Source of the DNA: Typha latifolia
Taxonomy: Eukaryota > Streptophyta > Magnoliopsida > Poales > Typhaceae
Length of the DNA stretch: 64,000 bases
NCBI GenBank assembly: GCA_019914945.1
Contig: CM034104.1
Coordinates: 126,501 to 190,500 of the forward strand
Reading direction: 5' to 3'
The notes beneath the pieces are model-generated. The model saw only the letters and a list, made by a program, of their open reading frames with translations, did not search any database and was not told the DNA's origin. Position 1 is the first letter of the stretch. The number at the start of each line of letters is the position of its first letter. This document shows positions 1 to 64,000 of the stretch, piece after piece. The translations under genes were made by a program, and so were the position numbers.

Positions 1-148
1 CAAGTGTACCTTGACACAAGAACTACTTATGTGCAACTTCATGCTCTTTAAGAGAGCTAGTTTATTTCTCTTGAAACAGGTCATAAGTTAATGTCAGGAT
101 GAGATGCAACTTGTTTATTCGTTTTTTCATCGTAGTGCCCTGTTACAG

Positions 149-3100
149 ATTGCTGGAGGTATATGGGCAGATACAGTTGGTGGAAAGACTGTCCTCGCAT
201 TTGGGGTTATTTGGTGGTCCGTTGCCACTGCTCTCACACCTATTGCAGCAAAGATTGGCTTGCCTTTCCTGCTAGTTGTGCGTGCTTTTATGGGAATCGG
301 TGAGGTTAGTAGTGTTTTATCTCAAGTATATATTTGTACTTCTCGCTTTGTGTTCCTGCACACACACACACAAATATGTATTAGAACACATGTCTTATCG
401 ATATGGATTATGTGTTTATGTACAGTGTCCTTCACTTGCTAGTCAAGCTGTTTGTATAGTATGCTTCTTTTGGGGGGCTTTCTGCAGTTTAAATCCCTAA
501 AGTGTTCAGGATAGTATTTCATAACCCTTTCTCCACATGTATATAGCAAAGTTGATATGGATTTACATGGATGGCTGGGACTTTTGACTCTTTTTATCAT
601 GCTTGTTCTCACCTGTTTAGAGGAAGGGCCTGCCTACATCATGCAGCCCAGACTAGCTCACGGGCACAAAGTGACTAGCAACATTAAGAGTAGAAAGAAG
701 ATTTCTTCGTTGATCCAAGAACTTCGATTTTTGGCAGATTTTTTGTTCCCAAAGTTGATTTGGGGGCTTTTATTCTGCATTTTGTTTTTTCTGGCCTTTG
801 TAGATGTATAATTCTGGCTTATGCTAAATATATATCCTTTCCTCCAGGGGGTTGCGATGCCTGCAATGAATAACATCCTCTCGAAATGGGTCCCTGTGGC
901 TGAAAGGAGTAGATCATTAGCTCTAGTATATAGTGGGATGTACCTTGGATCAGTAACAGGGCTTGCATTTTCTCCCTTCCTAATACACAAGTTTGGCTGG
1001 CCATCAGTCTTCTACTCATTTGGTTCTCTGGGGACTGTATGGTTTGCAATATGGTCTAGTAAGGTATGTTTATTTGTGGTGCTCATTAAATTCAAAAATT
1101 ATCAATTGATATTACTGTGATAATTTTTTTTTTTTGTATTTTTTATTTCATTTACATTTACAGCTAGAGCCTAGAGAAACTAAATATCTTTAAAGCAAGC
1201 AGTGCCTCATATGTTGAATTGCGTTCATAGCTTTTATTTATATTTTCTACTTTGTTTGCACCCACAGTTAGGCAGATAAACCTGGAGTTATTGTATTAGT
1301 AATTAAAGATGGAGAATCTGAAATACTTATTTGGGTTGGTATGGTCTTTTTATAGATATCTTAAGAGCGTTGTGACATCTGCTCTCTCTCTTCTTGAAAG
1401 GCATACAGCTCACCTCTTGAAGATCCTGAAGTCAGTGTTCAAGAAAAGAAGCTTATTACCATTCAAAGTGTCTCAAAAGAACCTGTCACAACAATTCCTT
1501 GGAGACTCATTTTATCAAAGCCGCCTGTTTGGGCTCTAATAGTTTCCCATTTTTGTCATAACTGGGGAACCTTCATTCTTCTTACATGGATGCCGACATA
1601 CTACAACCAGGTAATCTCAGTTGTTTTCTCTGCATTATCCTGACTTGTGGCAATTTATTTTCTTCAACACCTGCTGAATTGTTATTTATATAGTTATTCA
1701 TAATAAAGGTTGATCAGGAGTGTGCTGATTTGATGATAAGAGTAGGTCATGAAGCTAGGAAACTGTATGCCTTGATACATTGAGAGTTCATTGAACCAAG
1801 AAAAGTAATATTATATGCTTTTCTATGATTTTATTCGAAATAGGTTTTGAAGTTCAACCTCACAGAATCTGGGCTTTTCTGTGTTCTTCCCTGGCTTACA
1901 ATGGCATTTTCTGCAAATTTTGGTGGATGGATCGCAGACACACTTGTGAGTAAAGGACTATCTGTCACAATAGTTCGTAAGGTAAAACTTCTTTTTGAAC
2001 CTTAAAATTATTAGATGAATAGAATCTACTCATGTAGTGTGTACATTAGATAATTAAAGTTGTGATGTGCTTTTTGTCTCCTCTTTTGACAATGATTTCT
2101 TCTCACTAAAATGAGCACTTTTTTCCCTACTGTTTCTCAAGATTCTGGGAATTAAGTGGTTCATTTATATGTCATAGATTCTTGGAGATTTTTTTTTTGG
2201 ATAGTGACAAACATGAAATGCCCCTGGTATCATTATTAGTTGTAAAATTTGTATGCATTTTATTTCTGTATGCATTTTATATATTCTTGTTTAGTTTATC
2301 CATTATTTTTGCAGATCATGCAATCAATTGGATTCCTAGGCCCAGCTTTCTTCCTAACTCAGTTAAGTCATTGTGATTCTCCTGCAATGGCAGTGTTATG
2401 TATGACATGCAGCCAGGTATGTATAAGCAAATCTCCACAGGTCACTTCAAAATTAGCAATAACTTTTTGTCAGTATACTTCTCATGATAAATATATGCAA
2501 GCTGTGAAGTTCTTTAACATTTTCAACTCCAACAGGGAACTGATGCATTCTCTCAATCTGGCCTATACTCAAACCATCAAGATATTGGCCCTCGATATGC
2601 TGTAATTACTTCAACTCCGGCCTATACCGATGCAATCTCTCAATCTGGCCTATAGTCAAACTATCAAGATATCAGCCCTCTATAGTGACATTCTCATAGT
2701 CTGGTGGTGTTAATATGGATCTCCAGGAATCTGTAAAAGCAGCAACATGACTGTTCACTTACTTTTATGTAGGGTGTGCTGCTTGGTCTTTCAAACACTG
2801 CTGGAGTTTTAGCTGGTGTTCTTGGAACCGCAGCAACTGGCTACATCTTACAACATGGTTTGGCTGCATCTTCTTTTCTGTTTGCACTTTGCATCATATT
2901 AACTCTATAAAATAGGATTAGGGAGGGAATAAGCATAAGGAGCCTGGCATGGAACTCCCCTACCATTGGAATTGCACCCATGGGCCTTTATATCCATTTA
3001 ATGGTATGGTAAAAGGGAATTAGATATAAACTAGTTTTTGTCAGGCGAACTGGACCAACTAAAATTAGAATTCACAGTAATTGGCCAACTATCTCTATTT

Positions 3101-3526
3101 ATATAAAACATCGTCTTCAAAAATTAAGACTTAGTCATGAAGACTTACAACTACGTTAATCAGTGTGGCTGATAGTGGCCACCTCCCTGAATAATGATTG
3201 GCAAGATATGCAGATAGTGAACTAAGTATACGCTGCTCTTGCTAAACTGTAGCAGACATTTTTTGAGGGTAAATACACTTAAAGTTTTTTGTCAAAAAAA
3301 AAAACACTTAAAGCTAGTTTTACATGTCATCTTACTGAATGCATTTGCATTCTCACTTGCTAATTTCTATGTTAAGGGAACTTTGCATGACTCAATTTTG
3401 TTATATTTATCTGGCTATAATATTTCAGGCTCTTGGGATGATGTTTTTAAAGTCTCGGTATCTCTTTATCTTGTGGGAACTGTTGTCTGGAACCTTTTTT
3501 CAACCGGTGAGAAAATCATTGATTGA
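149..3526 (+). CDS. PHT4-type anion/phosphate transporter, MFS (3' part of gene)
   Basis: Major facilitator superfamily protein resembling plant PHT4/ANTR (SLC17-like) anion transporters, which move phosphate or organic anions across plastid or Golgi membranes. Eight exons are visible: 149-304, 848-1063, 1401-1610, 1844-1981, 2315-2416, 2536-2601, 2773-2857 and 3429-3526. All have GT-AG borders and keep one frame to the TGA at 3524-3526. Family signs are the IAGGIWAD loop in exon 1, NNILSKWVPVAERSRS in exon 2, FCHNWGTFILLTWMPTYY in exon 3, and the tail WNLFSTGEKIID. The start codon, N-terminus and any transit peptide lie left of the window. A degenerate copy of exon 6 sits just downstream of it. 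The family call is firm; the exact PHT4 member and membrane are not determinable here. Confidence 0.88.
2629..2687 (+). repeat. Degenerate tandem copy of transporter exon 6
   Basis: About 60 nt that align with the transporter exon at 2542-2600 with roughly seven to ten differences. The copy lies 27 nt beyond that exon's donor, inside the following intron. It carries a TAG in the parental frame and lacks a matching donor, so it is unlikely to be used as an exon. Confidence 0.8.
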
Positions 3527-3983
3527 TATGCTTGTACTGGTTAATGTCAACGATGCGAGAAATACAGAAGTGTAGACAACTGAAACAGAAGGTGAAGGGC
3601 GCAGCTGATTGTAACCTTAATGTCCTAGATCTGTGAAGCAAGGATGCTACAACCTCACTTCCAGAAAATAAAAAAAAAGGTTACCTCTGTGTTTTATATA
3701 TCCACCTTCTTCAAGAGCTTCTCAGGTTGATAAAATAGCCGTCCTAGAGCGTGGACACCTGGTATTGATTGGAGCCAGCATCATGAATGACTCGGTCTTT
3801 GTTTTTTCAAGAGATAAAATGATAATAGGTATCAGTTTAATCATTGTATATGATTTTGTATATGGTTACTCTGCTGATTTGTAAAGTCCACAGGAGCATT
3901 AATCTGTGCTAAGGTTGTAGTGATAAGAACTCTGTTTCAACTGTAGTTTCTGTACGTAGATTCCCCATACTGCACTTTTGTCT

Positions 3984-3989
3984 AATAAA
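3984..3989 (+). terminator. Poly(A) signal AATAAA of the PHT4-type gene
   Basis: A canonical AATAAA about 460 nt after the transporter stop codon, followed by T/G-rich sequence. It is the best candidate for 3' end formation; the 3' UTR (3527-about 4010) shows no open frame. Confidence 0.5.
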
Positions 3990-4010
3990 GTTCTTATGTG
4001 ATGTGATATA

Positions 4011-4720
4011 TGTCAATCGAAGGGTCAATAAATATATTTCACGGAACGAAACTACAACATACTGTATTTTGTATCTTTCTCAACAAAAATCATACTAATC
4101 TGGTCGTAAACATCGAACGCCGGCATTGGAAACTGAGTGGGCCAAAGGGCCTAAAACTTGCAGGCCGGCCTCGCTGACTTGGCTACTTCGGCGAGTCTCC
4201 GAGGGCATCAAAAGTTTAAAACAGACGATATATAAAGATGCAGCCGTATATCGAGCCTGCCTCGTTCCTTCTCTGGTTCAACTTTGTCCTGCACTTTGGA
4301 TCGAAGAAGAAGCAAAGAATTGGAAGAGGGTTGAAGGTAATAGAAGCTGCAAGTTCTTCACTTCTATAGTTTCTGCTCATTTCCTGTTTTGTCCAACCTT
4401 CGTGCGTATCACATGAACCGGGTCGACGATCGTGAAAAATTACAATCTACAGTGAAAAATTAGTAGCTTTGGGCGGGGTTTGATGATGTGAGCATTGGAC
4501 CTGTCCTGATCTGTTTTGAAATTTAAATGTGAAGTTTGAAAGAGTAAACTAAACGTAAGTTTCAAAAGTGTCAAAATTACGATCGATGCTAATACAGATA
4601 AAGAAGAAGAAGAAGAAGAAGAAGAAGAATAAGAAGAAGAAGTACTACATCACACTCGAGTTTTAATTTCGTACTTCAACGCTACTGTGGCACATTCATG
4701 CATCTGGGCGTAGAATCTAG
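4011..4720. other. Intergenic, with a GAA trinucleotide tract
   Basis: No credible gene is seen here. A (GAA)n microsatellite, with one interruption, lies at about 4603-4640. The rest separates the end of the transporter from the 3' end of the small minus-strand gene. Confidence 0.6.
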
Positions 4721-5074
4721 TTAGTACTTTCTAGAGGAGGAGTTGATGAACTTAATGCAATCCTCAATGGCCTCACTCTGATGAGAATCTCTAGGAGGTG
4801 CAAACTTCTGATGAGTCATGTTTGAGGTAGCATCAGTAGCTGAATTAGCCTTCCTTCTTGGGATCAAACGTACAGCCTTCGCCACGTTCGCCCCCATGCG
4901 CCGGAAAAATTTCACGGCCGGGAAGCGCGCGTTCCTTAGTATCCGTGAACTGAAGCCTCTGTGGGCTTGTCTCTGGCTTCTACTTGCACTTCCGCTTGGG
5001 TTGAACGTGGGAAACATCATTGGCTTCTCGCTGGCGTCAGGGCTGATGCTTATACGGTTACTTCCCTTTCTCAT
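4721..5074 (-). CDS. Small basic plant protein of the 'Josephin-like' group
   Basis: An open frame of 117 codons. The chosen ATG at 5074 begins MRKGSNRISISPD, matching the usual start of this plant group; upstream in-frame sequence runs into an AT repeat and is unlikely to be coding. The middle is Arg/Lys-rich (KFFRRMGANVAKAVRLIPRR). The C-terminus has the group's signature DSHQSEAIEDCIKFINSSS. Databases often label these proteins 'Josephin-like', but no Josephin cysteine-protease domain is visible and the function is unknown. A TATA-like AT-repeat run lies at about 5135-5160, upstream on the same strand. The family call rests on the two end motifs. Confidence 0.62.
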   Translation of the reverse strand: MRKGSNRISISPDASEKPMMFPTFNPSGSASRSQRQAHRGFSSRILRNARFPAVKFFRRMGANVAKAVRLIPRRKANSATDATSNMTHQKFAPPRDSHQSEAIEDCIKFINSSSRKY

Positions 5075-6460
5075 CGTCCTTGAACCGCGTTTGCAATTTT
5101 GAAGGGCACCACTAATTAAGCTCAAGGCCACTATATGCACATATATGTATATATATATGTGAAGAGAGCAACTATGTGCCAAGAATATGAAGGCAAAGAT
5201 AGAAAAGATAAAGTAAGGGGTGGTGGGGGATGAGAGAGGAAAGTTAATCTTACTGATTTCTGTAAGCGTAGACCATAAAACATGTACTGGAGCACAAACA
5301 ACATTTGGTTCGTTATTAGATGTGATGTGGACATTTTGTTGGACGTAAACCGATGCGCCTTACTTTACCCAATGAGGAGGAGGAGGAGGAGGAGGAGAAC
5401 AGATATGCTAGCTATGATGGGGTAGCTTTAACTGAAAGAAAAGACTAGCGTGGAAACTTTGACTGGGTCAGTACATTCTTGGAGTGTTGCGGCTTGAGAA
5501 TGCTTGCCGGAGAATCTGTGGCATGGAAGCAAGCAAACGCATCTCGGTATATAGGATTTTACGAGATTGAAAACGATGTAAGACTAGGAGTGAGTACTGA
5601 GGGAGAAGACACCACATCAAAAAGCTCTTGGCTTAGCGTTTCTTTTGAGGTGGTCATGGGCATCTTCTCCCTTTAACAAATCGGAGACTGGGGTGGATTC
5701 CATGGCTATTCGCTACACAAGAAGTGAAATGGACAGGGGCAGAGGGGCACCAAGAATCTTGTTACTTGTTGCTGGGTGGACAGTGACTGCTGTGCTGTGG
5801 ACCCATTCAACTTTGCCGCTGTCCGACGCCATATCGTATTGGGCTCATTGGGCCTGAGTTGATCCTAAACAAAGTATTTATTAGTCCATGTGTCATATGG
5901 CCCATTTGCCTCTGCAGCGTCCAAAGTCCAAATACCAAAGATGAACAGGCTTGTTAGGCCGGGCCTTGCCCCTAGTGTAGTTTAACGCACTGAAGAGACC
6001 CACCTGTAGATTTTGCTTTCCCTTTCTCACATCAGCCATCATATAATGACCAGACCCACCTTATCCATGGTGAGCTATTTCATTGGACAATCCGGCGCAC
6101 TAGTCTGCATATCTATACTTACTATATTTATTATCTATCTTAACAAATGTATGTGTGCTCTTGGCTAAATTTTTTTGTTGCTTGCATGAGAGTCAGTTAT
6201 TTTATTTAATGTGCGAGGAGTTTTTTTTTTTTTCTTTTTTTTTTCTTTCTGAGAAGAACCTTGCTGTGAGAAGTTGAGTAATGCCTCTACTTACAAGAAA
6301 AGCTGTGAGCTTATACTGCACATTCTCTTTTATAAAGAAGGATAAGCATTTCTATAGTCCTCCGTGTTGTGTGACTTGATTTAAAGTGTATCATCCGTGA
6401 AAGAATTACCAATATTAATTAACTGGTAAAGGGTGGGAGTGAATGTGCGACCAATTGGGG

Positions 6461-6461
<1 letters not shown>
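5075..6461. other. Intergenic between the small basic gene and SQD2
   Basis: No gene supported. It contains TA/CA dinucleotide runs (about 5135-5160), a GAG/AGG tract (about 5372-5398) and a T-rich stretch (about 6220-6250). Short open frames here are isolated and resemble nothing I recognise. Confidence 0.55.

Positions 6462-6530
<69 letters not shown>
6462..6530. repeat. (GA)n microsatellite upstream of SQD2
   Basis: A run of about 34 GA dinucleotides ending about 205 nt before the SQD2 start codon, so it lies in the promoter or leader. GA tracts in such positions can act as GAGA-factor sites in plants; that role is inference. Confidence 0.9.
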
Positions 6531-6533
<3 letters not shown>

Positions 6534-6735
6534 GAGGTTCCAAATCATCATCAGCAAGCATATGCTTGTGTTATTCCACTCCCTGGGAATATACTTTTTT
6601 TTTTCTTGAACGAATTAGAAAAAGGCTTCGGATTCCCAAAGCTCTATACCCTCAGCTATCCCTCCCAACCCCCACCCCCCCCCGACACTTAGTTTGGAGT
6701 ACTTCGAATCAATTGCGCGCTGTACCTTCTCCGAC

Positions 6736-9700
6736 ATGACCTCTTCTCTCCTTTTAAACCCTTCCTCACTACCTCGCTGTCCCTCTTTGCCATCTTGCTC
6801 TTCTTGTTCTAAATCTCTCCTCCCGAGCAGGAGGACGAGGAGGACGCTTCGCCTCTCTGTGTGGCAACAGAGGCGGGCGGTGGTCTACGCGAACAGGAGA
6901 ATAATGGCGATTGAAGGGATTGAAGAAGAAGAGGAGGAGAAAGGGGAGGAAGAGGAATTACCGCCCGTTTTGGAGGGTTCCGACGGAGACTCAAAGCCCC
7001 GCCGCATTGCGCTATTCGTTGAGCCCTCTCCCTTTGCGTCAGTATCTTAATTCGACCTCGGTTAGGGTTGAATTCTTCTTAGTTGCACATTTGATCTGAT
7101 ATGGTTCCTAATTGCTCTTGTGTTGTGGCACTTTGGGTTTAATAACTTTTGACTGATTTGAAAATGAGAATTTTAAGCTTTAGTGCGACTATACTAGTTG
7201 ATCGATAGTGTTTTGCTACCTACCCTCGATAGTAACTCAGAGAGTAGAAATCCTCAAGTTTTTAGTACATATATGTGACTACGCTTTATCAATTGAGGGG
7301 TTATAATTAGATAATCGGAAGTAAGTTTCCATGATTTTTGTCTGTACTAATGTAAACAAATTATTACTTTTATTGTTCTCTTTCCCCACTGGTATTCTGT
7401 CTAATGATTTTTATTGTTACTTCAGTACTAAATAATATACTGAAACTACTTCTTATTTCCATTGGCAGTTATGTTTCTGGGTATAAGAACCGGTTTCAGA
7501 ATTTCATCAAACATTTGCGCGAGATGGGAGACGAGGTATAAACCTTTGCATGAATAGCTTCATTAGTAGGTGCCTCTGATATATGTACTCTTTGAACCAC
7601 AAGCTAGATGCCCTCTTTGTGCTGGATTGCAAAATGCTCGAAGATATATTTTTATGTACTAGTTGTTTTGATTTAATTTTTGCTTCGTCTGAGACAAACC
7701 TAGCTGTTGCAGTTGTTTGCTCTGAATTAAAAAAGGAAGTAAGCATAATGCTAGACGAGCAGAAGTAGAATTTTTCATGCTTGATTGTCTTAGCTACTGT
7801 GCCTTGACAATTGCCTTATCTGTCTGATGCAGGTCATAGTTGTAACTACCCACGAGGGAGTTCCTGAAGAGTTTTATGGAGCAAAACTTATTGGTTCATG
7901 GAGGTAATGGAAGTTACAGACTTGTGCTATGCCCTACTTGTGAGCTGTAGTGCTATGCCCTACTTATCATTTCTTGCACATGCATGTTCTTGACATTCTT
8001 TTTAGATAGGGAATGTCTTGCACCAAGATATGCTCCACTTTGTATGGTAGAATGAAAAGAAAAAGTAAAGAAAGTTCAACACTTCATTGAGATAAATCTC
8101 TATGTTATGCTCATAAAAGTGCTCAGCACCCTTCTTTTAGGTTATGAGCATTAGAATGCAGCAATGCAACAAAAGTATGTGCAGATTGCTTGAAAGAAAA
8201 AAAATGGAGTTTTGATTGTGGACTAAGCTTAATCTTAGTGCTTCCTGGCTAATGAATTTTTATTGTTAATTTGGTTCAACAGAAGTCTGTTGAACATTAT
8301 TCATGCATCATTAGACTTCCCGTCTGTTTTCATCTTTTCTTTTTCCTTACAAATTCAAGTACTACCATAGGCTTTATCTTGGATATGCTAATTATCTTTT
8401 CTGTCAGCTTTCCCTGTCCATGGTATCAAAAGGTTCCACTTTCACTTGCACTTAGCCCTCGAATTATATCAGAAGTTGCAAAATTTAAGCCAGACATAAT
8501 ACATGCCTCTTCACCTGGAATCATGGTAAAGTCAACCTTATAAGGCGTACAAGTAGATGAAAATTCAACTTTTCTGCATAATGGCTTCTTTTGTACAAAA
8601 TTTCAGGTATTTGGTGCTCTCATAATAGCAAAGTTACTCTGTGTACCTATAGTGATGTCATATCACACTCATGTTCCTATGTGAGTTCACTTCTCTTCAG
8701 AATTTTATTGCCACTTTATCTACTTTGTGACTGTTAATTATTGTTTTCTTAGCAAGGCAAATTTCCTCATGGCATTTCTATCACCGAGAAACAGTTGAGA
8801 GTTGAGACAACTTTTGAATTACACTTCCTTTGATGAGTTACCAGTTTACTTAGCAAATAGAAAGAACACAGGATGAAGCATAAATATCATACTGGTACAA
8901 ATGAAAATAGAAGAAAGAAAAAAAATAATAGTTAGATATAAAACAGGAGAAACTTAAACAACAATGAGAACCAAGAGGACCTTTATTATCCCCTAATATG
9001 CATTTGCACAATTGCTCAGCTGGTTTGCCCTGTCTTCGTGTGTTTCCTGACATACTTTCACTCTAATATGTCATCTGAATTTTATTCATTTTCAACAAAA
9101 GGAGGAGATTTAGAAGCAAATGAAACCTTCCCATTCAATGATAAAGTTATTTAGTTGGCCAAGTTTTAACTGTACAATTTGCTGATTCTATAATTTTTTC
9201 TGAAAGAAGATGATTCTGTACCATTGATATGCTCGACAGATAGTTTACCATTTATTTCAGTTCTTTCACACTTCTATGCAGATATTATATTATCATAGAA
9301 TGTGAATTGGCTGAATTTTATGGAAGGGTTAAGAATTGAATATTTGGAAAGCTGATTATTGTGGTTGTCCAGATATATTCCCAGATATACATTCAGTTGG
9401 TTGGTGAAGCCCATGTGGCTGATTATAAGTAAGTTTCTTTCTCTTTCCTATAGTATCACATGCACTTCTTTGTCAAGAATAGGCTGTTGATTTCTCTTTT
9501 TTTCTTTTGAAGAATTCCTACACCGAGCTGCTGATCTCACTTTGGTACCTTCAGCTGCTATTGGCAGGGATCTTCAAGCTGCCCATGTTACAGCTGGTTA
9601 GCAGAATAAAAAGTTGAGCTGATGATATTTTCAATCCTCCTTTTTTCTGATGATTCTTGTTTTGCAGCTCATAAAATACGCCTTTGGAATAAGGGTGTTG

Positions 9701-9956
9701 ATTCTGAAAGTTTCCATCCACGTTATCGTAGTCATGAAATGCGTGTCAGGCTAAGGTAAATTGTCTTTTGCAAAGACAAGCACATAATCACAGAAGCAAG
9801 CATGTGTTCTACCACAAGTATCTGATTTTAACTTGATTTTACTTACATTTGTTCTGTGCCAGTAATGGAGAACCTGAAAAGCCATTGATAATTCATGTTG
9901 GACGTCTAGGAGTTGAAAAAAGCTTGGATTTTCTCAAAAGGTGAGCTTGCATTTGT

Positions 9957-9987
<31 letters not shown>

Positions 9988-11089
9988 GTTTTTCTGAAGA
10001 AAAGGTCACACAGGACCCAGTTTCATTGAAACCAAATAACTGAATGCACCCTGTTTTTAGCAAGCATTTGTTGCTATTCAATAAGCTGTCAAAAATGCAA
10101 AATGTCCAGACTATGAGGGAATTAGTGATTTGTTTCATTATATTTGTTGTCCTTTCTGCTGTCGTTGCTGACATATTTACTTCTGATAAGTGATAAGAAG
10201 AGATATTGCCCAAATTGATCCATCTATTATTTTAGACATATTCCTTCTTGAGTTTCGATAATATACATGCTAAATTAAAAAGGGTAAGGAACCTTGACAA
10301 AGACTATACTTAAGCAAGGATGTTCACCACACAAGTGGATTTTGTGATCAAGCAGGGTTATGGATCGGTTTCCAGGAGTCAGGATTGCATTTATTGGAGA
10401 TGGGCCATACAGGTGAGGTGACGGACCTTGCAATTTAGCGTAGTTCTCTTTTGGCAAAAGATAGTTATGTTTCACATTCACAAACTTAACTCAACTTAGG
10501 TTCCGCGTTCAGGTCGTAGGCAACATATGAACACCGCATTTCGGAATGACTTGAATTTAGGTTGATAGTTAACATGTTTTATTGTCTAGGCAGGTTGGAA
10601 CTAGAGCAGATGTTCTCAGGCATGCCTGCAGTATTCACAGGAACTCTTCATGGTGAGGAGCTGTCTCAGGCATATGCCAGTGGAGATATATTTGTGATGC
10701 CTTCAGAGTCCGAGACCCTTGGTTTTGTTGTCTTGGAGGCCATGTCATCTGGAGTTCCTGTAGTTGCAGCTCGTGCTGGAGGGATACCTGACATTATACC
10801 AGAGGAGCAAGATGGTAAAACCAGCTTCCTGTTTACACCAGGTGACCTCGATGACTGCGTGAGCAAGATTGAGCGGCTGTTGTCTTGCAATGAGTTCAGG
10901 GAGGCCATGGGGAAGGCTGCCCGAAAGGAGATGGAGAAGTATAACTGGAGGGCTGCTACAAGGAAAATTCGTAACGAGCAATACAATGCAGCCATTTGGT
11001 TCTGGCGGAAGAAGAGAGCACAGCTACTTAGGCCTGTCCAGTGGGTTGTTCGAAGGTTCTTCAGATCACCAGAAATCAACTATAGTTGA
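6736..11089 (+). CDS. SQD2: Sulfoquinovosyl transferase SQD2, chloroplastic
   Basis: A GT4-type glycosyltransferase that transfers sulfoquinovose from UDP-sulfoquinovose to diacylglycerol, the last step of plastid sulfolipid (SQDG) synthesis. Eleven exons: 6736-7037, 7469-7535, 7833-7903, 8408-8525, 8607-8680, 9373-9428, 9513-9596, 9668-9755, 9863-9940, 10356-10412 and 10594-11089. They sum to 497 codons in one frame. The first ~60 residues are Ser/Arg-rich and look like a transit peptide, followed by an acidic Glu run and then the core starting RRIALFVEPSPFAYVSGYK. Recognisable segments include VVTTHEGVPEEFYGAK, FKPDIIHASSPGIM, SYHTHVPIYIPRYTFSWL and LWNKGVDSESFHP. The C-terminal donor-binding region has MPSESETLGFVVLEAM with its E-x7-E pattern. 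The gene appears intact; exon 1 uses donor GC|GTCAGT at 7037. Confidence 0.95.
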
Positions 11090-11624
11090 TTCAGTATACC
11101 TTTTTATTGAAGGTTTTGGTGAAATTTGAGCTGAAACTTGCACACGGGTATCTTCTTATACAGAGTATTGGTTATCTGACAGTGGCCATTTATTTCTTGT
11201 ACATCAACATAATGCCAATTTATTAGTTATTGTTTGATCCTACTGATAATAATGGAAAAGGAGACGTACGATTTCCTGGAAGACCCCATCTGTTCAGTTG
11301 TAGAGCATTTAGTCCGAGTGCACGCATAAAATGTATAAAACAGAGATCTTGTTGCAAATTAGGAACACATAAGAAGGCGGTTCTGTTTTCTTGTGATCAA
11401 GAAAATCAAAATAACTAGAGTACACAATGGACCTTACACTTCCCAGGGAGATTGAAAAAATTGAAAAAGATCGAACGTAATGAAATGAATATCTTGAGCA
11501 TACCTCAGTTAGAAGCTCGTATGAATTGTCCTAGTCCTAGCCTACAATAATGCAAAATATCCACATAGGCGTTTGTGATTGCAAATGAATGAAAAGGCCC
11601 AGCACCAAGCTATAATTGGAGCTC
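11090..11624. other. Convergent 3' ends of SQD2 and the FAS1 gene
   Basis: The two genes point towards each other here. The interval presumably holds both 3' UTRs. No further gene is seen. Confidence 0.6.
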
Positions 11625-12230
11625 TCATCTATCTTCATAATCTGGAGAGAAAGACTGCTCAAACTCGGCATCCATGATTACCCCCTTCATAATATGCACA
11701 ATGGTCTCAGCCCTTCTAGTATCAACACATTCTGACCTGACTCCATTAACAACCAGAGTTCCATCAAAATCCTTCCATGCATATAACTTGAACCCTGATA
11801 TCGAATCGAACATTATCTCCTTCCGCATGGGTACTGCTCCATAAGGTAAATGTCGAGGAATTGCAGCAAATCCTAATACACGAGAAACAATTGCATATGT
11901 ATTATTTACATTCTCTTTCGTCAAGCTCTCATTGGCTCTTAGATGTAGAATTTTTTCAAAGGCAATTTTTGAAGGCACAAACACTGTGAAGGCAAGATCA
12001 TCAGGCAACATTGCAACCATCATATCCCCAAATTCACCTAAACCCCCTTCATCAGATATCCTACAAGGTAATGAAGCCTCATGAGACCCCACAGTAGTTA
12101 TATCCCATGACACCTCAGGGAGGCTGGAGTTAAATAATAAAAGGAGGCACGAGACGGAAATGAATATGAACACCAGATAGACCGAATTCCTCGAAATAAA
12201 TCGTCTTACTCTCTTCCGGAAAGTTTTCAT
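11625..12230 (-). CDS. Membrane-anchored protein with one FAS1 (fasciclin-like) domain
   Basis: An intact single-exon frame of 201 residues. The true ATG is at 12230; an in-frame TTG nine bases upstream is not a credible start. A basic N-terminus (KTFRKRVRRF) is followed by a hydrophobic segment at about residues 17-34, suggesting a signal anchor with the domain outside the cytosol. The remainder resembles a plant FAS1 fold: LPDDLAFTVFVPSKIAFEKIL matches the conserved first FAS1 box, and DGTLVVNG plus the late 'VHIMKGVIM' stretch matches the second. There is no Pro/Ala/Ser arabinogalactan region and no clear GPI signal, unlike classical FLA proteins. FAS1 domains usually mediate cell-wall or cell-surface adhesion; the role of this subtype is not known. 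Confidence 0.72.
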   Translation of the reverse strand: MKTFRKRVRRFISRNSVYLVFIFISVSCLLLLFNSSLPEVSWDITTVGSHEASLPCRISDEGGLGEFGDMMVAMLPDDLAFTVFVPSKIAFEKILHLRANESLTKENVNNTYAIVSRVLGFAAIPRHLPYGAVPMRKEIMFDSISGFKLYAWKDFDGTLVVNGVRSECVDTRRAETIVHIMKGVIMDAEFEQSFSPDYEDR

Positions 12231-13999
12231 GAAGTTCAAAATTTTGATCCAGAAAGCAACACTGGAAAACTACTGCTCAAAGTTTTTCACTCTGACGGAT
12301 GATTTAATACTAGAAATCCAACTCCATTCTCATTCTTGAATAGTTTTGGAGCAAGAAAGTGTCTGCATTGTACTGCATGCCAGCGGGCACTTGGCTCAGC
12401 TCCAATAACTGCCTACCCAAGATTCTGATTTCTACTTCTCTTCTAACCACCTGTACTGCAATTAGCACGTTAACATAATAGTAATGGGTCAGAAGTGTTG
12501 CGACACCATTTATAGACTAGATGTAGAGGACTCCATTTTTACCCTATTTCCATCGTCAAGAATAAGTTTGTCAACAGTGGCATTCAACTATGATTCAATA
12601 AATGCACCGTCTTCTTTAACTGTAATAAACTTCTGCAGCTAAGGAAAAAAGCAGCAATATGAGTAGAGAACATGTTACGAAATTAATAATAAAACTAGGA
12701 AAAGATCAAAAGCATCATATGTAACAAACTGCATCAAGCGCTAATTCGTTCTTTATCAAATATAGCTGACAATATTAAGCTTATTAATTACAATTTTTGC
12801 AACTCTTAAGTGTTGACAAAAGTATCACCAACATTGTCTAAGAAGGGGATTTAACCTAGTCCCGCGTTTAAACAATAAATACCATAACTTGATTGTTCTT
12901 TCTAACATATAATTACAATGATTCATCTCAGTATCAGCTCGAAATAGATTAAAAGGTTTCAAAGAGTTATGATGATCGATTAATACCTGGTCGAACCATT
13001 ATTATCAAAAGTAGCCCTGGAAATATAGTCGGATCAAAATTGGAACTTTTTCTCATTAATCATGAAAGAACTGGCAGAAGAAAGATCTGGGCCATCATGC
13101 AATCTAGTAGCCTTCCTAAACCTAAGAATAACCATAAACCTTAGGACCGACGATCGTCCACCTCCCACTTCTTATTCTCAAATTACTCTTGCATCCTCCT
13201 CCTACTCCGCTCCTTGTATTAACTCATTATGGATTCTAGTCAAAACCAATATCTTCAGCAATTTGAAAGTAAAAAAAAAGCATGTGAAAAGGAAAACCAT
13301 CGAAAATCTATCGTGCCCTCGTCGAAGGTAGTAGGGAAGGGGAAGAAAATTCAAGAACAAAAACAACAGAAAAGTAAAAGTTGCTATCCATTACCAGTAA
13401 GAACTTGCTGCTCGAAATCGATCGCAGTCTCTTCCAGTCTCCTTCGACGGATCCCAGTGAAAATGAATCGATCTGCCAAATTGGATTGGACGCTGGTGTT
13501 TGGCAAAAGGCAGGAGGCAGGAGTAAATAAGTCAAACAAACAAGCTGAGTCCCGGGCCATACAAGGCCCAAGATTACTCCAAGTAAATTAATGGGCTGGA
13601 AATTATTTTTAATCTGACGTGGCTTTTAGTAGGCCAGATTCGAAGTTACCTCTTGGGCTGGTGCAGGTGGACTATTGCAATAAATGATATTTGAAATAGT
13701 TCACTCCGTCGATGCCGTTCGAAGATGAGATTAGTAAATACAGCAGGAGCCTAAATTTGATAACCATGACCATCCAAATACCTCGACGAGAACTCCCATT
13801 AAGAAAACAATTAGCAGACATACAGCTAAGCATGCTCTCATCAACCAAATTGAAGGACACAAAACTATTCGCATTCTCAAAGCCGATCACTACTAATTAA
13901 ATACTAATTAACTATGAGATTACTTGCAACCCCTCAGTGGTCCATCTTCCTGGTTCTATATACATGCACTCGCACGCCGCTATGGTCTCCGAATCTCTT
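12231..13999. other. Intergenic / possible leader and promoter of the FAS1 gene
   Basis: No coding gene supported. Any promoter of the minus-strand FAS1 gene must lie here, and the moderately GC-rich stretch at about 13390-13520 is the best candidate for a transcript start. A leader intron is possible but unproven. Short frames on both strands lack recognisable similarity. Confidence 0.45.
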
Positions 14000-15421
14000 T
14001 CACGGTGCAGTCAACGGTAACTTGTCCTCGGACACGTAGGACATGAACTCTTCGTCCTGGAGCAGCGCCGCCATGGTCTCCGGCGCGAGGCACACTTCCA
14101 AATCCACGCTCCCTCCCCCTTCCCTCCCAGGGAACGCCGACATCTTCCCGTCGAACTTATTCGCCTTCCCGCTCCGCACCGCCAAGGGGGGGCCCCATCC
14201 GAAGTCGTTTCCCTCGTACACGGGGAAACGGTGAGAGCTCCCCATCGTGATTCCCGCCCCGTCTGGATTCCCCAGAGGGAAGCACCGGGGTGCCGCCTCC
14301 CATTCTTCCACCGCGCTCCGCACTGTCGCGTCCCCGTGCGACGCCACGTTCTCGTGCAGAAGTGCTGCCGACGAAGGTAGATCCTTGCCGACCACCTCTC
14401 CCACCGCCGCACGCGTCGCCACGCTCTGGATGGCGTTCCCGAAGTAGTCCGCCGCCACGCGTGGGGAGACACGGTGCCGGCAGTTGACCGCCATGCGGAA
14501 GGTCGTCGTCGCGTCCGCCGCCAGCCATTTGCGCCCACGTGTTACCGAGCGCCACAGCAGCGCGCATAGAGACTGGAACGAGGAGATCTCCGTTGCCGCC
14601 CTTCTGGGGTCGTGGGCCAGCTTCCCGTAGATCTCGCCGTTCTGTTCGGCTCCGATGGCGAGCTTGATCTTGGGCCACCGGTTTGCCCTCGACTTGAGAT
14701 CCTGCATAGCCTCGCGGCTGAAGTGGAAGAACCGCTCTCGCAGCGGTGTGTTTACCGGGAAGATGTTCTCGGGCCGCCCGCTGCCTGGGAAGCGGAGGAC
14801 AGCTTTTGAGCCGCCGAAATAGTCCCGGATACAGCTCGGCGGCTTCGGCGCGCCACCGCGGAAGAGGTCGGCCCAGGTATTGACAAAGTTCCAGAAGGAG
14901 GTGCCGTCGACGACCGCGTGGTTGACGGCGCAGCCAAGAAAGACGGCTCCGTCGTCGAGCTCGGTGAGCTGAAACGCCGCCAGGGGGCGGAAATGGCCGT
15001 CGAAGCTAAGTACACCTTCGTGGGGGAATAAAGACCTGACAATTGGAGGCACGTCGGAGGAGGAGGGGAGGAGGAGAGAGAGATTAAAACTTGGGGCGAC
15101 AGCGTGGGTGAATTCGGCGCCGGAGTCGTTGCAAGATATCATAATTCGGCCGTCGGGAAGAGTGACGAGGCGCCCGGCGAGGGCGGGGAAGAGAGAGAGG
15201 GAGAGGGAAAGGGTGGACTTGAGACGAGAGATAAGGAAGTCAATGGGAACCGGAGGACGCGAGAAAAAGAGGCCTTTTTGGATATAATGGCACGATAACA
15301 TGGGAAGGTCGGAGACGGATAGTCTTATATCTTCGATAGTGGTGGTAGAATCCGGATAAATGGTGCAGTTGGATAGAACAGTGACAGAGGAACCGAGGTA
15401 GGAGGAAAGAGATGGGGCCAT
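14000..15421 (-). CDS. BAHD-family acyltransferase (uncharacterised acetyltransferase type)
   Basis: An intact 473-residue single-exon protein, the usual BAHD length, and GC-rich relative to its surroundings. BAHD enzymes transfer acyl groups from acyl-CoA to alcohols or amines in the cytosol. The catalytic HxxxD motif is present as HAVVD at residues 168-172, and the structural DFGWG motif at 406-410 is exact. The N-terminal region (TIEDIRLSVSDLPMLSCHYIQKGLFF) resembles the clade of At3g50280-like 'uncharacterized acetyltransferases' that also contains EPS1. Substrate cannot be deduced. ATG at 15421 is the first in frame, with a TATA element about 145 nt upstream. Convergently placed with nothing on its 3' side for more than 1 kb. 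Confidence 0.92.
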   Translation of the reverse strand: MAPSLSSYLGSSVTVLSNCTIYPDSTTTIEDIRLSVSDLPMLSCHYIQKGLFFSRPPVPIDFLISRLKSTLSLSLSLFPALAGRLVTLPDGRIMISCNDSGAEFTHAVAPSFNLSLLLPSSSDVPPIVRSLFPHEGVLSFDGHFRPLAAFQLTELDDGAVFLGCAVNHAVVDGTSFWNFVNTWADLFRGGAPKPPSCIRDYFGGSKAVLRFPGSGRPENIFPVNTPLRERFFHFSREAMQDLKSRANRWPKIKLAIGAEQNGEIYGKLAHDPRRAATEISSFQSLCALLWRSVTRGRKWLAADATTTFRMAVNCRHRVSPRVAADYFGNAIQSVATRAAVGEVVGKDLPSSAALLHENVASHGDATVRSAVEEWEAAPRCFPLGNPDGAGITMGSSHRFPVYEGNDFGWGPPLAVRSGKANKFDGKMSAFPGREGGGSVDLEVCLAPETMAALLQDEEFMSYVSEDKLPLTAP

Positions 15422-15562
15422 TTTGCCTTCTCTGTTTCTTGTCCTAATTCTCTGCTGCTCTTCTGGTGCAGATCTAAACTGGAATTAATAGACAAGTAAA
15501 TATGAGTATAGAGCATGCAGCAAGCAATCGATGCTGGATTGAAGTGGGCGAGTTGGAGGGAG

Positions 15563-15570
15563 TTTATATA
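15563..15570 (-). promoter_or_regulatory. TATA box of the BAHD gene
   Basis: Reads TATATAAA on the minus strand, 142 nt before the start codon; this implies a leader of roughly 110 nt. Confidence 0.6.
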
Positions 15571-18500
15571 GGGAGTGGATGGGAGGTCGATGCGTGCACT
15601 TGGACAGTTGGCTGTCTGCACTCTGCACTCTGCACTGGGATCTTTCGCTCTTTTTCTAATGAATAGGATGTTAGGTAGAGCGTGAAAATATCTTAATAAA
15701 TTCACAGTCTTCTTCTTAGAAAATGATCCTATTACATACATACTTTACTTTTTTTTACTGTTCATCAGGAACGCTGTAGAAAATAAACGGATAGAAGAAA
15801 CAATAAATAACTTCCCCCTTCACCAGTATCGGAACTTAACTTGTATAATAAGTAGGTACTTTTATATCAGAGATCATAATTAGGATAGGACAAGACAGGA
15901 TATGGTTGCATTTGCAGATAAAGTCCATCATAGGTTGGCAGTTTTCATTATTTTATTATACATGTATGTATCTAGCGCTGTAATCGTTTTATTAACATTG
16001 CATCTGGTGCAGATGGCTCAAGAGGATCAAACAAAAAGAAAATTCTCGGTATCAAGGTGGAGGAGGCACGTCAATGGGGTTTGGGCATCGGCGTATATAT
16101 TAGTTTTAAAAAAGAGAAGAGAATAGAAGAGATAAGATAAAATAAGATAAGATAAGATGGTGTGCACTTAGGCGCTTCCAGTCCCTCTCTCTGCACCCGC
16201 AACCCCACCCCCACCCCCACCCCCACCCCCGTGCCAACCCTGCATGCTTACCACGTAAACATGAGGAGTTTTATTGCGACGAGGCTCCTAATTGGTCGGC
16301 AGCTTATGTTTCACGTGGCTTAAACCTACCAGTTGCCATGGAAGCTACGACTAGTATATATTTTTCCTAACAAAACATTAGAATGTAATTAATTAACCTA
16401 CCAGAAGGCAGAAGGGTCTTATTAAGAGAAACACCGTACCAACAAACTGCCCGAGACTGACGTGGCACCATTTTCCTTCACTAACCCGTTTATCCAATCC
16501 GCTTCCACTTCTCCTCGGCACAGAATACAGAACCTGTCACCACGATGATGCGGGGGCATTGTGTTCTGTTCTTTGTGGGATGAAGTCCATGCTTAGATTT
16601 GATATGTTCTGGTCCCAGAAATGAGAAATGTAACGAAATGTAAGATATCAGGTCGCTTTTGTGGACCACCTTATTACCGCTAATCCATTGTTGGGCTCCA
16701 AATGGAAACCTACTTTGCACTCCTAAGGATAGATCATACTGCAGTAAGAGCATGGACTGAAAGATATAACTAGAGATTAACATAAACAAAAGGATCTGCA
16801 ATTTTCTAAACTCATCAATTAAGGGCTGGTGCATGTAACTAAGATCTACTAATTTGGGGCTCAAACAAGTACCATGCACGTCCTGGTAGGTAGAAGGTAG
16901 TCTGTAACTTAGCTGTTTCCAGTATGTGTGGTGTGGTGTGGTGTGGTTCATGAATCAAGGAGAGAATCATCCAGCTGATGACTGCCGGCCACATTGCTTT
17001 GTTGAAGCTGGTGATGCGTAATATCTGTACTCATCAAAGCTGCACTCTGGACCTTTAGAAAAGTGTACTAGCTCTCTCTCTCTCTCTCTCTATCTTGCCC
17101 AACAATCCTTGTTTGGATTCTGATTAAGGAGGATGAGCTGGAATTGGATCAGTCAATCTCCTTCAGAACAGTGGTTATGGTCAGATTACTAGATAAAAAA
17201 CGTGCTACCTCCGTACCACATTGGGTTATATTATACAGGCATCTAGATCTTAATTAAAGGCGTCGTCGCTCTCGTGGTTGAGATCTGGGTTGCTCCATTT
17301 GTCTTGGTTTCAGTTAGACTCTTCTCCTAATTGTATTACTTTACCATCTTCCCTGAGGCAAGATATTATACCACAAGGGTGTTAAAGAGGTCGGTTGCAT
17401 AATTTAATTCCAGGCCATCATTAGCTTGCAAGCGGACAGATGGTATATATTAGGATACTTATACTCCGAGAGAGAGAGAGAGATTCTTTTGCTGATGCGT
17501 GATCAAGGGGAATCAAATCCTGGGATCTCCTCTCTCGCAAATAGTAATTTAATAAAGGTGAAAGTCTTAGGCACTTCTTCTATCGCGATTCTTAGCCCAG
17601 TTGTCTACCCTCTACACCAAAGAATAATATGACTCTCAAGTCATGAGACGGGAAGTATGCAAGTTTGCTCCTCCTTTTGGTCTTATTTTTCTTAAATTTT
17701 ACGCAGGAATTATTCTCTAATGTATGGTCCAGATGTCGCCAATTAATCTAATGTCTCATTACCTTACGCAATTCCCGGAAATCATCTGTCCATATGCTAT
17801 ATGGATATCCATGCACTCAATCTTGGCATCCCAGTGGTTACGCCAATTTTTAGTAATTACGACATTTCTCTATCCGAATAACCAACAACTATTTAGCTCC
17901 CAATGCCATTGAAAGTCCATGACATGACATAACCAACAACCATAAATGTAGCTTGGGACCGATCTATGCAGGATAGGGTGGACGTATTTCTCCATAAGTT
18001 AAACCGGAATGATGTTTTGGCTACTATTAAGCAAGGAGATCACTTTGGCCCATTTCTTGCCTTCCGGTTGATCCGCAACTGTGGAATACGAAAAATTCAG
18101 ATGAGGAAGGGATTAGAATGTAGGAAAACGAAGGAAGCGCACAAGAAATTGTGTCTGGTTTGATGAGAATTTTCTAGCTGAAGTGTTGAAATTTGGGGGC
18201 AGAGAGGGTCTGCAGGTGACTCCTAATTTTACTTCGGGGGAAACAAAAAAAAAAATGCAAGGTTTTATTTATTTTGAGTTTAGAGATCTCCTAAATTAGT
18301 TCGAGATCCTTTTGAACTGATTCAGTAACTAAATATTTTTTTTATTTTATTTTTATATCTAATCAAGTTCACTTTTTAAATAAATTAAAATTAAAAATAC
18401 ATATATATTTATGTTGTACTAAGCATGACAAGCAAACAGTGTAGGCAATGGACCAGGATGCACTGCATCAAAGGATCGACGTAGGAAAGGCAGATTTGAT

Positions 18501-19748
18501 CTCAATATAAAGAGAGGCTGCTAATTATTTAGAAGAGTTGACACGAGAAATAATGATGACCCCACCGTATTATATCTGCAATAGCTCCACTCACAACGTA
18601 AGGTTGCTGGTCGTTTGTTGCGACGTGGAAAAGAAACCAATCTAATCCATGGAATATGGAGTTCTCCTCTCAACTCTCTAGCAGCCAATACATGGATATC
18701 CCACAACAGGCATAAAGTTCTTGATACTTGCCATGCTAAAAGCGAGCAGACCAACCTGTAAAGGCCACTCCACATGAAGAGTCTACATTATCAAAGCAAG
18801 TAATATCGAAGATTAAATGAAAACGGCATTCAAAAGGGAGATTTCCTCATGGGGCCATCTTTCCTACAACAGAGATTATATTGGCTGATCCACAGGTAAG
18901 GCGGGATAGGTACCGGATCGTGCTCTGCTGCATTATTGGAGCACCCCAATTGATGGAGAATTTAGAATTATACAGAGATATGTTTGTAACCTAAGGTATG
19001 GGATTGGGTGGACATGAAGGGGAAACACACGAGAACAGTGAGTTATGCGCAAAGATGAAGTGCCTGCTCAGTGGTAAAGAGAACCTTATGTGTAATTATA
19101 TTGTGTAGTTATTAGTATTACAAATAAACACCAGAATAGCTTATATAAATATAAACTCTCTTATTTTAATATAAAAAATTATAATACTTATTCTACAAAT
19201 GATCGAGGTTAATGAATAGAATGGACAATAACCAGGAGAAGGAACCTAGCTAAGAATTGTCTTGCCACCAGAAATAAGATGGCAAACCAGGTGATGAACC
19301 AGGAGAAGGAACCTAGAAGATGAACTATACTGAATGCAAAAATATGGCACCATATAGCACCTGTGAAAGCACTATATAGTTGCGGTGATATCATAATTAT
19401 CAATGAACCTCTTCAGACAAAGAAGGGCAATGAAAAAGATATAACATTACTGTTTATATACCAAAAGAAAGCTGGATATTTAAAGAAAAGTAATGCACCA
19501 CAAAATGATAATATCATTGTAAAATCAATTCCAACAAATAAATAAGAGAGAATAAGAAAACTTAGCTTCAAGAACCAGAAACAAAAATAAAAAGGCAGAC
19601 ATCTCAAACAATCTATGGCTTGGAAGGGTTCTTTTCCAAAGAGAGTCCAAATCAAACCTGCAAGGTTTACGAGCTAGACTGACATGGCCTTTTACAGGAT
19701 AATGGGCCTTCTTTAGCAGTCAAAACTTAGTTTTCTAACAAGCCATTG
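15571..19748. other. Long gene-poor interval
   Basis: More than 4 kb with no supported gene. Seen within it: a GATAA-rich short tandem stretch at about 16128-16158, a C-rich repeat at 16197-16231, a TGTGG repeat at about 16924-16947, (CT)n at about 17066-17091, and AT-rich sequence at 18290-18420. Open frames are short and unlike known proteins. Confidence 0.55.
16197..16231. repeat. CCCCCA tandem repeat (G4/i-motif prone)
   Basis: Five to six units of roughly six bases (CCCCCA/CCCCAC). The minus strand therefore has at least four G4-5 runs separated by single T bases, a pattern expected to fold into a G-quadruplex. It lies about 780 nt upstream of the BAHD start. Confidence 0.8.
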
Positions 19749-19754
19749 TTAAAG

Positions 19755-20015
19755 CCAACGATGGCCATGCCACAGGCACAACCCGTGCAGACCGCCGGCT
19801 GGCACAGCACGTGCCGCGGCACTTGCCGGCCGTCCCGTAAGAAAAAGAGAGAAAAATGTACCACCTTGGTCTTCGCCATCGCCGCACCCGATCGCCGTCG
19901 ACGCGAGCTCGGACGAGCGGCGACAACAAGCTCGACGAGGAGATCGATGGCGAAGCTATTAGGAGGGGTGCCGTCGTGCCACGTGCCGGTACGCCGCCGG
20001 CACAGTCATCCTTGG
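19755..20015. mobile_element. GC-rich non-autonomous DNA transposon-like element
   Basis: A 261-bp GC-rich island in AT-rich surroundings. The ends are imperfect inverted repeats: left CCAACGATGGCCATGCC, right (reverse complement) CCAAGGATGACTGTGCC, 13 of 17 matching. It is flanked on both sides by TTAAAG (19749-19754 and 20016-20021), which fits a 6-bp target-site duplication. Internal palindromes such as GTGCCGCGGCAC lie near the left end. No transposase is encoded. Superfamily is uncertain because 6 bp is not a standard duplication length. Confidence 0.6.
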
Positions 20016-20021
20016 TTAAAG

Positions 20022-21545
20022 CAATTTCATGTTTACAAGAGGTAGCTAAGGCTTGGTTACCTGGAAACTGTAAACTACATAGAAAACAATTTTTAAGACA
20101 ATTTTTGCCTCAAACGGTGGTCTTCTTGTGTTGGCAGTTAAGTTTCAATAGACATGTTGCAGAAATATCTGCAGAAGAAGATAACAGAGGATCTTTCATT
20201 TAATAGAAAAGGCTTTTCTTAAGAGTTCACAGAGAACCAAACATAATATATTTAGTTGGAAAGGGATGAGGATCTAAGTTCTCTGTACAGTCTGAGATAA
20301 ATGAAAAAGCTAGTCATTAGTCATTGTGAAAGTGCCCATGAAGCCATGGGTACAGCCCCAACAATTAACTAGGAGACCGTGGTTCACAAGAACTGCGTTT
20401 AGATTAAACATTGACACTATAATTATGTTGTGAGGGAAACTTACATGGATGACAAAATAAAACCAAAAAAAAGAAAGAGGAAAGGCACTTATAACCAAAA
20501 GCTTCAGATAGCCTTTCAATGAACATGGACGCACTCAGAGATGCACCTTCCCTTAATGTATCCCACCGAGATTGTCAGGTTCAATGCAGAATGAGTTAGG
20601 AGCTAACTTAAACAGCCAGATATTGTGTACAGTTTTACCTCTGCTGATTCTCAAGGCACTTAGATGAACTGGAGTGAAGAAATATGGAAAGAAAATATCG
20701 ACTTGGTCTTCAATCTATTGAGCTCCTCCAAGACCAATTGACCATACGCATAACCCAGTGTATCTTCAACGAATTCAGACCCTATAGAATAATCAAATCC
20801 TCGAAAATCCTTGAAAATTCTCTCCATGTAAAATTATTTGTTTTCACATAGGTGGTGTCTTATCTTCCATTCTACCTAATTGTATTACAGGTGGGCTCTG
20901 AATGGTTACCTAAGTCGAACATAATTCCTTCCTCCAGACACCCTATCCTCCATCTTATGTGCTTCCTCAATCTTTTCTTCTTTATTTCTTTGATCACTTT
21001 GTTGATACTTCCTCTGAGTTGCAGATTAATCAAACAATAACTCATTCTAAAATCACCTATAACAGCCAAGAGTAGTTCCAGCAGTTGTCAAAACTTCAAT
21101 ATAGCATATTTAGAATACCGCATCTAACGCGATCACAAAGAAAAACCAGATCAAAAGAGAGAGCAACAATGTAGAAGTTGAGAAAATGTTAACCCTAATA
21201 CCAGGAAAAGAACAACAACATTTGCCTGGGATCATACTATTGCTCTCCACATAAATAGAAAGCATTTGGTCCACACAAAAAATTGACAAGATGAGCAACC
21301 GTAAGAAAACAGGGATCCAAACTCAAGAAGTAGCTTATAATCTCCATTGCATAATAAGCATGAAAGCTTACATAACAACAAGCGCATCATAAACACTTAT
21401 CTGTTAATCACTAATCGAAAACACATCGTCAGAATAGACCAACATATACACATACTAGGAGACATCAAACTCATAAAACAGAAACCTTATTCATCCATAC
21501 CTCCTCCAGGACTTGACCTTACTCATTCAGGAGAGAAGTTCCAAG
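20022..21545. other. Intergenic downstream of the SRC2-like gene
   Basis: Nothing with coding character recognised; this AT-rich interval probably includes the 3' UTR of the minus-strand C2 gene at its right end. Confidence 0.5.
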
Positions 21546-22538
21546 TCAGTAGTCAGCACGATAGTCACTGTAATCATCCCTCGTAGCCAGATCACTCTCC
21601 ACCCTTTCTGCTACCTTCTCCTCCTCATACTTGATCCCTTCTTCCAGGGCAAGACCTCCGAGAGCCCCGGCTACCGCCCCAACTGCAAGACCTGTACCCA
21701 TTCCAAATCTTCCTCCTTTTGCTCTCTGATCATAGGATGAAGACAATGGCACCGAAGCGTAGTCCACTGGCGCCGACGGGCCACTGTACCCCGATGCCCG
21801 GTCATAGTATGGTGATCTAGTCGGGGCAGGTGCTGGTGCTGGTGCCGGCGCCGGTGGCGCGGAATAATAGGGCGGCGCAGCAGATGAATAGTATCCAGAA
21901 TAGGGATCGGAATAGCTCCCGTAGGGATTATAAGGAGCGTGAGGCAAAGGAGGTGGAGGAGGGGAGAAGGTACGGTAGTCTCGAGTGGGATGCGGCGGTG
22001 CGGTGGAGTAGTAATAGCCGGAGGGAGGGGGGGCGAATTGGTAATTTGGCTCAGGAGGAGGGGCAGGCCGCTCGCGGATAGCGAGTTTGATCCGGATCTT
22101 GCCCTGGGGTCGACCCGAGGGGCGGCGGAGCTCGAGGGTCTTGATCGGATTTGTGGATCCACTGGAGAAAGATGCCTCGAGATCGATGAGGTCCTTGAGG
22201 GGAAATCGGACGGTGCCGACGAGGGGCTTGGGGGTCTCGGAGGGCTTGGAGTGGAAAACGTCGATGGTAAGGGAGAGGGAAGGGTCGTTAGAGGAGAAAG
22301 GGAGGGGAAGGTTGAGGCGCTCGTTCCAAACAGGGCGGGTGGATCCGGCGTCGTCGGGTTTGGTGGCGGCGCGACGCTCGGGATCGAGGTAGGCGACGGC
22401 GTAGGGCTTGAGGTCGCCGTGGCGCCAGTTAACGTTCTTGAGGTGCTTTGCGGAGACGACAGTGATCTCGAGATCAACGGGCTTCATAGTCGTCGCCGTT
22501 GGAGGAGGATGATGGTGGAGATGCGGAGGAGAGGCCAT
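21546..22538 (-). CDS. C2-domain protein of the SRC2 type
   Basis: An intact single-exon protein of 330 residues. A C2 domain occupies about residues 20-150 (MKPVDLEITVVSAKHLKNVN, then KPYAVAYLDP and RPVWNERLNLPLP). A Pro/Tyr-rich region with PPP and Ala-Pro repeats follows at about 155-270. The C-terminus has a Gly/Ala-rich hydrophobic segment (MGTGLAVGAVAGALGGLALEEG) and an acidic tail. This order is typical of SRC2, cold- and stress-induced proteins that bind membranes in a calcium-dependent way; Arabidopsis SRC2 activates the NADPH oxidase RbohF. The first 17 residues are His/Pro-rich and the second Met (residue 18) is an alternative start. The family is clear; function is by analogy. Confidence 0.88.
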   Translation of the reverse strand: MASPPHLHHHPPPTATTMKPVDLEITVVSAKHLKNVNWRHGDLKPYAVAYLDPERRAATKPDDAGSTRPVWNERLNLPLPFSSNDPSLSLTIDVFHSKPSETPKPLVGTVRFPLKDLIDLEASFSSGSTNPIKTLELRRPSGRPQGKIRIKLAIRERPAPPPEPNYQFAPPPSGYYYSTAPPHPTRDYRTFSPPPPPLPHAPYNPYGSYSDPYSGYYSSAAPPYYSAPPAPAPAPAPAPTRSPYYDRASGYSGPSAPVDYASVPLSSSYDQRAKGGRFGMGTGLAVGAVAGALGGLALEEGIKYEEEKVAERVESDLATRDDYSDYRADY

Positions 22539-23438
22539 CGAGAGGGATTTTGAGAAAAAAGAGTTGCGTGCGGTGGATAGAGAAAAAGACGAGCAGAGGA
22601 GGTAATTAATTTATTGATTGTCGCATTACTAATGCATTTGCCCTGATTTAGTTGATATTTTACGTGTCTACCTATAAAGTGCAACATCCAACATGTCGAT
22701 CCAGTCTTCTTTTGGTGTGGGCCGGTAAGTTAAAAATAAAAAACTAGGCTGGGCTAAACGACCATGGAAGTTTAAATATTCTGGGCCAATAAATCTAACC
22801 ATTTGAACTACTACTCTCTTTTTGGCGGACTTTGCCAGGGCTTCGCTTGTATATTTTCGAGGTCTTAATCTCCGAACATTTAGTCGGCCCGAGAAAGGAA
22901 TTGAGATATTTTTTTCTTGTTTGTGGAATTAGGAAGGGCAGAAAAGTGTCACGACTTTAGCCTAGACTTGATCCTTTAGCAGGCATAACAAAGCAGTTTA
23001 GTCCCATTTAAAGAGGAGTGTATGATATGCAGAATGCTGTCATCGAGATGAGCGAACAAACCCACTGTGACCAGGATTTGAATTTGTAAACTGAAGTGAA
23101 ACCCATTCACATCAACAACAATAATTTTGTAGCCCCCTCCCCCCCCCCTGCATCAACAATTGAAAACTGGGCAAAGATGTTTCGGATGAATTTAACCTAA
23201 AGCTTTACTCAGTCAGCCAGAACCTTTACAATTTATAAAATCAATATTTTCTCTGTGAATTCTGGAATAAATGGCATGCCAATGGAAACTAAACAAATTC
23301 TATACATCAATCTAAGCAACTTCTGTTAGAAACAAAAACCACAATCAATAGCAAACCTTCCCCAGAACATCTATTGAGTGAGAAAAACACAGCAGTTGTG
23401 GGTTGACCAGAATGAGATTGCATTAGAGCGCAAACCTC
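22539..23438. other. Promoter side of SRC2-like gene and distal end of the THIC transcript
   Basis: No gene is seen. The part nearest 22540 must contain the SRC2-like promoter (minus strand). The part nearest 23438 would be the last exon of any long, fully spliced THIC RNA. A C homopolymer tract lies at about 23134-23149. Confidence 0.5.
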
Positions 23439-23440
23439 CT
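23439..23440 (-). other. Candidate 3' splice acceptor after TPP aptamer B
   Basis: On the minus strand a tract rich in T and C (TTGTTTTGCTTTCTTCTTGG) is followed by CAG|G. The acceptor lies 24 nt beyond the 3' end of aptamer B. Plant THIC 3'-UTR switching works by regulated splicing, so an acceptor here is expected if aptamer B is active. Confidence 0.6.
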
Positions 23441-23463
23441 GCCAAGAAGAAAGCAAAACAAAG

Positions 23464-23580
23464 CAGCACGCTCCCTACGCAGGTATTACCCTGGTCAGGT
23501 TCAAAGGGACTCTCTCAGCCCGCACCAGCCTTTGTGTAGTCATCAGAGCTAGAAAGACTGATGGAGCACCCCCGGTGCCG
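23464..23580 (-). promoter_or_regulatory. TPP riboswitch aptamer B (distal copy)
   Basis: A complete thiamin-pyrophosphate (THI-box) aptamer on the THIC-sense strand. Order in the RNA: P1 5' strand CGGCAC, GGGGGTGC, a variable P3 arm, GGCTGAGA (23513-23520), AGTCCCTTTGAACCTGA, the P5 hairpin CAGG-GTAATA-CCTG (23480-23493), GCGTAGGGAG, and P1 3' strand GTGCTG. P1 is six pairs including one G-U. The P3 arm contains an internal CATCAG/CTGATG hairpin. All hallmark TPP-contact segments (CUGAGA and the P4-P5 junction) are kept. It lies about 1.7 kb downstream of the THIC stop and 367 nt beyond aptamer A. Confidence 0.93.
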
Positions 23581-23913
23581 ATTAAAATTAGCATCCGAAC
23601 AACTGAAACGTTCATACACTACCCCTACAACTCTTTTCTACTCCGACCATACGTTGTAGCTTAATTCCAAACAAATGCTAGAGAATGCATGATAGGCATT
23701 AGAAAGGAATAAATAAAGCAAAAGCAGAGTATCTAATATAGGTCGGAGTCAGCTACAAATGCCACTAACCCCTCTCCTCTTTTACAAAAGCAAATGAAAA
23801 AGGTACTCGACAAATTAGAGTGCAGGTTACTTCCCAGCCACGGTGACAGTTAGCCAGTTGCAACACTGGTGCATTTGGGAGTCAGCTACATGTAACCTTC
23901 GCTGGAGACTTTC

Positions 23914-23915
23914 CT
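23914..23915 (-). other. Candidate 3' splice acceptor after TPP aptamer A
   Basis: The minus strand reads TCTCTTTTCCTTGTTTGTGC, then TTGCTCAG|G, a good plant acceptor with a pyrimidine tract, 33 nt beyond aptamer A. Confidence 0.6.
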
Positions 23916-23947
23916 GAGCAAGCACAAACAAGGAAAAGAGAACATGC

Positions 23948-24070
23948 AATTGCACACTCCCTTCGCAGGCATTATCCTGTTCAGGTTCAAAGGGACTTTC
24001 TCAGCCTGTCCTGCCACATTTAGGCCAGATGACCCATGTTGTAGCAGATACAGGCACCCCTGGTGCAATT
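23948..24070 (-). promoter_or_regulatory. TPP riboswitch aptamer A (stop-proximal copy)
   Basis: A complete TPP aptamer on the THIC-sense strand. P1 is a perfect eight-pair helix (AATTGCAC with GTGCAATT). Then come CAGGGGTGCC, a long plant-type P3/P3a arm (GCCTGT with ACAGGC, then CTGC with GCAG), GGCTGAGA (23999-24006), AGTCCCTTTGAACCTGA, the P5 hairpin CAGG-ATAATG-CCTG (23966-23979) and GCGAAGGGAGTG. It matches the known plant THIC 3' aptamer closely. In plants, TPP binding to the single described aptamer exposes an upstream 5' splice site, giving long, less expressed THIC RNAs. About 1.2 kb separates it from the THIC stop codon. Confidence 0.97.
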
Positions 24071-24137
24071 TTTCATTACTAACAAACCCAGGAAGAATCA
24101 AAAGGAATCACAGAAGAGTAATATTGCATAAAAGTAC

Positions 24138-24143
24138 TTTATT
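24138..24143 (-). terminator. AATAAA poly(A) signal just upstream of aptamer A
   Basis: AATAAA on the THIC-sense strand, 68 nt before aptamer A. In the plant THIC model, RNA processing between the regulated 5' splice site and the aptamer gives the short, stable mRNA, so the position fits. A second AATAAA-like site (CTAATAAAAT) lies at about 24618-24627. Confidence 0.45.
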
Positions 24144-24420
24144 ACAGATGACAGAATAAGCAGACGATTGACAAACAAGAGAGTAAGGTAGAAGGTTTTT
24201 TTATTTTAAGTCATAACTTCTTACCAAAGGCCCATTCTAAGGAGTATTATCTCAGAACTTCTAGTGCTTCTTGACAGTCCAGTTCTTTTCTGCTCCCAGG
24301 ATTTATATACCTAAATATTCCTGCATGAAAGATGATAGTAACTGGATTTCAGAGAAGTTACTCTCTTGCATGAGAAGAAAAAGTTATAAGAACTTTTAAG
24401 AATGTATTACAGTAGTCTCA

Positions 24421-24551
24421 GTACAGAGTTACAGAAAGTAAGTATTCAACTAGTGCGGTATAGAGTTACAGTAGTAAGTATTCAACTAGCTGGGTAGAGT
24501 TACAGAAGGTAAGTATTCAACTAGCTCGGTACAAAGTTACAGTAGTAAGTA

Positions 24552-24553
<2 letters not shown>
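24421..24553. repeat. ~36-bp minisatellite in the THIC 3' region
   Basis: Three full and one partial copies of a unit reading approximately gtacagagttacag...aagtattcaactagctcg. Units are 35-37 bp with small differences. It lies within the 3' region that would be intronic in long THIC RNAs. Confidence 0.85.

Positions 24554-24617
<64 letters not shown>
24553..24617. repeat. (CT)n microsatellite, (GA)n in THIC RNA
   Basis: About 32 uninterrupted CT units, directly abutting the minisatellite. In THIC-sense RNA this is a long purine GA run. Confidence 0.95.
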
Positions 24618-24619
<2 letters not shown>

Positions 24620-25108
24620 TTTATTAGGATGCAAATCATACTCCAAAAAAACAGAAAGCATGACAGCTTGATATGTCATTACCACAAATCATAACAATTT
24701 CAAGTACCATTACCACAAAAAAAGTCGTGATGTGTCAAAACTATATATAAGAACAAATTAAAGCAAATTGACTTTACTGTATTCAGTTGAACAAATTGTT
24801 TCTAAGCTGCACATCTGACTGTTTCTAAGCTGCACATCTGTTATTCCTCCAAGGTCAACTGCTGACTCTAATAGGATGTTCTTACTACATGCTAACCCAA
24901 TACAAGTAATGTCAAGTCAGAGTTTATATGGAATCTGCACACTTTAGTCAATCTAATCATATTAAAATAAAAATATAATCTGCTTCCATAACACAGAAAT
25001 GACACCAAGTTTCAGGTGTTGACATGGTATAAGGCAGGTGGCACACTTCAAAGTTCAAACACACCGCAGGACATAACCTGGAATGCCTTTGTGTGTGTGA
25101 GGTGGTGC

Positions 25109-25146
25109 AGGTGCTCCTGTACCATGTCAGTACTGAGCCAGCACCT
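25109..25146 (-). promoter_or_regulatory. Hairpin enclosing a candidate regulated 5' splice site
   Basis: On the THIC-sense strand AGGTGCT (25146-25140) and AGCACCT (25115-25109) form a perfect seven-pair stem. The 24-nt loop contains ACATG|GTACAGG, a plausible donor with GT at 25122-25121. It lies in the 3'-UTR exon just after the stop-proximal intron, where plants place the TPP-regulated donor. Identity as that donor is inference. Confidence 0.5.
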
Positions 25147-25186
25147 AAATTCAGGCACATAGATGTCAACTAGTTGAGCTTTCACC

Positions 25187-25292
25187 CTGCAAATGTTCTA
25201 GCAAATAGCAAGGACTAATTCTTGAGATACTCTCATATACATATCAATGAAGAAGCATACATGCAGAGAAAAATAAGAGTTCAACAACTAAC
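25187..25292 (-). other. THIC: 3'-UTR intron of THIC next to the stop codon
   Basis: The sense strand reads TGA-AG|GTTAGTTG, so a donor lies two bases after the stop. The acceptor is TTTGCAG|GGTG, giving a 106-nt intron. A stop-adjacent intron is a known conserved feature of plant THIC; the junction is too close to the stop to be expected to trigger nonsense-mediated decay. Confidence 0.8.
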
Positions 25293-25294
25293 CT

Positions 25295-28931
<3,637 letters not shown>

Positions 28932-29704
28932 CTAGAAAAAATAATAATGCCGAATGATGCATAAATTATATAAACATGTATCAAGCACGTCGAACTATGT
29001 ATACAAAATATGACTGGATAAAAATTCTTGAGAGAGCTTAAAAGGAAGAGAGTTATGTCGCACACGCATGTCAACTTTGAATAATTCTTCAACACATTAC
29101 AGAAATAATGAGCTGAAAATGGGGATTTTTTTTAAAGAAACCTCACCCAGTAAATTGAGAAGCAATCAAATTATTAGTAGTTTTTACTTGCGAAAACTTT
29201 CATATAGAGCATCTGCCTCCTCCAAGTTTGACATGATAAAATAAATTCTTCCAAGATCGTTCTTTGTGGCGCCAATGTGTCCTTCCACAACTTCATATGG
29301 ACCACGAAAGGGGGAGAAAAAACTAGTTTGATATCACATTATCGTTGTTCAGAGTTTTCGATTCACCAGTGTGACCTGAAACCTTATCTCTGAGCTCAAA
29401 ATTTACTGTAACTTCTTCAATGAGACCCTCATCTACACCAAAAGGACGATTGCGTCCTTATTGAGTTATCTCCATAGTTTAATCATCGTTTGCGTATTAT
29501 TTCTTATACAAATGCATCAATCAAAATACGATAACTGATGAGAGCGCACCGTCTTCATATTAGAGAACAGCAAATCGTTGCAACACGTATTCTACATCAG
29601 AAATGTATGACCAAATAGAAGTTTTTTTATAGAAAAAAGGAAGAGAAAAGATACAGAGAAGACTATGATCGCAGAGAGATGGATGGCGTCCAGATAAAAG
29701 GTAC
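28932..29704 (-). other. THIC: 5'-UTR intron of THIC
   Basis: The donor GCATAG|GTACC follows a short leader, and the acceptor TTTTTTCTAG lies ten bases before the start codon. It is 773 nt and AT-rich. Splicing is inferred from consensus only. Confidence 0.65.
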
Positions 29705-29784
29705 CTATGCTCTTTCTCCCCGATCAATCTTATCGCAACCGGATAGCCCTCGAACGAGTGAGTGAACGGGGAGGAAGACGGAGG

Positions 29785-29792
29785 TATTTATA
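29785..29792 (-). promoter_or_regulatory. THIC: TATA box of THIC
   Basis: Reads TATAAATA on the minus strand, placing the transcript start near 29755-29765, just upstream of the leader exon that ends at 29705. Confidence 0.7.
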
Positions 29793-30024
29793 GGCCTTCG
29801 CTCTTCCACACTATCGATTCTCCCGATGGGAACCTCTTATTGTCACCCGTGGTTTTCCTTATTCCGGCTTCGTTTCTTTAGCCCGCTGGTTCATACACCC
29901 TGAGCGGCTGGATCGATGGGTAGGTTGTTCATTGGACGGTTGATATGACGTGGAGGATAAGAGTACCGAAGATGAGGAGTAAGTGTATCAAAAGATATTT
30001 GGCGAAAAGATGCCCACTCGGAGG

Positions 30025-30033
30025 AGATATTTT
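30025..30033 (-). promoter_or_regulatory. THIC: Evening element (AAAATATCT) in the THIC promoter
   Basis: An exact nine-base evening element read on the minus strand, about 235 nt upstream of the TATA box. Clock factors of the CCA1/LHY/RVE group bind this motif, and Arabidopsis THIC is known to be clock-controlled through such promoter sites. Confidence 0.6.
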
Positions 30034-32842
30034 TGGGGCAAATACTTCTATACACCTTTAAAAATTATAATATTAATCTAACGGCTATAATAGTCAGTTT
30101 TTATATTCGGTACCAATTTCAAAATCACGTTACATAAGAAAAAGAGTATATTAGTTAAGAATATTAATTACGTGTGCCTAACTTTCTAATTTTCTTGTTA
30201 TACCCTTTAAGATCTTAATCATTAAATATTCATCAAAGTAATTGATAAACAATTAATGGTACTGAAGAAGCGCTCTACACATTTTGTTTTCTTCCGTTAA
30301 GATTTCTCTCTTAAATATAATTATGTCTTAATTATAGGAGATATTATTTAATATTAAATAATTTAAATTTGATTATTTGGAGATAAACTTCAATTTAAAT
30401 ATAATTCTCTATCTCTATCTATTAAAATTTAATTTAAATCAATCTTAAACTAATAGGAGATATATGTAAATAATAAAAAATAATTAAAAAAATAAAATGT
30501 AATTAAATTTTCATCAAGTTAATTATAAAAGACATTAATACCCTTATTTTGATATATATACATTACTCTCAGTTAATGATATATATGTCTTTTACTTAAT
30601 AAAATATTAAGATAATATAATTGTTAAAAAATAATGTGCAAGATCATATATCTAAAAAAAATTACCTGCTGAACCGGTAATATCTTTCATTCCTATTATA
30701 CGCTTAAAAAATCTTAACTGTTAGATCTTCATCAAATTGATTGATAAGAAGAAACCCTTTTTTTTTTTGTCTATTCATTGTTTTGTTTTATTAGGGAGAG
30801 GTGGAAAAATTTTATATCCCAAAAAGTTTTTAAGTCATTTGATTGTCAACGTCGTCGTCTTCTCTCTTCCTTCCCTCCTCCTCCTCGTTCCTTCATTTTT
30901 CTTTTTGCCACAGGGTTGTCGGAGTGGATAGCTCTAGGAGCCTCTTTCTCCTCCCTCCCGTTCCAACAAGGATATAATATATCCTTATAAATGTGAAATT
31001 ATTTTCATATCCATTGTACTCTCCAATTCTCCTTCCACCAATATGAGACTAGATCGACCGCTCTCCTTCAAATCTTATTTGAAAATTATTTTATGATCAC
31101 CAAACTACTCTCATTGTCTCACGTAGTCATTCAGTTTTTGGGTGGAAGAGCTACCCCTTCCTTATGAGTCAAGAAGACAAACAAATCCCTGAATCAAATT
31201 CCAGGGTTTGGCTCCAAAAGTTGCATCGTGTCGTAATAATCTTGTCCTAATGGTTTCAAAGAGATTAGAAGATCTATCCAACGATATATGTTATCTTTTT
31301 TCACTTTTCTCTATATTTTTTCCCATATTATATTTTCCCATATTATATATAATATGTGGAGTCGAAGGCAATGGGGAACTGGGCATATGATCAAGCAAAA
31401 TTTGAATCCAAAAGCAAATTGGGTAGGTTGGGCCTGGTCGGATCCACACATAGAAGACCATATAAGAACCTCGATCCAACTATGTTTGGTCCTTTTCTTT
31501 TCGGCCCAGTATGATTCTACCCTATAAAGAAAGGGTCCATCTGTCAGGTTTTGTTTGTCGAGCAGGCATGATTTGCCAGCATATCTACCAGCAAATAAAT
31601 GTGAAAAACTTCATCAACAATAACTTTCTCTTCTCCATTTTCTGTAACTCCAGATTGTCTGAAAAGGTAAGCAGTGCCATTGGATGGATAATTTTACTTG
31701 GTCGCCACTGCGCTTTAATTTGTTCAGGTTTGGATGCTCTTGGTTATTGGATTTTGGAAACTCTTGCAACAAATTAAAACTCAATCTTATTTATTAAGAT
31801 TGAGTTTTATTATCAAAGTAAACAGAGAGCCTAAGTGCAAAGTGCAACCTGTACCGGGTGATTGATTTCTAATATTTTTTTTTAATATTTAAGAGCCTAA
31901 AGATTAAATATGAGCTAGATCTAGACTTAATTGTCATCAAATTCTAGTCAACACATTATATCAAATTTTACATTTTAAATCGTGTGTATCATCAAATTAT
32001 TGTTCTAAACTAAATATTATTAAACTTTCGCTCTAAATTACAGTGCCATTGAGCTATTTCTTTAAATTATTGCATAATCGAGCTATCAATCGAATCAAAT
32101 TAAAACTTTAAACTAAAATTTTAAATTATTAATTAATTTATTCTGTAATATTTATTTGAGTTTAGAGCTAGACCGTTACCTATTAAAAAAAGTTGGTTTG
32201 GCATCGATCCTGACACTGTGCCATGTCATCAATTGAAAGGTGGAGCCTCCCTCGCATAAGGGAGAGGATCCTCTGCGTGCACAGATACCTCCTGCGTGTA
32301 ATACTTGGCAGATTCATATTAGTCGCCAAGTAATAGTTGGAAAACCAAACTTGTCCCCTCCTATGGAAGACTGCCAAGTATCCAGCGATGTGAGGTCCTG
32401 CAGCCGTGGATGCAAGGCATCGGCTCCTCTCGGATTTACGTCTTTTATCTGGCAATGACGTGGAATGTTCAAAATGAGTTATTGTTGCTGACGATCCGGA
32501 GCTGGGGACCACGCAGTAGTGGTGGACGATGACGCGGACCGGATGTGGAACCCCCATAAAGCATGGTTCATAACGCTGCCTCAAATCCGTATTCGTCCGC
32601 TTATAACCACCCGATCCCTTCAATCATTCTTTCATCCGCTCTTCCTAATCTCTCCTCTCCTCAACTTTCTCTCCAGTTTTCTTTAAAGAAAAGAAAAGAG
32701 AAAATTATCCTCCGTCTTATTGCTTCGATCCGGCGCCGAGGAATCGCTGCCTCTTTCTGGTTTTCGATCTCGAAATCATCAAAGCTCCCCACGATCGAAG
32801 TTTTTGCAGATCGGATTCAAGGATACTTTTGCGCAGAAATCG
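30034..32842. other. AT-rich intergenic and promoter of the 709-residue gene
   Basis: 30050-30750 is very AT-rich without genes. A palindrome lies at 31775-31809. 31860-32170 is AT-rich and repeat-like. From about 32600 the sequence becomes pyrimidine-rich and leads into the transcribed leader of the plus-strand gene. No coding gene is supported here. Confidence 0.5.
31775..31809. repeat. Perfect inverted repeat (14-bp arms, 7-nt loop)
   Basis: TAAAACTCAATCTT, loop ATTTATT, then AAGATTGAGTTTTA. A stable hairpin in either strand. No transposon ends or gene are attached that I can see. Confidence 0.95.
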
Positions 32843-35800
32843 ATGGCTTCACCGAGAAAGGAGGGTTTTGCGAAGGACGAGAGGCCTGGGGACTCGGATC
32901 GACCTCTCAGATCCGATGCGGGAGAGGAATCGACGGAGGCCAAGGAATCGAGATCATCTAGGCCTTCGGATGCCGCCGGTAGTAGCGGAGGCGGCGGGAG
33001 TGACTTCGCCGAGAGGCTACGGGATGCTCTCCGAGGTGAATCGGATGGCGATCTGTTGCTTGAGCACACGGATGGGGAGAACGTACTGATGCAGTGGCTC
33101 CGAGCACTAGATCTGCAGGTTCTCGGCGCCTGCCGTGCCGACGAGAGGCTGCAGCCTCTGCTCAAGCTTAATGTTTCTAACGGCGCTGCGGAAGACCGAC
33201 TCATAACGCAGCTAAGCCAGGTGCGTGTTCCAATTTCTCATTCGAAAAGGTTTCGTAAGAAAACTCGATTTAGTTCCTTACTTCATAATTCATATTCATC
33301 TTCTGTATTGTTTGATGATATTTAGCCCATCTTTATCCTTCCCGATAGAAAATACGAGTTTAAATGCAAAACTCGATTCGAAAGGGTTTCATGTATTTTC
33401 TTGATATTAAGTTTTGTTATATTGTATTTGAGTCGTGAAGAGTTTAGTGGCTTTAATTAATTAAAATACAAGTTCCGAATTAAATGGGTAATTATATCAA
33501 TAATATGAAAATAGAGTATCGCTAATTGAATTGGATGAGGCACACGGTGGTAGTTTATATGGTTATGAGGTAATACATATTTTAGAAAGTCCACCTATAG
33601 TTAATTTATTCCCAACGTTTACTTTTAAGACTTGACTAAAAAATATTTTCTTTAATTGACGCCCTTTTCTTTTTCTTTCAAATGCTTACCCCTGATTGTG
33701 TTTTATCTATGGCCAGCACTTTGAAGTAGCAGAAATTGGGATGTTAACAAGGTGCTTGTGTATTCCTCTTGTTTCTATGCGAGTTGGGAAGGTCAACAAG
33801 AAGGGGAACCTTTTATGCCCAACCTCTATTAGGTAGTTCACTTAATTTTGCCACAATCTGCATATTCTCGTTTATATGTGGTTTCTTGGTATGACATCAA
33901 TGTATACCAGAGAAATTATCTCGTCAATATATTCTGTAGTGATTTGAATTATATATTACTTCCATTTTTTTTTTTTCATTCTGTTTGTTCATGGAATACC
34001 TTTTTTCTTTCACTGTAAAACACATTAGCTCACCTCTCCTTATTCATTTAGCTTATAATTAGTTGTATCCTATTGTAGCATAAATGAACACATGAAAAGC
34101 ATTGATTGAGGGGGAATTCTAATTAATTTATGATTGATGAACAGAAGAGTGTTTGTCGTGATGATTTGTCTGTATTGGTCACAGTTTCTCTAATGGATAT
34201 GAGATGGCAAGTGTTGTTAGTTTTTTGCATTACTGTTGTTTCTTGCAGAAATTCTCTTTTATTACTTTTCAGGTTAGTCCTCTTCAATTTCTTCTACATT
34301 TGACATCATTGCTTTTTCTTTTTAATGACTATGAAAACCTTTCTTATGGAATGAACTCTAGGCACATTACTATGCAGGTTAGCTCATTACTTTCCGGTGA
34401 CTTTTCTGGCAGGAAAAGTGATTAGTTTATCTCTTCTAGCTTAGTTTTGCAAGTATATAGTTTAATAATCTGCATAAAGGTCTGTAACTCATATGTTGTG
34501 AAGAATAAGTGTGCACATAGTTTTACTGGTCTATAGAGTAGTGTCAACATTGGTATCAGATAGATAAAGAAGGAGCATTATGTGATTGTATCATTTGTTC
34601 AGTTTTATCTTTCTCCTTTGTTACAGAACCCTCCTTTTATATAACCTTTTTTTGTTCACAGTTTCACACTAATTGGATATTTATTGGAGGTGACAAAACA
34701 ATATTTGTACTCAACATTGAAAAGAATATATGCATATCAACATCCATTTTCCATAAGGGACTTGATTAGAACAGTGGATTAATTTAGCGTTTGGGAAATT
34801 TTGGGATCTGTTGTTGTACTTGAATTTTGTTAAATAAAATGTTAAATGCCAATTATTTTGGATTCTGAGGTTAGATTTTCTTTAGAGTTCTGACATTCTG
34901 CTTTGGAGATGCTTTTCTCAAACAAATGTTTAACTAGCAAATTCAATGTAGTTGATATGGAAGATGGGGGCGGACAACATATAATCAGTTTATTTCTTTA
35001 GTCTTTGTGGTTAGAAAGGTGTAATAACTGTTCTTTTTTTTACTGTGAAGCCATGCTGAGATAGATATGTATACATGGAGGACTTCGAACAATGTTAACG
35101 GTCTGGTCAAGTTGATGAAGGGCCACTTGTCTCATGGATAGTTTGAATAGTAGTATTGAAAAAGTGAAGAAACTAGTTAGGCACAAATCCATTGGTGCAA
35201 GTTTTCTTGCCAACAGGGCATAGCGTTAACCAACTTAATATGTAATCTGTTATCTTCAAGTAAGGGCGTGGTCAGATAGGAGTTGCATATAAACCTTTTT
35301 AGCAAACCGAGTAGCCAATGATTTTTTAGCGCAATATGCCTTTTCTTTTTTACTTTTTGCAAATTGCCACCAAAGCCAAGTTGTGCTCCATACATCTGCC
35401 TTAGTTTATATCTGTCCCTTGAAACAGGACAGCATCGAGTGAAGTCCCAGTAGCATCGAGTTGGATCCACTGTTACTACTGATAAATTGCTCAATGAGTG
35501 TCAACTTAATTCTAAATGCTTGTTTTCTTCACAGAAGACATATCCTGTTAGATCCATCCCCAGTTAGCTTATCTAAGAAGATATACTTCATGTTCTGCAT
35601 TTTTTAGACCAAATTTCGTGTAACCTAGATTCTTACCTAGAACTACTTTTGCAGAACAATATCAATAAGTCTATGTCATAGGAGAAGCGGTAATGAAACT
35701 GTTTCCCTTGTTGACATACATATTCATAATTAATCGAGTTATGGGGTTCATCCTACTTTCTTTTGTGCATCACTTTCTTGGCAGCTGGTTGGTTAATTCT

Positions 35801-38800
35801 CTCTTGCTGTCCTACCAAATAAATTGCCTTGCATGCTATTTAGATATACCTTATTTTGATCACTGTAAGATGTACTTTTACTTTTGTAGTTTCCCATAGA
35901 TGTCAATATAGATTGCTTATCTAGAAGATCAAAAATTTTCTTTCTTGGATAAACTGTTGCAAAATATCCAGATCTATAATTGACTATTTTCAGTTATCTA
36001 GAATTGGGGCTATTACAGGGTTGAGGTATTGATGCATTTGGAAATTTTGATGTTGTTGTGGCCTCTCTTATAATCACCCCATCAGTTATGTTGGTGCTAT
36101 ACTTTTTTACTTAGTAGGATTTGTTGGCTTTTATTACCACTATCATACTGCTTAGGAGGAGTTACTCAGTAAACTTTACTAACCGGATTTAAGTTCATAT
36201 AAAATTTTCTGGCTCAAAACTTGTACCCTACATATGCTGCTGTTAAAATGATTGCAGGATTCTTTCATCTTTTTAGTGATGGCACTGTTCATCCCTCCAA
36301 ATAAATATGTCTTTTCATTTGTAGGTAAAGTGGGCGTGTGTGATATCTGTTAAGATCTCTGATATATGAGGAAATAAAAGAAGGTAGTTTCTTTCATGGC
36401 CTTGTGGTATTCTGCTACGTATCATGATGTCCGTCGATATCTTGTTCCGGTATTAGATAGGTTTAGACCATTAATACTGATACTATTAGAAGTTTTAAAT
36501 GCACAGTTTTTGGATGATCAGTTGAAACCTTATGTTATATTGTTTCATGCCTATATTTACCTTTTTCATATGTTTACAATAGTATGATGTGGTACTTATA
36601 TTATTGTATTATGTCATGGTTTGCAAGCTCATAGTTGTAGGTCTGTGCTGATTTAATTCCAGCTCGTCTTTATTACCTAAGCTCCATGCCTCCTTAAGGA
36701 TATAATTGGTGCAGAATGCTGCTTTGGTGTTAGTTACTTACAATTGAACACTTGTGGTGGTTAAATAACTGTAGCCTCAGAGGCTAAGACAACCTGATAA
36801 TTGACAGATTTCGCTTTTTCGCTGCATGGCCTTTTCCCATTAAGTTTGATGGTAAGTAAAAAATGGTTGATCTTTATATTTTCTCAAATTGATAATTGTC
36901 ATGCTGAGGAATTCAATATATTCTGTAATTCTCACAACTGATATCTGCCTAACAGTTGGCAGATCGATTGTATTGATAATACTCATCAGATGCTGTAACT
37001 TTTTACTAGACTTGTAATCATCAACATAGATATCCTAAAAGAATACACACATTGACAAAGTAAAAGACGATAGTTGTTGAGGGAGCATGGATAGTGTTAC
37101 TTTCTAATCTTCGGAAGGTCTCTGGTTTTCTGATATTATATGCCATGTCAAGGGATAGTTTCATCTATTAACCTTCCAAGTTCCAACAATGGTAATGCAT
37201 GCAAATCCTTAGTGAAATTATTAGTCAGCTCGTAATTTTGCAACAGATGTTTGCTCAACTGATACAGAACTTTTTTTAGTCTGTTGTGTGTGGTGCTTTT
37301 CTTTCTGTGAAGAGTTACTATCTTATGTTCAGTTTATCTACTTTTGAGTTTATCTGCCTTCATTATTCTTACAAAACAGTCATATTGTAATTATGATGTA
37401 TTGTTTGAATGGCTACTGATTGCATCATGCTTTTGCATTGATGATGCCTTCAAAATTCTTATTTACCTCCTCTTGTTGATCAGGGGGTGCTTAAATCTCA
37501 CTCTTTTGCCTTCGTCCAATATGCGGATTTCGTTTATCAGTGATGATGGTCATACTGAGCGACTGGCTTTAGTGAGCAATGGCTTAGAGTACTCTGAGGT
37601 GATTATTGAGGAAATTCCAGCTGATAGTTCAGGTCGTTCATTCCAACTCAAGCTTTCTGGATCCCAAGTTTTCTACTATTGGTGTTCAGAGAAGTCAAAG
37701 CACTATGGCATGGAGTTGCTTGTGGAGGTTTTTACCTTTAATTTTTAAATAAATTTACCATTTTGATCTCATCATGAAATGCCTGGACAATTTTGCTTTT
37801 GTGATTAACAATTTTACTTGAGTATTGTTCTCATGCCTACTTTCCTGTTTACTTGTGTCTTTCAATTGTATATTCTTGATTTCATGATGATAAAGATTTC
37901 TGTGCCGAACAAATTGTTTCCAGGTGAAATTAGCCTTTTGAGAGGGATCAAAATAGCAAGGAATCGGGTGGGAACTAAGTGTTGGCCAAAGTTGGGTGAA
38001 ATTGGTTGAAGTTGCCATAAGTTTGGTTAGAGCAGAAAGGGAAATGTAGTGACATGAAAGTTTATTTCTTTTCTTAGTTTCTTGATCTTTTGCACTTCTG
38101 CTTTGTCATTTTTCACTTAATTCTGAAATTAGAAATATGAACCTGCTCTATTCTCTTAGAGTTTAGAGGTCTATGAGTATAGCAATATGATGCACCAGTG
38201 TTTTGTGAATATTTGATCTAATTTGTTAGTACCTTCTTAGTATTATTCTTGATCTAATTAGTAGATGTGGTAACTGTTAGACTATTCTTTTTATGAGTGT
38301 AGATCTACAAGAATAACATAAAAGCCAACGGTAGAATTTCTACTAAGTCATAATTGTAAGTTTTCTTTTTATCTGGATCTTTGCCGTAATGACCATTCGG
38401 AAAATTTACTACTGTGACAACCTTTAGATGATATAATATTAATTGGACACACTATCTCTTTGTACTCTTACTATGGCGGATAGTATTTGGCATGGTGATA
38501 TTGCTTATTTAATACTGTAATCTTCTACAGTTAACTGAAAGACGAGCTATTTTTTTCAGCCCTTGTTTTAGTGCTAGTGCTTGTGTTGTTTCCTGCTCTC
38601 TGTATGTTATTATCTTTAAGAAACCTTACATGTTTCTTATTCTTATGTGTGGGCAGATGAAGGATCTACTTAAAAGGAGACCAACTATATCCCATCTGAC
38701 TGGAATTTCAGAGTCACGCCTTAATTCTTTTGGTACTCATCTCCAGGCTTATCTTCTTGGTTCGTCAAATTTTGTAGAAGTTAAATCTACTGCTTCATCA

Positions 38801-40164
38801 AATAACTTACTGGCTGCTTCAAACCCACATGGGTCATATTCCCAATCTTCATCTGTTATTTCCAAGTCTTCCCGTTTTCGTATCTCAGCAGCTCATACAG
38901 CAAAAGGGAATCCTGTCTACCAAGCCAGTCTCAGTCCAAGATCAAATACTTTTAAGGATGGGACTGCAAGAACTTCATCTTCTATAAGAAGTGGTGCCAG
39001 AGAGAAACTGAAGCGCCGTGGGGAATGCCATTTGATCTCATCTACCATCCCTGGCGAACCATTTGCTCCAGAATCCACATGTAAATCTCCTGTTCTCTCC
39101 AGCAAACAGTGTGAAGGTGAAAGTTTAGCAGATAATGAAAATTGTGGTTCAGTTCCTTTAGGCTTGCCCAGTGTATCGAGTTTGCCGTCTTTAGCTTTGT
39201 CTTTCAAACCTCTTGCAGCTTATTGTCCCTCATCTGAGGTTAATGTGCAGAGCACAATGTTTAGACCTTATTACTGCTGGTGTCCACCTTGCCCATCTTC
39301 ACTGCAATATACCATCACCCCCTCTCCACTGCGATCCACATCTATGGAATCTTTACCCTTACCTCCTTTGACTTCGCTGTTGTCAGCTGCTGGATCCCCT
39401 GTTTCTGTGGTGCCTTCTAAATTGGGCATTGAAGCTGCTGAGCTTCCACCTCTTAATCTTCCAGCACTTATGCATGATCCACTAGTTCACCTTTCACTCC
39501 CTGTCTCTTCACTTGTTTCCTTGCCTGCATCACAATTTCCGACTTTCACGCCATTCATGTCTGATCCCATTGTGCACATCCCAGTTATTGATGTTTGCTC
39601 CTCCGGTCAGGCTTACTTAGTCAGTGCTGGACCTGCCATATCTTCAAGCATGGCTCCTCTACTTCCGGGTCTAGTAAAGCCTCTCATTTCAGAGACTGAA
39701 TCATTAGTCGAGAGAAGTGCCAGGGAAACTCTTAGGAGGCTCATAGCTTCGACACCAATCCCAAACAGTCTGCAGTTGATGACTGTGGTGCCTGCTGTTT
39801 TAAACAATGGCCATGAAAACCCTTCTTGTAGCGATGTGAGTTTTTTTCAGTAATATTCTTTTGTTTCATTTTCTTTTATATAATTATGATTGTTGGGGTA
39901 GTTGAGCTATTTGGCTGTTGCTGACTTGTCTATATTCTGGGTATTTGGTAGGTGAATAAGCAAGATTTTGTTTGCGGCAGCAGCCAGCTATATGGTGGAA
40001 GTTTTGATGTAGATGCTATTGCAAATAGGTTATCGATCATGGGCTTGTACCCCTTGAAGCGAGAGGATGCTGACAGAGACGACAAGACTGAGACAAGCAT
40101 CCAGAAGAAAGTTGAGGACAACGGTCGTGAGCATGATCTGCCCCATCTCCCGAGAAGTATGTAA
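32843..40164 (+). CDS. Uncharacterised plant protein, 709 residues, Ser/Pro-rich
   Basis: I do not recognise a named gene. Five exons: 32843-33220, 33717-33832, 37484-37727, 38657-39835 and 39952-40164, with consistent phases and 710 codons in total. The second intron is 3.65 kb. The start at 32843 is the first in-frame ATG. The N-terminus is Ser/Asp/Gly-rich and charged. Residues about 95-270 look folded: EHTDGENVLMQWLRALDLQV, a CLCIPLVSMRVGKV stretch, then RISFISDDGHTERLALV and GRSFQLKLSGSQVFYYWCSE followed by a helical part. This last piece is reminiscent of a Pru (Rpn13-like) PH fold, but that is a guess. The remainder is Ser-rich, low in complexity, then Pro/Leu-rich. The C-terminal exon is charged and may form a short helix. 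Likely nuclear or cytosolic; there is no signal peptide or membrane segment. Confidence 0.75.
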
Positions 40165-40993
40165 TTATCAGGATAATTAAAATGGAGTTGATGATAACCT
40201 GTCATCCAGCTGATTGCAGATAAATATCTCGTCATCCTGCTGCACACAAAAGATTGTAAAATCTTTTTTGCGCCACCACCACAGCCTAGTGTTTCGTGTA
40301 AGTTGGCAAATGGGCAGCCAAGGGTAGGGAAAGTAATTGCATGTCCTGTATTTCATTGTTCTTTTCCATTGTGGCCAGCCAGCCAAAAGTTGTGTTTGGT
40401 GGGAATTTGTAATTAATCCTTTTAACCCATCTGGACATTTCATGTTGTCATTAATTTTGATTCGTCTGGCCAACGCAAGAATTGTATATCTCTTATTTCC
40501 TTTGACGTTTACTTAATCGATCTGCTTTGGATTTTGTTAGAATTTGTGAACAAGCGCACACATGTGAGGAATACTCGGTTGGAATGTGTGAACAGTTACG
40601 CACACCTACATCTAGCCTGATGAGGTCCACGGGCTCAAGCCACCAAATTACAGAGTGCTAATGATCCTTCGATCTTTCTTTATCCACCGTTACTCACAAA
40701 TAAGTCTCGTGACTCAACTACCATAACCGTCATCATCTCGAGATCTCGGGATTCCCCTTCTTGCTGCTACCCTCTCTCTCTATATATTCTAAATATAAAT
40801 ATAAATATGGTGCGGTTCGATTTGAGAGATCACAGTCTCTTTTCTTGGCTTCCAGAAAGAAAGGAAGGCATTAGTTGATTTCCACCGTTCTTGAGCTGGG
40901 AGCATTTCCTTCTCTTTCTTCCTTCGATCGAGCTTGGGAAATGGAGAATCGAGACTCGAAATGCGCGGAGACATCTACACTTGACGCGCGCCC
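40165..40993. other. Intergenic, with the 3' UTR of the 709-residue gene
   Basis: No gene is seen. It covers the 3' UTR and the former promoter side of the COI1-type pseudogene. Confidence 0.5.
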
Positions 40994-43833
40994 ATGGATT
41001 TCGTGACAGGGTACGTGGCCGACCTCGCTGACCGCGCCGCCATCCCCTAGTCTGCCGCGCGTGGCACAAGATCGACGGCTGCTCGTGGCAGCACGTGACG
41101 ATCGCGTTATGATACTCCGCCGCCCCGCACCAACTCGCCACCCGCTTCCCCAACCTCCGCTCCCTCAAGCTAAAAGGGAAGCCCAGAGACGCAAAGCTTC
41201 GCTTTATTCCGGACGATTGGGGCCGGGGCATATGCGGCTCCCTGGATAGCCAAGATTGGGACTAGCTTGTCGTGCTTCAAGGCGCATTGCGGGGGATGAT
41301 CGGCTCACGGATAGCGACATCAACGTGCTCGTCGAAGCGCAGGGTAGAATTCTAGAGTCGCTCAAGCTCAAAATCTGCTCCGGCTTCTCCACCGGAGCGC
41401 TCCACATGGTGGCCCTCTTTCGCAGGTGATCCTTTTCTTTTCTTCCATGTTATCTTGGACATAATATTATTCCGTTAGCTACCTAGTCATATCTTCTCAT
41501 GGTCTTGATTGAGTTGGTGGATAGTTTTTATTTCCTATCGATCAATTGGTTCGTTTAGGATGGATTTTCCCTATTAATTTGATTGCAGAAACTAGCTATA
41601 TTTAGATGGTTGGATGCCAGCAATAATATTCTATAGTGATGATGTTCTTGATTAATATAATTTGCTTGAGATTGAGCATCTTGAGTTGGCTGCAGAAAAA
41701 TACTAGAGATGAAATGGTTCTAGTTAGACAGGTTTTGTTGTCAAGATAGGAATTTGAGAGGATATAGACTATATATGTCCATGCACGTAAAAAGTTGGAA
41801 CATTTTTGGTTCATGTAGAGGAGCTTTAATTAATAAATTCGAGGAAATTTGCAAATGGTCATCTGTAAGTTGCTCTTTTGGATCTCGTCACAATACGATA
41901 CTATGATTAATCAGGAGATTAGATACTCTGTTTTATACTGCCAACCAAAATTAGGGTCCTATCTCAAACAGATTCCAAAATCTAAGGAAGGTCAGGGCGG
42001 GTGAAATGTGACTAAACTTCATTTTAGAAGATGTAGACGTGCTAAATATATTTTAGAAGATGTAGACTTGCTAAATATATTTTAGAAGATATGACTGATT
42101 AATTAAGGAATACCTTAATGGGAGACCTGAAATGATCAGCTGGTGTCATGGACTAGGAAATATTCCGCCGTGGAATCTGTGGGAGGGAGATATAGAGAAG
42201 GATGTAAGAATTGATACTCAAATATATGGGATAAGTTTCTATTACAGACTTACAGTTTATATAATTATTAACAACGTTCAATCGAGCTGGTAATGGATGA
42301 CAAATCAACAGGGTACGAAATTTGACACCTATACTAATGGTTTGCGTTGTAGTAGCTGGCAAGCCTTTTCATGTAGGATAACTCTGCTAAATGTTTTCCT
42401 TTCTTTACACAGTTTAGTTGCTGGAGTTATATGTTGTTTTGCATGTATTTGAATTGCAATTAATTATTATGGTTATCAGTGCATAATTTCTTAGGAAAAC
42501 TATTGTACATTCCATGCCTGCAATTAATTTCCAATGCAACAAATAACGCTTAATTCTAAATTGTATTAACAGCTCCCTTAGAATTTTAGTTTTGACCAGA
42601 AGTACAATTGCTGATCTGATCTTGCTCTAAACAATTCTGTGCTGGAGGCTTTGCATTTCACTGGGACAGAGCTCGAATTCCTGGAAAGTGACTTGAAACT
42701 ACTTGCTCAAAATTGAAAGTCGTTGAGTTCCTTGAAGGTAGATTGCTATTCTGCTTCTGGTCTAGTTAGGCTTAGCATTAAAAAATATTTCTGTTGGGAG
42801 GCTACATTATGATAAGCAAGATGTCAGAATATATGAAAAAATCGTCTTTCCTTTGACACTCTGCAGCTTGGGTCTCTTCTTTACAGGGAATTATGGGATG
42901 CTCACAATATCTCCATGTTGTACTGCACTAAAAGAGTTGTACATGCATACGAGATTTCACAATGCAAGGGACCAACCTAGGATGATAGCAGAATGCCATA
43001 ATCTAGAAATACTCAGGGTAATTATCTTGAATAGTTTAAACCTTCTGTGATTGCTGATTTGTTATTTTCTTAATACTTCTTATATGTTTGCTCAACAGGT
43101 AAGTTCTGCAATTGGAAGTTCAGGAGTAGCTGTTGCTCATACACGCAAGAAACTACGGAGACTCAGAATTACAAAATGAAGTTTAAACCAAGTGCACGGC
43201 CTGATAGGAACCGAACTGAGGACAGTAGCTTTGAACTGTCGCAAATTTGAATATCTACCGGTTCTGATTGATTTAGGGACTCACTGCAAAAAACTGCTTA
43301 GTTTGCATGGGGTCCATCCAATCGTAAGATAATATCCCGTTGACAATGGCGTCCGTGCTTTGGTAGGAGGTTGCACTAATCTCCGGAGGTCATTACTTTG
43401 CTTGGGACCTGGACACCTTACGGATGACGGTCTCTGTGCCATTGGAAAATGCGGCAAGAAAATCCAACACTTGGTGCTGAGCCATGTTGCGGAGCCAGAT
43501 GCTGGATTAGAGCGTTTTGCAGTACAACTTCCCCCGAGCTTGCAGAAGCTCGAAACGCGGGACTCTTACTTTAGTGAAGCTGTTATGGTCTGCATGGTAC
43601 ATCTGCTGCCTTCTTTAAAATATTTGTAGGTGGAGGGAGACAAGGTTTTCCTAACCCCTGAGATGATTAAGGGCCTTAAGTCCTTGGCAAGGTCCTTCTG
43701 GAACGTAGAGGTCATTCTTTCAGGAAGGCTCGTTTATGTTCCTCAACAAGACAAATTCATTCTTTCAAGAGAACTTGGGTACTATTCCGTTGCTGGAGAG
43801 AGGTCAGATCGTCCAACATCCGCGATACATTAA
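40994..43833 (+). pseudogene. COI1-type F-box/LRR jasmonate receptor pseudogene
   Basis: Protein fragments in order match the F-box/leucine-rich-repeat protein COI1, the SCF subunit that perceives jasmonoyl-isoleucine. Seen are VCRAWHKIDG, RFPNLRSLKLKGKP, FIPDDWG and SGFSTGALHMVA (40994-41430), then LESDLKLLAQN (about 42630-42735), an LRR piece at about 42870-43020, and a last exon from 43099 with TCKK-like KKLRRLRI, GGCTNLRR, LTDDGL and the ending ARSFWNVEV. It is broken: stop or frameshift at 41044-41050, TGA at 41110-41112, a frame change between about 41240 and 41310, TGA at 42714-42716, TGA at 43177-43179 and TAG at 43627-43629. Introns survive, so it arose by DNA duplication, not by retroposition. 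It is not expected to give a functional receptor. Confidence 0.88.
42022..42090. repeat. 29-bp tandem repeat, 2.4 copies
   Basis: Unit ttttagaagatgtagac(g/t)tgctaaatata at 42022-42050 and 42051-42079 plus a partial third. It lies in a non-coding part of the COI1-type pseudogene. Confidence 0.9.
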
Positions 43834-45920
43834 ATTTACAGAAGTCGACTCTAACATTTTCTCGCCAGATTAATTCCTCATGTAATTTCTAACTTTGTCT
43901 GCTGATAGACATGTCCATATGTGTTTTCTGTATCAACCTTTACCAAATTGCGTGAACAAAACTGTAGACACCTCTCTTTTGTGAACTGTAGTTGCAACTG
44001 ACTATTGGTTCATTGGAAAGCAATGTCTGGAAAATTACTGCCTTGCCTTGTGAATAGTCCCTTACCATTTCCTCTATTACTGGTGTTTATTCATGGGAAC
44101 GTGTCTTTGAAATGTGAAACTTGCGTAGGTGGGAAAGTCCAGGATTCGCTCATAGTCATACATGTAATAAGATTTAATCACAAGTTTCTTTGTGCCATTA
44201 GTCACAAAGACTTGAGCCCAACGGGGGGGAGGTCCATGAACACACATGGCTAAAGATTTAATCAGTGAGTGTGTGGCTGGCTGGCCCAAAATTGTGGCCT
44301 TGTTCCCATTAGTCTTGTATTCAGAACAATCAATAACTGTACAAAAGAGAGTCGATGTTTTAGAGTATATGTATGTATGTATACGTGTGTGGCCGTGATC
44401 CACCAAACAGCGCATTAAAAAGATTCATGACAAGAATAAAGTGGAATCAGGTTCTCTCTATTTGTACAAGTTGCAGAAAAGGATGCAGCATCTTTCGAAA
44501 AGGAAGTCGATAGTACCATCATTTATTACGGAAAGGTCAGCAGAGGTGGCTTCTTTGCTCATGTTGCACTGACCCATTGTTTCTATTCCCCAGCAGATGG
44601 AGCACAAATTATTTGCACCACAACTCGCTGATAGTTGCAGCCGCGGTGGCAATGCCTGTCCTAGTTTTCATATATTCCCTGCAGAGACTACCATTCGTTC
44701 TAGCTTTCACAATAGAAAAATTAGAAAAACAAAAGGATATAGTTCTTGGACTCTTTCAGGCCAGCGCAAAATCCACCAGATATATTTGTATGTGGCTTAG
44801 CTTCCAACTATAAAGTTGTATCACAAGCTTCACATACACAAGACCAGGCTGTGAGTAGTAGGAAATCACCATGAGATCATTAATGCTTCGGATTTTATTC
44901 TACTACTAGAATATGTCTTCTATTTGAGCCAGTGAATTTACTGAAAGGCAAGCGAGATCATTTTAATTGACACGCACTGGCGATGTCTTACATGCATTAA
45001 GACCATCTGCCTTTTCTTCTCTAATGTTAACATTTTTTTTTTTTCTGCAGATTGTCAACATATAGAAAAAAGATCAAAAGATTACCTTCTAAAGTCCTAT
45101 CCGCCATTGCTGAGTGGACCTGTATGCTTGGTGTTGATGAGATCAGAGAACCATAAACAAGTTGGTGTGTCTAAAAAGTGTCTGTCTACTTCACTATGCA
45201 TCATACAATCTATAAATCGCTGTAAACCTTTCTTCACAGAAAGAAGAAACGGAGGACACATATGCAAGTTGCTTTCTGATTCATCTCCGATTATTGTTTG
45301 GAAGCTCAAAATGCTAGAAATTAAATTTATTGTACTTTAAAGACAAAAGGCTAGTTAACTTGACATAAATCTTCAAACAGTAATCAGAACTAGTGGCTAT
45401 ACTAAAGAGAATGCCGCTCGACTCAATCAGACAGAGAAATACATGGTTGGATTTTGAAACAGTTTCAACTTTGCCTGAATGAAAGACGTGAGGAAGCACA
45501 GTGCTAGTGCAGTGGATTGCATCATGAATTTGCCAGTTCCAACACCTTGGGCAAGCTGGGTTGAATTAGTTTTGGTTGTGATCATGTTCAGAGAGTGGAT
45601 TGGATAGATTCTCTAAATGATTGACAGATTGGAAGCAGATAAAGTAAGTAGAATCTTAGAAACATAATAAATTAGTCAAAACTCAATACCTCTAGCTCCT
45701 GACAAGGACGATTTCATTGATCTGCCGATTTCTTAACAAGTTCAGCAAAAAAGAAGAAAAATTACACGCCAAGATGACGCTACAGTCATCGAGTAATGAC
45801 CATCGGGGATCTTATAACTATGAAGTAAAAGCTCATATAAACTCAGATCAAATATCGGCAAAAGGAGGCTGAATGACATGACTCAGTTCCTCAACTTGAA
45901 CATCAAGAACAGAATGAAAT

Positions 45921-45959
<39 letters not shown>

Positions 45960-46360
45960 TGCTACATAGAAGAGAATATGCCATATTATGTACTTCCTCT
46001 AAGACAAATCTCTTACACTTAAGAACTTGGACAGGGGAAGAGACTATCAACAGAAGGTATGAGTCTGGCACAAGTAGGCAGCATTCCAAGTCTGAAAGTT
46101 TCCTCAGGCATCACGTTTTATTTTGCTGCACTTTATCGAGTCCTGTACCACCAAATTAGAATTATATACAGTGAAGAAGAGAGAGCTTAGCTTAAACTCG
46201 AATATAGAACTCCTAGCATCGCCTGATGCTCTGGATAGGCCCCTAAATTTTTCATAGCATGATACTGATCCAAAACACTAATATTTTCTGCTTCAAGGTT
46301 AAATGATCTGAATTTTATGATAACCGCAATCCATCTCTCCTACAAGTATCTGCAGATCAG
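43834..46360. other. Intergenic between the COI1-type pseudogene and the MYB gene
   Basis: No gene is supported over about 2.5 kb. A (TC)n microsatellite lies at about 45924-45954. The right end presumably holds the 3' UTR of the minus-strand MYB gene. Confidence 0.55.
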
Positions 46361-47414
46361 CTATCTAAGCAATAACACCTCAAGCCTTTTCCTATCCACA
46401 AAGTTTACTGTGGCATTACTCATGGAATCACAGAGAGGGCCACTGTGTGAGCTTTCCATCGGGAATTTCATCATGCCATACGGATTTATTCCAAAAGGCG
46501 CTTGTATTAACTGATTACCATTTTCCGATGGCTTAAACAAGGTGGCAACTTCATTGAGTTGATTTGAATCAACTCTAATGGGGCATTGATCGGACAATGC
46601 AGGGAAAGCAGCTGAAGTTGACGGCATAGTACGTGCAGCCGGTGATGGAGGTCCGTCATCCAGTAAATTGACTGTTGTAATGTCATGTATGCTGGATCTT
46701 CTCTTATCATTTGTACCGGAATTATGCCTGATGAAGAACTTCTGAGCATGGCTAGCCACTTGGGTAGGAGTCCTGGTCTTGACGAAATTCCGGGCTATGT
46801 TTCTCCAATCCCCTTTACCAAATTTCTCCAGACCTAGCAGAAACCTCCTGAAACCAAGTAAACAAAATTCGTCGTCAGTAGGAGATAAAAATGACAAGCA
46901 CAGTAGCAAGATAAGCTACTGTTTTAAGTTTATATGCAACCCAAAAGTAAATAAAAGTATCAACGCCAATAGAAACTGACTCGTGCTCCTCTTTACTCCA
47001 AGGGACTCCTTTCTTCCTCTCTTGATCAGATGCTCTGCCTCCTGATCTCTTCCCATAGACACAGTACGACGACTGCTTCAGCCCTTCAAAGCTATGGCTG
47101 CCCTGGATGTCGAATGTAAAATCCAAATTTTCATATTGCGAGTAGGAGATGAACCCTGCATCTATGTTATTGATATCATTCTCCAAATCTTGGTAATGGG
47201 TAATAACATCGCCCACCGTCTTCCCTGGTATCAACGCAGCCACCTTCTCCCACTTGTCAGGGGCATCTCCATCGAAGCGGGCGAGCGCATCCTCGAAGAC
47301 CTTGTTCTCCTCTTGGGTCCAATCGGCGATCCTTTTCTGGGAAAGAAACCAGCTTGAGTTGGAGAAACATGGCGACTTGGGGGGGAGTACTTCCGTCCAC
47401 GCTTCCATCATCAT
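46361..47414 (-). CDS. DIVARICATA-like MYB transcription factor
   Basis: Two exons, 47414-46981 and 46847-46361, giving 306 residues. The start [15 protein letters not shown] is typical of the DIVARICATA group, and the ATG triplet at 47414 is the first in frame. The first MYB/SANT repeat lies at about residues 30-80 ([17 protein letters not shown] to HYQDLENDI). The second, at about 137-186, contains [20 protein letters not shown] and the hallmark SHAQKFF, a variant of SHAQKYF. The intron falls inside the second repeat, after KEEHE. The C-terminal half is less structured. Such R-R-type MYBs bind I-box (GATAA) elements and act in floral asymmetry, growth and stress responses; the specific role here is unknown. 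Confidence 0.92.
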
Positions 47415-48401
47415 TTCAAGGCCTCCCAAAGCTTCCTCTCAGGAATCTGAATGAAACCGCCACTTCTAAAGCTATAGAGACCTCAGGAGTTCAAAACAAG
47501 GAGAGACCTTGGAAACTAAGTTATGTCCAATGGAAAAATACCTTTCAGAACGATCAAGGAGACTTAAAATTAGATGAAAAGAAGGAGAATTACACTAACG
47601 AGGAGGGTAAAAGATGGATCGCAAGACAGTTCATTCTAGGAAGAGTAAAAGAAAGGAAGAAAGATCGCAGATTAGGATTCGATCTCATAAGCCCCGTTAA
47701 AACCTCGACCACTAATTAGCACAAAAAGAATTTAGAAAAAAAAAAAAGGGAGATTGATGAAAGATCAAGGGAGCAGAAACCAAGCCGATAAGAAACAAAG
47801 ATGATATTTCTTTTTCCTTTTTTCTTTTTCTTTTTTCTTACCCTTCTTGTTGTGCGAAGTTGAATGAGAACGGAAAGAGGATGAGGGATAACTAGCAGAA
47901 GGAATCCAAATTATAAAATGTCAATCCTCCCCTTCAGTTTTATACCGCTTCCACCATTTGAGACCTAAAGGCAGCAATTGGTGTGGTCGGCACAACGGAA
48001 CACAAATTTACTGACTATTTTAAAGCTAAAACTATACTATATTGTTCTGATAATAAAATACCCATCTTTATATATAGTCTTCAGAAAACCCTAATACCTC
48101 CTAAGAACTCAAGTTGGATTGGTCCTTGCTCCTCATTAATTACCTCCTAATCCTTTCACTCTTGTCCAACTAAATCTTATCGAAACAAGAAAAAGAATTA
48201 AGAAGAATAAGAATAATTTTATTCTAGCTATAACCCATTACCATTAGCAAGCAATGAAATTTACTTCCAGCAACAGCATCGATCTATCCTTTTGGTTTGT
48301 CATTTAATTTGCTTTCGGTTGGAATAGGATCGCTCATTGCCATCTCTTCCCCCATGTTGCTTGCTGGTCCCAACTCTTGATGTGACCAACTGCCACCCAC
48401 C

Positions 48402-48443
<42 letters not shown>

Positions 48444-50967
48444 TTCCATTCCAATGGTCGGTCAGCTATTTCGTTTTTTACTTGCCAGGCCACGTGTCGA
48501 CTGGCAATAGGCAGCTTGGGCTTTAGTAGTTAAGTACGAGTAATTCTATTAGTAGTCTCCTCGTATTTAGTTTGTTATCGTAAAGAGTCGATATCTTACT
48601 CACCTCTGTTCTGCACAACGGACAAACTAACCTCACCAAATCACCATTTAGCAATATTATTTACAATATATAGGGTAGGCTAATGAGATTCCGACAGCTC
48701 GAAAAGAGACAAGGTGATTGGTTCCTCACGTTCAGCAACGGCTTTGGAGTGGGAGATCCTGTTTCACTATATATTTTACTCCTGTCTATGGAATCCTATG
48801 TGGTGTAGGATACTATATATATGGTAGATCTACTCACTACTACTATATACATATACATATATATATATACACACACACATTGACATAGTGCAAGTGGAAG
48901 TGGTGGTACATTACTATTTTAGATAGCGATAACTTATAATCTACATGCATATAACTCCAAAGCCATCAGTATTCGTAGCCGACTAAAACAAATGTCAGCC
49001 CTCCATTAGGCCGGGAGAAAGTACACCACAAAAATAACAGAATTTATACGTTATGTTAAGGGGAAAAGGAGAAGATTCCCTTACTTGGTTGCATAGATTG
49101 GAATAGTTAAAGATCCCACTAGTAGACGCAGAGTGGAGTGGGTGGATCTTTCTGTTCAAGAGATTCCATGTTGTGATACTTATTGGGAGAAGGCCGAGGG
49201 GGGAGACCACCACCACTCACTCACAGTATATTCAACGTACGTTTTATTGGCCAATTGAGGGGGTCCACCTAAGTTGTAAGTGTTAGGCTGGACGCCCCCC
49301 CTTACCTCCTCACAAATCATGTGATCGAGGATCGATCTCTTCTCTCTCTCTCTCTCTCTACAATGCCAACAATGCCAACAATGCCAACGATGCCAAAGCC
49401 TTTGTTGCACGAGAAAAACTATAGCTTAAAGTGGGACCCAAGGGGACTTGTATTGGGCCCAACGGTTGGGCCAACGAAGCCCATATGGACTAATATTTTC
49501 GTAATCATGTAAGGGCCCACTCCACGGCCCATGAAGCAATCGACTGCATATTTGTATTGCAGGTAAAATTAATTTTTGGGGTCAACGCTAGTTCGACTAC
49601 TGACATCTAGCTCCAGTTGGAGGCTATGATTAGACTTGACGTACATGGGCCCAAATTGCATTGGATGTATCCCGCTAGAAATGTTGGAAAGTAGTTGTCT
49701 CCACTGATTAAAACGTTGACAACTTAGCAGGCTAAGCTCTCCTTCATATATATTATATATACTTGCAAAAAAGATATCCTAGTTGTTGGATGTTTTAACA
49801 TAGAATTAGTTTAAGAGGAGTGTTAATAGGATATAGGGCGTGTTTGATTGCAGGATTACATAAGGGGATAAGTCATTCATGGATTTATCAGAAAGGATTA
49901 CTTAGTATCACTTATGTTTACTAAGTGATATGCCATATTTTAATTTTAATCTAATATTTTGTTTATATATAATTATATATGGGATAATTAAATGAAATAT
50001 ATATTATTAGTCTCGATAAAGAAAATTAATAATATCAATTAATCTTTTTAAACTAATATTGATTATGTTGACTATCAAAATTAATCAAACTAAATTTCAA
50101 AATAATCAGAACTAAAAACCCAAGGTAATAAAAATAATACAATAAAGATAATATAAGAACATGTAATAAAAAATGTATTGTTTGACAAATATAAAATATA
50201 AAATACTAATTAAAAATATCAGAAAAATGAAATATAAAAATTAAGTTAAGATTTTAGTTGTTATTTATATATCTAAATTTATTATTCTTTTACACAAAAG
50301 TAATATAATAATAATGTACTTATCCATCCACGGGAGATATATCTTCTTTTAGTGCTGTCTATGTGAGGCTGGTCAAATAACTAATCTAACTCTATAATTA
50401 TATCTCTTAAACAAACACATTCTTTTAGTGTTTTAAATATGCCGCTAAAATTAATAGAAGAAAACCACATGAGAATTAGGTGTTTCCTTTTTTAAAGTAT
50501 CCGAATGTTTTCGTTAGAAGAATTAAGTTGGATTAGACCAACTAATGAAAACGTTGCCTTCGATCACCAAACATGGTTGGTAAGTCTTACGCAAGCTACA
50601 CCATCACGGCACCACTTCCATCTGTATTGCGACATTCAACCACACAATGAATAAATATATTTCACATTGTTTCGTTCTATTACATGATTCATTTATTACA
50701 GGTAAAAAATGGTAAGGGAAATTGGACACCCACATAGCCAAAGACAAAATAGTTTCCATCTTATGGAAATTAAGGAAAAAAAGAGCTACAGAATTGAAAA
50801 CGACTTCCAAAACAAAGCCACAACTAATTTTAAGTATCCATACACTCAACCTTTTACCCCAATCACATCTCTCTTTAATGACTTGCAGAATCCGATAATG
50901 GCTTTTCTTCTCCACGTTCACCAAAGAGAACATTATTCTTTTTTGGGGTTTCCCAAACATGATCATC
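47415..50967. other. MYB promoter side and long intergenic region
   Basis: No gene is supported. Items seen: a C/T-rich leader-like stretch at 47800-47850; TATATAAAG on the minus strand at about 48067-48075, a possible MYB core promoter; (CT)n at about 48413-48438; a four-copy nine-base repeat (caatgccaa) at 49361-49395; and an AT-rich element candidate at 49835-50423. Confidence 0.5.
49835..50423. mobile_element. Possible AT-rich MITE
   Basis: An AT-rich block of about 590 bp starting AGGGCGTGTTTG and ending CAAACACATTCT. The termini are inverted with 9 of 12 matches, similar to ends of hAT-like plant MITEs. No clear target-site duplication was found, so support is weak. Confidence 0.3.
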
Positions 50968-53243
50968 TCAGCATGCTGGTAGATCCTTTGGCGGCGGTAT
51001 TAAAGACTCATTTGGACCCTTCCCATTCTCTACCAAAAATGCCATTTTTAACCCCCACGTAGTGTGCACTTCCAAGTGACAATGCATGAACCAAACACCT
51101 ACACCAACACAAAATATATATAATATTAGATTAGAACAAGAAATATATCAACTCTTTTAATATCTATATATATATATATATATATGTACGTATATGTGTA
51201 TGTATATGTGTATACCTGGGTTATCTGCTCTGAATCTTATAGCAGTCCACCCTGCTGCGGGCACTCCAATGGTGCTACGCTCGACTGGGTCTACGAGATT
51301 GAACTTAGAGGGAGATGTCTTAGGATCAAAATTTCCAAGCCCTCTCCCAACTGCAAAGAAGTTGTAGCCATGCAAATGGATCGGATGGTTCTCAGGTGCT
51401 ATAATTCCTGTACCTTGGAGTACTAGTTGCACTGTAGAATTATAAGGGAGGCGATAAACCCTAGTTCCGTTCATCGTCTGCATATTATTCGGGCCACTGC
51501 CCGTGTAATTGAAAACTATCTGGGGATTCGCGGGGAAATCGTCGGTAAACACACCGCTGATGTTATAGTAATGCGCTTGCAGGATGGCGGTGTTCGGCAT
51601 GACGAAGGTAACGTTATTCATGTCGGCGAGGACCCTAGATCCGTTGACGCAAGTAGGACAAGCGTTGACGCCGACGCCAATGGTGAAGAGGAGAGAGTGG
51701 TCGATTTTTAATGGCACATTCGCTGGAAACTCCCTCGAGTTCAGGCTACGGAGGGAGTCGATGAAGTTAGACGCTACCGGGGTAGCGTTCTGCGGCGGCG
51801 GAGTGACGGTGGTGAGGGCGGTGGTGGAAAGTGTATTCGTATAGTGCACGGTAGCTGTGGCGGTGAGATTGTCGACGGGGATGGGCGAGTCCATAAAAGG
51901 CGAGACGGTGACTAGGTACCGTCCGGCGCTTTTGTCGGCATAGAGGAGGACGTTGGTGGTCTGGCCCGGCGTAATGAGGACGGTGTCGGTCGTGAACGGC
52001 TTAGTATAGACGGCATCCACTTCTACTACCGTTAGATTATGGCCCGCAACCTTAAAGAAGAGCTCATCATTAAGAGCAGCGTTGATGATCCGTAGCATGT
52101 ACGTTTTCCCACTCTCCACTTGTAACTTGAATCCATCTGTATATACATATATATGCCAACCATGCATTAATTAATTTGAAGTAATATCATCCAGAATTAG
52201 ACTATATATATATATATATATATATATAAGACATAGCTTAGGTGTACGCACGTACTAACCTTGTGGAGAAGCACAAGCGGACATGGGACCAGGGTGACCG
52301 TTAATGGTATGAGCATCCGAAACATTGGGTGGCAAACCAGCACTCATAGCCTGGTTGATCACGAGTTCCGTATCGGATTTCCACCATTCACCTGCAATTA
52401 ATTCATATTTATGAAGCAATCATGTACGCCATGTCCGTGTATGTATACATCCTATATGCAAGAGTTTGATAAATATATGTATATATATTGTTAATTAATT
52501 AGTTATACCTAAGACTACGACGACCTCCTTATCGGGAGTGGGGAAGGGATATGGTACGTGAAGCTTAGGAAGGATGACAATAGCACCATGAATGGTAACC
52601 CTTAGCCAAAGGATGTGAGCGTGCCAAAACAGCGTTCCTCTCTGGCCTGTGATCGTAAATTTGTACACAAAATTCTGGCCCGGTTGAATAGGACACTGTG
52701 TGATATAGGCCGGGCCATCGTACCAGCCCGTTCTAAGCTGCCTCACTCCATGCCTGTGAACATATACGATGGATTACTACCTCTTGGTTTGATAATTAAT
52801 TATATTGCACTCAAAAGGTTAGGATGATTCAGAGATGGATCGATGGAGACTGCTCACCAGTGGACAGTAACATTATATTTTACATGGTTGACGACCTTCA
52901 CGATTAAATTGTCGCCTTCTCTCACGTAGAGGGTTGGCCCCGGGAACTTGCCGTTCACGGTGACGATGGGCTTCGTGGAGCATAACCGACTCATATTCTT
53001 CGAAACCACCTGCGCAATTATATATGTATATATAGAACCAGTACAAACACAAATCTATACAAATAATCTTATTTAACGTTTACTAAATTGATAAGCAAGA
53101 GGGCATAGCGCAAATGCATGAAGTCAGGAATATTAATGACTCAAATTAATACGCACGTTAAACTTGTAATGACGAGTCCGTCCGTCAACAAGAACAGGAA
53201 GCAGGCAAGCCACCAAAACTAATGTCCGAAGCCAAGACTCCAT
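50968..53243 (-). CDS. Laccase (secreted multicopper oxidase)
   Basis: Oxidises phenolics such as monolignols in the cell wall using four copper ions. Six exons: 53243-53157, 53009-52858, 52753-52509, 52391-52260, 52136-51216 and 51098-50968. They give 555 residues, the normal plant length. Residues 1-21 form a signal peptide ([21 protein letters not shown]). All four copper-ligand motifs are intact: HWHG, WHAH, HPIHLHG and HCHLEVH, with Leu as the axial residue after the type-1 Cys. It ends with the family-typical DLPAC. Many N-glycosylation sites (for example NVT, NMS and NLT) fit secretion. The subclade and substrate are not assigned. A TATA element lies 120 nt upstream. Confidence 0.96.
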
Positions 53244-53362
53244 CTTCTTCTCCCTCTCCTTCCCTTCCCTTGCCTTGCCTTGATCTCTGAGCCCTCTCTC
53301 TCTCTCTATTGTTCAGAATGGTTGGAGTACTTTGATTGCATGGAATGACTGGCCAACATATC

Positions 53363-53368
53363 CTTATA
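53363..53368 (-). promoter_or_regulatory. Probable TATA box of the laccase gene
   Basis: Reads TATAAG on the minus strand, 120 nt upstream of the laccase ATG, giving a plausible leader of about 90 nt. Confidence 0.45.
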
Positions 53369-54863
53369 ATGGGTTGGGACTTTTAGCTGCCGAGTCGTTT
53401 TTAATTGTAGGTAAGGGAACCTTGAATAACAAGGTTATGGTAGAATTACCACATACCGATTCTAGATTACTTGAACTCCACATAAAGCTCAAATATCTCA
53501 ATACGATGTAATTCTGGAACCTGCTTCAATGAGCTAAGTGTCATTTTCCATTGGTTAAGAGATGCATTACAGATATTAACTTCGAAAATACTCGGATTGC
53601 ATATGGATTATTCTGTATTTGAGTCCTAAAATTTACTCCATGTTCACTTGGTTAGGTAATGGGTAGTTATCGTTTTTTTTTTGTAAACGGAGATGAAATT
53701 GGACTGACACGACCGTACCGTTCAGACTGATATCTTCTCTGAAAGCATAGAAGGAGAGTTGTAATGTTTTGTCTTGTCAAGCATTACAGCCCAAAAACTC
53801 GCAGCTATCACGTTGTTGCAATTTGAAGGTAAAAGGCAAACGTTATTGCTGTCGCCATTTTGACGAGTTGTACTCCAACTATTACTCCATATTGAATTGC
53901 AAATACTGCGAGCGGAAATGTTAGGGAATTAGATCAAACAGGTGGCGAGAAAAAAAAGGCAATCACTTGCTTATCCATATTAAATTAACCTACCTTTTAA
54001 TTGCACTCACTAATTATATAATCTTATTTTCATGTTGCCATGGTCTTTCTTTTACTGCTATAATGGTGTTTATGGCCGCATGCTTATCGACAAACAATGA
54101 CTTCCTAAACTATGGTTGAGAAGTAGCTTTCTACGGTGTGGTGGAGAGACTGTTTGCTAGTTTGAAACAAAAGCTATCTATATGTGATTAGCAGCTTTAC
54201 CATATACTTAGCTGTCCAGTGGGTATAAGTGGGCCAGCCCAATTCGATCTGCCAAAGTGTGAGATGGGCCCTGAATTAATCCAAGGTCATCGACTCGACC
54301 ACAATGCCAACAAGCTTAGAAATTTTCTCGGAACATTTAGATATTCTCTCGGAGAATCTTAACAAAATTAAGCACTCGGAGTATCTTAAACCTTCTTGTA
54401 ACTAATCCCCCCTGGTTCTCCTTGTTAGATTCCCCTGCACTCCGTCACGATCGTGACAGAATCGTAACGACCCGATATTAGTTATCGGATTTCAAATGTA
54501 TCTCTCACCATCCTTCCGGCTGGAATAAGAGTTATCTTCCCTTGTTCTAGTTCGCTGGAATAAAACTTATTCCGCTTGTGGCCGTAGCCTAGAGGTGACA
54601 GCTTTCTCTTCTCTATCGCGATTTGATGTGATGTTTTATTATTTCCTCATAGATGTTTAAGAAGAAAAATTATGATAGACAGAGGTGTTTGATGTTTATT
54701 ACTAGATCTTTCCAATTGGCTAGCAACTTCTTGATCTTTGATCTTCTCTCTGCTAGGAAATAGAGCTAAGAAATGATTTCATCGTCGTTATTATGGACAC
54801 TCGTGTTTTACAGTACTCTACATTCATATCCCAGTGCTAAGTAATTTGTTGCAGTCGAAACCC
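53369..54863. other. Shared upstream region of laccase and NPF genes
   Basis: The two genes diverge from this interval. No coding sequence is recognised. The last part before 54864 holds the NPF leader and promoter. Confidence 0.5.
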
Positions 54864-56869
54864 ATGGAGGAGGCTGAAGATAAGTATACAAAAGATGGAA
54901 CGAGAGATATCCACGGGAATCCTGCCATCAAGAAGAATACTGGGAATTGGAGAGCTTGCCCCTACATTCTTGGTAAGTAGTGATGTTTCAACTATGTCAG
55001 TTGATGACCTTTCTTGAGTGTCTTTATGACATGATGTATTTTACCAATGTTTTATATGTAGCGAATGAATGCTGCGAGCGATTGGCATATTATGGGATGA
55101 GCACCAATCTGGTGAACTACATGAAAACTCGTCTCCACCAAGGAAATACAACTGCATCAAACAATGTCACTAACTGGTCAGGCACATGCTATATTACCCC
55201 ATTGCTCGGGGCTTTTATAGCTGATGCCTACTTTGGAAGATATTGGACAATTGCTACCTTTATGATAGTCTATATCTTTGTAAGTTAATGTCAGAATTCT
55301 CCATCATTCTATTCCATAAACTCAATCTATTTTTTTTTTCTCTTTACAGGGTTTGACGTTATTAACAATGTCAGCATCCGTCAAGGGGCTAAAACCTTAC
55401 TACTGTCAAAACGGTGTTTGCGACCCAACAAAAACACAAACTGCACTTGTTTTCCTTGCACTATATCTCATTGCATTGGGCACCGGAGGAATCAAGCCTT
55501 GTGTCTCTTCTTTCGGGGCTGACCAATTCGACGAATCAGATGAGTCAGAGAAGAAAAGGAAGAGCTCCTTCTTCAATTGGTTCTACTTATCCATTAACAT
55601 TGGGGCCTTAGTTGCTTCCTCTATCCTAGTGTGGATACAGATGAACGTGGGATGGGGTTGGGGCTTTGGAATCCCAGCCGTGGCAATGGCTATCGCCGTC
55701 GTTAGCTTCTTCTTCGGAACGCCACTATATAGACACCAGAAACCTGGGGGAAGCCCGCTTACGTGAATTGTGCAGGTTGTAATTGCATCGTTCAGGAAAT
55801 CCGGAGTGAAGGTGCCTGGTAATACTTCTCTATTGTATGAAGTGACGGAGACGGAGTCTGCAATTCAAGGCAGCCGTAAGCTTGAGCACACAAATGAGCT
55901 TAAGTTAGTTCACCAAATCTATGCATTTCCTTTCCTCACTAAACAAAATCTTGTTTGTACTTGGCTTGTGCTCAGCATTTGGTAGTCTTTGAACATTGCT
56001 TACATGCTCTCCTGCTCAGGTTCTTCGACAAGGCAGCAGTGATAACTCAAGAGGAGAACAAGAAGAGCCCTGTGAATCCATGGAGGCTCTGTACTGTCAC
56101 CCAGGTCGAAGAACTCAAGAGCATAGTTCGCATTCTTCCAATCTGGGCCAGTGGCATCATCTTCTCCACCGTCTACAGCCAAATGAGCACCATGTTTGTT
56201 CTACAAGGCAACACTCTGGATCCCCACATGGGCCCAAGCTTCAAGATTCCGGCCGCCTCCCTCTCCATCTTCGACACCATCAGCGTCATCGTCTGGGTTC
56301 CAATCTACGATCGCTTCATCGTCCCATTTGCCCGCAAGTTCACCGGGCGAAACCGCGGGTTCACGCAGCTAACCCGCATGGGCATCGGCCTCGTCATCTC
56401 AATATTCTCCATGTTGGCCGCTGGAATTCTGGAGGTCATAAGGCTTCGCACTGTGGCAAGAGACAAGTTATATGACTATAATGGCTACGTGCCCATATCC
56501 ATATTTTGGCAAGTTCCTCAGTACTTCATTGTTGGCGCAGCAGAGGTGTTCACGTTTATTGGGCAGTTGGAGTTCTTTTATGATCAAGCACCAGATGCCA
56601 TGAGGAGCAGTTGCTCTGCACTCTCGCTCACCACTGCAGCACTTGGGAATTACTTGAGCACGTTGCTCGTCACGATTGTTAAAGGGATTACCACCAAGAA
56701 TGGGAAGCTTGGGTGGATTCCGGACAATCTTAACCGAGGTCATCTCGATTACTTCTTTTGGCTGCTGGCTGTGCTTAGCCTGTTCAACTTTGTGGTTTAC
56801 CTTTGGATTGCTAAGAGGTACAGTTACAAGGCAACTGTTGAGGATGAGGTGGAGTCTGGTAGTGCTTAG
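54864..56869 (+). pseudogene. NRT1/PTR-family (NPF8-like) transporter with one in-frame stop
   Basis: A proton-coupled di/tripeptide or nitrate transporter type. Four exons: 54864-54972, 55062-55279, 55350-55903 and 56020-56869, totalling 577 codons in one frame. The ExxER motif (ECCER) begins exon 2, and FxxxYxxxNxG is present as [11 protein letters not shown]. The conserved central stretch [18 protein letters not shown] and the C-terminal helices (GQLEFFYDQAPD) are also present. Codon 248 (55764-55766) is TGA within SPLT-stop-IVQVVIASF, where relatives carry Arg, consistent with a CGA to TGA change. Everything else, including splice sites, is intact. So it is a very recent null allele, a sequence error, or a readthrough case; otherwise it yields a 247-residue truncated product. 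Confidence 0.82.
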
Positions 56870-59401
56870 GTAGTGAGTAGAATAGAATGTTAGTGCATTT
56901 CTACTTGTTTTCCAGTCTTTGGTACGAGTTCCTTTTTTTTATTTTTCAATAATGGGTTTGGTGTATATTTAACTTTTTAAGAATGCTAAATTTTTAAGAT
57001 GTATTATGCCTTGGTTTTGTACAAAGACGAGCATATGCAAACTTTAGAAGGGCAAATGAGCAACCAAGAGACGTTGAACCAAATATACTATATGCAGAAA
57101 ACTAGCTAGAAACCCACAATGGAGCTAATAATAATTTATTCAATTTCTTTGGAACCATATCAATAGAGCAATGATGCATGTCTTTAGAGTTCACACTCGG
57201 TAGTTACATGGACACAAAGGGAAAAATGATCACAAGACAACTGTTAGGTTCAACTTCTGGAGTTGAGAATAAGTTTGACTGATGCAACAAACACAAATTG
57301 CCACGCTAGGGGTCAAAATTTTTGGCCTCATCACTTACTTGATGAGCACTCCTCATACCTGACTCAGTCTGTGGTCTGTGGAAGATGGATGCCCTTGCCA
57401 CTGCCTAGTTCGAGATGAGAGGAGTATAAATTTGAAGATCTGAATGAAGCCAGTGGTCCTAGCTCTTTGACCTTCCATTAAGAACACAGATGAGAGCCTT
57501 TCATATTTTCCAGATAAGTTACGCTGTAGATAACAACAATTCCCTACTTGCGGAGGAACAGATCATGAAAAACCTGAAGTGTACTTTGCAGGCTTTTGAA
57601 GAGACTGCAGAAATTAGCAGAGTTCCGATAGAGAAGATTGAGAATGTTCTGGAGGAGATTTAGGATCACACTGGATGAGACTTAAATGAAGGCCTGTTCT
57701 GCAAGAGTCTGCCTGCAGAATACTAACACACATACGGGAGAAAGAAAACTAAGATTGAAAGACAAGCCAATATATCTAGGTAGCCTTAATCATTGCATAA
57801 TAGCCTTAATCTCAATCCAAAAGTGCTGGTTGATGCCAATTGCAAAGTCTAAATATATAACTTGCGCTGATCTCCTTACTGACCATCACAGTAGGCACTG
57901 CTGTGTAACTTACCATCGGGTTGATCTGCGAGGTGAGTCTGGCTTTGATAACTGTGGAAACAGAATAGAGAAAATTAGTGAAAGACAACTGCCGCGGTGG
58001 AACTTCTTCACAAGTCTCTTGGCAAATGGAAGTTTTGTTAACTATATAGTGCATTAAAATTATTGCAACCAAATAATTCTTAATCAGCAATGTTGCTTGG
58101 TATAATAAACCACAAAACTCTCATAGTTGTGGTCTGATACATTCCATCCTTTGCTTTTGCATCAAAGAAAGATCTTGGCAATATAACTTCCACTGCCAAA
58201 CTAAGTAACTCAGTTACCAACTTTGATGCTCTACAGATTTTATCTCTTCCAAATCATAATAAACCTAGATAACAAATTAAACAAAGTCATAAATATTAAG
58301 TACAAGTTAATAGACCTGCCTCAGATGTGGAGTTATAGGCCGATGACTGCAAAAGTCGGCAAATGGATTTGTAAAGCAGGAATATTCTTCAGTGACTACT
58401 GGCATATATGCAACTGAAGGATGAAATGCCAGTATTAGAAATCACAACCATGTTTCTGCAGGCAATCAATATATGTATTTGAAGCATGGTACATGAACGA
58501 GTGTAGAGAGAGTAGCATAAAATAGTTGAGTGAAAGAGGACGCTCAGCTTGCACAAGATTTCTACGGAGGTCACGTTAAGAAAGGCCTGTAATTGACGAC
58601 TCCAAAACCAGTATTCCCCAGGTAATAATAGCAGTCGACATAGTGCCACAACCTAAAGAATCATCCAATAGCTTGACTGCATAGGTGATTCCTCTCAAGC
58701 ATTTCGTCGAACAACTTGATGGCATTATCCAAGTCGCCATTTTAAAGCGAAATATAGATAGGAAGGCCATAAGAGACGCCCTTGGCTCGACGTCGCGGCA
58801 GGAATGTCTTGTACGAGATTCCCAGTTGATTAAGGAAGCCCGATGCAGGTCTGGAGGTTAGGGACGACGCGGCCTCGGTTCCTCGAGATTGAGTGAGTTG
58901 CCGTCGGCAGTTTTGGTTTGGTTACCTGTTGGCTTCGACTTTTCGACAACTTTATACTTGTGGACTTTACTTAGAGCTTGTTTTCTTCTTTGTTTTGGAT
59001 GGAATTAAACTTCATACCTTATTAAACTTCTTATTGCAAATCTATGTTTCGTAAATTAAAAATTCAAATTCTCATACACAGTGATATTGTAAGATATATA
59101 TATCATTGCATCGTATAAAATACATAATATGTTGAGAAAAAAAGGCAGTCAGAAAAATATTCTAGGGAATCAATGACTTTCCTCTTTTTTTTAGAAAAAA
59201 AGAAAGAATTGCTTTGTGGCACAAATGAAGCGACAGGTTATTGAAATAATACTTTAGAAATAATGCTTGTAGTTTAATAAGTTTCTATAAGGCAGAGCTC
59301 AAAAACTATACGAGCATAGTTTATAATAAGACCATAAAGATTAGTAAAGTAATACCATCTAGAAGCAATACGACTAAAAAAGGTTCATTAATATCCTGCC
59401 C

Positions 59402-59403
<2 letters not shown>
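56870..59403. other. Intergenic; possible coding relics
   Basis: No intact gene. At 58687-58742 on the minus strand, 18 codons read like a pentatricopeptide-repeat helix (NGDLDNAIKLFDEMLERN), with a stop codon just before it and another a few codons after. At about 57540-57663 on the plus strand a 41-codon frame ends EKIENVLEEI and is not recognised. Confidence 0.4.

Positions 59404-59468
<65 letters not shown>
59404..59468. repeat. (AAT)n microsatellite
   Basis: About 21 uninterrupted AAT units in an AT-rich intergenic stretch. Confidence 0.95.
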
Positions 59469-59470
<2 letters not shown>

Positions 59471-61707
59471 GTCTTAGTAATTTTTATTCTCTATGGAAAT
59501 CTTTTTTCTCTTTTAGCTCTTATATGTAGGATAACTATATTATCTTCTCATCAAATTTCTGAGATATGATTAAAGGATAAATATCCCTTGATAAGAGATA
59601 AATATTTTGTTACCAGAAAATAAATGTCCACCTTTATCTTATTTAAGATGTTTCTTATCTGGCGATTAGATAAGCCCCAGTCTTGTTTAAATCAAGTATA
59701 TGCTTACTTTTAAATTAATTTTGTATCCAAATAAGTGTATGACAATCTACTTAAACTATTATTCTCTCTCCTTTTAAATTCCATTGAATTATGTTAATAG
59801 AATCTAATTACTATTTGTCATTAAAAAATATTATTTTAATTAATTATTATTTCAATCACTATCTCTCTCTTATCTCTTTCCTCTCTCTCATTTTTCTCAT
59901 TCATTCGTTTTTATATATTTTTATATCCTAACATTTTTTTATATCATAAACTATTATTTAAGTTAAAAAAATGAGAATAATTAATTAGATTTAAGTTTTT
60001 TTTAGGTGCAACCCGTAGGCAGGCAGATAAATTCATTGACTCTGATCATAATTTACAAGCTTGATACATATAAAAAGGGAAAGATATTTTAAAGAGCTCC
60101 AGTACTAGTATTACACTTAGGTGAATAAGATCTGAATGAGAAACACCAATTACATTCAAATATAATTGGCTAGCTAGTTGTAGTTTTCTTTTGATCTTAA
60201 AACGGATGTTGAAGCATTGTAGATATAAGTACAACTTACAAAAGACTTAAACAAACCACATTGTAAGAAGCGAGATAGATGGTATGGAAAATATCAAGGA
60301 GAGAAGGAAGAGAGGGAGAGAGAGAAAGAAAGGGGAAGAGATTGAGTTGACCTGTTGGGAAAAGATACCAATAGCACCTACATCCAAATGCCAAGAAAGT
60401 ATTTTATCTTGTTTATTTTTCCTATTAGAAGTGTATTATTGTGAGTCGAGAATAAAATAAAGTTTGTTATCCTCACTCATGGTCATGGGCCAGGGGTAAT
60501 ATAATTATTTATAGCAATAAAATGGGGTAATTTGGTCATTTGCCATACCATAAGCCATCCTGGTGGTATTATTAAGGAAACCGAAGCGGAGTGGGTATTG
60601 CCAGTACCCTTCTCGTTTCTCTCCCATCAGATCCATACGCTTGGTGTCACGGGGGGTGTGGGGAGGGGCTCTCTGGGTAGCGGAAACTTCTTTTAAGTAC
60701 GCTGTGAGTATTTCTTTTTCTTCGCTGGCCTCTTTCCTCTTCTTCTCTGTAACTATTTCCTTTGCTTTCTACTACTATTTCTATCTCTATTTATTTTTCG
60801 CTCGACAAACGAAACGGAGGCTGTTTTGGTCCCAAGTCCACACCCCCGTGCACCCGCCCCATTGGGCTCGGTCTCACCCCCCCGCCCCCCCTAGGTTAAC
60901 TATAACTATTCCGAATTTATTTTCTCGTTAATTTGGCTTTCTTTTGATAGGATTATCAAGTCGCATGGTGATTTCCCTAATTCATGTCATGTCTCCTGGG
61001 GCATAATTAGGGACAAGGGCTTCGTTTTCTCTTCAAATTCTGATAGTTATGTTTTGGAAACTCGAGGGAGAAGTTCATGCGAGGGTTAGATTAGAATTTG
61101 ATGGGAAATAGTGGATTATTTTCTCAAAAAAAAGAAAAATAATAAAATCAGATGGATTCAGAGCTATTTTGCTATCGATTACTTCCATTGCTTACGATTT
61201 CTCGTGTAGATGCTGGCACTTTTAGGGAAACACTGCATGATTGATTTTTTATTTTAATTTTTTTATATTTCTCGTCTAAATAATACTCTAATAATGTAAT
61301 AAAAACTCACAGGTCTAATATTTGGGACTTCTATCTCAAAGATCATTTCACTTTTCGACAAGTAAACACGCTATTAGATTAATTACCCATACTTTCTCTT
61401 CATATTTTATTCATAAGATATAGGATATAGGATATAGCAAGAGGATTCGCTCTAATTTCCCGAGCCCAATCATCTCCAAAATGACCAGCCCACAGGCCCA
61501 GTACATTCTTCATCTAACGGTTGTGAGAGTCCACACGAATCCTATCGCGATTAATGTAACACCTCTCCTTTTGGTAAACCCAGCTACTGGAAGCTCCCGC
61601 CAAGGCGGATTCGAGAAGGCAAAATTGGCGGCAAAAACCATCCCTACGGCGGTGACCGGATCCCACCAAACGCCGGTTTCTATACTTCGGCGGAGCACCG
61701 GACTCCG
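59469..61707. other. AT-rich intergenic and upstream region of the ELM2 gene
   Basis: 59470-60500 is AT-rich with no gene. 60550-60900 is more GC-rich and pyrimidine-rich, resembling a promoter or leader, but no coding exon is recognisable. A TATATATA run just after the ELM2-gene start at about 61716 is probably not its promoter. Confidence 0.45.
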
Positions 61708-64000
61708 ATGGCCGGTATATATATCCCACGAGATGAGATCCGCGTGGATCCACTCTTAATCAGCTTTCGCCAAGAACAGGAAGAGAAAGAGATTTCCACC
61801 GCCTCCTTCTGCGAGAACCCACCTCAAGATCTCCTAGGCTTCGATCCCGTCTCGAGCTCGTCCCCTCAATCGTCCAATTCCGATCATTCCGACATCGGAG
61901 ACCGGAGATGCTTCAGTCAAGAGGATGACGCGCTACTCGAAGCGGTTTTAGACGAGCTGTTTGGAGAAAGAGACGGTGGCCCGGAGAAGAAGAGGAAGAG
62001 GGATGTCGAGGAGATGGTGAGATGGGTTAGAGATCTGGCGGCGGGTCCAGTAGAGGAAAAGGAGGACGGGGAGGAGTGGGAACAGCAGATCTTGAGGTGT
62101 CGACAAGCTTTGTTGGTGAAGATGGAAGGCGTGGCTGATATGGAGGGGTTTCCTAGCTTATGTCGGCTGGTATAAAGAATCTTTTCTTCTCTTGCTTTGC
62201 TGTTCTTTGTTTTTTTTTCAATGGCGCCATCTCTTGGATTTTAGTTTCTTCAGGGTTTAACAAATTAATGCTTGAGAGGTTTGGAGGAGAATTTTGTTTT
62301 TTTTTATTTATCTATTATAAGATCAAACATTTCAATGTTTCCAGTGACTAATGAATTCTCTGCCATGGAGATTAAATCTTACAAATAAGTGCTTTAATAA
62401 TTAGATATTTTATCCTTATTCAAATGATGAATTAAATTGCGCTAGTTACAATTAATCGTGAGGAATCCTTGTCAAAGCTTACAGTAGATATCTCCTTGAT
62501 ATCCTCAACGTTGAAATGGTTAATCATGTAAGTTACCTTCGGAATTAGTTTCCTACTCCTTGAGTGTAACTTTTATTCATGTGTAGATTAATTTGGTGTA
62601 GACCATATTGATTGTTTTGATCAGGACTGTGGACTATTACTATCAGCTTCTGAGCTTTTCTTTATTATACAAAAGATATAGTGGCTCAACAAAGTGGCAT
62701 GCTGCTTTTTAAGCCTCAAATACTTTGGAGAGTTTACCATCCTTGGAATTCCTCGTGATGCCTCAGAACTTTTTGCTTCATGTACTTGTTTAAGTTCATG
62801 CATTTAAATGCCATTTCTGTTCATATCTTAGAAAGAGATAAGTGGTGGTGGGTGTTAGTTAGTCTTTGGTTTTTTCCTGTCTTCCTGCAGTCCACTACTG
62901 TGATAGGCCAAGGAATTGCTGGCCACCAAGCATAGTTCTGTGCTGATGTCAAAATTTGAGCTTTTGATAGTGCATGCTTGATGCTCCATTTGAGCACGCA
63001 CAATTAATTTTTATTTACCATTTCTTTCATATTAGTATATGTTAAGCTGTTAACACATGCTCTTTTTTTTTCGTATATAAGATTTTTATTGGGATTGCCA
63101 GTTTCTGCTTGCTTATTTGTGCCTTAGAGAAGACTACTCTCAACATCAAAAACTATTGCTGTCTCTTTTTTCTGGACTCTATTCATGTCTTTTGAAACTT
63201 TTGGAGGGTCTATTACTGGTTTAATCCAAAATGTTGCACAATTCTGTCTGGAGTTGGAATTAGTCACTACCTGCAAATAGTCATCCTTGCGGAACACTAA
63301 AAGTTCTAATAATGTGGTGAGCATGAGGTTGTCCACCGGAGATTTCAATAGTATTTCTTGTTATCACATAAATAACTTTCTCTGTTTTGAAAGAATTTAA
63401 CAATTTAACATTATCTTTTCATTTATGGAAACATATTCTTGCATCGTAGGTTGGATCAATAAGCAATTGGATGAATTAGACTCAGTGTCTAGATAATTTT
63501 GGAGTTTTTCAATCTCTCAATCTCTGAATTATTTTGGTTGTAACTGTATGGTCGATTACATGATTACATCTACTTCTTTTCTATTTCTACATTTATATGT
63601 TTCTAAACATTCTCTTGTCACTGTAGTACAACTTTGTTTCATTCCATGTTATTAGAATTATGTCTGTTTTTATATGCTATTTCTATTATTATGCCTTCCA
63701 CTGGAACTTTGCCATTTCCATTCTTGATTCTGTTCTTGAAATAGTTCTCCATCTAATTGGATGATATGTTTGCTACAGAAAAAACAGAAAACCAGGAGCT
63801 GGTCTTTAGAATCACGGTGCAAGAATCTGACAGAAGCATTGCCGACCCGGAGGTCTGAGAGGCTATCTAGGATAACAAGGCTTACATCAGCGCATCTTAT
63901 AATGCTGAGGAAACGCATTGGACGAGGTGACTCATTTCAAGCCGATATACCTGAATGGACTGGGCCCCCATCTGAGAAAGATATATCTGATTATAAGGAA
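61708..64000 (+). CDS. ELM2/ARID-type nuclear protein, 5' part
   Basis: Exon 1 runs 61708-62169 (154 codons, MAGIYIPRDEIRVDPLLISF...). Its donor is CTG|GTATAAAG. A 1.6-kb intron follows, and exon 2 starts at 63779 after TTGCTACAG and stays open to the window edge. Exon 1 is acidic and charged, with a predicted helical stretch EEMVRWVRDLA and no known domain. Exon 2 is basic (LPTRRSERLSRITRL) and then reads SFQADIPEWTGPP, the typical start of an ELM2 domain as in plant ARID2-like chromatin proteins. ELM2 domains recruit histone deacetylases in other eukaryotes. The C-terminal part, including any ARID or Myb domain, lies beyond the window. Confidence 0.75.

Follow-up and report, generated by a model that had tools for sequence, protein, structure and literature searches.

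Plant THIC genes are usually described with a single TPP aptamer. In the published mechanism, a donor site in the 3'-UTR is masked by the empty aptamer, and a processing site lies within the intron (PMC10226581; PMC5853225 for cassava). The cassava work, where it deals with the spliced type III THIC RNA, describes a transcript from which 7 nt of the aptamer are missing (PMC5853225). In oil palm, an intronic position was also assigned to the THIC aptamer, and the account given there of motif searches shows web tools disagreeing on how many TPP motifs plant THIC genes contain (PMC7390266). Since such counts depend on the tool, a tandem case in plants may have passed unremarked. Among the matches listed for open papers on TPP riboswitches, no plant case of two TPP aptamers was found.

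Pairs of aptamers are described in other systems. Bacterial tandem TPP riboswitches carry two TPP aptamers per gene or operon (PMC2258182; PMC12452182), and each aptamer appears to run an expression platform of its own, so that the compound switch becomes more digital (PMC2258182). In the oomycete Saprolegnia, the NMT1 gene has two TPP aptamers, thought to stem from a duplication (PMC5882874). Finally, glycine tandem riboswitches also combine, on a single RNA, two aptamers for the same ligand, but the pair regulates a single platform cooperatively (PMC2258182).

The THIC locus of Typha latifolia studied here resembles the plant THIC switch of Arabidopsis, cassava and oil palm in its aptamer class, its gene and its place in the 3'-UTR, and in having a predicted donor and AATAAA signals upstream and a candidate acceptor in P1 of the first aptamer (PMC10226581; PMC5853225; PMC7390266). 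It differs from that switch by a second full aptamer, which has no P1 acceptor, and by acceptor-like sites behind both aptamers. The initial annotation had compared the locus with bacterial tandem TPP aptamers; the comparison is fair, as the part of PMC2258182 on tandem TPP arrangements describes them as a more digital compound switch. However, the bacterial pairs act from 5' leaders on transcription or translation, whereas the Typha pair lies 3' of the coding region with predicted splice-type platforms. Likewise, the oomycete aptamers belong to 5'-UTR introns of NMT1 and not to the 3' region of a plant THIC gene. Unlike the glycine pair, the Typha copies are 369 nt apart and each has its own acceptor-like site.

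Two TPP Aptamers Downstream of THIC

The window (the whole 64-kb stretch of DNA analysed) was scanned with cmscan against all Rfam families. Two matches were over the gathering score; both are to RF00059, the TPP aptamer, and both are on the minus strand, which is that of THIC. The first, hereafter A1, extends from 24071 to 23940 (69.5 bits, E 1.3e-11) and the second, A2, from 23583 to 23454 (61.6 bits, E 1.1e-9). Each exceeds the gathering score of 54.3 and covers model positions 1-105 of 105. The presence of tandem TPP aptamers 3' of this plant THIC gene is thus confirmed, and the covariance scan bears out the earlier proposal of two full aptamers on the THIC-sense strand. A spacing of 367 nt had been given; measured from P1 to P1 (A1 24068-23950, A2 23580-23464), the gap is 369 nt. 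The P1 strands are 24068-24063 and 23955-23950 in A1, and 23580-23575 and 23469-23464 in A2.

A permissive scan of 20000-30000 did not find a third TPP match. In the assembly (214 Mb in 62 contigs, possibly incomplete), where the best candidates were scored, there was no RF00059 element beyond A1 and A2. The sequence AAATGCACCAGTGTTGC, at about 23876, was considered as a third, decayed aptamer between the two and rejected: it has no RF00059 match, and shuffled sequences were as good in 67/500 cases with strict scoring and in 41/500 with loose scoring.

Both aptamers retain GGCTGAGA, the P4-P5 region and P1, as originally noted, and of the pairs tested in the P1, P2, P4 and P5 helices, 17/17 are standard in A1 and 17/17 in A2. 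Two P1 pairs are changed on both sides between the copies with pairing kept (U-A to C-G, and U-A to G-U). P3 is long in both copies, with unrelated sequences; in eukaryotic TPP riboswitches, P3 length is described as varying widely (PMC4260697). In both aptamers, the canonical fold comes close to the computed energy minimum without reaching it (-46.6 vs -49.8 kcal/mol for A1, -44.9 vs -46.1 kcal/mol for A2). When folded freely, A1 clearly beats its shuffles, none of 200 being as good, and A2 does so weakly (12/200 as good). As a side observation, the P5 loop of A2 contains a donor-like AGG/GTAATA at 23484-23494 (a slash marks the cut here and below); owing to a base change, the A1 loop has no GT.

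The THIC Gene and Its 3' Region

The THIC coding exons are located on the minus strand at 28922-28624, 28487-28360, 27513-26687 and 25969-25295, their joins being predicted from splice consensus and open frame. Two of these exons match ThiC_Rad_SAM, with 350 and 248 bits. The predicted product of the four joined exons, 642 aa in length, is 87% identical to Magnolia THIC, and in a 21-row tree it clusters with four named grasses and one further row (SH-aLRT 98). Only one place with a THIC locus was found in the assembly (214 Mb, 62 contigs, possibly incomplete) and the 2-kb 3' region matches it once; a second copy of the gene was rejected on these grounds. The THIC stop codon is at 25295, and A1 and A2 both lie downstream of it on the sense strand.

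A first 3'-UTR intron is predicted at 25187-25292 on the minus strand. It begins 2 nt past the stop codon, with an AG/GTTAGT donor and a TTTGCAG acceptor. It is followed by a predicted 3'-UTR exon of 109 nt (25078-25186), which ends at a donor-like CAG/GTTATG according to a donor matrix, so that the next intron would start from 25077. Four AATAAA signals occur in 25294-22539. Three of them, with first bases 24625, 24205 and 24143 (24138-24625, minus strand), fall in the interval from the donor at 25077 to A1; the remaining one, at 22615, is beyond A2. The same sequence scan of 25294-22539 found no AATAAA between A1 and A2, and long transcripts are therefore likely to include A2.

The candidate acceptor of A1 is found in its P1, where GCACCAG (24060-24066, minus strand) reads GCACCAG/GGG, with 7 nt of the aptamer before the cut; its AG thus corresponds in position to the junction of the published type III RNA, in which 7 nt of the aptamer are lost. 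By its score of 0.62 this is a weak site, as 933/8298 AGs in the window are as good or better. The predicted order, donor, then three AATAAA, then GCACCAG/GGG in P1, is nevertheless the published plant THIC order. A1 thus shows, as judged from its sequence and with a predicted donor, the published layout of the plant THIC riboswitch.

The predicted regulated intron also carries several repeats: a 27-nt repeat in three copies 35-36 nt apart (24437-24534), an exact 21-nt direct repeat (24797-24840, 23 nt from start to start), and a long AG/CT microsatellite (24555-24618).

Acceptor-Like Sites Behind Both Aptamers

The P1 region of A2, CGGCACCGGGGGTGC (23566-23580, minus strand), has no AG at the position of the A1 acceptor. 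At this place A2 reads CACCGGGGG, and an acceptor AG is absent from its P1. Hence A2 would be unable to repeat the switch of A1, and taken alone it fails, by its sequence, one defining feature of the plant THIC switch.

Directly behind each aptamer, 25-36 nt past it, a pyrimidine tract leads to an acceptor-like CAG/G. Behind A1 the feature spans 23914-23949 (minus strand; score 6.67, 16/20 pyrimidines), and behind A2 it spans 23439-23471 (minus strand; score 10.1, 17/20 pyrimidines). These scores come from a plant acceptor matrix, which gives the four inferred acceptors of THIC itself scores between 0.23 and 4.78. The AGs at 23439 (behind A2) and 23914 (behind A1) are the top two of the 186 in 25294-22500; among the 8298 AGs on both strands of the whole window, their ranks are 1st and 16th, respectively. 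A matrix-free search for CAG/G sites that have 16 or more pyrimidines in 20 and lack AG over a 25-nt zone gave 9 in 128 kb, two of which are those behind A1 and A2; the loosest cut-off gave 51 such sites in 128 kb. By chance, the top two AGs would lie within 60 nt behind the two aptamers, one for each, with a probability of 5e-4, in a test chosen post hoc. That these twin sites are present despite diverged flanks suggests that the working unit may be the aptamer together with its acceptor.

The two sites differ in what precedes them. From the GGGAG of A2 to the CAG, 30 nt contain no adenosine; the matching zone behind A1 contains three. If the acceptor-like site behind A2 is used, its branch point must therefore lie inside A2. 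There, a motif scan with a branch-point consensus points to CTGAC and TAAT (23486-23498, minus strand; adenosines 23495 and 23486) as branch-point-like candidates, 56 and 47 nt before the acceptor-like AG. In Arabidopsis, an unpaired branch site is reported to accompany 3' splice-site choice (PMC7784297). Following this pattern, A2 folded around TPP would be expected to close its predicted acceptor.

Small introns around each aptamer were also considered, from 24224 to 23914 for A1 and from 23769 to 23439 for A2, with donor-like scores of 6.8 and 7.0. Their symmetry is suggestive. They are not claimed here, because 13 sites in the region score over 5.

Age of the Duplication and Conservation of A2

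The 3' cores of A1 and A2 are identical at 49/55 positions and their 5' strands at 12/15, and the P3 inserts have no detectable similarity. In strict alignments of the flanks, shuffled sequences were as good in 184/500 cases upstream and 335/500 downstream. A duplication with still visible flanks was rejected on this basis. With loose scoring, the upstream flanks were borderline (47/500 shuffles as good) and the downstream flanks again indistinguishable (422/500). The divergence in P3 and flanks also rules out A2 as an assembly duplicate of A1, and an assembly artefact was discarded for this reason.

In simulations of flanks of this length, the trace of common origin did not disappear below about 0.6 substitutions per site. 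At this distance, a neutral 55-nt core would keep to 6 changes or fewer with a probability of 8e-7, a value that presupposes that the flanks were duplicated together with the aptamer; if only A2 drifted while A1 stood still (d 0.3), the probability becomes 9e-3. The P3 insert, which was necessarily copied, fits from about 0.5 substitutions per site, and the corresponding two-sided probability for the core is 2e-5. With P3 alone as the neutral standard and drift in A2 only, hence at half this distance, the probability lies between 0.13 and 9e-3, which makes this a weak test. Taken as sequence comparisons, these results indicate that the duplication of A1 and A2 is old, and that A2 has probably been retained by selection.

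A Possible Mechanism and Its Alternatives

By analogy with the plant systems, it can be proposed that A1 is likely the known THIC switch and that A2 is a predicted second sensor gating its own downstream acceptor. We put this forward tentatively, as the preferred reading, though one with somewhat less than an even claim to being right. It would place two linked but different splice switches on the THIC 3' region, as inferred from the arrangement of the sites. At low TPP, strands of A1 would mask the donor at 25077 in the 3'-UTR by pairing with it, as the published plant mechanism and the present layout would have it. The intron with its three AATAAA would be retained and a short stable mRNA would result. 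At high TPP, A1 would fold around its ligand and the donor would be freed. Splicing to the acceptor in A1 P1, or to that just behind A1, would then remove the three AATAAA and give a long, unstable mRNA with a new junction 111 nt past the stop codon. By the usual rule, this distance is far enough for nonsense-mediated decay. A2 would act downstream of the A1 decision, as part of the long RNA, in which a P1 strand of A1 is gone. With TPP bound to A2, the branch point would be hidden and the acceptor behind A2 closed, which would favour the A1-proximal acceptors or keep a further 3'-UTR intron while TPP is high. In its full form, with a first sensor that picks the long unstable mRNA and a second, anciently duplicated one that keeps the next acceptor's branch point within its TPP-binding fold, the scheme is unlikely to be right in every part.

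Two-step or cooperative feedback had been suggested from the sequence alone. This suggestion is partly borne out. The two complete, conserved aptamers are there, with signs of selection on both; a single cooperative or digital pair finds no support in that form. The 369-nt gap, the missing P1 acceptor of A2 and the acceptor-like site that each copy has of its own point to two serial platforms rather than to a shared one. A cooperative reading of the pair is possible but not favoured by this anatomy.

A steeper, AND-type response would be obtained if A1 and A2 both masked the donor at 25077 when empty, so that both needed TPP for its release. The pairing of the aptamers with the donor bears on this idea. 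Outside the aptamer itself, the 27-nt segment that pairs best with A2 is 25125-25099, immediately upstream of the donor (-29.9), and the 27-nt partner of A1 at the donor is among its best, beaten by 1/2319 windows. For the P4-P5 region, the part of the plant THIC switch generally considered in this respect, A1 is paired better than with the donor exon by 10/2468 windows. A2 is a mediocre partner of the donor, with 180/2468 windows pairing better. Moreover, the best-window pairings are not clearly better than those of shuffles (as good in 130/300 and 153/300 for A1 and in 21/300 and 36/300 for A2), nor are full-length duplexes (123/300 and 121/300 for A1, 160/300 and 144/300 for A2), and duplex energies were therefore set aside as proof of a shared donor. 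It follows that the pairing of A1 with the donor is taken from the literature. As A2 is in addition transcribed after A1, 369 nt further on, masking of one donor by both aptamers appears quite improbable. It is also conceivable, if somewhat unlikely, that A2 is an idle or back-up copy, which perhaps binds TPP with little effect, the choice between short and long RNAs being made at A1. The lack of a P1 acceptor in A2, its lower RF00059 score and its less clear folding agree with such a role. However, the core and pairs of A2 are conserved though its flanks can no longer be recognised as related to those of A1, and it is followed by a strong acceptor-like site. A last alternative takes A2 as part of the 5' region of the gene that follows, a C2-domain ORF (22538-21546), and not of THIC, because A2 ends about 0.9 kb upstream of the ATG of this ORF on the same strand. 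It is very hard to reconcile with the other evidence: the C2 product has no evident thiamin link, an AATAAA at 22615 separates A2 from the ATG, and the genes reported to carry TPP riboswitches in plants are THIC and, in certain lineages, THI1 (PMC10226581).

A natural two-aptamer gene would let two-sensor control be tested in a plant, where a second aptamer could produce a sharper response, a shifted threshold or a different splice step. If A2 is indeed a second sensor gating the acceptor behind it, the duplication of a 3'-UTR riboswitch can give rise to a copy with a new setting, and vitamin B1 status would be read twice on one RNA. The ligand-gated hiding of a branch point inside an aptamer would then be a new plant expression platform.

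Neighbouring Genes

The C2 ORF (21546-22538) and an acyltransferase ORF (14000-15421) are both on the minus strand, about 6 kb apart. The acyltransferase of the window shares 98% identity with a protein of Typha angustifolia. In the database, the Typha angustifolia protein P0121 (826 aa) has C2 and transferase domains together; from a comparison covering the acyltransferase part, two genes may have been fused in the P0121 model.
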